NCBI GenBank assembly: GCA_015521685.1
Contig: WANT01000008.1
Span: forward strand, 46,164 to 110,163
From: Aeropyrum sp.
GTDB lineage: Archaea; Thermoproteota; Thermoprotei_A; Sulfolobales; Acidilobaceae
Length of the DNA stretch: 64,000 bases
Reading direction: 5' to 3'
Made by a program: the position numbers and the translations under genes. Numbering within the stretch: position 1 is the first letter of the stretch; every line of letters starts with the position of its first letter. Below the pieces are notes generated by a model, which saw only the letters and a program-made list of their open reading frames with translations, was not told the origin of the DNA and did no database searches. Below, piece by piece: positions 1-64,000 of this stretch.

Positions 1-654
1 ATAAGGACGACCCTCGAGGCGCTCGCTGCTGTGCTTGGAGGTACTCAAAGCCTCCACACTAATAGCTTCGACGAGCCATTCAGAGTGCCGAGCGAGTTCG
101 CGGCAAAAATAGCGTTGAGGACCCAGCAGATCATAGCATACGAGTCTGGTGTGGCCGACGTTATAGACCCGCTTGGCGGTAGCTACTACGTGGAGTGGCT
201 TACGGACGAGATCGAGGAGAGGGCGTGGAAGTATATCGATAGAATCGAGTCCATGGGCGGGATGCTCGAGGCCGTTAAGAAGGGGTACCCCCAGAGGGAG
301 ATTATGGACGCCTCATACAAGTTCCAGAGGGATCTAGAGGAGGGTAGGAAGTTCATAGTCGGCGTCAACATATTTAGGAGTGATGATATAGACGAGATTA
401 GGAATGTACCACTACTAGAGTTCGACCAGGAGGAGATAGAGGAGAGGCAGAAGAGGAGGGTTAAGGAGGTCAGGGCTAACAGGAACCAGGAGAGGTGGAA
501 GAGGAGCCTCGAGGACCTCAGGAGGGCTGCTGAGAGGGGCGAGAATCTAATGCCCTACGTTCTCGAGGCTGGGAGGTCCTACGCCACCCTAGGCGAAATC
601 ATGGGGGTTTTGAAGGAGGTGTACGGCGTCTATGTCGAGCCTCCAGAGTACTGA
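1..654 (+). CDS. Methylmalonyl-CoA mutase large (catalytic) subunit, C-terminal part; 5' end lies outside window
   Basis: Frame 1 is open from base 1 ([26 protein letters not shown]...), with [13 protein letters not shown] and [10 protein letters not shown] motifs typical of methylmalonyl-CoA mutase. Confidence 0.93.
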
Positions 655-1105
655 GGCCGTTGGAGGAGCGGTCAGGCGGTTCAAGGTTTTAGTGGCCAAG
701 ATGGGGCTGGACGGGCATGACAGGGGGGCGAAGGTAGTAGCCAGAGCGCTGAGGGATGCAGGCTTCGAGGTAATCTACACTGGGCTAAGGCAGACGCCTG
801 AGCAGGTGGCTCTAGCAGCTGTGCAGGAGGATGTTGATGTGATAGGCGTTAGCATATTGAATGGTGCCCACATACACTTGATGAAGAGGCTCATGACTAA
901 ATTAAAGGATCTAGGTGCCGACGACATACCAGTTGTGCTGGGCGGCACAATACCAGTGCCCGACTTGGAGCCCCTCTATAGGCTGGGTATTAGGGAGATA
1001 TTCCTCCCTGGTACGAGCCTAGCCGAGATTATAGAGAAGGTTAGAAAGCTGGCAGAGGAGAAGAGGAGTAGGGAGGAGGCTGTGACGGGGGTTGGAGGCT
1101 GCTAG
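632..1105 (+). CDS. Methylmalonyl-CoA mutase B12-binding small subunit
   Basis: [29 protein letters not shown]: DxHxxG cobalamin-binding motif. Confidence 0.93.
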
Positions 1106-2060
1106 TATTGAAGCGCTACTAGAGAGAGCGGAAAAAGGGAACCTTAGGGCCCTTGGAAGGCTCCTAACTCTAATAGAGCACCCTACGCCCCACGCGATCC
1201 AAATCCTAGAAAGGCTGGCCAAGAGGGCTGGCAGAGCCCAGGTCATAGGGTTCACAGGCATACCGGGTGCTGGTAAGAGCACTCTCGCGTCGCGGGTGAT
1301 CGGCGCTCTGAGGAGGAGGGGTTATAGGGTTGCTGTTGTTGCCATAGACCCGTCGAGCCCCTTCAGCGGGGGTAGTATTATGGGTGATAGGCTGAGGATG
1401 CAAGAACACGCTTCAGACCCGGGAGTTTTCATAAGGAGTATACCCACGAGGGGGGTAAAAGGCGGGCTCAGCACAGCCGCACTAGCTATGATAGAGGTCT
1501 TCGACGCAATGGGATATGACAAGATAATCGTTGAGACGGTGGGAGTGGGTCAGAGCGAGGTTGACATCATCAACGCCGCACACACAATCATAGTCGTCAC
1601 AATGCCAGGGGCGGGCGATGATGTCCAGGCCCTCAAGGCGGGGGTTATGGAGATAGGTGATATATATGTTGTTAACAAGAGTGATAAGGCCGAGGCAAAC
1701 AAGACTGCAGCCTACCTCCAGTTCGCTCTCGAGAGGGAGGACATCGGTAGGAGGGAGAGCGGTTGGAAGCCTAGGCTGGTCAAGACTAGTGCTGTCCTAG
1801 GCATGGGGATTGACAGCCTAGTAGACGTTATAGAGGAGCACTGGAACTTCCTACGGGAGTCTGGATGGAGCGGGAGGAAGGTGGAGGCTAGGAGGATACT
1901 GATGGCGAAGATGATGGCGGAGAGCATGCTAAGTGCGAAGGTGATGGAGGCCCATATGGAGAGCCTAGGGTATCTCGAGGAGGTTGCTAGGACTGGGGAG
2001 GGGATTTTCAGGGCGGCTGAGGAGCTCGCTAGGAGGGCCGCTAGAAAGATGCTGGAGTGA
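1092..2060 (+). CDS. meaB: MeaB/ArgK-type G3E GTPase, methylmalonyl-CoA mutase chaperone; TTG start
   Basis: Walker [24 protein letters not shown]; overlaps the end of the B12-binding subunit. Confidence 0.92.
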
Positions 2061-2063
2061 TGT

Positions 2064-3239
2064 CTAGACTTTTATCCTTCCCTGGAGGAACTTTGCCAGC
2101 ACCATTTTCTGAACTTCGTTTGTACCGTCTCCGATCTCTATCATCTTGATATCCCTATAGTGTCTCTCAACATCCGAGTCCCTGCTGTACCCTGTTCCAC
2201 CCAGAACTTGCATAGCCATCCTAACAAGATCTACGCCTGAGGTTGCTGTGTGTAGCTTAGCCAGGCTGGCGTACTTCACGTAGTCGGGGCTACCGGAGTC
2301 GTGCTTGAAGGCTGCAGTGTAGACGAGGAGCCTGCTGGTCTCTAGCTTGTTCAGCATCTCAGCTAGCATGCCGGCGACGAACTGGTGTTCAATCAGAGGC
2401 CTTCCCATACTCTCCCTCTCCATTGCGTGCCTGAAAGCGAGGTCGAAGGCTGCCTGCATGACGCCGAGGCCGCTGGCGCTGGTTGATATTCTACCCTCGT
2501 TGAGAGTCATCATAACCTTCTTGAAGCCCTCACCCTCAACGCCTAGGAGGTTCTCTGCGGGGATCCTGCAGTCGTTGAAGTAGACGAGCGAGGTCCCACT
2601 ACCCCTATAGCCCATCATCTCGAGCTTAGAGACGTCTACGCAGCTGGTTTTATCGACGACTAGAAGGGAGATCCCTCTATGCCTCTCCTCAACCCTACCA
2701 GTGCGTGCGGCTACTATGAAAAAGTCGGCGTAAACCGAGTTCGTTATGAAGATCTTTTGGCCAGTAACGACATATTCGTCGCCATCCCTATACGCCCTAG
2801 TCATTTGAAGAGAGGCAACATCGCTGCCGCAGCATGGTTCGGTTAGGGCGAAGGCCCCTATACCTCCCTTCGCGAGGAGCCCCAGGTATTTTTCGCGAGT
2901 CTCAGGTTTTGCGTAGCGGGCTATAGGGTAGACAACCATGCTGCCGCTAACAACTGATATTAGCCCGAGCCCGCTACTTGCCCTGGATAGCTCCTCAATG
3001 GCTACAACGCTCTCAAGTAGGCTAAGACCTGGGCCGCCGTACTCTTCAGGCACGCGGAGGCTGAAGTAGCCCATGTCTGCAGCCATCTTCAAAAGGTCCT
3101 CTGGGACCGCGTTATCCCTGTCTATCTCTCTGGCCCTAGGGGCTACGTACTTCTCTGCAAACTCCCTCACACTCTCCCTCACAGCTCTAACAGACTCGGA
3201 CTCCCATGGAAGGCCGCCTTGGGTGCTGCCTGGCTCCAC
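2064..3239 (-). CDS. Acyl-CoA dehydrogenase
   Basis: FALTEPCCGSD, GYRGSGTS, QVLGGTGY, IGDGTNEVQ motifs of the ACAD family. Confidence 0.93.
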   Translation of the reverse strand: MEPGSTQGGLPWESESVRAVRESVREFAEKYVAPRAREIDRDNAVPEDLLKMAADMGYFSLRVPEEYGGPGLSLLESVVAIEELSRASSGLGLISVVSGSMVVYPIARYAKPETREKYLGLLAKGGIGAFALTEPCCGSDVASLQMTRAYRDGDEYVVTGQKIFITNSVYADFFIVAARTGRVEERHRGISLLVVDKTSCVDVSKLEMMGYRGSGTSLVYFNDCRIPAENLLGVEGEGFKKVMMTLNEGRISTSASGLGVMQAAFDLAFRHAMERESMGRPLIEHQFVAGMLAEMLNKLETSRLLVYTAAFKHDSGSPDYVKYASLAKLHTATSGVDLVRMAMQVLGGTGYSRDSDVERHYRDIKMIEIGDGTNEVQKMVLAKFLQGRIKV

Positions 3240-3405
3240 AGCGATCCACCCATCTCAGAAGGTGGCTGCGGTGGTATTTACATTAGGTATTTCACGGGTC
3301 TAGAAGTCGGCCACCCTCCTGACTGGGAGTCTAGGTGTTCAAAACGCTGGATTTTACCATGGTTAAAAGGACTACTCGGGAATCTAGTGTATCACGGGCA
3401 CCGTT

Positions 3406-4593
3406 ATGAGTAAGACAGGCCTCCTGGACACGCCTTTCAAGCCTGCCCCCCAAGAGATCCTCGAGCAGTACAGGGATTGGCTCGGCGAGGCTCTGGGGTT
3501 CAAGAGGGCTGTAGACGAGGAGGGAAACGTAGTAGACGAGAGCCTCCTCCCTAAGATACCAGAATCGAAGCTAGTAGAGATTCACGAGTATATGGTGAGG
3601 GCTAGGGTCATAGACTCGTGGCTGCTGAGGCTTCAGAGAATGGGTAGAGTGGCGCTACACGCACCCAACAAGGGTCAGGAGGCGGTAGCGGTAGGAGCTA
3701 CCATGCCGCTAAGGCCCGATGACTGGGTGTTTCCAAGCTATAGAGAGCTGGGTGCTTACCTCGTGCGTGGAATGAGTGAAGAGGAGATACTTGACAGGGC
3801 GTTAGCCAACGCTGACGACCCGCTGAAGGGTAGCGACTTCGCCATTTACGGTAACAGGAAGTACAACCTTGTCCCAGCTCCGGTCCCCGTTGGCAACCAG
3901 ATACCGCTCGCTGTGGGGGCGGCATATGCGATGAGATATATGGGTAGGGATACTATTTCCCTCACATTCTTCGGCGACGGCGCAACGAGCAGGGGAGACT
4001 TCCACGTAGGCCTCAACTTCGCGGGCGTATTCAAGGTCCCCGCAGTATTCGTGGTCCAGAACAACCAGTGGGCGATAAGCGTGCCCCGACTAAGGCAGAC
4101 GGCCTCCCCAACCATAGCGGTTAAAGCCTTAGCCTACGGCGTACCCGGGCTAAGGCTCGACGGCAACGATGCACTGGTAGTATACAAGGTCGTCAGCGAG
4201 GCGGCCGACAAGGCCAGAAGGGGAGAGGGCCCCACGCTCATAGAGGCAGTCACATACAGGCTAGGCCCCCACACAACAGCCGACGATCCATCGAGGTACA
4301 GACCTGAAGAGGAGGTGAGGCATATGGAGAGGTACGAGCCTCTCCGTAGGCTCAGGAAGTTCCTCGAGAAAAATGGGATAATGACGGAGAGGGAGGCACT
4401 AGAGGTTGAGAGGGAATGGGATAAGAGGGTGGAGGAGATAGCTAGGAAGGTATTATCCAAGCCAGAGCTCCCCAAGGATGTGTTCTTCGAGAACGTATAC
4501 AAGGAGGAGCCCTGGTTCATAGCTGAAGAGAGGAGGGATCTCGAGGAGGTTCTAAGGCTGATGCAGGAGCTTGGGCTAGGAGACTCCCACTAA
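3406..4593 (+). CDS. 2-oxoacid dehydrogenase (pyruvate/branched-chain type) E1 alpha
   Basis: ThDP motif GDGATSRGDFHVGLNFAGVFKVPAVFVVQNNQWAIS. Confidence 0.93.
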   Translation: MSKTGLLDTPFKPAPQEILEQYRDWLGEALGFKRAVDEEGNVVDESLLPKIPESKLVEIHEYMVRARVIDSWLLRLQRMGRVALHAPNKGQEAVAVGATMPLRPDDWVFPSYRELGAYLVRGMSEEEILDRALANADDPLKGSDFAIYGNRKYNLVPAPVPVGNQIPLAVGAAYAMRYMGRDTISLTFFGDGATSRGDFHVGLNFAGVFKVPAVFVVQNNQWAISVPRLRQTASPTIAVKALAYGVPGLRLDGNDALVVYKVVSEAADKARRGEGPTLIEAVTYRLGPHTTADDPSRYRPEEEVRHMERYEPLRRLRKFLEKNGIMTEREALEVEREWDKRVEEIARKVLSKPELPKDVFFENVYKEEPWFIAEERRDLEEVLRLMQELGLGDSH

Positions 4594-4613
4594 ACTCCTG
4601 GGGGTGGCGGCTG

Positions 4614-5591
4614 GTGCCCGTGATGAATATGGTTCAAGCCCTCAACACAGCCCTCCGCGAGGAGATGGAGAGGGACAGCAGGGTAGTCGTTCTCGGAGAG
4701 GATGTGGGTAGGAGGGGCGGAGTATTCCTAGTTACCGAGGGCTTGATCGACGAGTTCGGCCCGGAGAGGGTGATCGACACCCCCCTCTCCGAGATGGGGA
4801 TCGTAGGGTTCGCCATAGGGATGGCACTCTACGGTATGAGGCCAGTTGCCGAGATACAGTTCATAGACTTCATATACGAGGCGTTCGACCACATAGTGAA
4901 CAATGCTGCGTGGTATAGGTTCAGGAGTGGAGGCATGTACGAGGTACCTCTCGTGATTAGGGGGCCGTGCTGTGGAGGCATAAAGGGTGGTATGCACCAC
5001 AGCCAGAGCAACGAGCCCTACTTCCAGCACACACCTGGACTCTACGTCGTCATGCCCTCGGGGCCTAGAGACGCTAAAGGGCTGCTCAAGTCCTCAATCA
5101 GGGCTGACGATACGGTGGTGTTCCTAGAGCCCAAGAGCATATATAGGACTATCAAGGAGGAGGTTCCAGAAGACGACTATACGATTCCTCTAGGCGAGGG
5201 TAGGATTGTGAGGGAGGGAAGCGATGTGACTCTCGTGTCCTGGGGTGCGATGCTGCATGTCAGCATGGAGGCAGCCAAGCTCGCCGAGGAAAAGCACGGC
5301 TGGAGCATCGAAGTGATAGACCTTAGGACCATACATCCTTGGGACAGAGACCTAGTGGTGAAGAGCCTTGAGAAGACTGGGAGGCTTGTCGTTGTCCACG
5401 AGGCACGCAAGATCCTAGGCCCCGCCTCCGAGATATCCGCCTACATAAGCGAGAACTACATCGACCTCCTTAGGGGGCCAATTAAGAGGGTAGCCAGCTA
5501 TGACACCCCCTTCCCGCTAGCTCACGAGAGGCTATACATGCCTAACTTAGCCAAGGTTTACAGGGCAATATCCGAGGTAATGGAGTGGTGA
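4614..5591 (+). CDS. 2-oxoacid dehydrogenase E1 beta
   Basis: LGEDVGRRGGVFLVTEGL, TPLSEMGIVGFAIGMA, EIQFIDFIYEAFD. Confidence 0.95.
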   Translation: MPVMNMVQALNTALREEMERDSRVVVLGEDVGRRGGVFLVTEGLIDEFGPERVIDTPLSEMGIVGFAIGMALYGMRPVAEIQFIDFIYEAFDHIVNNAAWYRFRSGGMYEVPLVIRGPCCGGIKGGMHHSQSNEPYFQHTPGLYVVMPSGPRDAKGLLKSSIRADDTVVFLEPKSIYRTIKEEVPEDDYTIPLGEGRIVREGSDVTLVSWGAMLHVSMEAAKLAEEKHGWSIEVIDLRTIHPWDRDLVVKSLEKTGRLVVVHEARKILGPASEISAYISENYIDLLRGPIKRVASYDTPFPLAHERLYMPNLAKVYRAISEVMEW

Positions 5592-5597
5592 TCCAAA

Positions 5598-6863
5598 ATG
5601 CCTAGAATCGTCCAGGTGAAGCTGCCTGATATAGGTGAGGGGATAGCTGAGGGAGAGATAGTAGAGTGGCTTGTCGAGGAGGGCGGCGAAGTTAAGCAAT
5701 TCCAGCCCATGGTGCGGGTGCTAACTGCGAAGGCAACAGTTGAAATACCGTCACCCTACACAGGGAGAGTGGCCAGGCTCCTCGCCAAGCCAGGTGACGT
5801 GGTTAACGTGGGTGATCCGATAGCTGAGATAGAGGTGAGCGATGGGAGCGAGACAACGAGGGTCGAAGAGGCTACCAGTCCGCAGCAGGCTACAATGTCT
5901 GGCGGCGGGGCCAAAACGAGTAAGGAAGAGCGAGTGAAGCCAAAGCAAGCGGCTAGAAGCCAAGTTCTGATAAGAGCGCCTCCAAGGGTAAGGAAGCTAG
6001 CTAGGAAGCTAGGTGTAGATCTAGCTCTGGTAAAGGGGACAGGGCCTAAGGGCGCGATAACAGAGGAGGACGTCAGGAGAGCAGCGCGGGAGATCGCGGC
6101 AGTAGCAAGGCCTGCTAGAGAGCCTGTTGTAGAGCCTACTCAACAGCAGGCCCTTGAGGAGAGGCTTCCCCTTAGGGGGGTTAAGAGGGCTATGGCGCAG
6201 AGCATGAGCCTCAGCAAGTCTAGAATACCGCATGCATACATCGCTGAGGAAGTCGACTTTACAGAGCTCTCTAGGCTGAGGGAGAGCTTGAAGAGTGATG
6301 CCGAGGAGAAGGGTGTTAAGCTGACGTTCCTCCCCTTCATATTTAAGGCCGTAGTGAAGGCGCTCAAGAAGTATCCATTGATGAATGCAGAGCTCGATGA
6401 GGACAAGATGGAAATAGTAGTCAAGCACTACTACAACATAGGCTTCGCCGCCGACACCCCACAGGGCTTGGTCGTACCTGTGGTAAAGAACGTTGAGAAG
6501 AAAGGCCTCTTCGCTATCGCAAGAGAGATAGCCGAGCTCACGAGGAAGGCGAGGGAGGGCAGGCTAGAGCTGGAGGACGTCAGCGGGGCCACATTCACCA
6601 TAACAAACGTAGGAAGCATTGGTACGGTGATAGGCTTCCCAGTAATTTACCCTCCCAACGTCGGCATAATCGGTGTCCACAGGATAGTTGAGAGGCCTGT
6701 CTACATCGGCGGGGAGATAAAGCCTAGAAAAATAGCTATAATATCTCTAAGCTTCGACCACAGGGTCGTCGAAGGAGCCTACGCTACAAGATTCCTCATG
6801 GAGATTAAGAAGCTGCTAGAGAACCCGGCGCTACTCTTTGCAGAGGACCACGAGTTCCAGTGA
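5598..6863 (+). CDS. Dihydrolipoamide acyltransferase E2
   Basis: N-terminal lipoyl domain (LTAKATVEIPSPYTG), E3-binding domain (RAPPRVRKLARKLGVDLALVKGTGPKGAITEEDV), catalytic SFDHRVVEGA. Confidence 0.95.
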   Translation: MPRIVQVKLPDIGEGIAEGEIVEWLVEEGGEVKQFQPMVRVLTAKATVEIPSPYTGRVARLLAKPGDVVNVGDPIAEIEVSDGSETTRVEEATSPQQATMSGGGAKTSKEERVKPKQAARSQVLIRAPPRVRKLARKLGVDLALVKGTGPKGAITEEDVRRAAREIAAVARPAREPVVEPTQQQALEERLPLRGVKRAMAQSMSLSKSRIPHAYIAEEVDFTELSRLRESLKSDAEEKGVKLTFLPFIFKAVVKALKKYPLMNAELDEDKMEIVVKHYYNIGFAADTPQGLVVPVVKNVEKKGLFAIAREIAELTRKAREGRLELEDVSGATFTITNVGSIGTVIGFPVIYPPNVGIIGVHRIVERPVYIGGEIKPRKIAIISLSFDHRVVEGAYATRFLMEIKKLLENPALLFAEDHEFQ

Positions 6864-6865
6864 CC

Positions 6866-6880
6866 CCTATATTTATAAGG
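6866..6880 (+). promoter_or_regulatory. Putative TATA-like promoter element upstream of E3
   Basis: ctatatttataaggg in a 92-bp gap between E2 and E3, suggesting separate E3 transcription. Confidence 0.4.
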
Positions 6881-6955
6881 GTAATAATGTTGAGGTAGGA
6901 TCTACTTCATAGTTATTGTGTTTTAGGGTTTTGAGAAGGCTTTGGGTGGTGACCC

Positions 6956-8335
6956 GTGGAGAAGTTCGATCTAGTTGTGATTGGTGGAGGTCCTGGTGGC
7001 TATCCGGCTGCAGTTAGGGCATCCCAGCTTGGTCTTAACGTGGCGCTTGTGGAGGCTGATAGTCTCGGGGGTGAGTGCACAAACTATGGGTGCATACCTA
7101 CTAAGGCCCTCCTCTATCCTAGTGGTCTGGCCGCCTCGCTAGCGAGGCTCGAGTTCGCTAAGGGTTATGTGGAGATCGACTTTGAGGGGCTGATGGATTG
7201 GGTTAGTGGTGTTGTCGAGAGCGTCTCGGGAGGTGTGTCTAGCCTTCTAAAGGGGTATGGTGTTGAGGTCCTCAGGGGTAGGGCGAGGATCTCGGCGCCC
7301 GGTGTGGTTGAGGTTGAGGGCGTGGGGAGTATTGGTTATGAGAAGCTTATCGTGGCTACGGGAACTAGCCCTGCACGCATACCTGGCTTGGAGCCTGACG
7401 GGGATGTAGTGCATGATAATAGGAGTATTCTGAGGCTGAGGAGGAAGCCGGGGAGGATGCTGATAGTCGGCGGCGGCTATATTGGTGTGGAGTATGCTAC
7501 AGTGATGTCGCGTCTCGGGGTTGAGGTTACCGTCGTAGAGCTCATGGAGAGGCTATTACCTACCATGATGCGTGACTTCTCGCGAGTAGTTGAGAGGAGG
7601 CTGAGGAGCGAGGGCGTCAGAATCCTTACAGGCAGGAAGGTTGAGTCCCTCGAGAGGAGGGAGGGGTATGCGAAAGCAAGAATATCTGGTGTGGGAGAGG
7701 AGGAGTTCGACACCGTCCTCGTAGCCGTGGGCAGGAAACCTAATTCGAGAGGTCTGGGGCTGGAGGGCCTGGGCGTGAAGACGGATAGCCATGGCTACAT
7801 AGTGGTTAATGAGGGCATGGAGACCACGTCGCCTGGAGTTTACGCATCCGGAGACGTCTCAGGACCTCCGCTCCTAGCACACAAAGCCTTCCTTCAGGGC
7901 GTAGTTGCAGCAGAGAGGGCTGCAGGCGACTCCACAGCAGCCTATGATGCTAGGGCTGTCCCAGCAGTAGTCTATACCGACCCAGAGCTGGCGACAACAG
8001 GTCTAACGCTGGATGAGGCTAAAAAGATGGGTGTGGACGCAGCTGAAACCCGCCTACCTCTAGCTGCTCTAGCTAGGGTTGCTTTGGAGGGGTGTAGGGA
8101 GTGTTTTGCCAAGATAGTCTACGAGAGGAGTACAGGAGCCGTTCTAGGGTTCCATGTAGCTGCTCCCCATGCCTCAGAGATAATAGCCGAAGCAACCCTG
8201 GCGATAGAGATGGGAGCGACTGTAGAAGACTTAGCGTCAACCATACACCCGCACCCCAGCGTGTCTGAGTCGGTCAAGGAGGTGGCTGAGCTGGCGCTAG
8301 AGAAGCCTATACACTACATTCTAAAGCGAAGGTGA
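6956..8335 (+). CDS. lpdA: Dihydrolipoamide dehydrogenase E3
   Basis: GGGPGGYPAAVRA, redox-active GGECTNYGCIPTK, HPHPSVSE. Confidence 0.94.
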   Translation: MEKFDLVVIGGGPGGYPAAVRASQLGLNVALVEADSLGGECTNYGCIPTKALLYPSGLAASLARLEFAKGYVEIDFEGLMDWVSGVVESVSGGVSSLLKGYGVEVLRGRARISAPGVVEVEGVGSIGYEKLIVATGTSPARIPGLEPDGDVVHDNRSILRLRRKPGRMLIVGGGYIGVEYATVMSRLGVEVTVVELMERLLPTMMRDFSRVVERRLRSEGVRILTGRKVESLERREGYAKARISGVGEEEFDTVLVAVGRKPNSRGLGLEGLGVKTDSHGYIVVNEGMETTSPGVYASGDVSGPPLLAHKAFLQGVVAAERAAGDSTAAYDARAVPAVVYTDPELATTGLTLDEAKKMGVDAAETRLPLAALARVALEGCRECFAKIVYERSTGAVLGFHVAAPHASEIIAEATLAIEMGATVEDLASTIHPHPSVSESVKEVAELALEKPIHYILKRR

Positions 8336-8405
8336 AGGGCCCGAAAGGCCAAGCGTGAAGACCCAATTTTTACCTCCTCCCTCCCCAAGTTATTCCAGAC
8401 GTAGG

Positions 8406-8729
8406 GTGGTCATAGTGGGCGTCAAAGTGGTGCTTATAACGGCTCCGAAGGGCGATGGGGAGAGAATAGCCAGGGAGCTGGTAGAGTCTAGGGTGGCCGC
8501 CTGCGTCAATGTGGTGAAAGGCATACGGAGCTACTACTGGTGGGAAGGCAGGATAAATATGGATGACGAGGACCTCCTGATAGTGAAGACGTCGGAGGCA
8601 GCCATAGACGCCCTCATCAAGAAAGTCAAAGAGATACATCCATACACGGTCCCCGAGATTCTAGCCCTGGATGTAGCCAGGGGGAATGACAGCTATATGC
8701 GGTGGGTCATGGAAGAGGTTGGCGGTTAA
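8406..8729 (+). CDS. cutA: CutA divalent-ion tolerance protein; start likely GTG at 8406 or 8415, not the ORF-track start at 8355
   Basis: ARELVESRVAACVNVVKGIRSYYWWEG, KVKEIHPYTVPEILALDV. Confidence 0.9.
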   Translation: MVIVGVKVVLITAPKGDGERIARELVESRVAACVNVVKGIRSYYWWEGRINMDDEDLLIVKTSEAAIDALIKKVKEIHPYTVPEILALDVARGNDSYMRWVMEEVGG

Positions 8730-9535
8730 TGGCTGTAGTTGTTAATCCAGGCCTGGTCAGGGAGAAGGTAAGGGGGAGCGAGGTCCTCGAGAAGATATAC
8801 GGCTTGCTAGACCGTGATGAGGAGGTTAACGCTCTACAGAGGATGTCCAACGTTATGGCTGTAGGCAGGCTCCTATACAACGACCACGGGCCGGTGCACG
8901 CGAGGATAGTCTCAGGCTCGGCGCTAGAGATTTTCGACCTCCTGCTAGATTACGGCGTCATGCCATCAACGCTATCATCGCAGACACTAGAGGACGTTGA
9001 GGAGGCCAAGGCCGTTGTCCTCATAGCCGCGTTCCTCCACGATATTGGCAATAGCGTTCATAGAGAGCAGCACGAGCTAATCGGGGCGATGATGGCGGAG
9101 AGGATAATAGAGAGGATCGTCGGGGAAGTGTTCCCCGACTGGGGTATTTCTAGGAGGGTTTTCTTTAAGTCCGAGGTGATGCACGCCATCTACGCGACTG
9201 CACCCAACGTTAGAGCCCTCACAGTAGAGGCCAGTGCTGTCAAGGTGGCGGACGCCACTGACATGGCTGAAGGAAGGGCTAGGATACCCTATATGAGGGG
9301 GAAGCTGGACATGCACAGCCTCAGCGCTATAAGCATAAAGCAAGTCTCTATAACCCGGGGATCGCTCAGGCCGGTTAGGATAGAGGTGAGGATGGCGAGC
9401 TACGCTGGCTTCTTCCAGATAGAGAGAGTACTCCTCCCCAAGATAGAGACGTCTACAATTAGGGAGTACGTGGAGATAGCTCCGTATATTATCGGAGAAT
9501 CAGGAGAGGAGCCCCTACAACCCATATTCCCCTAA
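8729..9535 (+). CDS. HD-domain metal-dependent phosphohydrolase; likely ATG start at 8729 overlapping the cutA stop
   Basis: [26 protein letters not shown] (HD motif), [13 protein letters not shown]. Confidence 0.88.
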
Positions 9536-9563
9536 AACCCCCAATGCGAGAATAGGTTTTAAG

Positions 9564-10499
9564 GTGCGGGTTGTGCCTGACAACCCCTTCAGGGGTAGAG
9601 ACGTAATTTCCATCCTAGACTTCACGAGGGAGGACCTAGAAGAGCTCTTCTCCCACGCTGACCGGTCTAAAGAGCTTATCCGTAGGAGGAGTCTGGAAGG
9701 GCGTATCGTAGCCCTAGCTTTCTTCGAGCCAAGCACTAGGACTAGGATGAGCTTCGAGGCCGCAGCCAAGAGGCTAGGCGCTGCGACGATATCGATAAGC
9801 GGCGAGGAAGCTATAAGCGTGGCTAAGGGCGAGAACCTGGCAGACACGATAGCAATGCTAGACTCCTACGCGGACGCCATTGTTATAAGGCATAAGTACG
9901 AGGGTGCAGCTCTATACGCCTCTGAAATCGCGGAGGCACCAGTGATTAACGGCGGCGATGGGAGGCAGCACCACCCGACGCAGGCAATGCTAGACCTCTA
10001 CACCGTCAGGAAGCTGTTCGGTAGGATAGACGGCCTTGTATACGGCGTCCTGGGAGACCTCAGGTATGGGAGAGCGGCTAGCAGCTTCATACTGGGCCTC
10101 ACGCTCTTCAAACCAAGACACGTGTACCTCATAAGCCCTCCGCAGCTAAGGGCTAGGAGTGAGGTCATCGAGGTCCTCGAGTCAAGGGGGTTTGAGTACA
10201 ACGAGGTGGAGAGCCTCACGGAGGTGCTTCCAGAGCTAGACGTACTTTATGTAACCCGTATACAGAAGGAGAGAATTCCTGACCCTAGAGAGTATGAAGC
10301 CCTGAAGGGGAGCTACAGGGTTACAATAGACCTGCTCAAATCGAAGGCTAGGGAGGGGCTTAAGATCCTCCACCCACTGCCTAGGGTAGACGAGATAGAC
10401 TTCAGTGTAGACGCCAGCCCATACCAAGCCTACTACCTCCAGGCTAGGCTAGGGGTTGATGTCAGAATAGCCCTACTCCACCTGGTATTGGCGGGGTGA
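9564..10499 (+). CDS. pyrB: Aspartate carbamoyltransferase catalytic subunit
   Basis: [37 protein letters not shown]. Confidence 0.97.
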
Positions 10500-10505
10500 G
10501 CCTGG

Positions 10506-10988
10506 ATGGATAGAGGAGACGGGCTGCTGGTGAGGAAGATTAGGGAGGGTGTTGTGGTGGACCACATACCCCCTGGGAGGGCGTTCACGGTGCTAAGAGT
10601 GCTGGGTCTACTGCCGCCAAAACCGTACAGCGGTAGGATAGCTATTGTCATAAACGCTGAGAGCGGAAAGATGGGTAGGAAGGATATCGTGAAGATAGAG
10701 GGCTATGGTGTCGAGGACCTCTCCCTCGAGGCTCTCGGTATTGTCGCGCCGGGCGCGACAGTCAACGTCGTGAGGGAGTATAAGGTGGTGGAGAAGAGGA
10801 GGCTGGACCTCCCGGAAGAGGCTTCTGGGGTCCTCAGGTGCCCCAACCCTACATGCATTACTAGAAAGGAGAGGGAGAAGGCCACGCCCAGAATGAGGCT
10901 GGTCTCAAGAAGCCCGGCCAAGTATAGGTGCGTCTATTGCGGGTCCACGATAAGCGAGGAGGAGTTCCAGGATCTAATAGCAATCTAG
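10506..10988 (+). CDS. pyrI: Aspartate carbamoyltransferase regulatory subunit
   Basis: Directly follows pyrB; zinc cysteines CPNPTC...CVYCGS. Confidence 0.97.
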   Translation: MDRGDGLLVRKIREGVVVDHIPPGRAFTVLRVLGLLPPKPYSGRIAIVINAESGKMGRKDIVKIEGYGVEDLSLEALGIVAPGATVNVVREYKVVEKRRLDLPEEASGVLRCPNPTCITRKEREKATPRMRLVSRSPAKYRCVYCGSTISEEEFQDLIAI

Positions 10989-11008
10989 AGTAGGAGGTCT
11001 AGGGGAGT

Positions 11009-11377
11009 CTAGTAGAGCTTAAGCCTCCCGGTTATCTTGTCTACCCTGCTGGATGGCGCTGGCCCGACAGCGACTGCCGTGGGCGTCCCCGGTTCTAGCT
11101 GGGTCCTCCCGGCATCCCTTATGAATGAAGATGGCAAGCCCTCATCCACGGCGGCCGAGTAAATCTCCCCCAGCTCTCTAACACTATCAACCCTCAAAAC
11201 TATCTTAGGCTGGCCCCTCGCCCTCCACTCCTCCAGCCACCTCAGCCACACCTCGTTACCACTCCTCAGAACCAAGAATACGGCCTCACAGGAAGCATGG
11301 GCGGCCTGGGCAGCAGCCTTCCCCCTACCCATCCTCAAGTCTCTCCTCAGTACTATGGCTTGCTTGAACTCCTCCAC
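11009..11377 (-). CDS. pth2: Archaeal/eukaryotic-type peptidyl-tRNA hydrolase Pth2
   Basis: QAIVLRRDLRMGRGKAAAQAAHAS, IRDAGRTQLEPGTPTAVAVGP. Confidence 0.95.
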   Translation of the reverse strand: MEEFKQAIVLRRDLRMGRGKAAAQAAHASCEAVFLVLRSGNEVWLRWLEEWRARGQPKIVLRVDSVRELGEIYSAAVDEGLPSSFIRDAGRTQLEPGTPTAVAVGPAPSSRVDKITGRLKLY

Positions 11378-11466
11378 ACCCCCCTCCCTCCGCCCATCCC
11401 GAGCTTTTATATACTAAGCGCCTTAACTCTCACGAGATCATACTCAATGGTTGAGGTGCACCAGCT

Positions 11467-11916
11467 ATGGAGCCCGGCAGGATACTAGATCCAGTCGAGG
11501 TCCTCAGGAGGGCTAAGGTGGTTGCTGTTGTGGGGGCTAGTAAGAATCCCGAGAAGGATGCGAATAGGGTACCCGCTTACCTAAAGGAGGCTGGATATAA
11601 AATTATACCGATAAACCCAACTGCCGACGAGATCCTCGGCGAGAAGGCCTATCCCAGCTTGGAGGCCCTCCCCGACGAGGTGGCAAGAGAAGTCGATGTG
11701 ATAGACGTATTCCGCCCCCCGAGGGAGGCTTTGAGTATTGCGGAGCAGGCGATCAAGCTAGCCTCTAGGACTGGGAAGAGGTATGTTGTGTGGTTCCAGA
11801 TAGGCACAGCGAGCGATGAAGCCGTGAAGAGGCTTACAGAGGCGGGGCTAGATGTTGTTGTTAACCGGTGCATGATGGCGGAGCACCGCGAGAACATAGC
11901 GGGTGCAGGAAGGTAG
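11467..11916 (+). CDS. CoA-binding domain protein (YccU-like)
   Basis: VVAVVGASKNPEKDANRVPAYLKEAGYKIIPINP, Rossmann CoA-binding fold. Confidence 0.88.
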   Translation: MEPGRILDPVEVLRRAKVVAVVGASKNPEKDANRVPAYLKEAGYKIIPINPTADEILGEKAYPSLEALPDEVAREVDVIDVFRPPREALSIAEQAIKLASRTGKRYVVWFQIGTASDEAVKRLTEAGLDVVVNRCMMAEHRENIAGAGR

Positions 11917-11925
11917 GGTGGAGGG

Positions 11926-12975
11926 CTAAATCCCGCCCTGGAGCGTTATGAAAATCCTCTGAAGTATGCCGGGGACGTAGATGACGCGGCTGATGGGCTC
12001 CGGCTTGTAGCTATCACCCCACACCTTGAGATACTTGCTGCTGGCAGCGTCGAGTAAAGCTAGGTCCTCGCCGGTTAGGGCTAGGCTAGCTGCTCTAACA
12101 GCATCTGCCACACGCACTGGCCTCCGCCACCCAACTATAGGCACGGCGCCCTTGGCAGCGACCCACGCTAGTGCTACAATGGCCTTAGTAACCCCATGCC
12201 TGGAAGCCACCTCTTCTAGAGCCTTCTGTAGTTCCCTATCGTTTGACGCCGCCTTGAACACCCTATCGCCTCTCTGCGCCTTTGTCTGAGGCCGCTTCAC
12301 CCCCGCTAGCGCACCCTTGGCTAGGGGGCTCCAGGCCATCACCCCGATCCCCCTTTCTGCGAGCATCGGTATTAGCTTGTTCTCGGCCGGCCTGTACGCT
12401 AGGCTGTATTGTACCTGGTCCACTATTGGCTCTAGCCTGCGGGCGCACTCTAGAGCTCTAGTTATCTGATCTTCCCCGTAGTTTGAGAGCCCGTAGTAAG
12501 ACGCCATACCATCTACTACAACCTTCTCCAGCCCGCGGACGACGTTACACAGGTTAGAGTAGATTGGAGGGGGCCAGTGGTGGAGGATCACGTCTGGGGC
12601 AAATCCCAGCCTCCCGACTATCCCCTTAGCACCCTCCAGGATATCGTCGCTCGAGGCCCTGTAGCCAGCTACCTTGCTAACAACTACAAACTCGCTCTTG
12701 GCATCGAGCTTCCTGAGGGACTCGCCTAAAAGCCTCTCGGAGAGCCCACCACCGTAAACCTCGGCAGTATCCAAGAGGTTTATACCGCCCTCCAGAGCAC
12801 TTGTAAGGCCTGCCAGCAGGGCTTCCCTGTCGGGCTGGCGAGCCCCCCACAGCCTCGATCCTAGCTGCCAGAATCCCAGGCCAACCCTAGAAACCCTAGG
12901 ACCCCTGGAACCTAGAGTCACATACATCTCTACCGCCATAACTGGACCAGTGTTAGCAGGGCAGCTTTCAAACAT
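11926..12975 (-). CDS. Aldo/keto reductase
   Basis: LLDTAEVYGGGLSERLLGE, SNYGEDQI, VMAWSPLAKGALAG; true start probably near MYVTLGSRG. Confidence 0.9.
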   Translation of the reverse strand: MFESCPANTGPVMAVEMYVTLGSRGPRVSRVGLGFWQLGSRLWGARQPDREALLAGLTSALEGGINLLDTAEVYGGGLSERLLGESLRKLDAKSEFVVVSKVAGYRASSDDILEGAKGIVGRLGFAPDVILHHWPPPIYSNLCNVVRGLEKVVVDGMASYYGLSNYGEDQITRALECARRLEPIVDQVQYSLAYRPAENKLIPMLAERGIGVMAWSPLAKGALAGVKRPQTKAQRGDRVFKAASNDRELQKALEEVASRHGVTKAIVALAWVAAKGAVPIVGWRRPVRVADAVRAASLALTGEDLALLDAASSKYLKVWGDSYKPEPISRVIYVPGILQRIFITLQGGI

Positions 12976-13019
12976 TAGCCCCCCAAACGAGACATTGAGC
13001 GTGTAATGGGTGGCTAGCC

Positions 13020-13604
13020 TTGGCCATGCTTGACATAGAGGTGATGAGGAGCGTTGCCGAGGTTCTAAAGGCTATGTACAAGAGGGGGCTGGTACAGGTT
13101 AAGGGCGGAAATGTGAGCGTGTATAGCGGGGGGCTGGTCTACATCTCTCCAAGCGGCGTGCCCCGCCACAAGCTGGAGTGGAGCGATGTGGCTGTGATGG
13201 ACTTAGAAGGCAGGATATTCAGGGGAAGGCCCAGTAGTGAGTGGAGGATGCACGTGGCGATTTACAGGAAGCTTGGCTCGAAGGGTGTATCCGCGGTGGT
13301 CCACGCTCACCCTAAGACAGTCCTAGCTCTGGACGCTATAGGCGTCGAGCCCGAGGTAAACCTACTGGCCGAGGCTAAGATCAGGCTTGGCTGTGTGGCT
13401 CGAGTTCCATTCATAACTCCGGGTACATGGGATCTGGCTGAGGCTGTGGCTCAGGCCCTGAACGCTTCAGGCTGCAGGGCTGTTATTATGGAGAGGCATG
13501 GTGCTGTGACTGTCTCTAGCGGCTTGTGGGATGCGGTTGATGCAATGGAGTCTCTTGAGGACCTCGCCTGGATAGCTCTTTCCCTGGCTAGTTCGAGGCG
13601 CTGA
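13020..13604 (+). CDS. Class II aldolase/adducin family protein
   Basis: GGNVSVYSGGLVYISPSGVPR, VVHAHPKTVLALD, MERHGAV. Confidence 0.88.
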   Translation: MAMLDIEVMRSVAEVLKAMYKRGLVQVKGGNVSVYSGGLVYISPSGVPRHKLEWSDVAVMDLEGRIFRGRPSSEWRMHVAIYRKLGSKGVSAVVHAHPKTVLALDAIGVEPEVNLLAEAKIRLGCVARVPFITPGTWDLAEAVAQALNASGCRAVIMERHGAVTVSSGLWDAVDAMESLEDLAWIALSLASSRR

Positions 13605-13609
13605 TGTTT

Positions 13610-14836
13610 CTAAAGTATCCTCCCCCTGCCTAGCCTCTCCACCAGCTCGTACACGCTCAGCCCGCTCGCCCCTACCTCGTCGAGGAGTGCTGAGAACGAG
13701 CCTGGCTCGTAGAGGCAGGCAGGATCATCCCCGAGCACGTCCCCGGTGTAAGCGTAGGCCCTCGCCCTACTGCCCCCGCATAGATCCTTGAACTCGCATC
13801 TCCCGCATTTGCCCCTGAATTCCGCCTTGCGAAGGAGTATTAGATACCGGCTCCCCCTATAGATCTTCGCTAGGCTCGTAACCCTTACGTTGCCAGCGGG
13901 TAGTGGGAGGAAGCCGCTAGGGTAGACGTCTCCCTTGTTGGACACGAAAACCACACCCTTACCATCCCTCGTGCCTGTGGTCTGAGCCATGGGCTCCCCT
14001 TCTGGCTCTCCGAGGAGCTTTACAGTCTCGGAAATGAGCCTCTCATAGAGGGGACCTACCTCCATCTTGGACTCCCATGGTATGCGTAACTTCTCTAGCA
14101 GCCTCCTGGTTAGAGCTATCCTCCTGAACATTGGGCCTTCCACAGTCCTCACAAGCACGCCGTACCTTGATGCGTCATATAGGTAGTTGGTGACGTCCTC
14201 CCACTCGTGGGGCCTCAAGTCTAGTAGTGATGCAGCTCTGCCGGTGGGGACAACGTAGAATACCTCCCAAACATCGACGCCCATATCTATGATGGTCTTC
14301 AGCATTCGCGGTAAGGTCTCTACTGTCGGTCTCATAACAACCGTGTTAACCTGGACTGGGAGCCCAGCTTCCAGAGCCCTTCTAATTATCTTGAGGCTGG
14401 CCTTGAAGGTCCCTGGAATACCTCTTATAGCGTCGTGCACCTCCGGAACCCCGCTGTCTATCGAGATGGATATCCTAGCGACCCCCATCCGAGCCATTCT
14501 CCTAACAACCTCGCCCGTCAGGAGTGGTGTAACGCTAGGTGCTACCGCAACCCTCAGGCCTTGGCTGATAGCGTATTCGAGGATCTCCCAGAAGTCCCTC
14601 CTCATCAACGGGTCTCCACCTGTAATAATGAATATGGGGTATGGCTTGCCGAACTCTACCACTTGATCTACGAGCCGCATAGACTCCCTAGTGTCTAGCT
14701 CTCCCTCCTCAGGCTCCGTCAGAGCACTGGCTCTGCAGTGCTTGCAAGCGAGGAGACAGGCCTTAGTAGACTCCCAGAAGACTATAAGGGGTTTCTCCTC
14801 GTAGGGCCACCTACCCCTAGGCTTCACAATCCCCAC
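13610..14836 (-). CDS. Radical SAM/SPASM protein, AhbD/NirJ-like; likely GTG start at 14836 (ORF track extends to 14962)
   Basis: CLLACKHCRA CxxxCxxC motif, TGGDP, C-terminal CGRCEFKDLCGGSRARAYAYTGD; start overlaps the upstream radical-SAM stop. Confidence 0.85.
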   Translation of the reverse strand: MGIVKPRGRWPYEEKPLIVFWESTKACLLACKHCRASALTEPEEGELDTRESMRLVDQVVEFGKPYPIFIITGGDPLMRRDFWEILEYAISQGLRVAVAPSVTPLLTGEVVRRMARMGVARISISIDSGVPEVHDAIRGIPGTFKASLKIIRRALEAGLPVQVNTVVMRPTVETLPRMLKTIIDMGVDVWEVFYVVPTGRAASLLDLRPHEWEDVTNYLYDASRYGVLVRTVEGPMFRRIALTRRLLEKLRIPWESKMEVGPLYERLISETVKLLGEPEGEPMAQTTGTRDGKGVVFVSNKGDVYPSGFLPLPAGNVRVTSLAKIYRGSRYLILLRKAEFRGKCGRCEFKDLCGGSRARAYAYTGDVLGDDPACLYEPGSFSALLDEVGASGLSVYELVERLGRGRIL

Positions 14837-16002
14837 CTCGACGCGATCTCCCACGGGTCTATGAAGCACAGGGGGTCGTCGCCCCAGAAGTCGCCGTATA
14901 CTCTTAAAGCCCTCATCCTGCTGCCACCACCGCAAACGCCTTTGAAGGGGCACTTGCCGCACCGGCTGCCAGACAGCATGGAGCCGATCTCGAGGAAAGG
15001 CTTGAGCCGAGGGTTGCTAGGGGATAGTATGGTTTCTAGGCTCTCCCGCCTCAAGTCTCCGACTATCACTCCCTCTAGGAATTGGCATGGCCTCACAGTA
15101 CCGTCAGGGTATATGCTTATAGACCGTCTTCCGCAGTCGCCGTGGCTCCCTAGGAGGCTCAGCAGCTCTAGAAACTCTTCTCTTGTCTTAGCTAGCTTGT
15201 CAGCGAGGTAGATGCCTGCAAAATTCCCTCTAACTATGAGGACCTCAGTCGTGTCGGACGCTGAGATCGCCTCGTCGAGTATCCTATCTACGGTGGCCCT
15301 AAGCTCCTCCCTCGAGGGGAGTAGGTTTTCTCCAGCCCTCCCGAGCAGGTCTATGAGGTATATGGCGACGCGGGGCACTCCCATCTCTCTGGCCAGCCTT
15401 ACAATCCTTGGAGCGTCCTCAAGGTTGTACCTTGTAATGGTTATCCTGAAACCCACGTCAAGCCCGGCTTCAAGGGCGTTCCTAGCGCCTCTCAGAGCCC
15501 TCGAGAACGCCCCGGCCATGCCCCGGAAGGCGTCGTGTACCTCTGGCCGCGTGCTATCGAGGCTTATGCCCACATAGCTGAATCCGGTCTTCCTGAGCCT
15601 GCTAGCAGTGCCCCTGGATATCAAGGTTCCGTTTGTGCTGATGGCCAGCCTAATGTCGCCGCTGAGCGCTATTCTCCTTGCTATTGCCCAGAGGTCACTC
15701 CTCACAAGAGGCTCGCCGCCCGTCAGAGTTACTAGAGGTAGTCCTGCCTCTACAATCTCGCTGGCTACTCTTAGGGCCTCATATGTTGAGAGCTCGTTAG
15801 GGTCTGGTTGTGGGCCCGCAGATATATAGCAGTGGATGCACTTGAGGTTGCAGGCCCTGGTTATATTCCAGAATACTACTGGCTTTAGGAGGCTGGAGAA
15901 CCCGCTGGGTCTTTTTCCATGTAGGCCTTTCAACCTCGAGCTTACTGTGCCCCTACCTGTAGCCATCCTAGTTACTGGTATCATCTTGTGAGGGCCTCCC
16001 AC
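14824..16002 (-). CDS. Radical SAM/SPASM protein, AhbC/NirJ-like
   Basis: CNLKCIHCYIS, TGGEPLVR, CGKCPFKGVCGGGSRMRALRVYGD. Confidence 0.85.
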   Translation of the reverse strand: MGGPHKMIPVTRMATGRGTVSSRLKGLHGKRPSGFSSLLKPVVFWNITRACNLKCIHCYISAGPQPDPNELSTYEALRVASEIVEAGLPLVTLTGGEPLVRSDLWAIARRIALSGDIRLAISTNGTLISRGTASRLRKTGFSYVGISLDSTRPEVHDAFRGMAGAFSRALRGARNALEAGLDVGFRITITRYNLEDAPRIVRLAREMGVPRVAIYLIDLLGRAGENLLPSREELRATVDRILDEAISASDTTEVLIVRGNFAGIYLADKLAKTREEFLELLSLLGSHGDCGRRSISIYPDGTVRPCQFLEGVIVGDLRRESLETILSPSNPRLKPFLEIGSMLSGSRCGKCPFKGVCGGGSRMRALRVYGDFWGDDPLCFIDPWEIASRWGL

Positions 16003-16047
16003 CTTCAGGTTTATTGTTGCGGGGGGAAACGGTGGTGCATGGACTCA

Positions 16048-16082
16048 AAGGTATACTGTATATTCTAATATATACTTTTTTT
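16048..16082. promoter_or_regulatory. AT-rich divergent promoter region
   Basis: ggtatactgtatattctaatatatacttttttt between divergently oriented genes. Confidence 0.4.
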
Positions 16083-16145
16083 GTCTAGGGAGTGAAACGT
16101 TAGACTTCCTGGCTAGAAGACAAACCACACTATGGGGGCAGTAGG

Positions 16146-17429
16146 TTGGCTAGAATTAACGTTGAGCTTGAAGAGGGTGAGGGTGTAAGGATCTTTGGCC
16201 CTGCAGAGGTGGAAGTGGCTAGAGGCCAAGCCACAATCCTCGGGGCCGAGCTAGGACCTGGGGACTGTGTAGAGATCGGCGAGACTAGAAGCTACCTTGT
16301 AAAAGCTATTTCAAGGGCAAGCCTAGTAGTCAGGATTAGCGGCAGGGCTAGGGTTGAGGCCCCGAGCGAGGGGGAGGAACCGCTCGACGAGTGGATACTC
16401 ACAGCTGATAAGATAGTTTCTGAGTGTGGCCGGGAGTGCACTGCAGTCGTGGTGGGGCCTGTAGATGCTGGAAAAACCTCTGTTACAGCGGTGCTTGCCA
16501 ACAGGAGTCTCGCAAAGGGAGTTCCTACGGGGGTTATAGACGCTGATGTGGGTCAGGCCGACATCGGGCCTCCGGGCTTCATCTCACTTAGCCTGCCGGG
16601 CTCGTGGGTTGTCTGGCTACGCCAGCTCGAGCCTGTAGCCTCTAGGTTTGTAGGCAGCATAGAGCCGAGCCCAGCAGCCGGTAGGATAGTTTCTGCTATT
16701 GCTCACTTGCGGCTTAGGGCTAGGGCCGAGGGCGCTGCGTTTGTTGCCGTTGATACAGACGGGTGGACTAGTGGCTGGAGTGCTCTGGAGTACAAGATCG
16801 ACCTCATTCGAGGTGTGGGTGCTGACGCGGTGGTTGTTGTGGGGGACCACGATCTCTACACTTTTATGGAGAAGTCTGTCGAGGCTCCAGTGTACTACGT
16901 GAGGAGCCCTGGAGTTCAGGCGGTCAGGAGCGTCGAGGATAGGAGGCGCTTAAGGAGGGAGAATTATGGTAGGTTTCTCGAGGGAGGCATGAGGAGTATT
17001 AGTCTCAGGGAGGTCAAGGTTCAGGGTGCATGTATTGGCGGCTCTCCGTTCATGGATGAGCGTGTGAAGGGCGCTATAGAGTCCCAACTTGGCTACAGTG
17101 TGAAAATGATGACTAGGTATCCTGGCGGTGTTTGTGTGTTCCTAGACTCGGAGAGGCATGTGGAGCCCCACGAGATTAAAGGCGGCTTGCGTAGGATGGT
17201 TGGCGGGGAGCTTATAGTAGTTAGCAAGGGTAGTGTGAGGGGGGTGCTCGCGGCCCTAGTTTCAAGCGATGGGGACGAGCATCCAGCAGTCTTGGAGGAC
17301 CTCGATCTAGATTCCATGACTGCAGTGTTTAAGACCAAGTACGAGGGTGGCGTCGTTAAGGTTATTTTCGGCAGGGTTAAACTGAGCGGAGACTACTATG
17401 AAGAGGTTAGAGGAAGGATATTGGTTTAG
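16146..17429 (+). CDS. Clp1/Grc3-family polynucleotide 5'-hydroxyl kinase
   Basis: P-loop VVVGPVDAGKTSVTAVLANRS followed by VIDADVGQADIGPPGFISL (Clp1/Grc3 D-x-D-x-GQ signature). Confidence 0.82.
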   Translation: MARINVELEEGEGVRIFGPAEVEVARGQATILGAELGPGDCVEIGETRSYLVKAISRASLVVRISGRARVEAPSEGEEPLDEWILTADKIVSECGRECTAVVVGPVDAGKTSVTAVLANRSLAKGVPTGVIDADVGQADIGPPGFISLSLPGSWVVWLRQLEPVASRFVGSIEPSPAAGRIVSAIAHLRLRARAEGAAFVAVDTDGWTSGWSALEYKIDLIRGVGADAVVVVGDHDLYTFMEKSVEAPVYYVRSPGVQAVRSVEDRRRLRRENYGRFLEGGMRSISLREVKVQGACIGGSPFMDERVKGAIESQLGYSVKMMTRYPGGVCVFLDSERHVEPHEIKGGLRRMVGGELIVVSKGSVRGVLAALVSSDGDEHPAVLEDLDLDSMTAVFKTKYEGGVVKVIFGRVKLSGDYYEEVRGRILV

Positions 17430-17440
17430 TAGGGTGTTAG

Positions 17441-18028
17441 GTGGTGGGTGAAGGCAGCCCTAGGTGTTGGAGACTCGGAACTAGGCTTCTAGCTGTTATT
17501 ATGGGCGACATAACTGCTCTAAGGGTGGAGGCCGTAGTTAACCCTGCTAACAGCAGGATGATCATGGGTGGTGGTGTAGCTGGAGCCTTGAAGAGGGTGG
17601 GTGGAGCTGGAATTGAGGAGGAGGCGCTAGAGAAGGCTCCCGTGCCAGTCGGCTCGGCAATAATAACTGGGGCGGGCAAGCTGCCATCCAGGTACGTCAT
17701 ACATGCTCCTACCATGGAGGAGCCTGCCATGAGGATAGCCCTCTACAAGGCGTTTAGGGCTTCGTACGCGGCGCTGAAGCTGGCTTCAGACGCTGGGTTC
17801 TCCAGCGTGGCTATACCTGCTATGGGCGCCGGTGTGGGGGGCCTCAGTGTTAGGGAATCCGCGAAGGCAATAGCCCTAGCGGCTAGCCTGATTGAGGGGA
17901 GGTGGCCCGAGTATATACTCCTCGTCTCTAGGAGCAAGGAGCCGTATCTACAGATGGTGGAGGGAGTTTCAGAGGCTCTAGGCTCGGAGGGTGAGGAGTG
18001 CCCTGCAGACCTAAATCGCTTTCTCTAG
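17441..18028 (+). CDS. Macro-domain (ADP-ribose-binding/Appr-1''-p processing type) protein; start may be internal ATG at 17501
   Basis: [34 protein letters not shown]...[10 protein letters not shown]. Confidence 0.9.
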
Positions 18029-18585
18029 CCATAACGGGTAGCAGCGGCATTAGGGTCGCTTTGAGGCTCCTTGAGGTTGCTAGCAGGGAGTCTGAGATAA
18101 GGGGTATAATACTGACTAGAGGGGCGCTCAACGTTGCCAAGTACGAGGAGGGAGTGTCCGAGGAGGACCTGCTAGAGAGGCTGAAGAGCTTCGGAAGGGT
18201 ATATATGGAGGATGACATGTCCAGCCCTCTAGCGAGCTCTAGCAACCAGCCCGACGCTATGGCCATAGTTCCGGCCAGCATGAAGACAGTCGGGCTAATA
18301 GCGAGAGGCATACCAACAACGCTTCCCGCGAGGGCAGCCCTGGCAATCCTAAGGCTTGGCAGGCCTCTAGCCGTTTCCCCCAGAGAGACCCCTCTGGGCC
18401 TGGCAGAGCTTGAGAACCTCCTGGCTTTGGCTCGCATGGGTGCTAGGATAGTCCCGATGACCCTGGCATTCTATAACAGGCCTTCTAGCCTCGAAGACGC
18501 TGTTGATTTCGTTGTGGGGAAGATTCTCGACTCGCTGGGCATCGAAACTAGAGTGTACAGGAGGTGGGAGGGCCCTCTTGATTAG
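17998..18585 (+). CDS. ubiX: UbiX-type flavin prenyltransferase; exact start uncertain
   Basis: [49 protein letters not shown]. Confidence 0.88.
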
Positions 18586-19148
18586 GGCCTGAACCAGTCA
18601 ACCATAACATAGTCGACACCGCCCCCCTCGGCGACCACGGCGAACACGAACCTCTTCTTAACGCTGTGGCTGAGTCTACCTGCCCTCACAATCTCCACAG
18701 GATCGATCTCGCTGTCCCTACCATACACGTGGATGATGAAGGGGGCGTGGTCTATGCCAGGGCCTAGCCTGTATACGGCATAGTCGCCTCCAAACTTCAG
18801 CCCACTCCTCACTATAAGCCCCCTGTCCCTCAGCTGCCTGTACACCACGTAGAGCATTCTGAACCTCGGGTTGGAGTCGACAAGTTTGCGCAGGTCCTCA
18901 GCTGACTTGGGACTACCATCTACACTCCTAACCTTCAGAACACCCATCTCGAGGAGGTATAGAGATTCTACTATGCTCAGCCTGAGGGGCCCGTGAAAGT
19001 CGGCGCCTCGGGGCTTCTCGACCTCGAGTGGTTGGCCGTAGAAGCCGCAGGAGTATAGTACTCTAGCCTGGCCGTTGTCGACTATAACCACTGAGTCGCC
19101 GATAAGTACTCCGTCAACCTCGAGTCCCTTACAGGCTAGCGAGGGCAA
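18582..19148 (-). CDS. endA: tRNA-intron splicing endonuclease, catalytic-type subunit
   Basis: [42 protein letters not shown]...HAPFIIHV...[11 protein letters not shown]: Tyr/His/Lys catalytic positions present. Confidence 0.92.
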
Positions 19149-19155
19149 TCCCTAG

Positions 19156-19614
19156 CTACACCCTATCTAGCGAGGCTACTCCTGCCTCCCTGAGAAGCCT
19201 CTCCACACCCCTCAGCACAGCCTCCACCCTCCTCCTAGCATCACCTATAGCTGCCTCCTCCCGCCAGGACGGGGCGTGCCTTACAGCCTCTCTCCCCAGC
19301 GTTATCTCCCTCCACAGGCCTGCCTCAAGGTAATAGGCTGCTAGGGCCCTCAAGTCCAGCAGGTCCTCCTTGTCCACCCTATCAGGTCCCAGCTGCTCAG
19401 CTATCTCAAGAGCTCTCTCCAGGCTATCTATTATAGAGGTCCTTAGGGCTGAAACGCTGTGTAGTCCCTCCTTAACCCTCTCAGACCCGCCTCCAGAGTC
19501 TGCATAGCCTATACTGGCCTCCAGATCGTTCGTAGTATCCAGGTGGTCGTGTAGCACGGCGGCTATCCTCTCTATGTAGGCCCTCAGCGCGTGCTCGTCC
19601 TCCAACTCTATCAC
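19156..19614 (-). CDS. Helical archaeal protein of unknown function, DUF357-like
   Basis: Complete ORF; alpha-helical, E/R-rich; same strand and 7 bp from endA; family call tentative. Confidence 0.6.
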   Translation of the reverse strand: MIELEDEHALRAYIERIAAVLHDHLDTTNDLEASIGYADSGGGSERVKEGLHSVSALRTSIIDSLERALEIAEQLGPDRVDKEDLLDLRALAAYYLEAGLWREITLGREAVRHAPSWREEAAIGDARRRVEAVLRGVERLLREAGVASLDRV

Positions 19615-19679
19615 CCCTCATGTACTTTTAGCGGGGAAGGGGAGCGGGCTGGGTGTCAGGGAATCTAATGCGAGGAGGC

Positions 19680-20129
19680 CTAGACTTCTAGCCTGACTCC
19701 TAGTTTTTCTTTTCCGCGGTAAGGCCTCACGGTGGCTATGCTGTTGTCGGCTACGCCGTGCTCCTCCATGAGCTCTGGGTTGACGTAGACGACGTTGGGC
19801 TGGGCCTCCTCGTCTACTATGGCCTTGAAGGCGAACCTATGCCTACCTGCCACAGTTATCTCTAGAAGGTCTGTGATGCCTAGCTCTCTGGCTAGTGTGG
19901 GGCTTATCCTGGCTTCTTCTCGCTTGAGCCGCAGGTCGTACCTCAGTCTTATCCTCTTCTCTGTTAGCCTTTTCTCCCTCTGCCTTAGCGCTGAAGCGCT
20001 TGGAACAATGTCTACCAGCTTGGAGATGGGGGTCTTGGGCTTGTCTGGCTTCACCTCTTCGTGGTGAGAAGCCTCCTCTTGGACGCGGTGGCCCTCAACG
20101 CCTTCCTCCATCCACGCATCACCATCCAC
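19680..20129 (-). CDS. Uncharacterized archaeal protein
   Basis: Complete 149-aa ORF with charged N-terminus and ordered C-terminal half (ARELGITDLLEITVAGRHRFAFKAIVDEEAQPNVVYVNPELMEEHGV). Confidence 0.65.
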   Translation of the reverse strand: MDGDAWMEEGVEGHRVQEEASHHEEVKPDKPKTPISKLVDIVPSASALRQREKRLTEKRIRLRYDLRLKREEARISPTLARELGITDLLEITVAGRHRFAFKAIVDEEAQPNVVYVNPELMEEHGVADNSIATVRPYRGKEKLGVRLEV

Positions 20130-20220
20130 TATAGAACACTAGATATAGCCATTATGGAATAATTCGTTTAGGCCGGGTCATAAATATACACGTGATTGTG
20201 GGGGAGGCCGGCATGCATGT

Positions 20221-21990
20221 CTAGCTCTGGACCGGCACCCCTAGGTCCTCGAGCCTAGCCCCCCTGTATATGAATTTCTCTAGCTTCTCCGGCAGGTCCT
20301 TTATCCTAACCCTGACCTGCCTCCAGCTATCCCGATCCCTGAGAGTGGTTGTATCATCCTCTAGAGTCTGGTAATCAATGGTCACTGCTGCTGGAACTCC
20401 AATCTCATCAGCCCTTGCATACCTCCTCCCTATGCTCCCGCTATCGTCGTAGTAGGCAGTGAACCCGTGGTCAACCAGGTATTCGTAAACGGATCTAGCC
20501 TTAGCCTTCAGCCTCTCATCATTCTCGACAAGCGGTAGAACTACAGCCTGAACCGGCGCTATATCCCTCGGGAAGGCCATGACTACCCTTCCATTCACCT
20601 CCCTGTACGCATACTCCATCGCCACATAGACGTTCCTATCCGTCCCGAAAGAGGGCTCTACTACGTGGGGTATGAACCGGCGGCCAGAAACCTTCTCCTC
20701 GACCTCCACAACCTGGAGGGCTCCTCTGGGCAGCTTGATACCCTCCACCACAGGCTCCTCCCTGGAGGCGAGCTCCTCTAGATCACTGTCGCTCATCCTC
20801 GAGAGGGCTTCGAGAACCCTCTTGGCATCTCGCTTAAGCTCTCTACCGATAACAGCCTTGTTTATCAATATCTTCCTCCTCTTAACCGTGATCGGCTCCC
20901 TGTACGGTTTGAAGGCTGTCAGGTCCTCACCGCTATACTTCATGTGCCTGCCCAGGTCGTAGTCGCCGCGGTAGCTGTGGCCCGCTACCTCAACCCACCC
21001 CCACCTGGTGACCTCTACTAGCTGGTCGAACGTCTGGGTCGAGTAGTGGGCCCTCTCGTCGGGGCCCTTCTCGTCGAAGTAGGTCTTATCCCTAGGTACT
21101 CCTATGCTCTCAGTGAACTTCATTCCCACGGCCATCCAGTAGCCTAGGCAGGGGTGGACTATGATGCCCTCCTCCACAGCCTCGTCCAGCCTAATCCAGT
21201 CAGGCTTCTCCACGCCCCTAGTTTTTGCCTCGTGTGTGAGTATGGGCAGCTTCTCGCCCGCCATACGGTGGAAGAAGGGGCAGCTCCCCTCCCTATCCTC
21301 AGGGTCTATGAAGTACTCCATCTCCATAATGGTAAACTCCCTTAGCCTCACGAGGGCCTGCCTCGGGCTAATCTCGTTCCTCCCCACCCTCCCTACCTGG
21401 GCTATACCGAATGGTATCTTACCTCTCAGAGACTCGTACACCCGCTTGAACGCGACAAACATGCCCTGAGCGAGCTCGGGCCTCAAGTACCCGATGCTAC
21501 CCTCGTAGGGGCCTATCTGAGTCTTGAAGAGCAGGTTGAATGTGGAGACCTCGCCTAGGGGGCCGCCGCATACGGGGCAAGTTATGCCTTTCTCCCTAAT
21601 TATCCTCCCGAGCTCCTCGGGGCTGAGGCCCTCTACACTCTCCCCTATCGCCTCCTCGACGAGGTGGTCAGCCCTGTAGGTCCTGCCACACCTAGTGCAC
21701 CTTACTATGGGGTCCGTGAAGTGCTCCACATGGCCGCTAGCCACATAAACCTTCTCTGGGCCCAATACGGGGGTCTCTATTTCTACGACGTACTCTTGGT
21801 GGTAGTGGACGAAAAACCTTCTCCACTTCTCTATAATCCTCTTCTTCAGCAGGAACCCTAAGGGCCCCCAGTCGTAGAATCCCGCCACGCCGCCGTAGAT
21901 CTCGTAAGAGGGCCAGAAGAAGCCTCTCCTCTTACCTATTTCTACGAGCTTGCCGAAGAGGTCCTCTGGCAAAACGCTGCGCACCCTCAC
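20221..21990 (-). CDS. glyS: Glycyl-tRNA synthetase
   Basis: Class II motifs; GFFWPSYEIYGGVAGFYDWGPLG, CRTCGRTYRADHLVE-like zinc region, EPSFGTDRNVY. Confidence 0.96.
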   Translation of the reverse strand: MRVRSVLPEDLFGKLVEIGKRRGFFWPSYEIYGGVAGFYDWGPLGFLLKKRIIEKWRRFFVHYHQEYVVEIETPVLGPEKVYVASGHVEHFTDPIVRCTRCGRTYRADHLVEEAIGESVEGLSPEELGRIIREKGITCPVCGGPLGEVSTFNLLFKTQIGPYEGSIGYLRPELAQGMFVAFKRVYESLRGKIPFGIAQVGRVGRNEISPRQALVRLREFTIMEMEYFIDPEDREGSCPFFHRMAGEKLPILTHEAKTRGVEKPDWIRLDEAVEEGIIVHPCLGYWMAVGMKFTESIGVPRDKTYFDEKGPDERAHYSTQTFDQLVEVTRWGWVEVAGHSYRGDYDLGRHMKYSGEDLTAFKPYREPITVKRRKILINKAVIGRELKRDAKRVLEALSRMSDSDLEELASREEPVVEGIKLPRGALQVVEVEEKVSGRRFIPHVVEPSFGTDRNVYVAMEYAYREVNGRVVMAFPRDIAPVQAVVLPLVENDERLKAKARSVYEYLVDHGFTAYYDDSGSIGRRYARADEIGVPAAVTIDYQTLEDDTTTLRDRDSWRQVRVRIKDLPEKLEKFIYRGARLEDLGVPVQS

Positions 21991-22003
21991 ATAGCGAGTC
22001 TAC

Positions 22004-23020
22004 ATGGGAAGGTTTATCCGCTTAAGGCTGAGGCTAACTCCAATATTATTCCAGCGTATCCACACCCCCGATAAACTCGGGTGGCAGGCTGTGGCCTCGA
22101 AAGGTAGAGACCTCTACCTGATCTCGCCGCCCACCCCCTTTACGGGAGTCCAGAGGGCTAGAGACCAGGCGCTATACTCGGTTGTTGGCGCGCCGTTCGA
22201 CTCCACATCATCTTATCGGGTTGGCCAGAGATTTGCTCCAGTAGAGATTAGGTTGGCTTCATCACAGCTAGAATCCAACGGGCTGTATGTTGAGGGCGAC
22301 ATAGACTCGGTGCCTGTAGCCGATGAGGGCGACATCGCCGTCGTGCCAGGAAGCCAGCTCCTAACCCTAGAGAGGATTGAGAACGTCGTCGCTGAGATAG
22401 TCGGTGAGGGCAGGGTTCCAGTCGTCATCGGGGGAGAGCATCTTGTAACCTTAGGAGTGTTGAGGGGGTTCGCTAAGGCTGGTGTAAGGCCTTGCGTCGC
22501 CGTTCTGGACGCGCACTTAGACCTTCGCGGAGACTACCTCGGAGAGAGGTATAGCCACGCCACAGTCTTCAGGAGGGCCGTGGAGGAGCTATCCCTCAAG
22601 GTCTTCCACCTAGGGGTTAGGGCTTTCGACGCTGAGGAGAGGAGCTATGCTGACGAGGTGAGCCTAGTCGAGTACATAACTGCAAGCCGGCTCGAGATCC
22701 TGGGTGTCGATGGGGCGGTGGTCGCTTTCAGGCGGTTTGCGTCTGAATGCAAGCACATATATCTGAGCGTGGACATGGACGTCTATGACCCGGCTTATGC
22801 CCCTGGGGTTTCTACTCCAGAGCCAGGAGGCTTGACATCCAAGGAGGGGCTCGCGCTAGTCTCGCGGCTTGTTGATGAGAGGTTCTCAGGGTTCGACATA
22901 GTAGAGGTGACTCCCCCCTACGACCCGTCGGGCATCACTAGCGTTCTAGCCGCTAAGACGATCCAGGAGATCATTCTGGCATCTTGGGCCTCAAGGTCTA
23001 GAGGAGGAAGGGCTAGGTAG
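22004..23020 (+). CDS. speB: Agmatinase/ureohydrolase family; real start probably internal (around 22100-22170)
   Basis: GGEHLVTLG, VLDAHLDLR, SVDMDVYDPAYAPGVSTPEPGG manganese-binding motifs. Confidence 0.9.
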   Translation: MGRFIRLRLRLTPILFQRIHTPDKLGWQAVASKGRDLYLISPPTPFTGVQRARDQALYSVVGAPFDSTSSYRVGQRFAPVEIRLASSQLESNGLYVEGDIDSVPVADEGDIAVVPGSQLLTLERIENVVAEIVGEGRVPVVIGGEHLVTLGVLRGFAKAGVRPCVAVLDAHLDLRGDYLGERYSHATVFRRAVEELSLKVFHLGVRAFDAEERSYADEVSLVEYITASRLEILGVDGAVVAFRRFASECKHIYLSVDMDVYDPAYAPGVSTPEPGGLTSKEGLALVSRLVDERFSGFDIVEVTPPYDPSGITSVLAAKTIQEIILASWASRSRGGRAR

Positions 23021-23038
23021 TCGCTAGGTAGTCAGTTC

Positions 23039-24103
23039 TCACACCCCGTGTTTAAGGGCTCTCCCAGTTTTGGGGTCGAAGATGTGGATATCACTCCTCA
23101 TAACGCCTGCGAGGACCTTCTCCCCGGGCTTCAACGATGCATGGGCTCCACGCAGCTTAGCAATAACAAGCTCACCTGCACCCTCCACAGAGAGATGCAC
23201 TATAACGTCGGATCCTAGGTCCTCGACGAAGTCGACAATTGCTGGGAACTTGAGATCGCCGTCCCCAATGACTATGCGCTCGGGCCTGAAACCTACTAGC
23301 ACTTCCCCCTCGACTCCCTCAACTCCTTCAATCTGGGTGCCTAGGAGGGAGAGCAGACCCCCAGAGATTACACCTTTCACTATGTTCATCTGGGGAGAGC
23401 CTATGAAGGTGGCGACGAAGGTGTTGGCCGGCTCGTTGTATATCTCCTGCGGGCTGCCTACCTGCTGTACCTCACCGTAGTTCATAACAGCCACCCTGTC
23501 GCCTATCACCATTGCCTCCACCTGGTCGTGTGTCACGTATACCATGGTTACTCCTAGCCTTCTCTGGAGTTTCTTGATCTCGCTCCTCATCTTGACCCTG
23601 AGTATAGCATCTAGGTTGCTGAGTGGCTCGTCCATCAGCAGTACTTCTGGCTCTGTTACTATTGCTCTGGCGACCGCCACCCTCTGCTGCTGGCCCCCGC
23701 TCAGCTGGTGAGGATACCTATCCAGGAGGTGCTCAATCTCCAAAAGCTCAGCAGCCCACCTAACCCTCCTCCTTACCTCGCTGGATTCGACTTTCCTTAT
23801 CTTCAGGGGGAAGGCTATGTTGTCGAACACCCTCATGTGAGGCCAGAGAGCGTAGCTCTGGAAAACCATTGCCACGTTCCTGTCCTTGGGTGGTAGGTTG
23901 GTCACGTCTCTACCTCCGAACACTACTCTACCCTCGTCAGGCCTCTCGAGCCCAGCGACAATCCTTAGCGTCGTCGTTTTGCCGCACCCGCTGGGGCCTA
24001 GGAGGACCATAGCTTCCCCGTCTCGAACCTCCAGGTTCACTCCTCTCAGGGCTACTGTCTTGCCGAACCTCTTTACTATTCCCTCCAGCATTATGCTGGC
24101 CAC
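23039..24103 (-). CDS. ABC transporter ATP-binding protein (MalK/sugar type)
   Basis: GPSGCGKTTTLR, LSGGQQQRVAVARA, C-terminal TOBE-like regulatory domain. Confidence 0.95.
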   Translation of the reverse strand: MASIMLEGIVKRFGKTVALRGVNLEVRDGEAMVLLGPSGCGKTTTLRIVAGLERPDEGRVVFGGRDVTNLPPKDRNVAMVFQSYALWPHMRVFDNIAFPLKIRKVESSEVRRRVRWAAELLEIEHLLDRYPHQLSGGQQQRVAVARAIVTEPEVLLMDEPLSNLDAILRVKMRSEIKKLQRRLGVTMVYVTHDQVEAMVIGDRVAVMNYGEVQQVGSPQEIYNEPANTFVATFIGSPQMNIVKGVISGGLLSLLGTQIEGVEGVEGEVLVGFRPERIVIGDGDLKFPAIVDFVEDLGSDVIVHLSVEGAGELVIAKLRGAHASLKPGEKVLAGVMRSDIHIFDPKTGRALKHGV

Positions 24104-24109
24104 TATCCA

Positions 24110-24919
24110 TCACCTAGCTGCCATAGCCCACATTGTAACTAGGTATCTGCGGGCGAATAACATGAATAGGAGGGCCGGCAGTATCATGAGGAAGGCGGCG
24201 GCGAACCTTATGGGCTCTGTCGGGGTGGCGAAGGCGCTCACAAGGATGAAGGCTGGTAACGTCCTGTTGGTGAGGGTTAGCACCGAGGCCATGAAGACCT
24301 CGTTCCAAGAGAGTAGGAACGTGAAGAGGCCTGCCGCCGCTAAGCCTGGCGCGGCGAGCGGGAGTGTAACCCTTAGGAATACTCCTATGCTTGAGAGGCC
24401 GAAGACCAGGCCAGCCTCCTCCACGTCCCTAGGTATACCGCCGAATATGGAGCCTGTTATTAGCACGACGAATGGGAGGGCCATGGCGGTGTGTGCTAGT
24501 GCTAGGCCTATGAGGGTGTCGTTTAGGCCTAGGGCGAAGAATGTCTTGAGAAGCGATACTGATATGACGATTATCGGGAACATCCTAGTGGCTATTATGC
24601 CCAGCTTGATCGCATCCCTCCCAGGGAACACGTATCTGGAGAGGGCATAGCCTCCGGGAAGCCCTATGAGGAAGCTGAGAAATACTGTCAGTACGCCCAC
24701 GAAGACGCTCCTCACGAAAGCCTCGCCAGCCCCCAGCACCCAGAGGGTTCTCAGGTGCTCTGCGGTGAGGCTGTTGGGGAGAATAGCGTCTGAGTAGTAC
24801 ACCTCTAGAGGTGTGAAGGCGTATATTGTAGCTATTGCGAGGGGGACTAGAACCCAAGCAACTAGTAGGGATAGGAATGCGTATCTAGCAAGTTCGCCGG
24901 CCCAGCTAGGCACTCTCAT
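24110..24919 (-). CDS. ABC transporter permease (MalG-like)
   Basis: EEAGLVFGLSSIGVFLRVTLPLAAPGLAAAGLFTFLLSWNE EAA motif. Confidence 0.93.
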   Translation of the reverse strand: MRVPSWAGELARYAFLSLLVAWVLVPLAIATIYAFTPLEVYYSDAILPNSLTAEHLRTLWVLGAGEAFVRSVFVGVLTVFLSFLIGLPGGYALSRYVFPGRDAIKLGIIATRMFPIIVISVSLLKTFFALGLNDTLIGLALAHTAMALPFVVLITGSIFGGIPRDVEEAGLVFGLSSIGVFLRVTLPLAAPGLAAAGLFTFLLSWNEVFMASVLTLTNRTLPAFILVSAFATPTEPIRFAAAFLMILPALLFMLFARRYLVTMWAMAAR

Positions 24920-24926
24920 GAGCGGC

Positions 24927-25802
24927 TCACCTCCTCAGGGTCTCTCTGAATAAACGGATGTAGACCAGGCCGAGGAGGGCGGATATCACTGCTATGATTA
25001 TAGCGTATACAGCGGCCACGTCATATCTATGGAGCTCAGTTATCGAGTAGTAGGCCTCGCCAGCCAACACAGGGATATCCCTCCCGGCGAGGATCCAGAC
25101 GACGGCGAAGACTTGGAAGGCGAAGAGCGTCCTAATTATGAGTGCGGCCTGGAGGCTTGGCTTCAGCATGGGTATCAGTATGTGTCTTAGCCTAACGTAG
25201 AAGCTCGCCCCGAATACCTCGGCAGCCTCGAGCACCTCCTTGTTTATAAGCTGCGCTCCAGCGAAGAGGATTATGAATACTATTGCCGAGGACCTCCAAA
25301 CCTCCGCCAGGAAAATGGCGAGGAGAGTAAGCTCTTTATTAGCGTATCCGAAGAACTGGATGGGAGTATCGATAAGGCCCAGGTCGATGAGCAGCTTGTT
25401 TAGAAAGCCCTTGCCAGTCAGCATAGCGTACCATATAAGCCCAGCCGCTACGTCGCTGAGAGCCAGCGGTATTGCTAGAATATACACTACAGCATCCCTA
25501 CCTCTGAATCGCTTGAACAGCACTATCACCGCCACCAATGCAAGGGCAGTTTCCACGGGAACGACTAGTGCTGCCAGGAGGAAGGTATATCGGAGGGCGT
25601 CCCAGAATTCCGAGAGGGGGCTGCTGAGGAGGAAGTCTAGAGATTCTAGCGTTATAGTTCCATCCTCACTCATGAACGCTATCCTGAAGGAGTCTACTAT
25701 GGGGTATGCTATGAAGACTGCTAGGTAGATAATAGTGGGCGAGAGTAGAATCAACGCTTTGGCCGTAGGGTTCCCTGAGATTCTATAGAGGATCGAGCCC
25801 AA
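24927..25802 (-). CDS. ABC transporter permease (MalF-like)
   Basis: EAAEVFGASFYVRLRHILIPMLKPSLQAALIIRT EAA motif; multiple TM helices. Confidence 0.93.
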   Translation of the reverse strand: MGSILYRISGNPTAKALILLSPTIIYLAVFIAYPIVDSFRIAFMSEDGTITLESLDFLLSSPLSEFWDALRYTFLLAALVVPVETALALVAVIVLFKRFRGRDAVVYILAIPLALSDVAAGLIWYAMLTGKGFLNKLLIDLGLIDTPIQFFGYANKELTLLAIFLAEVWRSSAIVFIILFAGAQLINKEVLEAAEVFGASFYVRLRHILIPMLKPSLQAALIIRTLFAFQVFAVVWILAGRDIPVLAGEAYYSITELHRYDVAAVYAIIIAVISALLGLVYIRLFRETLRR

Positions 25803-25925
25803 AAGGCGGAACCCCAGTGATTTTCATTAGGATGTGTTAGAGGGTAAATACGAAGGAATTATCATGGAGTTACGTAAAAAATAGTTGTGGATCTCGCGCT
25901 TGTGGGCCCATGGCCTCTGTCCTTC

Positions 25926-27371
25926 TCACTCGTCGGGTGGCGGGAGCTTAGCTCCAGCCTCCTGGAATAGTCCTAGCAGGTATTGCTTGAGGTCTGGCAG
26001 CACATCCTCCGGGTTCTTGCCCTCGAGAACTATAGCCTTGAATGCTTCCCTGTAGGTTGTGCTGAACTCGCCTCCCTTGGCACCCAGGCTGGGTATGAGC
26101 GCTACTAGAGAGTCGGGTGTGTCTAGCTGGTTGCCGACACCCTGAGCCAGGACCTTTAGAGGCCCTGCAGGCAGCTCTTCGGCCACGCCTGTTACTGCTG
26201 GGAAGAAGCCGACCCTCTCGAGAATTAGCCTCTGTATCTCAGGTCTTGTCAAGTATTCTATAAGCTGCCAGGCAGCGTCCTGGTTTGGCGCGTTCTTGGG
26301 TATGGCGAGGCCGACTATGACTAGGATATACCCGCGGCCCTTGGGACCGGCTGGGGCGGGCACTACGACGAAGTCTTCAGGCCTCTCTATAATGGCGTCC
26401 TTTATCCTAGCTGTGTGGTCCCAGGCTATCAGCACCTCCCCCTTTAGTAGGGGGCTAGCCATAGCGTCGTATACCGTGCTCTGCGGGTTCACATACTGCC
26501 ATAGCTCCTCAAGATAATTCCACATCTCTATTGCCTCAGGGCTGTCGAAGTTCTTGACCTGAGCTCCGGTGAAGGATGGGTAGACATAGCCGTGGAGGAA
26601 CCTGTGGAATAGGCCTTTCGGCCCTGCAGGGAATCCTAGGGGCTTGGAGCCTGTCGCCGCCTCTATATTCCTAGCCCATTCAAGGAGGGCTTCGTAGGTC
26701 CACTTATCGCTACCCGTCATGACGTCCTCCATGGTTAGGCCTGGTGGTAGGTAGTTGAATGCCTCCTTATTTACGACGAAAACGTAGGTGGCTGTGAGCC
26801 ATGGGACGTAGGCCTTTATGCCGTAAAGGCTGCTGTAGTCTTCAAGAACCTGTGGGAACTCCCTTCCCTCTAGAGCCCCGAACTTGCTGAGGTCCTCCAG
26901 CCACCCGTTGCTGGCGAATAGGTCGAGCCCGCCATGGAGGTCGGCGATTAGGCTTATAGTCACCTCGCCGCTCTCCTGCTCGCTTTGCATTCTTATAGTT
27001 AGGTCTCCGTAGCTTATTCCGACGAACTCCACCTCGATGCCTGTCTCCTCAACGAAGCCTGGTAGTAGCTCGTCCTTCACGAATTTTTGCTCTTCAGCTG
27101 GGACAAGCTGTGTGCTGGCCCAGATTATCTTAGGCTTCTCCTCAGGGGTGGTCTCTTCAGGTGTAGTCTCTACGGGCGTCGTCTCTGTCTCAGTTGCTGC
27201 AGGTGTCTCCTCAGTCTCGCGGGCCTCCTCTACCGCCTCCCCCTCCTCAGCGGGCTGGGTTAGGAAGAAGTAGGCGGCGGCGAGCACTATTATTGCAATT
27301 ATTATCGCGGCCCCGACGAGGAGAGCCCTGTTCTGAGCCTCTCCCTTCCTGCGATAGGTATTCCTAGCCAA
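25926..27371 (-). CDS. ABC transporter extracellular solute-binding protein, N-terminal TM anchor and Thr/Glu-rich stalk; TTG start
   Basis: N-terminal hydrophobic helix then TETETTPVETTPEETTPEE linker; sugar-type binding protein fold; adjacent to permeases. Confidence 0.9.
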   Translation of the reverse strand: MARNTYRRKGEAQNRALLVGAAIIIAIIVLAAAYFFLTQPAEEGEAVEEARETEETPAATETETTPVETTPEETTPEEKPKIIWASTQLVPAEEQKFVKDELLPGFVEETGIEVEFVGISYGDLTIRMQSEQESGEVTISLIADLHGGLDLFASNGWLEDLSKFGALEGREFPQVLEDYSSLYGIKAYVPWLTATYVFVVNKEAFNYLPPGLTMEDVMTGSDKWTYEALLEWARNIEAATGSKPLGFPAGPKGLFHRFLHGYVYPSFTGAQVKNFDSPEAIEMWNYLEELWQYVNPQSTVYDAMASPLLKGEVLIAWDHTARIKDAIIERPEDFVVVPAPAGPKGRGYILVIVGLAIPKNAPNQDAAWQLIEYLTRPEIQRLILERVGFFPAVTGVAEELPAGPLKVLAQGVGNQLDTPDSLVALIPSLGAKGGEFSTTYREAFKAIVLEGKNPEDVLPDLKQYLLGLFQEAGAKLPPPDE

Positions 27372-27666
27372 TCTAGGAGTTCACCCCTCGCCTAGGATCG
27401 GGTGTATGGGCTCATCTTTGGATCTTTAGGATTTTGCCTTAATATTTTTATTGTGTAGGAAAGTATATGGGGTTGGCCGTTCCTATACAAAAATAAACTA
27501 TAAATTAAAAGTTGATGTTCATTGACCTAAACCGCCATTCTGATGCACATGAGTGCTAAATAAGCGCATTATCGTGGCGCCTGTAAGCTGTGGAAGCGAT
27601 CCAATTAGGCCTCTAGAATGCTTACAGCCTGATGAGAGTCGAGGGGTAGGATAGGGATCTAGAGGT

Positions 27667-27897
27667 CTAGACGGCCCAGACTCTCTTAGGCTTGACAGTG
27701 CCCGTGCTCCCCCGAGGCTTGATAAAGATCCTGCTGTTACATGTTTGACATACATAGCCAAGCCCAGCCTGTATTAGCTCGTCTACTGTGTACTGCCTTC
27801 CACACCTTATACAAACATAAACCACTCGCCCGCCGAGCTCTTCAGCCTCCTCTTGATACTCTTCCACACCCCAAATATCCTCTGCGACCAAATCCAT
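27667..27897 (-). CDS. rpoP: DNA-directed RNA polymerase subunit P (Rpb12/RpoP) with possible acidic N-terminal extension
   Basis: VYVCIRCGRQYTVDELIQAGLGYVCQTCNSRIFIKPR zinc ribbon. Confidence 0.85.
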   Translation of the reverse strand: MDLVAEDIWGVEEYQEEAEELGGRVVYVCIRCGRQYTVDELIQAGLGYVCQTCNSRIFIKPRGSTGTVKPKRVWAV

Positions 27898-27985
27898 CTA
27901 CCCCCACTAGCCTAGCTTGATCTGGGCGGCTATTTATCGTTAACCATGGTACCTGAAAGCTTTATAGTCTCCTCAAGGCCGATAT

Positions 27986-28318
27986 GTGGATCGGAGGCGG
28001 GTAAGTAAGGCCATGATGGATGAATCGCTGTGCGGAGGGCTACCGCCGGAGATATGCGAGCAACTCTCTATAGAAGAGCAGATCATTAAGATAAGACTTG
28101 AGAAACGGAGGTTCGGCCGCGAGGTGACTATAATAGAAGGCATTAACGAGAGGGAATTCGATCTAAAGAAGCTGGCGTCCACGTTAAAGAGCAAGCTTGC
28201 CACAGGCGGGACCGCCAAGAATGGAAGGATAGAACTTCAAGGAGACCACAGGCATAGGGTCAAGAAAATCCTTGTAGACATGGGCTTCCCAGACGAGAAT
28301 ATAACAATAATCGACTAG
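27986..28318 (+). CDS. Translation initiation factor aIF1 (SUI1 family)
   Basis: [37 protein letters not shown]...[23 protein letters not shown]. Confidence 0.95.
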
Positions 28319-28547
28319 GGAAGTCCTTGCACGCCGACAGCACGACAACCATAGTTTTGGAGGTTCGCGATAACCCAACTAGGTCTTTTAAGACGAGCCT
28401 GTTTTCCTAGACTAACGCTAGATTAAAGCGGAAAGTCTATAACTCATGGCGGAATCTTTATGTCTTATTTTAGGCCGTGCGACTCTTTATGAGGCCATAT
28501 AGCAGAGTTTTTATTGGTATTATAGATTCACGGACGATTGGGGGTTT

Positions 28548-29237
28548 TTGGGTGTTATGGTTAGTGGAATAGTTCCTGAGTGGTGCTATCACGGCATCTC
28601 TAGTATGGTTGAGAGTTTTGTGGGAGGGCTTCACGTTGATTTGGACGGAGAGGACGTCATTATCGCTGGCTCGCCTCGTCGAGGGAGGTTCGCTGGCGAG
28701 ATTTATGTTAGGTTGGATGTGAGGTCCTCGCACGGCCACATCCAACACCTGGCCGATGTACTCTTGTTTTGTGGCCGCGGTTTCTACAGGCCGTGGGTAG
28801 AAATCTATAATGTAAGTAATGTAGTAGGCTTGGACGGAAGGAGCCTCGAATTAGCTGGCTCCAAGCTAGAAGCCTCGATACTAGATCTGGCTTCAAGCTC
28901 TCTAGGTCCTGGCCACTCGCTCTACGTAGAGTATATTTGGGACCAGACTACACTTCGGGAGGTCTCTCTGGGAGTGCCCGCCCCAGCTACCCGCCTAGGC
29001 TTCGAGTTGTGGAGAAGGGGCTTCATGTGGTTCAAAGTCTGGTACTATCCAGAGGGATTTATGGAGGGTAGCGAGAAGATACAGGCTGAGAAGCCGCTTG
29101 ACGAGAATCATGCTAGACGGTTGATGGTGGAGATTGCCAACGAGTTAGAGTCGTTCATCTCTAGATGGAAGGGGGCAGTGGAAGTGGCGGGTGGTGCCCT
29201 GGATAGGGCTAGGGCTATACTCTCGGGGGTTTCCTAA
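28548..29237 (+). CDS. Uncharacterized archaeal protein (possibly DUF1122-like)
   Basis: Complete 229-aa ORF; FKVWYYPEGFMEGSEKI; family call tentative. Confidence 0.6.
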   Translation: MGVMVSGIVPEWCYHGISSMVESFVGGLHVDLDGEDVIIAGSPRRGRFAGEIYVRLDVRSSHGHIQHLADVLLFCGRGFYRPWVEIYNVSNVVGLDGRSLELAGSKLEASILDLASSSLGPGHSLYVEYIWDQTTLREVSLGVPAPATRLGFELWRRGFMWFKVWYYPEGFMEGSEKIQAEKPLDENHARRLMVEIANELESFISRWKGAVEVAGGALDRARAILSGVS

Positions 29238-29305
29238 GCTAATTACGTGATCAACCCTTTCTCGTCGGAAATTCCCGGATTTTGACACGTCAATGTGGTA
29301 ACAAC

Positions 29306-29317
29306 TATAAGCTTATA
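29306..29317. promoter_or_regulatory. Perfect 12-bp palindrome in AT-rich upstream region
   Basis: TATAAGCTTATA, extended imperfectly to AAC...GTT; about 70 bp upstream of the 29389 ORF. Confidence 0.4.
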
Positions 29318-29388
29318 AGTTCACACTATTATATTATATATCAATAAAATAATAATGAACTGAGGATCTAAAGGGGTGTGGAAGAAAC

Positions 29389-29709
29389 ATGTCTACAGCT
29401 CAAATTCTGGGGTATGTGGGAGGCGTTTTCGCAATAATAGCAGGTCTCGTAAGCCTAGCAACGGCCACGCCGCTAGGCGCCATATTAATGGGGCTTATAG
29501 GAGTGGCGGAGGAGCCCTTTATACAGGGAACTATAGTTAGGGTTCTAGGAGTTATAGGTATAGCTGGAGGAGCCTTTGCAGTCTATTCTGCAAGCAGGAT
29601 GGATGGTAAGGGTACTCTGATCGGGGGAGTAGTTGGTCTTCTAGCTCCATGCATCCTCTCGGTACTGGCTATAGCGGGAGGCTATCTTATGCTGAAGGAG
29701 AAGAAGTAG
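29389..29709 (+). CDS. Small membrane protein (about 3 TM helices) of unknown function
   Basis: Hydrophobic, glycine-rich 106-aa ORF with its own AT-rich promoter. Confidence 0.7.
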   Translation: MSTAQILGYVGGVFAIIAGLVSLATATPLGAILMGLIGVAEEPFIQGTIVRVLGVIGIAGGAFAVYSASRMDGKGTLIGGVVGLLAPCILSVLAIAGGYLMLKEKK

Positions 29710-29857
29710 TCTCAACAATCTTCCTCTTAGAACACGGTACTAAATAATACATATTTTAAACATTCTAAATTATCCCAGTATTAGCCACCTACACCTGATT
29801 TTAGCAGGCGTATTTTTAGACTTTAAAACATAAATCTCGGTTGGGGGATCCGGGAGA

Positions 29858-31513
29858 GTGTCCGAGATGGGATCCCGCTCTATCGATTACACTGCAGAGG
29901 ATAGATTCACCAAAATAACGATGATAATATCCTTCCTAATGCTACCCCTCGGCGGCCTCTTCGGCATACTGCAGCTCCTCAAGAGGACACCTGGATTCCC
30001 GGACCCGGTCAGCGATTCGACATACTATACTATCCTGACGGGCCATGGAGTCGTGCTCGCAATAGTATTCACAACGTTCTTCATCATGGGGATATCAGCA
30101 TACATAGTCAGCAGGGAGCTCAAGACAAACTTCAGCAGGTTGGCCCTGAACGGCTCCCTAGCCCTGACACTCCTGGGCACTGTACTAGCTGCAGTCGCGA
30201 TACTCTCTGGCAGGGCCAAGGTCCTCTACACCTTCTACCCGCCCATGTCAGGCAGCCCGCTGTTCTACATAGGAGCAGCCCTTCTCGTCATCGGTACCTG
30301 GGTCTTCATGTTCGACGTGTTCAGGATTATAATCAGCTGGAAGAGGGCTAACCCCGACTATAGAATCCCTGTCGCCACCTACGGTATACTAACCACATGG
30401 GTCATCTGGCTCGTGGCTACGCCTCCAGTGGCTATTGAAGTAGTTTTGATGCTCATACCCATGTCTCTCTTCGGAATGAGCGTTGATGTACTCCTGGCGA
30501 GAACGCTGTTCTGGTGGTTCGGCCACCCCCTAGTATACTTCTGGCTGCTGCCTGCTGTGTCTCTTTGGTACTATGCGATACCTAGAGTCCTGGGAGTGCC
30601 TCTATTTAGTGAGACTATGGCTAAGGTAGCCTACATACTGTACATGATCGCGTCAACCCCGGTGGGCCTCCACCACCAGTTCGTAGACCCCGGCATAAGC
30701 CCCATACTGAAGCTCCTGCACACCTTCACTACATTCGTCGTCGCTACTCCCAGCATGCTGACGGCTTTCAACATCCTAGCCACTCTGGAGAGAGCTGGCA
30801 GGGCTAGGGGCGGAAAGGGCCTTGTGGGGTGGATTTTCAAACTGCCATGGGGAAGCCTCGCTTTCTCAGGCCTAATGCTACCTATAATCCTATTCGCTAA
30901 CGGCGGAATAACTGGCATTATAAACGCGAGCTTCCAGCTAAACACTGTTGTGCACAACACTACTTGGATTGTGGGGCACTTCCACCTCACCGTCGGAGGT
31001 GCTACTGCTCTCACATTCATAGCTGCCATGCTGATTCTTGCTAGGGAGATGGTGGGGAAGGAGATAGTAGCCCCGTGGCTAGCGGTGGCGGGCTTCTACA
31101 TGTGGACGGTGGGACAGACCATATTCTCCATTGGCTACTATATTGCGGGCATCGAGGGTGCTCCCAGGAGGACCTCAGACCTCTCCTATGGGGGACTAGC
31201 GCCATCGGACTGGATACCCTGGCTTCAAATAGGAGCCATAGGGGGAATAGTATTCTGGATTGGTGGTGTAGTTCTTGTAGGGGTAATAGCCGCAACACTA
31301 CTATGGGGGAAGAGGGTAACCATAAGTTCAGATAGGCTTCTAGACTTCGAAGGAACTCAGATAAGGAGGGTCGAGAATGGTAAATATGTTCTAGAGGAGG
31401 TTAGGTTCTGGATTATAGCGACAATTGTGATAGCTATACTCGGCTATGTAGGTCCTCTCTACGAGATATTCTCGAGAGGCCTAGTCCCTGTAGGCCCAGT
31501 GCCGCCTGGATAG
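29858..31513 (+). CDS. Heme-copper terminal oxidase subunit I, B-type
   Basis: Helix II HGVVLAIVF; helix VI WWFGHPLVYFWLLPA (no GHPE Glu); HHQF; HNTTWIVGHFHLTVGG. Confidence 0.93.
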   Translation: MSEMGSRSIDYTAEDRFTKITMIISFLMLPLGGLFGILQLLKRTPGFPDPVSDSTYYTILTGHGVVLAIVFTTFFIMGISAYIVSRELKTNFSRLALNGSLALTLLGTVLAAVAILSGRAKVLYTFYPPMSGSPLFYIGAALLVIGTWVFMFDVFRIIISWKRANPDYRIPVATYGILTTWVIWLVATPPVAIEVVLMLIPMSLFGMSVDVLLARTLFWWFGHPLVYFWLLPAVSLWYYAIPRVLGVPLFSETMAKVAYILYMIASTPVGLHHQFVDPGISPILKLLHTFTTFVVATPSMLTAFNILATLERAGRARGGKGLVGWIFKLPWGSLAFSGLMLPIILFANGGITGIINASFQLNTVVHNTTWIVGHFHLTVGGATALTFIAAMLILAREMVGKEIVAPWLAVAGFYMWTVGQTIFSIGYYIAGIEGAPRRTSDLSYGGLAPSDWIPWLQIGAIGGIVFWIGGVVLVGVIAATLLWGKRVTISSDRLLDFEGTQIRRVENGKYVLEEVRFWIIATIVIAILGYVGPLYEIFSRGLVPVGPVPPG

Positions 31514-31703
31514 GATGTAAAGTAGAGCTGTATTTTATCTCTCATATACAGTATGCTAACTCGTTTTTCCTGATTCATACGACCTGAATTGCTGCAACAG
31601 TCGTAACCCTATATTAACTATTAATTTTTCGAACAACTATCTACTCGGGATTATGGAACGCCTGAACACGGCAATAGTCTTATAGTCCTGGGGTTACGAG
31701 GAT

Positions 31704-32855
31704 TTGGCCAGAAATGTGGCTATTATAGGTGGCGGTTTCGCAGGCCTAGTTTTCGCCAGAAACCTGCAGAAGCTGGGTTTCGAAGTAGACCTCTATGAAG
31801 AGCACAGCGTAGTGGGGTATCCGGAGCACTGCACAGGGATTGTTTCGCTGTCTACTATTGAGGCTATTGGGGGTGAGGCCAAGAGTAGGGTAATCGATAA
31901 GTACAGAGAACTGGAGATCTCCTTCAGAGGCAGAGAGGCGGCATTCATTAGAATTCCCGGTGGTGTATACAGGCTAGATAGGGTTGGCCTAGAGTGGTCT
32001 CTCCTTGAGACCTTCCAATCATTGGGCGGTAGGGTATATATGGGCAGGCGGGTTGAGAGGGTTACCCCTCAGGGCGTGCTACTGTCTGGAGGAGAGAAGA
32101 CTGGCTACGACGCAGTAATTATTGCCGAGGGCTCGGCAGGAAGGCTTAGAAGCACGCTGTCCATAGGGTACTCCGGGGACTACTATTTTGGGCTTAACTA
32201 CATTTCGCGGATGGACGTCGTAGGCGGCCCTATTAGGGTGGACTTCAGGGTGGAGGGTGGGCTGGCTTTCACTTGGAGCCTACCCATTGATGGTAGTAGG
32301 GTTCTAGAGGGTGCTATGGGTAGTGTGGAGGGTGTAGTGTCCCTATTCAAGAATAGAGTGTATGAAAAGGTGTATGGTGGGAGGATCCCGGCTGGACCTC
32401 CAGCCAGAAGGCTATGGTCGGGCCGCGCCTTCGTCGTGGGAGACGCTGCGGGGCTCGTTAAGCCGGTGAGCGGCGGCGGTCTATACCCATCAGCAATCGC
32501 GTCCAAGCTCGTTGAGAAGTACGTCTCCCAGGGTGTGGGACTTCTCGAGGCCCTTATGAAGTCGCTTTCCAGAGTAAGGGGGGAGCTTCTTCTCCAGTAC
32601 AGGCTCTCACGCCTAGTCTATAATAATAGGCTTGCTGAGGAGATGTACAAAGCCCTGAGCGGCAATCTTCCTATAGAGTTGAGTCTCGACTATGACAGGC
32701 ACGAGGATCTACTGCTCGCTATACCCCGCGCTCTGGGTGTTAGCGGCGTACTTAGAGCACTGTCTGTAGTGTCGAGAGTGGCTCCCATGGAGGCCCTGTC
32801 AACTGCGGCTAGCGCAGCCCTATTCCTGGCTGTATCTAGGCTTACCTTGGGCTGA
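31704..32855 (+). CDS. FAD-dependent oxidoreductase, geranylgeranyl reductase family
   Basis: AIIGGGFAGLVFARNLQKLGFEVDLYE, YPEHCTGIVS, VVGDAAGLVKPVSGGG. Confidence 0.9.
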   Translation: MARNVAIIGGGFAGLVFARNLQKLGFEVDLYEEHSVVGYPEHCTGIVSLSTIEAIGGEAKSRVIDKYRELEISFRGREAAFIRIPGGVYRLDRVGLEWSLLETFQSLGGRVYMGRRVERVTPQGVLLSGGEKTGYDAVIIAEGSAGRLRSTLSIGYSGDYYFGLNYISRMDVVGGPIRVDFRVEGGLAFTWSLPIDGSRVLEGAMGSVEGVVSLFKNRVYEKVYGGRIPAGPPARRLWSGRAFVVGDAAGLVKPVSGGGLYPSAIASKLVEKYVSQGVGLLEALMKSLSRVRGELLLQYRLSRLVYNNRLAEEMYKALSGNLPIELSLDYDRHEDLLLAIPRALGVSGVLRALSVVSRVAPMEALSTAASAALFLAVSRLTLG

Positions 32856-32930
32856 GACCGCCCATGGAGGACAATAACCAAACTATAATGGGCTTAGAGC
32901 TACTCATCATTCGAATGAGGGTTAAGAGGC

Positions 32931-35639
32931 TTGGCAGGCCTAAAGCACGACTTTTCAAGCATTATCGCGGAGCTAGAGACACCTGAAGGCAAAGCCCGCT
33001 ACTACAGGCTGGAGGGCATATCAAAGCTAGGGCTGGGAGACTTCCACCAGCTCCCATACTCTATAAGGGTTTTGCTGGAGAACGTTATCCGACACTACGA
33101 CGGCTTCGTGGTGAGGGATGAGGACGTCGAGGCGGTGGCTGGCTGGGTAAAGAACGCTGGGAGGAAGGATGTTCCGTTTCATCCTGTTAGGGTAGTTATG
33201 CAGGACTTCACGGGAGTCCCGGCCATAGTGGATCTAGCTGCTATGAGGGACGCTATGAAGGGTTTCGGAGGGGACCCCAGAAGGGTCAACCCCCTTATAC
33301 CAGTGGATCTAATAATAGACCATAGCATCCAGGTGGACTTCTACGGCTCGGCAGACGCCTTCAGGCTGAACCTGAGGAGGGAGTACGAGAGGAACAAGGA
33401 GAGATACCAGCTTCTCAAGTGGGCTCAGAAGGCGTTCTCTAACTTTAGGGTTGTGCCTCCAGGGAAGGGCATTATACACCAAGTCAACCTCGAGTACCTA
33501 GCGAAAGTGGTCTGGCTGTCCAAGAAAGACGGAGAGCTGTATGCACACCCTGACAGCCTCCTTGGCACCGACAGCCACACGACTATGGTTAACGCTCTAG
33601 GTGTGTTTGGGTGGGGTGTTGGAGGTATTGAGGCAGAGGCAGTTATCCTAGGCCAGCCCTACTATATGCTGCTGCCTGAGGTTGTCGGCGTCAGGCTGGA
33701 GGGAGAGCTCAGGGAGGGAGTTACCGCTACCGACCTAGTCCTCTACATTACCGAAAAGCTAAGGAAGAAGGGTGTGGTGGGCAAGTTCGTCGAGTACTTC
33801 GGTGAGGGGGTTAAGAAGCTGAGCGTACCAGACAGAGCTACTATAGCCAACATGGCTCCAGAGTATGGAGCCACAATGGGCTACTTCCCCATCGACGAAG
33901 CCACACTAGAGTACCTTAGGGGTACTGGAAGGCCTGAATGGCTAGTCCTTCTAGTCGAGAGGTATGCTAAGGAGGCTGGCCTCTGGTACAGCCTTGAAGA
34001 GCCCGAGCCCATGTACAGCGACGTAGTGGAGATCGACCTTGCCGACGTGGAGCCAAGCATCAGCGGCCCAAGCAACCCTGAGGACAGGATACCTCTGAGA
34101 GAGGCCAAGGAGAGAGTTAGGAAGATCATACTGGAGTATGTAGAATCTAAAGGCAGGTCTCCCAAGATAGTCCCTGTAAAGCTCGGCGATGAGGAGGTGT
34201 TCCTATCAGACGGGAGCGTCGTCTACTCGGCCATGACGAGCTGCACCAACACCAGCAACCCCAGCGTCATGATGGCGGCCGCCCTACTAGCGAGAAACGC
34301 CGTGAAGAAAGGGTTGAGGACCAAGCCCTGGGTGAAGACCAGTAATGCTCCCGGCAGCAGGGTCGTCCCCGAATACTGGAACAGGCTAGGCCTCACTCCC
34401 TACCTCGAGGCTCTGGGCTTCCACATAACGGGCTTCGGCTGCACAGTCTGCATAGGCAACAGCGGCCCCCTAAGGCCTGAGATAGAGCAGGCCATAAGGG
34501 AGAACGACCTGTGGGTCGCTACCGTCCTTAGCGGTAACAGAAACTTCTCAGGAAGGATCCACCCGCTAGCTAGGGGTAACTTCCTCGCCAGCCCTCCGCT
34601 GGTTGTGGCTTACGCCCTAGCCGGAAGAGTCGATATCGACTTCGACTCCGAGCCCCTGGGCTTCGACCCCAACGGCAGACCTGTCTACCTGCGGGACTTG
34701 TGGCCCTCTCAGGACGACATCAGGAGGGCAGTCGAGGAGGCCCTAGACCCCAAGCTATTCATAGAGAAGTACAAGGATATAGACAAGGGCGACGACTTCT
34801 GGGAAAGGCTAGACGCACCCAATACAGAGCTATTTCAGTGGGACCCCCAGAGCACATACATAAGGAAGCCTCCATACTTCGACAACATGCCCCTCGAGCC
34901 AGAGCCGCCTAGGGACATTAGAGGCGCGAGAGTCCTAGTCTGGGCTCCGGACCGCACTAGCACAGACCACATAAGCCCTGCAGGCAGGATCAGCCCAGAC
35001 TCTAAGTCAGGTCAGTACCTTCTCGAGAAAGGTGTGCCGCCAGCGCAGCTTAACACCTGTGGCTCTAGGAGGGGCAACCACGAGGTTATGATGAGATGTA
35101 CCTTCGACAACCCGAGGTTCAGGAACAAGCTGGTCCCGGACAGGGAGGGCGGGTGGACTATATTCTGGCCGACTGGAGAGGTGATGCACGTCTACGACGC
35201 TGCGATGAAGTACAAGGAATTGGGCGTTCCCACCATAGTTTTGGCTGGCAAGCAATACGGCGTAGGCTCTAGTAGGGATTGGGCGGCTAAGGGCCCAGCA
35301 CTGCTGGGTGTTAAGGCGGTCATTGCCGAGAGCTTTGAAAGAATACACCGGAGCAACCTTGTTGGTATGGGAGTTCTCCCACTAGAATTCATGGAGGGCG
35401 AGAATGCGGAAAGCCTAGGGCTGGACGGCAGCGAGGAGTACGACATCTTAGGTATAGAGGAAGGCCTCCACCCAGGCAAGCTACTAACCGTTAGGGCTAG
35501 GAAGCAAAGTGGAAGGGTCATCGAGTTTAAGGTTAAGGCTAGGCTCGACACGCCAGTTGAAGTAGAGTATTACAAGCACGGCGGCATCCTGCAGTACGTG
35601 CTTAGGAAGCTAATAAGAGAGGCAAAGGGGAAGAACTAA
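32931..35639 (+). CDS. acnA: Aconitate hydratase A
   Basis: LGTDSHTTMVNALGVFGWGVGGIEAEA, TSCTNTSNP, GFGCTVCIGNSG, GSSRDWAAKGP. Confidence 0.96.
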   Translation: MAGLKHDFSSIIAELETPEGKARYYRLEGISKLGLGDFHQLPYSIRVLLENVIRHYDGFVVRDEDVEAVAGWVKNAGRKDVPFHPVRVVMQDFTGVPAIVDLAAMRDAMKGFGGDPRRVNPLIPVDLIIDHSIQVDFYGSADAFRLNLRREYERNKERYQLLKWAQKAFSNFRVVPPGKGIIHQVNLEYLAKVVWLSKKDGELYAHPDSLLGTDSHTTMVNALGVFGWGVGGIEAEAVILGQPYYMLLPEVVGVRLEGELREGVTATDLVLYITEKLRKKGVVGKFVEYFGEGVKKLSVPDRATIANMAPEYGATMGYFPIDEATLEYLRGTGRPEWLVLLVERYAKEAGLWYSLEEPEPMYSDVVEIDLADVEPSISGPSNPEDRIPLREAKERVRKIILEYVESKGRSPKIVPVKLGDEEVFLSDGSVVYSAMTSCTNTSNPSVMMAAALLARNAVKKGLRTKPWVKTSNAPGSRVVPEYWNRLGLTPYLEALGFHITGFGCTVCIGNSGPLRPEIEQAIRENDLWVATVLSGNRNFSGRIHPLARGNFLASPPLVVAYALAGRVDIDFDSEPLGFDPNGRPVYLRDLWPSQDDIRRAVEEALDPKLFIEKYKDIDKGDDFWERLDAPNTELFQWDPQSTYIRKPPYFDNMPLEPEPPRDIRGARVLVWAPDRTSTDHISPAGRISPDSKSGQYLLEKGVPPAQLNTCGSRRGNHEVMMRCTFDNPRFRNKLVPDREGGWTIFWPTGEVMHVYDAAMKYKELGVPTIVLAGKQYGVGSSRDWAAKGPALLGVKAVIAESFERIHRSNLVGMGVLPLEFMEGENAESLGLDGSEEYDILGIEEGLHPGKLLTVRARKQSGRVIEFKVKARLDTPVEVEYYKHGGILQYVLRKLIREAKGKN

Positions 35640-36070
35640 GACAAACTTTTTAAAACTCTTCCAACTAGTCTAGCCCTAGCCCTGAGCTTTCCACTGACGT
35701 TAACCTCTCCCTCACCCTCAACAGCCCACCTAGGTACAGTAAACCATTTAATCCTCCTCCTACCAACCTTAGCCACGAAGAACGACTCTCCAAGAACAGC
35801 GACAAATACTCTATCATTCCTTGTAATATTTAAGCTATTTCTAGGGCATATAGTGGCGCTATAGCTCTCGCGGGTTCTCGACAGGAGCCCTACTCTAACC
35901 CCATAATAAGCAAGGCTCCTAGCTAGCCTCCCACTTACTCCAAGGTCTTTAGACAGCTCGCTAATAGTAAACTCTCTACAACCCTTGCGGGATATGAACC
36001 ATACTAGAGGTATAAGCCATGGATGCGAGGTGATTATGGAGTTAATGCTGGAAAGTTTGGTATGGGTCAT
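35636..36070 (-). CDS. Small archaeal protein with predicted winged-HTH-like N-terminus, unknown function
   Basis: REFTISELSKDLGVSGRLARSLAYYGVRVGLLSR reads as HTH; convergent with acnA with overlapping stop codons. Confidence 0.55.
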   Translation of the reverse strand: MTHTKLSSINSIITSHPWLIPLVWFISRKGCREFTISELSKDLGVSGRLARSLAYYGVRVGLLSRTRESYSATICPRNSLNITRNDRVFVAVLGESFFVAKVGRRRIKWFTVPRWAVEGEGEVNVSGKLRARARLVGRVLKSLS

Positions 36071-36091
36071 GGCGGCGGGGCCCCGCTATGG

Positions 36092-36418
36092 TAGCGGGGG
36101 GTGGATTTGAACCACCGACCTCGGGGTGTCCCAAAGCCTCGGGCCGCCATCTATGAAACAATCATTGTAAGGCTTATATGTTTAGTGCCGTGCCAAGCCG
36201 CCACCAACCTCATCCGTAGGCATCGACTGCAGCTTGGCTAGTAAACGTTCGCTTATGCATCCATCTCCCAATGCCATTCTTACTATTGCGAGTATGCTAT
36301 GGAGTTTGATATTCTGGACTTAGGTGTGTGGCCTTAGCTAGACTGGTATAGGATCTTAGGGTGAGGCGGCCCGAGGCTTGTATGAGCCCCGCGGGCTGCC
36401 AGGCTACCCTACCCCGCT
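36092..36418 (-). tRNA. Initiator tRNA-Met(CAT) with 253-nt intron; CCA encoded at 36089-36091
   Basis: Exons AGCGGGG-TA-GGGTAGCCTGGCAGCCC-G-CGGGG-CTCATA / A-CCCCG-AGGTC-GGTGG-TTCAAAT-CCACC-CCCCGCT-A; A1-U72 and GGGG anticodon stem as in archaeal initiators. Confidence 0.95.
36128..36380 (-). other. tRNA-iMet intron (position 37/38), 253 nt, with bulge-helix-bulge splice motif
   Basis: CTCA/TGGG 4-bp central helix flanked by 3-nt bulges TA^C and AC^A, anticodon stem on one side and 15-bp intron stem AAGCCTCGGGCCGCC/GGCGGCCCGAGGCTT on the other. Confidence 0.92.
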
Positions 36419-36461
36419 AGGCTACCCCGCCGTAGTGAGATGATTAGAGTGTTCGGGGCTT

Positions 36462-36635
36462 TTATAGGTTTGTAACGTTGCTTCGCTTGGTATGGCTGCA
36501 GTCATAACCCTCAATCTCTAGGCCGAATCTCTCAGCCAGCCTGCATAGCTCGCTTTTTGGGACAACGCATTTCTGCCCCAACTCTGTCTCCACGAGCACT
36601 AGCTGGTTGTCCAGGATCTTTACTCTAGCCTTCAA
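36462..36635 (-). CDS. Small ORF (57 aa, TTG start) absent from supplied ORF track
   Basis: Translation (M)KARVKILDNQLVLVETELGQKCVVPKSELCRLAERFGLEIEGYDCSHTKRSNVTNL*; fills most of an otherwise empty gap. Confidence 0.55.
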   Translation of the reverse strand: MKARVKILDNQLVLVETELGQKCVVPKSELCRLAERFGLEIEGYDCSHTKRSNVTNL

Positions 36636-36712
36636 CGCCCACCACCGGGGGGTTTGCTCCTCGACATAATTAGGCCGCCCGGGTATTATAGGGTGAGGCG
36701 GGTGTAAGCTTC

Positions 36713-37990
36713 TTGGCTAAGATCGTGTATGTAGTTTTGGACGGTGCTCCAGACTCTCCCACCAGTCCCCGGAAGACTCTAGAGGAGGCTTTTAAGCCAA
36801 ACCTAGACAGCCTGGCGAGGTCCTCTCTCTGCGGTCTTGTCTATACTGTGAAGCCTGGGGTGGCGCCGCAGAGCGACTATGCTACTCTCAGCCTTCTAGG
36901 ATACAACCCCGACCTATACTATCCTGGCAGGGGGCCTTTGGAGGCTCTCGGAGCGGGCCTAGACATGTCTCAAGGTGACATAGCCCTTAGAGCAAACTTT
37001 GCAACTGTTGATCCAGACACGATGAGGATTATCGATAGGAGAGCAGGTAGGAGCCTCTCCTCGCGTGAGGCCAGGGTATTGGCTGAGGCTCTAGACGGAA
37101 TGGAGCTGGATGAAGGTAGGGGTGAGGCGAGGTTTAGGTCGACTATAGGCCATAGAGGCGTGCTCCTCCTTAGGCACAGGGAGCACCATCTAAGCGACAT
37201 GATTACCAACACGGACCCTGCTTATAGGCGGGAAGGTAGGTATAGTGTGGCGCTAGAGAACTTCGAGCCTTACGTAGCTGAGAGCAGGCCCCTAGAGGAC
37301 TCGGAGCCAGCTAGGGTTGCAGCGATGCTCCTCAACGAGTTTACTAGGAGGGCTGTAGAGATGCTTGATGGGCATCCTGTAAACTTGGAAAGGGCTAGGA
37401 GGGGGCTCCTAAAGGCTAACGCTGTTCTCTCCAGAGACGCGGGGAAACTCCCGGACTCCGCTCCTCCGAGCTTCAGGTCCAGGTTCGGCCTGTCAGGTGC
37501 TAGTATTGCCGAGATGGTGGTTGAGGTGGGCATTTCTAGGTATGTAGGTCTGAATAGTATAGGCGTTGAGGTGGAGGGCAGGCCCAAGGCCGAGCTTTAC
37601 AGGGAGGAGGCGGAGAAGGCTTTGAAGGCGCTCGAGGACTTTGACCTAGTCTACGTTCACCTGAAAGGCCCCGACGAGCCGGGTCATGACGGGGATATTG
37701 AGGGGAAGGTGCGGGCAGTTGAGGAGATAGATATGTATTTCTTCTCTAGCCTTATAGAGGGTCTTGACGGTTTTGATGAGCGTCCAGCAGTCATTGTGAC
37801 TTCTGACCACGCAACACCATGGGATAGGAGGTCTCACAGTGGAGACCCAGTCCCCCTCATGGTTCATCATCCAGCCTTCTCCTCAGGTCCTAGTAGCTTC
37901 TCTGAGACCGCCTGTGAAGGAGGGAGGCTAGGGTTGTTGGTTGGAGGGTATAAGATTTTGCCAAGCGTGCTCCGCCTCCTTCCTGCATAG
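36713..37990 (+). CDS. apgM: 2,3-bisphosphoglycerate-independent phosphoglycerate mutase (archaeal ApgM)
   Basis: VLDGAPDSP, PQSDYATLSLLGYNP, GRGPLEALGAG, TSDHATPWDRRSHSGDPVPL. Confidence 0.94.
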   Translation: MAKIVYVVLDGAPDSPTSPRKTLEEAFKPNLDSLARSSLCGLVYTVKPGVAPQSDYATLSLLGYNPDLYYPGRGPLEALGAGLDMSQGDIALRANFATVDPDTMRIIDRRAGRSLSSREARVLAEALDGMELDEGRGEARFRSTIGHRGVLLLRHREHHLSDMITNTDPAYRREGRYSVALENFEPYVAESRPLEDSEPARVAAMLLNEFTRRAVEMLDGHPVNLERARRGLLKANAVLSRDAGKLPDSAPPSFRSRFGLSGASIAEMVVEVGISRYVGLNSIGVEVEGRPKAELYREEAEKALKALEDFDLVYVHLKGPDEPGHDGDIEGKVRAVEEIDMYFFSSLIEGLDGFDERPAVIVTSDHATPWDRRSHSGDPVPLMVHHPAFSSGPSSFSETACEGGRLGLLVGGYKILPSVLRLLPA

Positions 37991-38054
37991 TTTTAGCCAC
38001 GAAACCTTCTTCTCCGGATAAGATGGGAGCTCTGACGGGGTGTGTTGCTAGGTA

Positions 38055-39089
38055 ATGTCCGAGGCTGGAGGTAAGAACAGCGACGCTAGGAGATGGTATA
38101 GGAGGCCTCAATCGCCTAGCGTGTCGGCCAGGAAGATACTGAGGGCTGTGGGCCTACTGAAGTATATATACATATCTGCGGCTGTCTCGGCAGTTATGTC
38201 AGTCGTGGGTATCGCTGCCTACCTCCTGGTCTATCCTAGCAGCGTGGTGCTTGTGGAGGCCTTCGTATGGTTCGTTGAGGCGATAACCTTCTTCGGCCTA
38301 GCTGTGGCGTTCAAGATTGCGGCGTCGAGAACCGTCTACTACAAGGCTAGATTTGAAATACTGAGAGCCGAGAGCCTAGTAGTTCTGCACTCTGCGCTGA
38401 TTGGAGTGGCCATAGTCGTTGGTGTCATGCTGAAGTCTGTGTTTGGAAAGGGGGGCGAGCCGACACCAATGATTCTAGCCCTCTACCCTGGAATAAGCGG
38501 CGTTATCTCCTACATTCTCGAGAAATACATGTTCGCCAAGCTCAAGAGGATAGAGGTTAAGCTAGCCTCTCTCCGCTTCGTCGCAGAGAAGCTGAAGCTA
38601 GACGTACTGTTAGAGGAGGCAGGAGCAGTCGCCATAATTCTATCAAACATGACTGGTCAAACGCTCTTCGAGACGGTGCTAGTTGTGGTCGTCGGCCTTT
38701 ACCTAGTATACGCCCTTGGAGGGATCGCAGTGAGGAACCTGCTATACTTGGTTGGCCCAGGTCCTCAGGACGAAAGACTCCGGGTTAGGCGGCAGGTCGA
38801 GATGGTCCTATCCGAGATGGGCTATACTCCTAGATCAATACGTATAGAATCATATGGAACTTTTTCTGAGGCCGAGGTGTGGGTTGAGTACTCTGGCCGG
38901 GCGACCTTAGAGAAATCCTTCAAGACCTCGGTGTCTATAGCGAGAGCACTTGTAGCTAGGATTCCAGAGCTTCTGAGAGCAGTTGTAATAATGGTTCCGG
39001 TAAGGAAGACGGTTATCAGGAGGTATTACAGGGCTGAGGAGAAGGGGGAGGAGCCTACCAGGGCTGAGTCTCGAGGAGCGAACCTCTAG
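38055..39089 (+). CDS. Membrane protein, divergent cation-diffusion-facilitator-like
   Basis: About 6 TM helices followed by a ~90-aa soluble C-terminal domain resembling CDF layout; canonical HxxxD metal motifs not visible. Confidence 0.6.
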   Translation: MSEAGGKNSDARRWYRRPQSPSVSARKILRAVGLLKYIYISAAVSAVMSVVGIAAYLLVYPSSVVLVEAFVWFVEAITFFGLAVAFKIAASRTVYYKARFEILRAESLVVLHSALIGVAIVVGVMLKSVFGKGGEPTPMILALYPGISGVISYILEKYMFAKLKRIEVKLASLRFVAEKLKLDVLLEEAGAVAIILSNMTGQTLFETVLVVVVGLYLVYALGGIAVRNLLYLVGPGPQDERLRVRRQVEMVLSEMGYTPRSIRIESYGTFSEAEVWVEYSGRATLEKSFKTSVSIARALVARIPELLRAVVIMVPVRKTVIRRYYRAEEKGEEPTRAESRGANL

Positions 39090-39144
39090 ATCATTCCTTA
39101 ATAGGGGGTTTATACAACATTACTAGTGTTCTTGGAGTGGGAGC

Positions 39145-39552
39145 TTGGTAATAGGTAGGATATTCAAGAGCTTCTTGCCAGGAGGGAGGCGGGACGAATA
39201 TAAAGGTGAGGCTCTAGGAAGCCCGGTACCTGAGGCTAAGGGGGGTATAGTAGGGCTAGCCCAAAAAGTCGAGGAAAGTCTGAGCACAGTCATAGTCCCC
39301 GGATACGACATAGACCTAGTTTCCTCGGGCATAGTCAAAAGGATAAGGGTGTCTAGGGATGGCAAAAAGGTGGCTGTCTTCCTAGACTACTCTGGTAGCG
39401 ATCCGGGGTGCTACTACTGCAAATTCATAAATTGGAGCCTGTGGAAGCGTCTGCTCACAGAGGCCGAGTCCAAACTCAAATCTCAGGGATTTGATGAAGT
39501 GTTGTTCATAGACTGGTTTACTGGTGCTGTAATAGAATTCAGGAAAGACTAG
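39145..39552 (+). CDS. Uncharacterized protein with MIP18/DUF59-like C-terminal region
   Basis: TVIVPGYDIDLVSSGIVKRIRVSRDGKKVAVFLDYSGSDPGCYYCK resembles the DUF59 pattern; weak. Confidence 0.5.
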   Translation: MVIGRIFKSFLPGGRRDEYKGEALGSPVPEAKGGIVGLAQKVEESLSTVIVPGYDIDLVSSGIVKRIRVSRDGKKVAVFLDYSGSDPGCYYCKFINWSLWKRLLTEAESKLKSQGFDEVLFIDWFTGAVIEFRKD

Positions 39553-39688
39553 ATGCGCCATGTTTAGATAGTGGCTCAAGAATACGGGTCGAGGTCTCAA
39601 ATCATACGGGCTAAAAGAGGAAATATTACTATATGCGGCGATCACAGAGCACGGCCATTTGAAATGTGAGAGGGCTAGGGGTTAGGGG

Positions 39689-41644
39689 ATGGCGAGAAAA
39701 GCTATGAATAGCCTCGACGTGAGGGTAGTGGTTGGCATGCTCGCCTCTAAGTTAAGCGGGTCCCGTCTCGACAACGTATATTGGCTGGAGTCAGGTGAGG
39801 GTGTTCTACTGAAGGTTAAGGGGCCTGGTGTGCAGGCATATATTGTTGCTGAGCCAGCGGTCAGGCTCCATCTAACGTCGAGGCCTTCTGCGAGGAGGGA
39901 AGCAACTCCAACTGGTCTGGTTGCAGTGCTTAGGAAGTGGGTTAGGGGATCTAGGATAGAGTCCATCGAGCAACTCGGGTTCGACAGGCTTGTCAGGCTG
40001 TCTTTCTCGACTGGCCACAAACTTTATGTAGAGCTAGTGCCTAGGGGCCTCACAGTGTTGGTATCCCCTGAAGACACTATCATAGCGGCCAGCAGGTACG
40101 AGGAATTCAGGGATAGGGCTATAAAGCCCAAGATGGAATACAGGCCTCCCCCTCTACTGAAAGAAAACCCATTCACCCTAGAGCCTAAGGAGCTGGCTGA
40201 GCTTGCGGCTAGAGGCTCGGATATTGTGAGGGGGCTAATTAGGGGGGCTAAGATACCTGGGGAGGCTGCCGAGGAAGCCTTGGATAGGTGCGGAATCGAC
40301 TACGGTCTAGATCCCAGCTCGCTGAGCGATGGTGAGTGGTCATGCGTGGGAGAGGCTCTGGCTGCTATCTACGAAGAGTCTCTACGTGGGAAGGGATATG
40401 TCTGTGGTGGAGGCGGGGGTGATGTTAGCGAGGCTAACCCTTTCTCCCGGCTCAGGCTCGAGTGCAGGGAGTATGGTGACTTCAACGAGGCTCTAGACGA
40501 CTACTTCGCCAGTAATAGCTCACAGAAGTCTGGGGGCGTTGAGTCAGGCGAGGTCGCGAAGCTTAAGAAGAGCATGGAAGAGGCTGCGAGATTGGCTGAA
40601 GACTATATGAAGAAAGCCGAGGTGTTGCGAAAAGCTGCCGAGGCAATAGCATCGTCGTACGGAGAAGTCGAGGAGGCGCTTCGCTGGGCCAGCAAGGGAG
40701 TAGCAAGAGGACCTGTGGTCGAGGTTAGGGGAGGAAGGGCGATTTTGGAGGTGGGGGGAGCAAGGATCGAAGCTGACGCTAGGGAAGGGGTGGACAAGCT
40801 GGTTTTAAGGCTGTTCAGAGAGGCGGGGGAGTATGAGGCAAAGGCAAGAAGGGCTAGGGAAGCCCTAGCTCATGCTAGATCCAAGCTTGAGGAAGCCGTG
40901 ACTAGGGCTCGCCTCAGGCAGTTTAGGGAGAGCTTTAAGAGGAGGAAGAGATTCTGGTTTGAGCGCTACCACTGGACGATCACTAGGGGAGGGTTCCTCG
41001 TTATAGGCGGAAGGGATGCTAGCCAGAACGAGAGCGTGGTCAAGCGATACCTTGGGGAGAACGACATTTTCCTCCACGCCGATGTACACGGGGCGCCAGC
41101 GACGGTAATCCTGACTAAGGGCCGGGAGCCCTCTGAGCCAGATATCTACGATGCCGCGATCCTCGCAGCAGCCTACAGTAGGGCGTGGAAGGCGGGAGCG
41201 GGAGAGGTGAGTGTTTACTGGGTGAAGGGGTCACAAGTATCCAAGACGCCGCCGGCTGGCGAGTACCTGGCTAGAGGAGCCTTCATGGTATATGGCAGGA
41301 GAAACTATGTGCACCACGTGCCTTTAAGGCTGGCTTTAGGCGTGTCTTACGTGGAGGGCATGCCTACAGTATTGGCTGGCAGTGAAGAGTCCGTGAGCAA
41401 GTTCAGCTCTATATACGGTGTGCTAATCCCGGGGGATCTCTCAGTGAGAGAATCTGCCTCTAGGCTCAAAACCCTTATCGCTAAGAGGCTTGAGAAGTCT
41501 GGGAGAGACGACGACTCCCTAATGATAGCAGCGATGCCGGAGGAGGAGTTCGAGTCTCGCATCCCGGGTAGGTCTAGGATTGTAAAGGTTGCTATCGGGG
41601 ATGGAGACAATAGGTCTCTGGTTAATGTTGTATCCGAGTTATAG
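39689..41644 (+). CDS. rqcH: RqcH/NEMF family (NFACT domain) ribosome quality-control protein
   Basis: Fibronectin-binding-A-like N-terminus, coiled coil, and RKRFWFERYHWTITRGGFLVIGGRDASQNESVVKRYL...DIFLHADVHGAP...VSYVEG. Confidence 0.92.
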   Translation: MARKAMNSLDVRVVVGMLASKLSGSRLDNVYWLESGEGVLLKVKGPGVQAYIVAEPAVRLHLTSRPSARREATPTGLVAVLRKWVRGSRIESIEQLGFDRLVRLSFSTGHKLYVELVPRGLTVLVSPEDTIIAASRYEEFRDRAIKPKMEYRPPPLLKENPFTLEPKELAELAARGSDIVRGLIRGAKIPGEAAEEALDRCGIDYGLDPSSLSDGEWSCVGEALAAIYEESLRGKGYVCGGGGGDVSEANPFSRLRLECREYGDFNEALDDYFASNSSQKSGGVESGEVAKLKKSMEEAARLAEDYMKKAEVLRKAAEAIASSYGEVEEALRWASKGVARGPVVEVRGGRAILEVGGARIEADAREGVDKLVLRLFREAGEYEAKARRAREALAHARSKLEEAVTRARLRQFRESFKRRKRFWFERYHWTITRGGFLVIGGRDASQNESVVKRYLGENDIFLHADVHGAPATVILTKGREPSEPDIYDAAILAAAYSRAWKAGAGEVSVYWVKGSQVSKTPPAGEYLARGAFMVYGRRNYVHHVPLRLALGVSYVEGMPTVLAGSEESVSKFSSIYGVLIPGDLSVRESASRLKTLIAKRLEKSGRDDDSLMIAAMPEEEFESRIPGRSRIVKVAIGDGDNRSLVNVVSEL

Positions 41645-41730
41645 GATGAATGGTGTTGATGGCAATGTTTTCAAATGCCAGCCACTACTATCTAATATTG
41701 ATTTATGCTGGTTTTGCCTAGCGTCGGAGG

Positions 41731-42441
41731 GTGCCGAGGCTAATGGTTAGCATAACTCAGGAAGCCCTGCTGAGCGCCTTGATAGTCCTAGTGGTAGCGT
41801 CGATGCCTAGCGTCGCCTGGTTCTTCGTCATCAGGAAGAGAATGCTGAAGCAACAGTCTAATTTCATCAAAGATCTAGAGTCTCTTGTTAAGCCCCGCGA
41901 CCAGCGGTACTACCTCCACGGCTATCTAGTCGGCTTTACTGCCGAGTACTGGGTTAATAGGGGTCCAGTGAAAAAAGTGTACGTAACTTACACTACTCCC
42001 CCGTACTACGCGTTCTTCTATCTACCAATCATAGCATTGTTTCGCAAGAGGGAGAGGCTTGAGGTTGCGGTGGAGTTGAGAGAATCCTTGGGGGTGAAGG
42101 GGGAGGCACACATCTATGACTCCTCCAGGTTCGACGTTAAGCGGCTTGTCGCCAACGATGTTAAGAGAAGCCCGGTCAGGAAGAAGCTATCTAAGACTAG
42201 GCTACACTCGCTTAGAGCTGAGGCATACTCCACTCCAGAGGGCGAAGCTCTCGACCTCGCATCCAGGATATGGCAGTCGCTCTCTCAGGTTGGGAGGGTT
42301 TTTCGAGTATCAGTGGTCCCTGGAAGGCGGCTCATCCTAGCCCTCGCATCTCCCAGGCCGGGAATGCATATAGCTGTGGTAGAGAGGGTGTTGGAGGCTG
42401 TCGAGCATGCAAGGAGTAGAGTGGAGGAGGCTAGAGGCTAG
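41731..42441 (+). CDS. Membrane-anchored protein of unknown function
   Basis: N-terminal TM helix then soluble region; 236 aa; no family recognised. Confidence 0.65.
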   Translation: MPRLMVSITQEALLSALIVLVVASMPSVAWFFVIRKRMLKQQSNFIKDLESLVKPRDQRYYLHGYLVGFTAEYWVNRGPVKKVYVTYTTPPYYAFFYLPIIALFRKRERLEVAVELRESLGVKGEAHIYDSSRFDVKRLVANDVKRSPVRKKLSKTRLHSLRAEAYSTPEGEALDLASRIWQSLSQVGRVFRVSVVPGRRLILALASPRPGMHIAVVERVLEAVEHARSRVEEARG

Positions 42442-43168
42442 CAGGCTACACAGGCTGCTATGTAAAAAGGTGGGATGCCCAGAGTGGGGGATAGGCGAGT
42501 GGAGAACAGAGGCAAGCGCTTCAGAGCTGATGTCAACACGGGAGGATCTTGCTTTGAGTATAGTGAAGCTTGTTTATCGGGTTAGGAAGGGGGGAGATTG
42601 CTGTGGAATACTCGGGAGGATTTCTGAGGAACTTGTTGGGAGGCTTCCGGAGAAGGAGTCGGCGAGGTTGAGGAGGACTCCCGTCGAACCCGTTCTCGAG
42701 GAAAGTATTAGGGGGCCTTCAAGCCTGGCCATGCTAATAGCGTACGCAAGGAGGTTCTCACGATCTCCCAGGGCAGAAAGCCTTCTTGACCTAGTGTCTA
42801 CTATTGTCAAAGAGGCTTCTAGGCCCTGTAGCGTCGATATGGAGGTCGAGCGCAGTGTAGAGAGGCTTGAGAGTAGGATGAAGGCTTACGGACTTCTGCT
42901 CGCCATACTAGTCCCGCTATACTTGCTGGGAATGATTGTGGTAGGCCTCGCCTCAATAATACCTCTGGGCATTGCGACTGTGGTCATATGGCACGTGGTT
43001 AGAAGCGACGGGTTAAGGTACTACAGGCTTAATGTAGAGAGAGGCTGGAGGAAGTGCAGCGTGAGGGAGGAGGACCTCGAGGACATTGTGAGGGGGCTGC
43101 CACCGGAGACAGCTGCCTTCCGAGAGTTGCTTGGCGTAGATGTCAGGAGAGGACTGCGCAGCTCTTAG
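42407..43168 (+). CDS. Membrane protein of unknown function; start uncertain
   Basis: Central paired TM helices; overlaps the upstream ORF by 35 bp. Confidence 0.65.
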   Translation: MQGVEWRRLEASRLHRLLCKKVGCPEWGIGEWRTEASASELMSTREDLALSIVKLVYRVRKGGDCCGILGRISEELVGRLPEKESARLRRTPVEPVLEESIRGPSSLAMLIAYARRFSRSPRAESLLDLVSTIVKEASRPCSVDMEVERSVERLESRMKAYGLLLAILVPLYLLGMIVVGLASIIPLGIATVVIWHVVRSDGLRYYRLNVERGWRKCSVREEDLEDIVRGLPPETAAFRELLGVDVRRGLRSS

Positions 43169-43241
43169 CCACTGCCAGATGACTCAAAAATACTCCGTGG
43201 TTCCCAGCCGCTAATGGGCTTTGGTGAACCAGGCATCAAAG

Positions 43242-44051
43242 CTAGCTGCATAGCTCCTCCAAGCTTCTCACGATCTCTAAGTTGATAGACGTATATTGCT
43301 TAGCCTCGGGAGGGGAACGACCCCTATATAACCCTGTCAGTACTAGAACAGCATCCACCCCCCAAGCCTCAGCTAGAGCTACATCAGTATCTAGCCTATC
43401 ACCTATGACTACCGGGTTCTTAGGCTTGAACAAGGAATTAAGTAGAGTTATTAGGGTCTTGGATGGCTTGCCCGCAATCATGTCAGGCTCGCGCCCAGAG
43501 GCCTGAGATAGTAGAGAGATAATTGAGCCAGCTCCGGGGACTAGCCCATGGCCCGTGGGTAAAGCGTGGTCGAGGTTTGTGGCTATGAAGAGGGCTCCGT
43601 TGCTGATGTGGGTGGCCGCTGCTCTTAGCTTGTCGTACGTGATGTTCCTGTCTAAACCGACAATCACTGCCCTAGGCCTAACGCTATCCCTGACGCTATA
43701 GACTAGGTGGCCTGCTAGAACCATCTCCTCGACCAGGCCCTCCTCACCGATAACAATAGAGTCTGTAGGCCCTTCCGAGTCTAGAAGTGAGCTGGCCGCG
43801 CTGAAAGCACTAGTCACTATTCTCTCGGGAGGCAGGTTTATACCGGCTACATCTCTAAGCATTTTAGAGTAGACTCTACGGCTCCTAGTGCTGTTGTTAG
43901 TTAGCAGTACAAGCCTGCCCTCGGAAGCTAGCCTAGATGCGACACCCACATTCTCCTTTATGGGCTGCCCGCCTATCCACACAACTCCATCCAAGTCCAT
44001 GAATACGAGATCATAGGATTCCAGACTGCTACACCAACCCACACAGAGCAC
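43242..44051 (-). CDS. HAD-superfamily phosphatase, NagD-like (subfamily IIA)
   Basis: LVFMDLDGVVWIGGQPI, LTNNSTRSRR, GKPSKTLI, VIGDRLDTDVALAEAWG. Confidence 0.92.
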   Translation of the reverse strand: MLCVGWCSSLESYDLVFMDLDGVVWIGGQPIKENVGVASRLASEGRLVLLTNNSTRSRRVYSKMLRDVAGINLPPERIVTSAFSAASSLLDSEGPTDSIVIGEEGLVEEMVLAGHLVYSVRDSVRPRAVIVGLDRNITYDKLRAAATHISNGALFIATNLDHALPTGHGLVPGAGSIISLLSQASGREPDMIAGKPSKTLITLLNSLFKPKNPVVIGDRLDTDVALAEAWGVDAVLVLTGLYRGRSPPEAKQYTSINLEIVRSLEELCS

Positions 44052-44244
44052 CCAATCTCAACCTTACCAGTCGAGGAGATATGGGCGTTGAAGCCACTGG
44101 AGAAACGAATAGGGGGCTAGTGAGGACTACTCCCGACTAAGACTTGGATGACTTGAAGGCATTTGGCCGAGGCCCCCCAATGCACTGCTGCCAATGCCGC
44201 CGGGTTGGTGTTGTGCGGGCTTCTTGCTTATAGGGCTTGGCTAG

Positions 44245-45882
<1,638 letters not shown>

Positions 45883-45883
45883 C

Positions 45884-46252
45884 CTACTCGTCGGAGAGTA
45901 TGAGATTAATAGACTTAATCCGTAGCTCTACAGTCTTCTTAATACCCCTCTCTCCTGGCTGGTATTTGGGGACAACTATACCTATCTCCTCGAGCTTCCT
46001 TATCTGGCTGCTGATGTTAGCTTTGCTCTGACCCAGCATTTCTGATAGCTCATCTAGGGTTTTCGGCCCGCTGGCTAGAATCTGTATTATCATGGTCCTA
46101 GTATCGCTGGCTAGAGCCTGGGCTATCTTGGATAGGTGTCTATACCCCTTAACATATAGTACGCGATCCTCCTCTACAATCCCCTCCTCCTTGGCTAAGA
46201 ATCTTTTAACTTCTGAGCCCACCTTTGTTCCCCTAGGTATAACCCTGAACAA
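45884..46252 (-). CDS. ArsR-like winged-helix transcriptional regulator
   Basis: LASDTRTMIIQILASGPKTLDELSEMLGQSKANISSQIRKLEEIGIV. Confidence 0.88.
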   Translation of the reverse strand: MFRVIPRGTKVGSEVKRFLAKEEGIVEEDRVLYVKGYRHLSKIAQALASDTRTMIIQILASGPKTLDELSEMLGQSKANISSQIRKLEEIGIVVPKYQPGERGIKKTVELRIKSINLILSDE

Positions 46253-46310
46253 TATTTAAACATTTATAATAATTTAAGCGTTAGCTTTACCTGTAATATG
46301 TACGCCTAAC

Positions 46311-46327
46311 ACGTTACCCCGTAACGT
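46311..46327. promoter_or_regulatory. Putative operator: inverted repeat ACGTTAC-CCC-GTAACGT
   Basis: Perfect 7-bp arms, 3-nt centre, between the divergent regulator and Rio2 genes. Confidence 0.45.
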
Positions 46328-46397
46328 AGAAGGATACCGAATAGCTTATCATTAAACACTCGCAAAACCCGGTATTCAATCTTGTGGGAGCGCTATA

Positions 46398-47309
46398 TTG
46401 CCACACAATCTATGGCGGATTTACTCGAGCCTGGATAGCGATGACATCAGGCTGCTGCAGGCTGTAGAGAGGGGTATGGGGAGGCATCTGTACGTGCCCG
46501 TAGAGCTGGTCGAAAGATATGCTAGGCTACCGCCCGGGAGATTCTCCAGGTCGATTAGGAAGCTATCTACCATGAAACTTGTTAAAAGGCGGGTAGGATC
46601 CCTGACTGGCTACACTCTAACCTACTCCGGCCTCGACATCCTGGCAATACACAACTTTGTTAAGCGGGGTATTATCGAGGTCCTCGGGGACAAAGTCGGG
46701 CTGGGTAAGGAGGGGGACGTCTACTTAGCATTAACCCCTACAGGTTCTAAAGTGACCGTGAAGTTCCACAGGGCTGGCAGGGAGAGCTTTAAGAAGGTGC
46801 GCAGGCACAGGAGCTACGCCTTATCTATCAACGTGACGTCTTGGATGGACTTGGCAAAGGCCTTCGCTCAGAGAGAGTTCAAGGTGTTGGTAAAGCTCGA
46901 AGAGGAGGGGGCGCTAGTACCAGCCCCGATAGCACTAACTAGGCATGCGCTGGTTCAGAAGTATGTAGCTGGCGTAGAGCTCTCAGATGTGAAGGCTCTA
47001 GATAGAAATACGGCAACCACTATCCTCAGTGACGTCCTTGACACGATCAGAATCGCCTATACTAGGGTTGGCATTGTTCATGGGGATCTCAGCGAGTACA
47101 ACGTTATATTCTCGGATAATGAAGGCCACGCTTTCATCATAGACTGGCCACAATACGTCTATAAAGATGAGCCGCATGCTGATGAGCTACTCAGGCGAGA
47201 CGTCTATTATATAGTCAGGTTTATTGGGAGGAGGGTTGGAGTGGAGATAAACTTGGAAGATGCCCTTAAATACGTTAGGGGCGAGACCGAGGCTCCCCCG
47301 CAACTATGA
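46398..47309 (+). CDS. rio2: RIO2 family serine protein kinase
   Basis: N-terminal wHTH; LGKEGDVYLALTPTGSKVTVKFHRAGR; GIVHGDLSEYNVIF; FIIDWPQ. Confidence 0.96.
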   Translation: MPHNLWRIYSSLDSDDIRLLQAVERGMGRHLYVPVELVERYARLPPGRFSRSIRKLSTMKLVKRRVGSLTGYTLTYSGLDILAIHNFVKRGIIEVLGDKVGLGKEGDVYLALTPTGSKVTVKFHRAGRESFKKVRRHRSYALSINVTSWMDLAKAFAQREFKVLVKLEEEGALVPAPIALTRHALVQKYVAGVELSDVKALDRNTATTILSDVLDTIRIAYTRVGIVHGDLSEYNVIFSDNEGHAFIIDWPQYVYKDEPHADELLRRDVYYIVRFIGRRVGVEINLEDALKYVRGETEAPPQL

Positions 47310-47321
47310 TCCAGGGGTGGG

Positions 47322-49325
47322 ATGATAGCTGGCTATGTGATGGGTGTCGATATCGCCTACGGAGCTCCTGGGGCTGTCTCAGCGAGGTACGCTGCTGTAG
47401 TGCTAAGCCCTGAGGGCAGGCTAGTTAAGAAGCTGGACGCCGCGCCGCTGGCTAGGATCATAAGGCTAGCGTGGACCCAACAGCTGGATATTGTAGCTGT
47501 GGACAATATCTTCGAGCTTGGAAGGAGTGAAGGCGACATAATCAGGATTATATCTCTATTTCCACCTAGGGTCAGGTTCGTCCAGGTAACGCTAGAGTCA
47601 GGCCACGCTATGACTCTTCGCGAGGTTGCAGAGAGATATGGGCTTAAGGTCGAAGGTAAGCCCAGCCCCACGGCGACAGCATTCATCATAGCCCAGCTGG
47701 CGCTGAAGGGTGCTGGCACAGTAGTAAGTGCTCTCGAGGAGAAGACTATAATCTCTGTGTCTAGAGGTAGGGGCGGCAAGTCAGGTGGTTGGAGTCAGCA
47801 GAGGTATCAGAGGCGTGTTAGGGCCGCTATAGCCTCAGCTGTCAACAGGATAAGGGAGGCTCTAGACAGGGCTGGCTTGGACTACGACATTAGGTATAGG
47901 AAGAGCGAGGGAGGCATAGAGTCGGCAACCTTCACGGTCTATGCCTCAAGGGACAAGCTATATGGTGTAGTGAAGCCGGAGTCCCACCCTGACTATGTTG
48001 TGAGGGTTACGCCTTCCTACAGGACTAGGGTAACTCTACTCGCGGAGGGTGGCGAGGCTAGAGGTAGGCCTCTGATTGTGGGCCTAGACCCCGGGATAAC
48101 GACTGGTGTAGTGGTCTTAGACATCTCAGGCAGGCTTGTTTATGCCGAGAGCGGTAAAAACCTAGACAGGAGTAAGATAACGGAGGCCGTCTACAAGCTG
48201 GGCAAGCCAATCATTGTAGCCGTAGACGTATCCAACCCTCCAGAGACGGCGAAGAAGCTCGCAGCCCAATGGGGAGCAACGCTCTACACACCGCCGGTTG
48301 ACCTTACGACAGCTGAGAAGAGGATGCTAGCAAGGAAGGTTCTAGGCGATGATGTGGGGGATAACCATGTTAGAGACGCGGCGGCAGCCGCATACAAGGC
48401 CTACCAGAGCCTAAAAGCTAAGCTAAACTCGATTGAGAAGGCTCTCGAGAGGATCGACTTCAACATTGAGGCGGAGAAAGTTAAAATGGAAGTTGTTAAG
48501 GGAGCAAGCCTAGCCGAGGCTATCGAGAAGATTATTGAAGAAAAGCTAGGAGCCCGTGAAAGTAGTGAGAAGGAGTCGGGCCCTACGGAAGCTGTTTCTA
48601 GGGGGGGCGACGGCGGTTTATACAGGGAGATCGACGAGCTGCAATCGCAGATAGAGGCGTTGAAAATCGAGAACGCCAGCTTGAGGAGAGAGCTCGGCGT
48701 TCTCGAGTCTAAGCTGAGAAGGTTAAACTCCGCTCTAGAGAGCGAGAGGATGAGGGCTAGGGAGAGGCTTTACAAGGAGAAAGAGCTAGCGGTTTGGAGG
48801 CAGAGGGTCTCTACTCTCGAGGAGACGGTTAGACGGCTCGGTAGAGAGGTTGAGGAGGCGCGTAAGAGGGAGGAGGATCTTAGAAGAGCCCTAAGCTTGG
48901 TGGGCTCCGGGAGGTACATGGTAGCCATACCGCTGGAGAGGTTAACGGTAAAAGCTGTGAGAGAGGCGCTTTCTACGGCGAAGGATAGAGAAGCACCTCT
49001 AATTCTGGAGCTTAAGAGGCTAGACACATTCACTTGGGATGCTGTGGAGGAGCTGGCTAGTTCTGGTGTTGAGGCTGTTATAGCAGAGTACCCCGACTCT
49101 CCCCCCGCTAACGCTATAAAGAGTAGAGGAGTTCCAGTGTTTTCGCCCAGCGAGGCTGGCGTGATGAGGGTAGCGGGCTACACTCTAGTGTCGAGGAATG
49201 TTCTAAAGCTTGTGGAGGAGTTTAAGGAGGAGGTGCGGAGAGCCAGAATGTCCAGGATTAGGATTGAGAGGATAGTTGAGGAGTATAGATTGTCTAGGAG
49301 GAGCGGTTTGAAAGAAGGGTCTTAG
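47322..49325 (+). CDS. DUF460 (COG2433-type) archaeal protein with RNase H-like domain and coiled coil
   Basis: IVGLDPGITTGVVVLD, DVGDNHVRDAAAAAYKAYQ, long coiled coil. Confidence 0.88.
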   Translation: MIAGYVMGVDIAYGAPGAVSARYAAVVLSPEGRLVKKLDAAPLARIIRLAWTQQLDIVAVDNIFELGRSEGDIIRIISLFPPRVRFVQVTLESGHAMTLREVAERYGLKVEGKPSPTATAFIIAQLALKGAGTVVSALEEKTIISVSRGRGGKSGGWSQQRYQRRVRAAIASAVNRIREALDRAGLDYDIRYRKSEGGIESATFTVYASRDKLYGVVKPESHPDYVVRVTPSYRTRVTLLAEGGEARGRPLIVGLDPGITTGVVVLDISGRLVYAESGKNLDRSKITEAVYKLGKPIIVAVDVSNPPETAKKLAAQWGATLYTPPVDLTTAEKRMLARKVLGDDVGDNHVRDAAAAAYKAYQSLKAKLNSIEKALERIDFNIEAEKVKMEVVKGASLAEAIEKIIEEKLGARESSEKESGPTEAVSRGGDGGLYREIDELQSQIEALKIENASLRRELGVLESKLRRLNSALESERMRARERLYKEKELAVWRQRVSTLEETVRRLGREVEEARKREEDLRRALSLVGSGRYMVAIPLERLTVKAVREALSTAKDREAPLILELKRLDTFTWDAVEELASSGVEAVIAEYPDSPPANAIKSRGVPVFSPSEAGVMRVAGYTLVSRNVLKLVEEFKEEVRRARMSRIRIERIVEEYRLSRRSGLKEGS

Positions 49326-49343
49326 TAGCACTAGGACGTAGCC

Positions 49344-50570
49344 CTAATAGACTAGAAGCTCTCCTCTGACGAATTTCTCGGTGTACTTAGTTATGTTGGC
49401 GAGGATGCTATCCGTGATCTCGGATATTGTGCTCTTAGCGTCTGCCGTCAGCGGCGCGTTGCCCTCGGTCTTCACCTTTATGTCGGCGATGAGAGGACTG
49501 TCTATGGGCTTCCCTATCTGGCTAACCAGCTTTACATAGACCTCCTCAACTTGTTTAACCTCTTCATGTATCCTCCTCGCAATATCGTTGGCCACAACGT
49601 TGTAGATCTTGCCAACATGGTTTACCGGATTCTTGCCTGCCGCTGCCTCCATACTCATAGGTCTTAGAGGGGTTATCAGCCCGTTGACACGGTTTCCTCT
49701 GCCCGTAGCTCCATCATCGCCGTGCTCGGCGCTCGTGCCTGTCACGGTTAGGTATAGTATATCCTTCTCTGGTATGTCACCTGTGTTTATGTTCACGGTT
49801 ATATCGTAGTCTGGCGCTATTTTCGCCGCTAGGTCCTTGACCAGGTTTGAGGCCTCATCCTTCACAGCTAGGTAGTCATCCTTACTTTTAACCAGACTGC
49901 TGACAACAGCCATAGCAATCGTCAGGTTTATCCTCCTCCCGTCTCTAACACCCATTACCTTGATATCCTCACCTATCTCGGGCACCCTTGACTTGACTTC
50001 GGAGCTGTTGAGCCTCCTCTCAGCCTCTAAGACAAGCCTCTCTAGGGTGGATAGCGGCGCGTAACCCGAGCCGATGCTAGTATCGTTGGCCAGGGGGGCT
50101 TCTCCACTAGTCTCGAAAATGCCGACTAGGTCAACACTACCCTTGCCAATCCTATAATCAGTAATAACATGCAGGTCTGGATCCAGGAATCTGAAGTTAC
50201 TCTTGATGAACTCTCTAACCGACTCGAGGATGATGGGCCCGACAGGAACCTGGTGGATTCCGTCTCTGGACCTAACCTCGGTGGTCACCCTACCGGAGAC
50301 GAGGATGTATATGGGCTGGAGGACCTCACCGCCTCCGAGCCTGGGAGAAGCCTGCCCCCCGACGAGCAGGACCTTATCAACATTGTGGTGGAGGACCCTC
50401 CCGAACTCCTTGATATAGTACTTGCTGAGCTCCCTGCTGACGGATTCTGCCACTGCATCGCAAATAGTGTCAGGATGGCCGAGCCCCTTCCTCTCAACTA
50501 GCTCCACCTGCAGCTCGCCGACCCCAGGGTATGGGTATTCCTCAACGACAATCCTCCTCGAGTTTGACAA
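49344..50570 (-). CDS. mat: Archaeal-type S-adenosylmethionine synthetase
   Basis: [56 protein letters not shown]. Confidence 0.96.
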
Positions 50571-50652
50571 GGTGGACCCACCTCAATATTCGGGGGGGTC
50601 CCTCTAGAGGCAATAAATAATCTACTGAGTCTCGATGTGGAGGGATGGTAGT

Positions 50653-50943
50653 TTACCCCGCAAGCCTGAGTAGGAGAGAGTAGATAGATGGCCACAGGAC
50701 TAGGACGACCAGGACCTGCGCCAGTATAGCCTCGACAACTCCACCTAGAGAGCCGTCCGAGAGCCTAAGATAGAGGGGGTATAGCACGATACCCACTATA
50801 ATTGTGGCGGCGAGCCCGACCACACCAAGAAGATCGTGCGTTAAAGGCCCTTGCCCAGGCGAGGCTATCGTAATGCTGGCAGCTGCGAAAATGGCCGATA
50901 GAGCTAGTCCTACTAGCCCTGCAGCCTTGATATTCTTCTTCAC
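50653..50943 (-). CDS. Small membrane protein, unknown
   Basis: 96-aa ORF with about 3 TM helices. Confidence 0.55.
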   Translation of the reverse strand: MKKNIKAAGLVGLALSAIFAAASITIASPGQGPLTHDLLGVVGLAATIIVGIVLYPLYLRLSDGSLGGVVEAILAQVLVVLVLWPSIYSLLLRLAG

Positions 50944-51014
50944 AGCTCCTCAAACCGTATCAGAGTAAGAAGATAGGGCTGGCTATTAACATATTGCGAG
51001 AGCGAGGAGTTTGG

Positions 51015-51123
51015 CGGGCCCGCCGGGATTTGAACCCGGGACCGCCGGCTGTCCCCGCGCAGGACATCCAGCGCGCCCAGCGCTTAGAAGGCCGGCGCTC
51101 TGTCCTGGCTGAGCTACGGGCCC
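51015..51123 (-). tRNA. tRNA-Arg(TCT) with 34-nt intron; CCA encoded at 51012-51014
   Basis: GGGCCCG-TA-GCTC...GAGC-G-CCGGC-CTTCTA / A-GCCGG-CGGTC-CCGGG-TTCAAAT-CCCGG-CGGGCCC-G. Confidence 0.95.
51051..51084 (-). other. tRNA-Arg intron at 37/38, 34 nt, BHB motif
   Basis: CTTC/GGGG central helix with TA^A and AC^A 3-nt bulges; GCGC/GCGC intron stem. Confidence 0.9.
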
Positions 51124-51153
51124 TCCTTAATCCTCTAAGGATTTCTTGGAAGG

Positions 51154-51939
51154 CTATAATTGTGAGCCCCGGTAGAACGGCTTTATCCAGTCGGCATTCC
51201 TAAGCCTTCCTAGGCAGATGTCGCAGCTCGGGGGCTTTACTGGCAGTATTTCGATAGCAGTCCTGCCTAGGTCTACGATTAATAGTTTGTTGTAGAGGGG
51301 CTCACCTAGGTTTGCTAGGACTTTGAGCGTCTCGAGGACCTGGAGCGAGGCGACGACACCAACAGTTGGGCCTAGGATTGTGGTGCATCCCGCTGCATCA
51401 ACGTTGGTTGGCGAGAGGCATGCAAGGCAGGATGACTCTCCTCTGCGGATCGTTGTGACTTGGCCGTAGAGCCTTTCCGCCGCACCGTGGACTAGAGTCT
51501 TCCCTAGGCTCCACGCCGCGGCGTCTAAGGCGAGCCTGCCCTTCCAGTTGTCTAGCCCGTCTACGAGGACGTCGGCCTCGCGTACGATCTCGAGTGCTAG
51601 GTTCACGTCTAGAACCTCTGGAACCGGCTCTACATCCACCCCAGGATTTATTGCTTGGAGGCGTTCTGCGGCTACTACAGCCTTGTACTTCCCCACGTCG
51701 TCGGTCCTATACAACACTTGCCTGTGTAGGTTGCTAGTCTCAACTTTATCACCATCTACTAGTATTAGCCTTCCCACGCCAGCGGCGGCGAGGTAGGCTG
51801 CTGCCAAGCTCCCCAGGCCGCCCAGACCTACTACAGCTACTGTTGATGAAGCTAGCTTCAGCTGTCCTGAGGCCCCTAGAAGGCCTATTTGCCTGGAGAA
51901 CCTCTCTAGATCTAGCTTATCGAAGATGCTGCCACTCAT
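51154..51939 (-). CDS. ThiF/MoeB/HesA-family E1-like adenylyltransferase
   Basis: RFSRQIGLLGASGQLKLASSTVAVVGLGGLGSLAAAYLAAAGVGRLILVDGDKVETSNLHRQ; DVLVDGLDNWKGR. Confidence 0.94.
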   Translation of the reverse strand: MSGSIFDKLDLERFSRQIGLLGASGQLKLASSTVAVVGLGGLGSLAAAYLAAAGVGRLILVDGDKVETSNLHRQVLYRTDDVGKYKAVVAAERLQAINPGVDVEPVPEVLDVNLALEIVREADVLVDGLDNWKGRLALDAAAWSLGKTLVHGAAERLYGQVTTIRRGESSCLACLSPTNVDAAGCTTILGPTVGVVASLQVLETLKVLANLGEPLYNKLLIVDLGRTAIEILPVKPPSCDICLGRLRNADWIKPFYRGSQL

Positions 51940-51942
51940 GCT

Positions 51943-53394
51943 CTAGGCCTTCCTCCTCCACTCGGTCCTCTCGCCTCTATCAGTAAGGATTATGCCTAGG
52001 CTCGCGAGCCTCGACCTTATGCTATCAGCCAGATCGTACATTCTCCTCTTTCGCAACTCTGATCGGACTTCCACTAGTGCTTCGACCAGCGAGTCCTCGA
52101 GGCTCTTCTCGGGCTGGCGGGACTCGAAAATGTTGTCGGCGAATCCGTAGACTGTGTTGAATGAGAGGAGCGCTCTCCAGGACCTCCAGAGTAGAGTATA
52201 GCTCTCGGTCTGCTCCACGTCGCGGAAGTAGATAGTGGTGAACTCCCAAACGCTGCTCATAGCCCTGCCGAAGTTGAAATCGCTAGACAAGCTTGAGTGC
52301 CACTGGGCTAGAACTCCGTCTATTGACCTGAGGACCTCAATCTCGCTATCAGTGAGGTAGCCCTTAGGCTCCGCCCTCTCGAGCCTCCTACCTATCGAGT
52401 CTGCTACACTCCTAAGCCTTTCCAGAAGCCTGGTGTACTGGGCAAGCGCCTCGTCGCTGTAGTCGAGGTTGCTCCTGTAGTGGGAGCTCAGTAGCCACAA
52501 TCTGAGGGCTCCAGGATTCCACTCCTTCAAGGCTTCCCTGAGGGGTATGATGTTGCCTAGACTCTTGCTCATCTTCTCCCCCTTAATTGTTAGGTAGCTA
52601 GAGTGGAGCCAGTACTTCACCCATCTTTCCCCGAAGAGGGACTCGCTCTGAGCCCTCTCGTTCTCGTGGTGTGGGAAGACCAGGTCTACTCCTCCTCCGT
52701 GAATGTCTATTCTCCTGCCTAGATACCGGCTGCTCATCACGCTGCACTCGATGTGCCATCCCGGCCTGCCTTTGCCCCAGGGACTATCCCAGCTCGGCTC
52801 ACCGGGCTTTGCAGCCTTCCAGAGTGCGAAGTCGTAGGGCTTCCTCTTCTCATGTACCAGCTCTTCCTCCTGCCTCCACGCGTCCCGCCCTATCCTACCG
52901 CTGAGCCTCCCATAGTCGGGGTATTTGTCCACCTCGAAGTATACGCTCCCACTCTCTGCAACATAGGCATAGCCCTTTTCTATCAGGCCTTGCACGAACT
53001 CTATAATCTCCCTTATGTGGTCTGTAACCCTAGGGTGGTGGTCTATCCTTATTCCTAGGCTCCCCAACCCTTCCATGTAATCTCTCGTGTACTCCTCGAC
53101 AACGTCCCTCCAGGATCTGCCTTCCTCAGACGCCCTCCTGATGATCTTGTCATCTATATCTGTGATGTTCTGGACGTGGAAGACGTCGAACCCTCTAAGC
53201 CTAAGATACCTTTTAATTGCGTCGAAGACTGTGAAGGTCCTAGCGTGGCCTATATGGGTGTAGTCGTATACCGTCGGCCCGCAGACGTACATACCTACTT
53301 TCGGCGGGCTATCTGGCTCGAAGACCTCCATCCTCCTGCCAAGCGTGTTGAAGACCTTAATCATGGTGGGCGAACACCTAGTATCTAATCTCAA
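51943..53394 (-). CDS. cysS: Cysteinyl-tRNA synthetase; likely ATG start near 53364
   Basis: [55 protein letters not shown]. Confidence 0.97.
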
Positions 53395-53701
53395 ATCCTC
53401 TAAACTCGCCCCTATAAGGCTCGAACTCCACCTCCAGCCGAGAAACCTTGGCCTCGGGAGGCCCTCTCAAAGCCCAGCACACAAGCCTCTCCACAGAATC
53501 ACTCTCCCCCTCAACTACAGCCTCAACTGTGGCCCCATCTGGCAAGTTCCTGACCCAGCCCGAAACCCCTAGCTGGCGGGCTACTCTAGACATCGAGGCC
53601 CTGAAGTAGACGCCCTGCACGACACCCCGCACTACAATCCTAGCCCTAACCCTCTCATCCTTGAGGCTGATGATACCGTCCACACCCATCTCTTCTCCCA
53701 T
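53378..53701 (-). CDS. acyP: Acylphosphatase
   Basis: [47 protein letters not shown]. Confidence 0.95.
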
Positions 53702-53758
53702 AATAGGTGGATAGTCTGGCAGAGCCTTATCATGGGTTTTGGATGCTTGGAGAGCTCT

Positions 53759-54943
<1,185 letters not shown>

Positions 54944-55084
54944 CTACCCCCGGCATTAAAACCAGGCGGACCTCAACCTAATTAGTGGAAGGAGAAGTAG
55001 AGGGTCTGAGTGCGTCGTTGAGCTCTGGTCTGCGAGCCCCTCCAGCTTGTCAGCCCCTCAATGGTTTGAAGCTAGTGTTATCTT

Positions 55085-55543
55085 TCAGTCCGCTCCTCGC
55101 AGCTCCTCCACGTCTATCTCTAGAGCTATTACCTTAGAGAGGGTTTTGAGTGTTACCACACTCAGTATTCTGCCGTCTTCGGTTATGGCGGCGGCGTCGC
55201 CGCCGTGGAGGATGAGTGTTGTTATTACGTCTTGTATGCTTGTGTAGCTGTCAAAGGATGGGATGGCCTCATTAGCTAGGGTTGAGATAGGCTTTTTGCC
55301 TTCAGTCCTCACCCTCTTGACTAGTTCGTGTGATGGAGCTACGAATTCATTCTCTCCCTCTACCTTGATGAACTCGCAGGACTCCCTCATACACTCTTCT
55401 AGGGCTAGGCTTATGGGGGTCTCGCTTGGCACCACTATCACTTTCGGCTTCTCCCCCAAGGCTTCGAGGACTGATGATATTGGAGTGGAGGGGTCGATGG
55501 ACATTCTGAGGCATATGCTGTGCTCCAATCGGAGTGCCACCAC
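55085..55543 (-). CDS. CBS-domain pair protein
   Basis: VVPSETPISLALEECMRESCEFIKVEG... TSIQDVITTLILHGGDAAAITEDGRILSVVTLKTL. Confidence 0.8.
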   Translation of the reverse strand: MVALRLEHSICLRMSIDPSTPISSVLEALGEKPKVIVVPSETPISLALEECMRESCEFIKVEGENEFVAPSHELVKRVRTEGKKPISTLANEAIPSFDSYTSIQDVITTLILHGGDAAAITEDGRILSVVTLKTLSKVIALEIDVEELRGAD

Positions 55544-55667
55544 TAGTAGTTTGGCCTGGGGATAGCTAAATAGCCGAATCCTATCTTGGATATCAATCTA
55601 TACTAGATATGGTCTTGAAGTTTAAAGCCTGTTACACAAGAGCCTACTATAATGACCACATTAGTGG

Positions 55668-58445
55668 GTGGATTGCAAGATGAGAAGGGTCAAGCTAGGC
55701 AGGGTTATAATAGCCGCCATAATGATCGCAATATTCATCCTCCCATCAATACCCTTCATCACAGCTTATGCCCAGCCCGGCCAGCCAGTCGAGACCATCG
55801 TATTCAAGACGGTAACAGACGTCACAGCTGGTATAGTTGAGGTTGGTAGCGGCAGGGCTGACATATTCCTCTGGAGCCAGCCCCTAAAGAACTATCTTGA
55901 TGTGCCCAGCGACATACTAGAGAACATCGACCTCATACCCAGCAGCTCCACCTACACCGCTCTAGCAATCAACCTAGCGAGCAACATCTACGACTCTACG
56001 AAGGATGGAGAGATAGTTGTTGATGTTGCTGGGCCCGGAGCGTACACGACCATACAGGGCGCTCAGATACCTGGTCTGGTCTACCTCAACGCGCAGGAGG
56101 CCTTCGGCAGCAACTGGGTTGACATTAATGAGGTCGATGTCAACGACAGAAACATAGTCTTCAACCCCTTCGGAGTTAAGAAGATCAGGCAGGCCCTCCA
56201 GCTCATAGTCGACAGGAGCTTCCTCGTGAACGGCATATACCAGGGTAGCGCCAACCCGATGCTAACAGCAATAAGGAGCAGCCACGCCGCCTACGAGTGG
56301 GTCGCCGACATACCTGAGGAGCTGGGCGTCACTAGCGTTGCTGACGTGGCTACTGGCCAGCAGCTCATGGAGGAGGCAGTCAACGAGCTCAACGCAATCT
56401 ACTCAGAGTACGGCTACCAGCTAGTGTTCAAGGATGACCCCCTAGCCCCCGGAGGCAAGTGGCTATACTTCGTCTACCCTGACGGCACTGAGGTGCAGGT
56501 TGAGGTTAACTTCCTCATTAGAGTAGAGGACGAGAGGCTAGACAGCGGCAGGCAGATAGCCAACTGGATAGAGAGCTACCTCTGGATCAAGGTCAACAGG
56601 ATTGAGAGGACGAGAACCATAGTCACACCGCTAGTCTACGGTATCAACCCGATACAGACCAGCGACACGATTGGAGGTAGGATATGGCACCTCTACACAG
56701 AGGGATGGGTCAGCGTAACCGACTCCCCAATCTACTGGGCTAGGTACAACGTATCCTTCTTCTACGCCCCACTGAGGGGCTACGGACCCAACCACAGAGT
56801 AACAGACTGGTGGTTCTGGTTCAACAAGGACATGTACGAGCTCGGATACCAGCTATGGTTCGGCAACTACACGCCTGACCAGGTCGACCAGCTAAGGGAG
56901 GACATTAGAGAGCTAACAAGGATGGGTCTAGAGGAGGTGCCCAGAGTATTCCTGACAGAGAACCTAGAGTTCTTCGCAGTCAACAAGAACAAGGTAACAG
57001 GCCTAGTATTCGGAACCACAACAGGCCTATGGAGCATGTGGGGCGTTAGGACTGCTAGGACCACTGATGGAACGCTAACGATCCTAGAGTACAGCGCTGC
57101 TGGAGCACTATTCCTGAGCCCATGGAACCCGGTGCTAGGATTCACCGACATCTACAGCGAGGTGATAAGATACCAGGTGGCAGACTTCGGAATGTACGCC
57201 CACCCAGTGACGGGCCTACCCGTACCCATTAGGGAGACCTGGGATGTAGAGGTCAACCCCGAGGCCATAGACGTGCCAGACAGCGCCATAGTCTACGACC
57301 CAGTAGACAACATGTGGATTACTGTGGGCGAGGCTAAGGCCCAGGGCAAGGACTACATCCCAGGCGTCAAGTACGTTGTGGCCGACGGGGCTAAGGCCTC
57401 CGCCAAGGTGACATTCAACTTCGTGCTAGGCAAGTGGCACGACGGCACTGACATGACGCTGGCCGATATACTAGGAGTGCTGGCATTCTACTACGAGTGG
57501 GCCTTCGACGACAGTCAGGTGACTGGCGAAGCCGATCCGTTCTACGACTCTGAGATTGACAGCGCAGTCACCGGCACCCTAGACCTAATACTAGGTATAG
57601 AGGTAGTGGACGAGGACACTATAGTAGTCTACACGAGCTATCAGGACGTCGACCCAGCCCTCATAGCCAGCTCGATCGACATGTGGGTATGGACGCCAAT
57701 ACACATGCTAGTAGCCCTAGAGAAGGCAGTAGTAGAGGACCCAGGAGGTACCAACTATGGATGGACCGATAGGGAGGCGACAGGAGAGATAGCTGTAGAC
57801 CTACTGAAGCACCCTGACCTGATAGCCCAGATGGCCACCGAGCTAGTCGGCAGCGAGGCTGCCTTCAAGTACGTGGCCGGCCTGAACGAGGCCGCCGGCA
57901 TGGAGATAATTACTGCCGCAGAGATGGACGCCAGGCTCCAGGCATACGCTGACTTCATCAACGAGAAGGGCCATGCTGTGGTCTTCAACGGCCCGTACGT
58001 GGTGGAGAGCTATGACCCCAACGCCAACGTTATGGAGCTCTCCTTCTTCGAGGACTACCCGCTAGGCAAGGGCTTCGTGCCGCCGGAGCTAATCGAGATA
58101 ACTAAGAACAACGTATACGGCACAGTAGAAACAACACCAGTCGAAACAACACCAACGGAGACTGAGACAACCCCAACTGAGACCACCCCGGAGGAGACCA
58201 CTCCGACAGAGACTGAGACCACCCCAATGGAGACTGAAGTGCAGACTGTAGTCATAACCCAGACAGTTAAGGAGACTGAGACTGTGGAGAGGACTGTTAC
58301 CGAGACCGTCACAGAGACTGAGGTAGAGACTGACACCGTTACCGTAACAGTCAGTGAGGGCATTAGCACTACTGTGCTCGCTGTTATAGTGATTCTGATT
58401 ATACTAGCAGCGGCCGCCTACTTCTACATGAGGAGGCAAGGCTAG
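55668..58445 (+). CDS. ABC peptide-type (family 5) extracellular solute-binding protein with C-terminal Thr-rich stalk and TM anchor
   Basis: Signal peptide; large SBP_bac_5-like body with the motif KWHDGTDMTLADILGVLAF; C-terminal TETTPTETTPEETTP... then TM helix and MRRQG. Confidence 0.9.
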   Translation: MDCKMRRVKLGRVIIAAIMIAIFILPSIPFITAYAQPGQPVETIVFKTVTDVTAGIVEVGSGRADIFLWSQPLKNYLDVPSDILENIDLIPSSSTYTALAINLASNIYDSTKDGEIVVDVAGPGAYTTIQGAQIPGLVYLNAQEAFGSNWVDINEVDVNDRNIVFNPFGVKKIRQALQLIVDRSFLVNGIYQGSANPMLTAIRSSHAAYEWVADIPEELGVTSVADVATGQQLMEEAVNELNAIYSEYGYQLVFKDDPLAPGGKWLYFVYPDGTEVQVEVNFLIRVEDERLDSGRQIANWIESYLWIKVNRIERTRTIVTPLVYGINPIQTSDTIGGRIWHLYTEGWVSVTDSPIYWARYNVSFFYAPLRGYGPNHRVTDWWFWFNKDMYELGYQLWFGNYTPDQVDQLREDIRELTRMGLEEVPRVFLTENLEFFAVNKNKVTGLVFGTTTGLWSMWGVRTARTTDGTLTILEYSAAGALFLSPWNPVLGFTDIYSEVIRYQVADFGMYAHPVTGLPVPIRETWDVEVNPEAIDVPDSAIVYDPVDNMWITVGEAKAQGKDYIPGVKYVVADGAKASAKVTFNFVLGKWHDGTDMTLADILGVLAFYYEWAFDDSQVTGEADPFYDSEIDSAVTGTLDLILGIEVVDEDTIVVYTSYQDVDPALIASSIDMWVWTPIHMLVALEKAVVEDPGGTNYGWTDREATGEIAVDLLKHPDLIAQMATELVGSEAAFKYVAGLNEAAGMEIITAAEMDARLQAYADFINEKGHAVVFNGPYVVESYDPNANVMELSFFEDYPLGKGFVPPELIEITKNNVYGTVETTPVETTPTETETTPTETTPEETTPTETETTPMETEVQTVVITQTVKETETVERTVTETVTETEVETDTVTVTVSEGISTTVLAVIVILIILAAAAYFYMRRQG
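58137..58350 (+). repeat. Low-complexity Thr/Glu(Pro/Val)-coding tandem repeat region
   Basis: Degenerate repeats of gagactgagac(n)accccaac and gtnaccgagac. Confidence 0.7.
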
Positions 58446-58706
58446 CCCACAGCCTAACTATACAGCAAGATAAAGATATCCAAACTATTTTAACCTATAC
58501 AATAAACTTGTTTTTCCCCATTATTACATGGTTTTTGCTTCTTCCCGTTGTATCCACGGTTTAGGCTAATCTTTGCATTTATGGCAAGATGTTTTCTCGC
58601 CTTTGTGACTTGTGTATATTTAGAATACAAATATATGGTATAGTAAGGGTCTAATAGATTAGGGTATAGATGAGAATAGTTGATTTGGGGGTAGGGGTGT
58701 AAGCTG

Positions 58707-59798
58707 GTGTCATTCCTAAGGTTTGTCGCTGCCAAGGTGTTTAACGCTGTATTGACATTGATTGTCGCCCTCCTGCTGATATCTGGGATATTCGCGGTTT
58801 ATACTGTAACTGACCTTAGGGGCCGTATAGCCGAGGAATATGTCCTCATGCTTAGGCAGCTAGAGCAGCAATATAGGGCTAACCCAGAGCTCCTCGAGGA
58901 GAAGTCTAGGCAGCTCTATGAGAACTTGATGGAGAGGTATGGCCTCACTGGCAACTTCATACAGGATGTTACCACCTGGACCTTCAAGCTGATTAAGAGT
59001 AACGTGCTGTTCGAGTTCGGGGCAACCCAATACTCGTATATTGGGGGCACTAACGATGTGGGGGAGATACTTCTGGTTGCTATGAAGAACACTGCCATAC
59101 TATTCCTCACAGCGACCCTGATAACCTTCGCTATAGGCATAATCCTAGGTTTCCAGATGGCCAGGAAGCCCGGTGGTATTCTAGACAGGGTTCTATCGAT
59201 ATTCGGGATGATAAGCTGGAGCTTCCCAACCTGGTGGGTCGCAATTATTATGATACTCGTGTTCTCATTCTACATGAACCTGCTACCCGCCCAGGCACAG
59301 TACGTCTACTACGATCTGAGCAAAATACCCTCTGACATGCCATTCACCGACAGGATAGTGGAGACAGTGAAGATCTGGCTCCGCTACATGACTCTACCAA
59401 TAGCAACGATAGTACTAGTCAGCTTTGGAGGAGCGTCCTACCTGATAAGGAATATAGTACTGGGTATTCTCCAAGAGGACTTCGTCATGGCAGCTAGGGC
59501 TAGAGGCCTCCCTGAAAGGAGGGTGATATACGGTCACGTTCTGAGGACCAGCAGCCCGCCCATAGTAACCTACCTAGCCCTAAGCATAGTGGGGGCTTTC
59601 GGAGGCGCCATCATAACGGAGGCGGTATTCGGCTGGCCCGGGATGGGCCTAGTTTACTGGATCGCTATACAGCAGAGCGACGCTAAGGTGCTTGTGGCCA
59701 GCACATGGGTCTTAACGGTGTTCTTCATCCTCACTATACTAGCCCTCGACTTCATATACAGCCTGCTGGACCCGAGAGTGAGGACAGGAGGAAGGTAG
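58707..59798 (+). CDS. Peptide-type ABC permease (DppB/OppB-like)
   Basis: AARARGLPERRVIYGHVLRTSSPPIVTYLALSIVGAFGGAIITEAVFGWPGMG. Confidence 0.95.
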   Translation: MSFLRFVAAKVFNAVLTLIVALLLISGIFAVYTVTDLRGRIAEEYVLMLRQLEQQYRANPELLEEKSRQLYENLMERYGLTGNFIQDVTTWTFKLIKSNVLFEFGATQYSYIGGTNDVGEILLVAMKNTAILFLTATLITFAIGIILGFQMARKPGGILDRVLSIFGMISWSFPTWWVAIIMILVFSFYMNLLPAQAQYVYYDLSKIPSDMPFTDRIVETVKIWLRYMTLPIATIVLVSFGGASYLIRNIVLGILQEDFVMAARARGLPERRVIYGHVLRTSSPPIVTYLALSIVGAFGGAIITEAVFGWPGMGLVYWIAIQQSDAKVLVASTWVLTVFFILTILALDFIYSLLDPRVRTGGR

Positions 59799-59845
59799 GG
59801 GGCTAAGGAATAGAATTGAATATTAGGTTGTAGAGGGGTTAGGGT

Positions 59846-61408
59846 ATGAGCGTAACCACCCAAAGCCTCAGGGGGTTTCTGAGGGAGTACCTCAGGTACC
59901 CCATTGGGATTGTAGGCCTAATACTCCTGGTAATCCTACTCATCATGTCAGCATCGTTCGAGCTATACGGGGATGAGGAGGCTATTAGGAACTGGTTCGT
60001 CAACACACAGTACTTCGAGGACTACCCTAAGGCTGTGCCTCCATGCTGGTTCGAGAACCTCCGCGGTGCAAGCCCCACAGCAACGCTAATACTCAAAGCC
60101 GACGATCCCGAGACATCTCCCCTGCTCATCCAGAGCTTTAGAGTAGAGACATCTAGCGAAGATGGACTCTACAGGACGACGCTCATAATGGAGTTCGAGA
60201 TAACTGGTAGCGACCCGCCTAGGGATGTCTATGGTGTGGCCTTCATGTCCTACAGGGTTAACGAGGGGTTCATGTACGTAGAGAAGCTCTCCCTCGAGAG
60301 GCCGGATGGCAGCGAGTTTGTTATAGTCAAGAAGCCTGAGGCTCCAGCCCTACCCATAGTCGGCGGCCTCCCCCAGCAGTTCCAGGAGCCCGGGGTTAGG
60401 ATAGACTCTGTCTTCCCAGGCATGCCCCTAAAGATCCTAAAGGGGTCGAACGTCTCTTTCAGCCTGTCGAGCATATCTTCCAACCAGATAATAATCCAGA
60501 GGTTCGTCATGCCTAGCCTCCAGGAGCAGGGTGTAGACGTAAACCAGATAGGCTTCGCTAGGCTGGCGACAAACCTTTACAAAGCCCTGTTCTCCACAGA
60601 CCCGATAAACGCTCTAGTCACTAACGAGTACGATGTTGTGCCCGGCAAGTACAGGATGGTCATAAGTTTCGTCGCCAAGGACGTTGACATGGAGGTGGAG
60701 CCTGTCAAGCTCGTGGTTAAGGGCTCGTGCTTCGGCTACCTCGGGACAGACGACCAGGGAAGGGACCTCTTCCAGGCACTAATATATGGTACTAGATGGG
60801 CTCTGATAGTCGGCCTCCTAACAAGCGCTATAACCGTGGTGTTCGGAAGCCTCTACGGCATAGTCTCGGGATATCTAGGGGGTCTAGCCGACGAGGTTCT
60901 CCTGAGGTTCGCCCAGATAGTCTACAGCCTCCCTGCACTCCCCCTGCTGATACTGTTCGCGGCCATAATAGGAGGTAACATATGGGTCATAATATTCCTG
61001 ATAGTGATATTCAGCTGGCCCGGGATAGCGTTCGTGACGCGCAGCATGGCATTCCAGATTAAGAGCGAGCCCTACGTGGAGGCTGCTATAGCTAGCGGGG
61101 CTGGGACTGCGAGGATAGTCCTACTCTACATAGCCCCGCAGGTCCTCCCCTACATGTTCGCGAGCATGGCCCTCAGCGTGCCAGGAGCGGTTATAGCTGA
61201 GGCTTCCCTAAGCTTCCTCAACCTTGGGGACCCGGATCTGGTGACGTGGGGTAAGATACTCTTCGAGGCCCAGAACGCAAACGCAGCCCTCAACGGCTAC
61301 TGGTGGTGGGTTATACCCCCTGGCCTCGCAATAGCTGTTGTGGGGATGACCTTCGTGTTCATAGGCAACGCCTTGGACGCCATACTCAACCCGAGGCTGA
61401 GGAGGTAG
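59846..61408 (+). CDS. Peptide-type ABC permease (DppC/OppC-like) with large extracytoplasmic insertion
   Basis: CFGYLGTDDQGRDLFQALIYGTRWALIVGL...EAAIASGAGTARIVLLYIAPQVLPYMFA; ~260 aa between TM1 and the permease core. Confidence 0.93.
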   Translation: MSVTTQSLRGFLREYLRYPIGIVGLILLVILLIMSASFELYGDEEAIRNWFVNTQYFEDYPKAVPPCWFENLRGASPTATLILKADDPETSPLLIQSFRVETSSEDGLYRTTLIMEFEITGSDPPRDVYGVAFMSYRVNEGFMYVEKLSLERPDGSEFVIVKKPEAPALPIVGGLPQQFQEPGVRIDSVFPGMPLKILKGSNVSFSLSSISSNQIIIQRFVMPSLQEQGVDVNQIGFARLATNLYKALFSTDPINALVTNEYDVVPGKYRMVISFVAKDVDMEVEPVKLVVKGSCFGYLGTDDQGRDLFQALIYGTRWALIVGLLTSAITVVFGSLYGIVSGYLGGLADEVLLRFAQIVYSLPALPLLILFAAIIGGNIWVIIFLIVIFSWPGIAFVTRSMAFQIKSEPYVEAAIASGAGTARIVLLYIAPQVLPYMFASMALSVPGAVIAEASLSFLNLGDPDLVTWGKILFEAQNANAALNGYWWWVIPPGLAIAVVGMTFVFIGNALDAILNPRLRR

Positions 61409-61415
61409 CGCTGTA

Positions 61416-62390
61416 ATGCTCTCAGGTAAGCTTCTAGAGGTGGAGGACCTCAAGACGTACTTCTACACCCTAAGAGGTATAGTTAGGGCCGTCGACGGCG
61501 TGTCCTTCAGCCTGAGGAAAGGGGAGATTCTGGGGATAGCAGGGGAGAGCGGTAGCGGGAAGAGCACCCTAGCGTGGAGCATCCTAGGCCTAGTGCCCCC
61601 GCCCGGGAGGATCGTCGGAGGCTCTATTATGATAGATGGTATGGATCTCACTAAGATGGGGGAGGCGGAGCTCAGGAAGAGGGTGAGGTGGAAGAAGGTC
61701 AGCATGGTGTTCCAGGGGGCTATGAACGTCCTCACACCAGTCTACACAGTTGGGAGGCAGATCGAGGAGGTCCTCACAATCCACGGCAGGATGTCTAGGA
61801 GCGACGCCCGGGCTAGGATATACGAGCTCTTGGAGAGCGTCGGGCTCCACAGGAGCATAGCAGACAGGTACCCCCACGAGCTGAGCGGGGGTCAGAAGCA
61901 AAGGGTTGTGATAGCCATGGCCCTATCCCTAGAGCCAGACATAGTCATAGCTGACGAGCCCACAACAGCCCTAGACGTTGTAGTGCAGGCACAGATACTC
62001 AACCTACTGAAGAAGCTAGCCTGGGAGAAGAACCTGTCCATCATACTAATCACCCACGACCTATCCGTCATAGCGGAGCTGGCTGAGACGGTCATGATAA
62101 TGTATGGAGGGAAGATTGCAGAGTACGGGCCGAGCGATAGGGTCTTCAGCCAGCCGAAACACCCCTACACCCAAGCACTGCTGAGAGCTATACCGCGGCT
62201 GAGGGGCCCTATAGACAGGCTGGCATACATACCAGGAACACCACCAGACCTAAGAAACCCTCCCACAGGATGCCGTTTTCACCCACGCTGCCCCAAAGCC
62301 TTCGACAGGTGCGCCCGAGAGGAGCCTCCCCTCTTCAGGGTAGGGGAGAACCACTTGTCAGCATGCTGGCTTAACGAGGGTGAAGGGTGA
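61416..62390 (+). CDS. Peptide-type ABC ATPase (DppD/OppD-like)
   Basis: GESGSGKSTLAWSILGL, LSGGQKQRVVIAMAL, C-terminal CRFHPRCPKAFDRC. Confidence 0.96.
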   Translation: MLSGKLLEVEDLKTYFYTLRGIVRAVDGVSFSLRKGEILGIAGESGSGKSTLAWSILGLVPPPGRIVGGSIMIDGMDLTKMGEAELRKRVRWKKVSMVFQGAMNVLTPVYTVGRQIEEVLTIHGRMSRSDARARIYELLESVGLHRSIADRYPHELSGGQKQRVVIAMALSLEPDIVIADEPTTALDVVVQAQILNLLKKLAWEKNLSIILITHDLSVIAELAETVMIMYGGKIAEYGPSDRVFSQPKHPYTQALLRAIPRLRGPIDRLAYIPGTPPDLRNPPTGCRFHPRCPKAFDRCAREEPPLFRVGENHLSACWLNEGEG

Positions 62391-63523
62391 TGGCCTCAGT
62401 AGCCTCTAGAGCGGCCCTCGGGGCTGAGGTCCTCGGGGGAGACGTCCTCAGGGTTGAGGACCTCAGGGTCTGGTTCCCCCTCAGGAGGACTATAACGGAG
62501 CTAGTCACCCTAAGGCCTCAGCGCTACGTCAAGGCAGTCGACGGAATCACCTTCAACGTCAAGAGGGGGGAGGTATTCTGCCTTGTAGGGGAGAGTGGTT
62601 GTGGGAAGACTACGACTGGGAAGGCCATACTCAGGCTCGTAGAGCCTACTGGAGGAACGGCCCTGTTCAAGCCGAAGAGCGAGCTGGTTGAGGAGCTCGA
62701 GAGGAAGGGCATAAGTCTCGAGGGCGACGGCTTTGTCGACCTCTTCAGAATCCCTAGGAGGAAGTTCAAACCCCTCAGGAGGGAGCTCCAGATAGTATAC
62801 CAGGACCCCTACGGAAGCCTCAATCCGAGGTTCACCATAAGGCGTATACTCGAGGACCCCCTCATAATCCACGGGATAGGCAGCAGGCAGGAGAGGGAGG
62901 AGATGGTTGCGAAAATGCTGGAGTCAGTCAAGCTAACGCCTGCAAGCGACTTCATGGACCGCTACCCCCACCAGCTGAGCGGGGGCCAGAGGCAGAGGGT
63001 TGCTATTGCGAGGGCGTTCATATTGAACCCAAGCCTGGTTGTGGCCGACGAGCCGGTCTCGATGCTCGACGTATCCATAAGGGCTGAGATCCTCGAGCTG
63101 CTGTTGAGCTTCAAGGAGAGGACTGGAACGAGCCTCATATTCATAACCCACGACCTAGCGGTGGCTAGGTACATCTGCGACAGGATAGCAGTCATGTACC
63201 TAGGGAAAATTGTCGAATTGGGGGATGCGAGGGCGATAATAGAGAGGCCAATACACCCCTACACCAAGGCGCTAGTGGCAGCAATACCAGAGCCAGATCC
63301 AACCAACAGGACAAGGCTAAGGGAGGTTCCTATTAAGGGAGAGGTGCCGAGTGCTGCAGCCATACCCTCGGGCTGCAGATTCCACCCTAGATGCGTTGAG
63401 TTCGACCAAGACCACAACAGGCTCAAGGACATGTGCCCCGTTAAAGAGCCCCCACTAGAGCAGCCGATGGAAGGAGAGCCGGACAGGAGAGTAGCCTGCT
63501 GGAGATACATCCCTTGGAGCTAA
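62387..63523 (+). CDS. Peptide-type ABC ATPase (DppF/OppF-like)
   Basis: GESGCGKTTTGKAILRL, LSGGQRQRVAIARA, CRFHPRCVEF. Confidence 0.96.
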   Translation: MMASVASRAALGAEVLGGDVLRVEDLRVWFPLRRTITELVTLRPQRYVKAVDGITFNVKRGEVFCLVGESGCGKTTTGKAILRLVEPTGGTALFKPKSELVEELERKGISLEGDGFVDLFRIPRRKFKPLRRELQIVYQDPYGSLNPRFTIRRILEDPLIIHGIGSRQEREEMVAKMLESVKLTPASDFMDRYPHQLSGGQRQRVAIARAFILNPSLVVADEPVSMLDVSIRAEILELLLSFKERTGTSLIFITHDLAVARYICDRIAVMYLGKIVELGDARAIIERPIHPYTKALVAAIPEPDPTNRTRLREVPIKGEVPSAAAIPSGCRFHPRCVEFDQDHNRLKDMCPVKEPPLEQPMEGEPDRRVACWRYIPWS

Positions 63524-63578
63524 GACCACCCAAACCACTCTCCTAGCCTGTATTCACGTTAAGAGGTGGAATCAAGCC

Positions 63579-63866
63579 TTGCCCGAGGGAGGGCAAGACC
63601 TCGCGGCCCTCATGAAGAGCCTCCAGAAGGCAGTCGACACCTTCAACAATTGGATGATGGGAGACCTTGAGATGGTTGTAGAATCGATCAAGGGCAACAC
63701 GGTAAAACTCCTCATAAGGCAGAACTGCGCCTGCAGTCTAGACTTCAGCCTGAAAGAGGAGATAGAGAACGCATTCAAAGCCGCAGGCCTGAAGGCAAAA
63801 GCGGAAATACAAGGATGGGACGTGGAGAGGAGCGGCTACATGGCAACAGTAGAAATCCAAGACTAA
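63579..63866 (+). CDS. Small protein of unknown function
   Basis: 95-aa ORF; ordered sequence VESIKGNTVKLLIRQNCACSLDFSLKEEIENAFKAAGLKAKAEI. Confidence 0.6.
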   Translation: MPEGGQDLAALMKSLQKAVDTFNNWMMGDLEMVVESIKGNTVKLLIRQNCACSLDFSLKEEIENAFKAAGLKAKAEIQGWDVERSGYMATVEIQD

Positions 63867-63905
63867 CACTAAAAACCCCAGAAGCACAAACACAACCAAA
63901 GGAGC

Positions 63906-63978
63906 GCCGCCGTAGCTCAGCTGGCAGAGCGCCGCCCTGGTAAGGCGGAGGCCCCGGGTTCGAATCCCGGCGGCGGCT
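63906..63978 (+). tRNA. tRNA-Thr(GGT), no intron, CCA not encoded
   Basis: GCCGCCG-TA-GCTCAGCTGGCAGAGC-G-CCGCC-CTGGTAA-GGCGG-AGGCC-CCGGG-TTCGAAT-CCCGG-CGGCGGC-T. Confidence 0.97.
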
Positions 63979-64000
63979 CTATGGCATTATTATCAAGCCC

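What the first reader, a model, noticed from the sequence alone, without database searches (positions are those of the whole stretch)
36092..36418. Initiator tRNA-Met interrupted by an unusually long 253-nt intron with perfect BHB
Seen: the exons rebuild a 74-nt initiator tRNA plus encoded CCA. The 37/38 junction forms an ideal bulge-helix-bulge (TA^C / CTCA-TGGG / AC^A). The intron continues into a perfect 15-bp GC-rich stem (36365-36379 with 36134-36148). Typical archaeal tRNA introns are about 15-100 nt, so 253 nt leaves >200 nt of unexplained sequence inside a gene every translation start depends on.
Basis: partly seen in the sequence, partly recalled or inferred. Interest (0 to 1): 0.7.

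Follow-up and report, generated by a model that had tools for sequence, protein, structure and literature searches.

The report
Initiator tRNA gene in two halves
The only initiator tRNA gene of this heat-loving archaeon is interrupted by 253 bases that carry a promoter of their own just before the second half, so the tRNA is probably made as two RNAs that are joined afterwards, and in relatives the same spot holds a selfish DNA-cutting gene that may explain how such splits arise.

Summary
The single initiator tRNA (iMet) gene lies on the minus strand: exon 1 36418-36381, a 253-nt insert at 37/38, exon 2 36127-36092, then encoded CCA. It has a canonical hBHBh' and a perfect 15-bp stem. The '>200 nt unexplained' is a spacer with a strong TATA promoter at 36180-36169. 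That promoter scores higher than 22 of 23 other tRNA promoters of the same genome and sits 32 nt before the 3' stem, the spacing real iMet promoters use.

Of 25 long or split iMet genes from the order, 21 have their best TATA site at 26-38 nt before the 3' stem. Six relatives are physically split: halves on opposite strands or on different contigs. Two congeners of three split species keep the halves 147-242 nt apart with the same kind of stem and promoter.

Best reading: two adjacent tRNA-half genes joined at the BHB, as shown for Aeropyrum pernix tRNA-Asp(GUC). In 11 relatives the same site holds an intron with a LAGLIDADG homing-endonuclease gene. Every strong hit of that family in 231 genomes lies at this one site. 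Four syntenic congeners have the exact empty site. I found no report of endonuclease-bearing archaeal tRNA introns. Separate transcription and homing are inferred, not shown.

The parts
36381..36418 (-). Exon 1 of tRNA-iMet(CAU), positions 1-37 (5' half)
   Evidence: identical to intronless congeners
36128..36380 (-). 253-nt insert at 37/38: intron, or spacer between two tRNA-half genes
   Evidence: precisely absent in syntenic congeners G005, G006, G007, G009
36092..36127 (-). Exon 2 of tRNA-iMet, positions 38-73 (3' half)
36089..36091 (-). Encoded CCA
   Evidence: sequence
36380..36386 (-). 5' side of the BHB: CTCA core helix (36386-36383) and bulge TA^C (36382-36380)
   Evidence: fold
36127..36133 (-). 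3' side of the BHB: TGGG core helix (36133-36130) and bulge AC^A (36129-36127)
   Evidence: fold
36365..36379 (-). 5' arm of the perfect 15-bp GC-rich stem AAGCCTCGGGCCGCC
36134..36148 (-). 3' arm of the stem GGCGGCCCGAGGCTT; predicted 5' end region of the 3'-half transcript
36169..36180 (-). Intronic TATA box CATATAAGCCTT, predicted promoter of the 3' half, 32 nt before the 3' arm
   Evidence: matrix score 11.3, exceeded or equalled by 5e-5 of positions in 64 kb; above 22 of 23 other tRNA promoters of this genome
36455..36466 (-). TATA box TATAAAAGCCCC of the 5' half (gene promoter)
36425..36431 (-). Leader segment GGCGGGG, complementary to the trailer
   Evidence: sequence; recurrent in relatives
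36074..36080 (-). Trailer segment CCCCGCC, complementary to the leader
   Evidence: sequence

Best explanation
This is the functional, single-copy initiator tRNA gene, arranged as two adjacent half-genes. The 5' half is transcribed from the promoter at 36466-36455. The 3' half is transcribed from its own promoter at 36180-36169 inside the 253-nt spacer, starting just before the 3' arm of the stem. The two RNAs pair through the 15-bp GC-rich stem and form the hBHBh'. The tRNA splicing endonuclease cuts at 36381/36380 and 36128/36127, and RtcB joins the exons. Read-through and cis splicing of one 327-nt precursor can occur too and would give the same product. Site 37/38 of iMet is also the homing site of a LAGLIDADG intron family in related archaea. 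The spacer here is most likely an endonuclease-free derivative of such an insertion. Shown here: exons, BHB, stem, single copy, precise empty site in congeners, promoter sequence and spacing, endonuclease introns and split genes in relatives. Inferred: separate transcription, trans-splicing, and descent of this insert from an endonuclease intron.
For: 1) Anatomy: exons, BHB and 15-bp stem; stem against shuffles 15 vs at most 9; the two halves co-fold in trans into the full hBHBh' at -76.3 kcal/mol. 2) Promoter: a TATA matrix from 49 non-redundant iMet upstream regions gives one strong sense hit in the insert, score 11.3 (median of real iMet promoters 9.2; 5e-5 of window positions do as well), 32 nt before the 3' stem; real promoters lie mostly 29-36 nt before the leader. 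It beats 22 of 23 other tRNA promoters of this genome. 3) Replication: 21 of 25 long or split iMet genes have their best TATA 26-38 nt before the 3' stem; 16 with score at least 5, against a shuffle mean of 0.8 and maximum of 4. 4) True splits with the same parts: G096, G140, G142 (opposite strands) and G150, G152, G154 (different contigs); congeners G151 and G153 have the halves 242 and 147 nt apart. 5) Mobile agent: 11 genomes carry a LAGLIDADG gene in the 37/38 intron; all 10 strong hits in 231 genomes are there, including another order. G039 holds a decayed copy. 6) Precedent: A. pernix tRNA-Asp(GUC), PMC3218864.
Against: No RNA data. No clear terminator after the 5' stem in the window (no run of 4 T or of 7 pyrimidines), so read-through is likely to some degree. 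For A. pernix a later paper reports the 121-nt form as a cis intron and questions the trans route (PMC4307357). The window insert has no detectable endonuclease remnant (14 of 150 shuffles score as well) and only weak similarity to other inserts (best E 0.18), so its origin is not proved. In 4 of 25 comparisons the best TATA lies elsewhere.
Confidence: 0.66

Rival explanations
1. An ordinary cis-spliced BHB intron, merely very long. One transcript is made; the TATA-like sequence has no role.
For: Halves are contiguous and in the same orientation; a full-length precursor folds perfectly. No terminator after the 5' half. A. pernix cis splicing is claimed in PMC4307357.
Against: The promoter is too strong and too well placed for chance. 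The same placement recurs in 21 of 25 long or split genes, and also at the 3' halves of physically split genes, where a promoter is required.
Confidence: 0.22
2. The insert is only a dead mobile-intron remnant, and the TATA box is a fossil of the endonuclease gene's own promoter.
For: Endonuclease genes occupy the same site in 11 relatives. A clear decay intermediate exists in G039.
Against: In gene-bearing introns the conserved TATA lies downstream of the endonuclease gene, close to the 3' stem. No endonuclease trace remains here.
Confidence: 0.07
3. The intron hosts a guide RNA, as tRNA-Trp introns host a C/D box RNA.
For: Length; one internal hairpin.
Against: No C box or D box on the sense strand. 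No Rfam match for any family. The spacer is not conserved between inserts.
Confidence: 0.03
4. Pseudogene or assembly artefact.
For: The genome is a 68-contig draft.
Against: Exons identical to functional congener genes, perfect BHB, syntenic flanks. No other iMet in the genome. Related genomes have the same architecture.
Confidence: 0.02

Closest known systems
Aeropyrum pernix split tRNA-Asp(GUC) (Chan, Cozen and Lowe 2011, PMC3218864)
   Same: Halves adjacent on one strand, junction 37/38, canonical hBHBh', GC-rich stem (14 bp there, 15 here), strong TATA promoter inside the 'intron', no C/D RNA
   Different: Different tRNA (initiator, essential for every start), spacer 253 vs 121 nt, no RNA evidence here; endonuclease introns at the same site in relatives are not reported there
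Nanoarchaeum equitans split tRNA-iMet (37/38)
   Same: Same tRNA and same junction; halves joined through complementary leaders
   Different: There the halves are far apart; here 253 nt apart in one orientation
Archaeal rRNA BHB introns encoding LAGLIDADG endonucleases (I-DmoI type)
   Same: BHB intron with a dual-motif LAGLIDADG gene at a highly conserved RNA-gene site; closest solved LAGLIDADG match is an I-DmoI chimera, E 0.037
   Different: Host gene is a tRNA; the window copy has no endonuclease; the site-B proteins are below the Pfam cut-off
Group I introns in bacterial initiator tRNA genes
   Same: Intron in the same tRNA type
   Different: Self-splicing ribozyme there; here BHB and protein-spliced, no Rfam match

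Membership tests
Archaeal BHB tRNA intron at 37/38 | hBHBh' with 3-nt bulges and 4-bp core at the junction, exons rebuild a tRNA | tested here: met
Archaeal BHB tRNA intron at 37/38 | Length within the reported 11-129 nt | tested here: not met
   253 nt; range from PMC3218864
Adjacent split tRNA (A. pernix tRNA-Asp type) | Promoter inside the spacer at the right distance from the 3' half | tested here: met
Adjacent split tRNA (A. pernix tRNA-Asp type) | GC-rich complementary leaders of about 11-15 nt next to a BHB | tested here: met
   15 bp perfect
Adjacent split tRNA (A. pernix tRNA-Asp type) | Two separate precursor RNAs detected | not testable with these tools
   needs northern blot or RNA-seq
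LAGLIDADG homing intron | Encodes an endonuclease | tested here: not met
   window insert has none; met in 11 relatives
LAGLIDADG homing intron | Occupies the same site in distant hosts, with empty sites in near relatives | tested here: met
LAGLIDADG homing intron | Insert homologous to endonuclease-bearing introns | tested here: inconclusive
   shared stem type and TATA position, but best nucleotide match E 0.18
tRNA intron hosting a C/D box RNA | C and D boxes | tested here: not met
Group I intron | Catalytic core recognised by covariance model | tested here: not met
   no Rfam match

The most novel reading that the evidence does not exclude
The initiator tRNA gene of this archaeal class is a homing target. 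BHB introns with their own site-specific LAGLIDADG endonucleases invade it at up to three positions. The invaded gene acquires a promoter for its 3' half and becomes two transcription units. After the endonuclease decays, as in the window, the halves can drift apart into true split tRNA genes. This would be the mobile agent long postulated for split tRNAs.
Probability: 0.5. Interest if true: 0.87.

Novelty: new variant of a known kind. Interest (0 to 1): 0.74.

Why it matters
How tRNA genes come to be split is an open question; Chan et al. inferred a mobile element aimed at one exact tRNA position but identified none. Here one tRNA position shows all the expected stages in related genomes: empty site, endonuclease-bearing intron, decayed intron, endonuclease-free insert with its own promoter, and physically split gene. 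The route can be tested by cutting assays and RNA mapping. It also means that the RNA needed for nearly every translation start may be made by joining two separately made RNAs.

Tried and rejected
Guide RNA in the intron: no C/D boxes, no Rfam hit. Endonuclease remnant in the window insert: best match 18.9 bits, equalled by 14 of 150 shuffles, rejected. Endonuclease elsewhere in this genome: none. Repeat of the insert elsewhere in the genome: none. Direct nucleotide homology of the window insert to other inserts: best E 0.18, not claimed. First promoter matrix locked onto the tRNA leader and was rebuilt without it. Pyrimidine-rich tract after the 5' stem as terminator: average Y 0.66, too weak to claim, and not strong in the window. 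Direction of change (gain vs loss) inside the genus: pairwise distances do not settle it; gain is only the simpler reading. Structure prediction of the endonucleases was not tried: loci from the genome search are not among the permitted sources.

Full report
WHAT IS THERE. On the minus strand, 36418-36381 and 36127-36092 join into a 74-nt initiator tRNA with encoded CCA. The 253 nt between them begin and end with a perfect 15-bp GC-rich stem. Next to it lies a canonical bulge-helix-bulge at 37/38 (core CTCA:TGGG). The stem is far beyond chance: 15 bp against at most 9 in 2000 shuffles. The genome is a 1.44-Mb, 97%-complete draft. Its closest aconitase matches are from Acidilobaceae and Desulfurococcales MAGs. 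No second iMet or tRNA half was found, and this gene is not among the 39 tRNA matches above the Rfam cut-off. Its exons are identical to the uninterrupted genes of congeners G005 and G006. In four congeners the locus is syntenic and lacks exactly these 253 nt.

THE UNEXPLAINED 200 NT. I built a TATA matrix from 49 non-redundant regions upstream of iMet genes in the order. It puts those promoters mostly 29-36 nt before the GC-rich leader. In the window insert it finds one strong sense site, CATATAAGCCTT at 36180-36169. The score is 11.3, against a median of 9.2 for the training promoters, and only 5e-5 of all window positions do as well. The site lies 32 nt before the 3' arm of the stem. It scores higher than 22 of 23 other tRNA promoters of this genome. 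No C/D boxes, no Rfam family, no coding remnant and no repeat copy were found in the insert.

RELATIVES. In 216 genomes of the order, iMet is interrupted at up to four places: in the anticodon stem (about 30/31, 'site A'), at 37/38 ('site B', the window's), at 39/40 (short inserts only) and in the T loop. In 25 long or split genes tested, complementary arms of 11-21 nt were always present. In 21 of these the best TATA lies 26-38 nt before the 3' arm; 16 score at least 5, against 0.8 expected.

TRUE SPLITS. In G096, G140 and G142 the halves lie on opposite strands. In G150, G152 and G154 they lie on different contigs, while congeners G151 and G153 have the same kind of halves 242 and 147 nt apart on one strand. 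In G150 the 3' half has TTTATAAGG about 30 nt before its stem, where it must serve as the promoter. The matching element in contiguous genes, including the window, is therefore best read as a 3'-half promoter.

A MOBILE AGENT. Site-B introns of about 1.1-1.4 kb encode a dual-motif LAGLIDADG protein (motifs GLILxDG and LLAGIIDGDGYIGK). Pfam supports this only below its cut-off (LAGLIDADG_3, E 0.002), and the best solved LAGLIDADG match is an I-DmoI chimera at E 0.037, so the assignment rests on the motifs and context. All 10 strong hits of this family in 231 genomes of the class sit in the iMet 37/38 intron, one of them in another order. G034, cut by a contig end, is an eleventh. Site-A introns carry a distantly related family, and T-loop inserts in G145 and G147 carry another (Pfam E 9e-9 for the G145 protein). 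G039 holds a 536-nt intron with a decayed copy of the site-B gene (E 2e-6, 0 of 60 shuffles). The window insert and those of G028, G030, G070 and G071 have none.

HOW IT WORKS. Shown: exons, BHB, stem, promoter sequence and placement, empty sites, split relatives, endonuclease introns at the same site. Inferred: two transcripts, pairing through the stem, endonuclease cutting at the BHB and ligation. The halves co-fold in trans into the right structure. Read-through with cis splicing is not excluded and gives the same tRNA. Nothing in the insert proves descent from an endonuclease intron.

COMPARISON. The closest known case is A. pernix tRNA-Asp(GUC): a 121-nt spacer with its own promoter, a 14-bp stem, 37/38, and separate halves seen on northern blots (PMC3218864). 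A later paper favours cis splicing there (PMC4307357). N. equitans has an iMet split at 37/38 with distant halves (PMC3218864). Published archaeal tRNA introns span 11-129 nt. Chan et al. inferred a mobile element aimed at one exact tRNA position without naming one. A 1.8-kb insertion next to Caldiarchaeum tRNA-Thr is the nearest earlier candidate (PMC3293823). Searches of the open-access library found no report of endonuclease-bearing archaeal tRNA introns; subscription papers were not covered.

VERDICT. The window feature is a new member of the adjacent-split type of tRNA gene, in a new host tRNA and with a spacer longer than the published range. Together with the endonuclease introns it makes a new variant of a known kind.

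Noticed in passing
L196, L202 (G099); L195 (G098); L185 (G099): The iMet 37/38 insert of these relatives carries, on the opposite strand, an archaeal ATPase gene (Pfam ATPase_2 with a DUF234 match) instead of a LAGLIDADG gene; the insert in L196 is 1616 nt.
   Followed up: partly
L231 (G145), L237 (G147): A LAGLIDADG_3 gene begins next to the T-loop interruption of iMet, suggesting a third endonuclease-bearing site; the acceptor end was not seen close by.
   Followed up: partly
L206, L207, L194 (G067): Three different iMet loci in one 2.5-Mb assembly with several interruptions, one with a site-A and another with a site-B endonuclease; possibly a mixed bin.
   Followed up: no
window 36425-36431 and 36074-36080: Leader GGCGGGG and trailer CCCCGCC are complementary and recur around iMet in many relatives, as if the precursor were closed by an extra stem.
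   Followed up: no
L192, L193, L194, L197, L200, L201: Genes with a long 37/38 insert often have a second, short (about 18-35 nt) insert at 39/40, two bases further on.
   Followed up: partly
window 63906-63979: Ordinary tRNA-Thr(GGT), the only tRNA that ARAGORN finds in the window.
   Followed up: no
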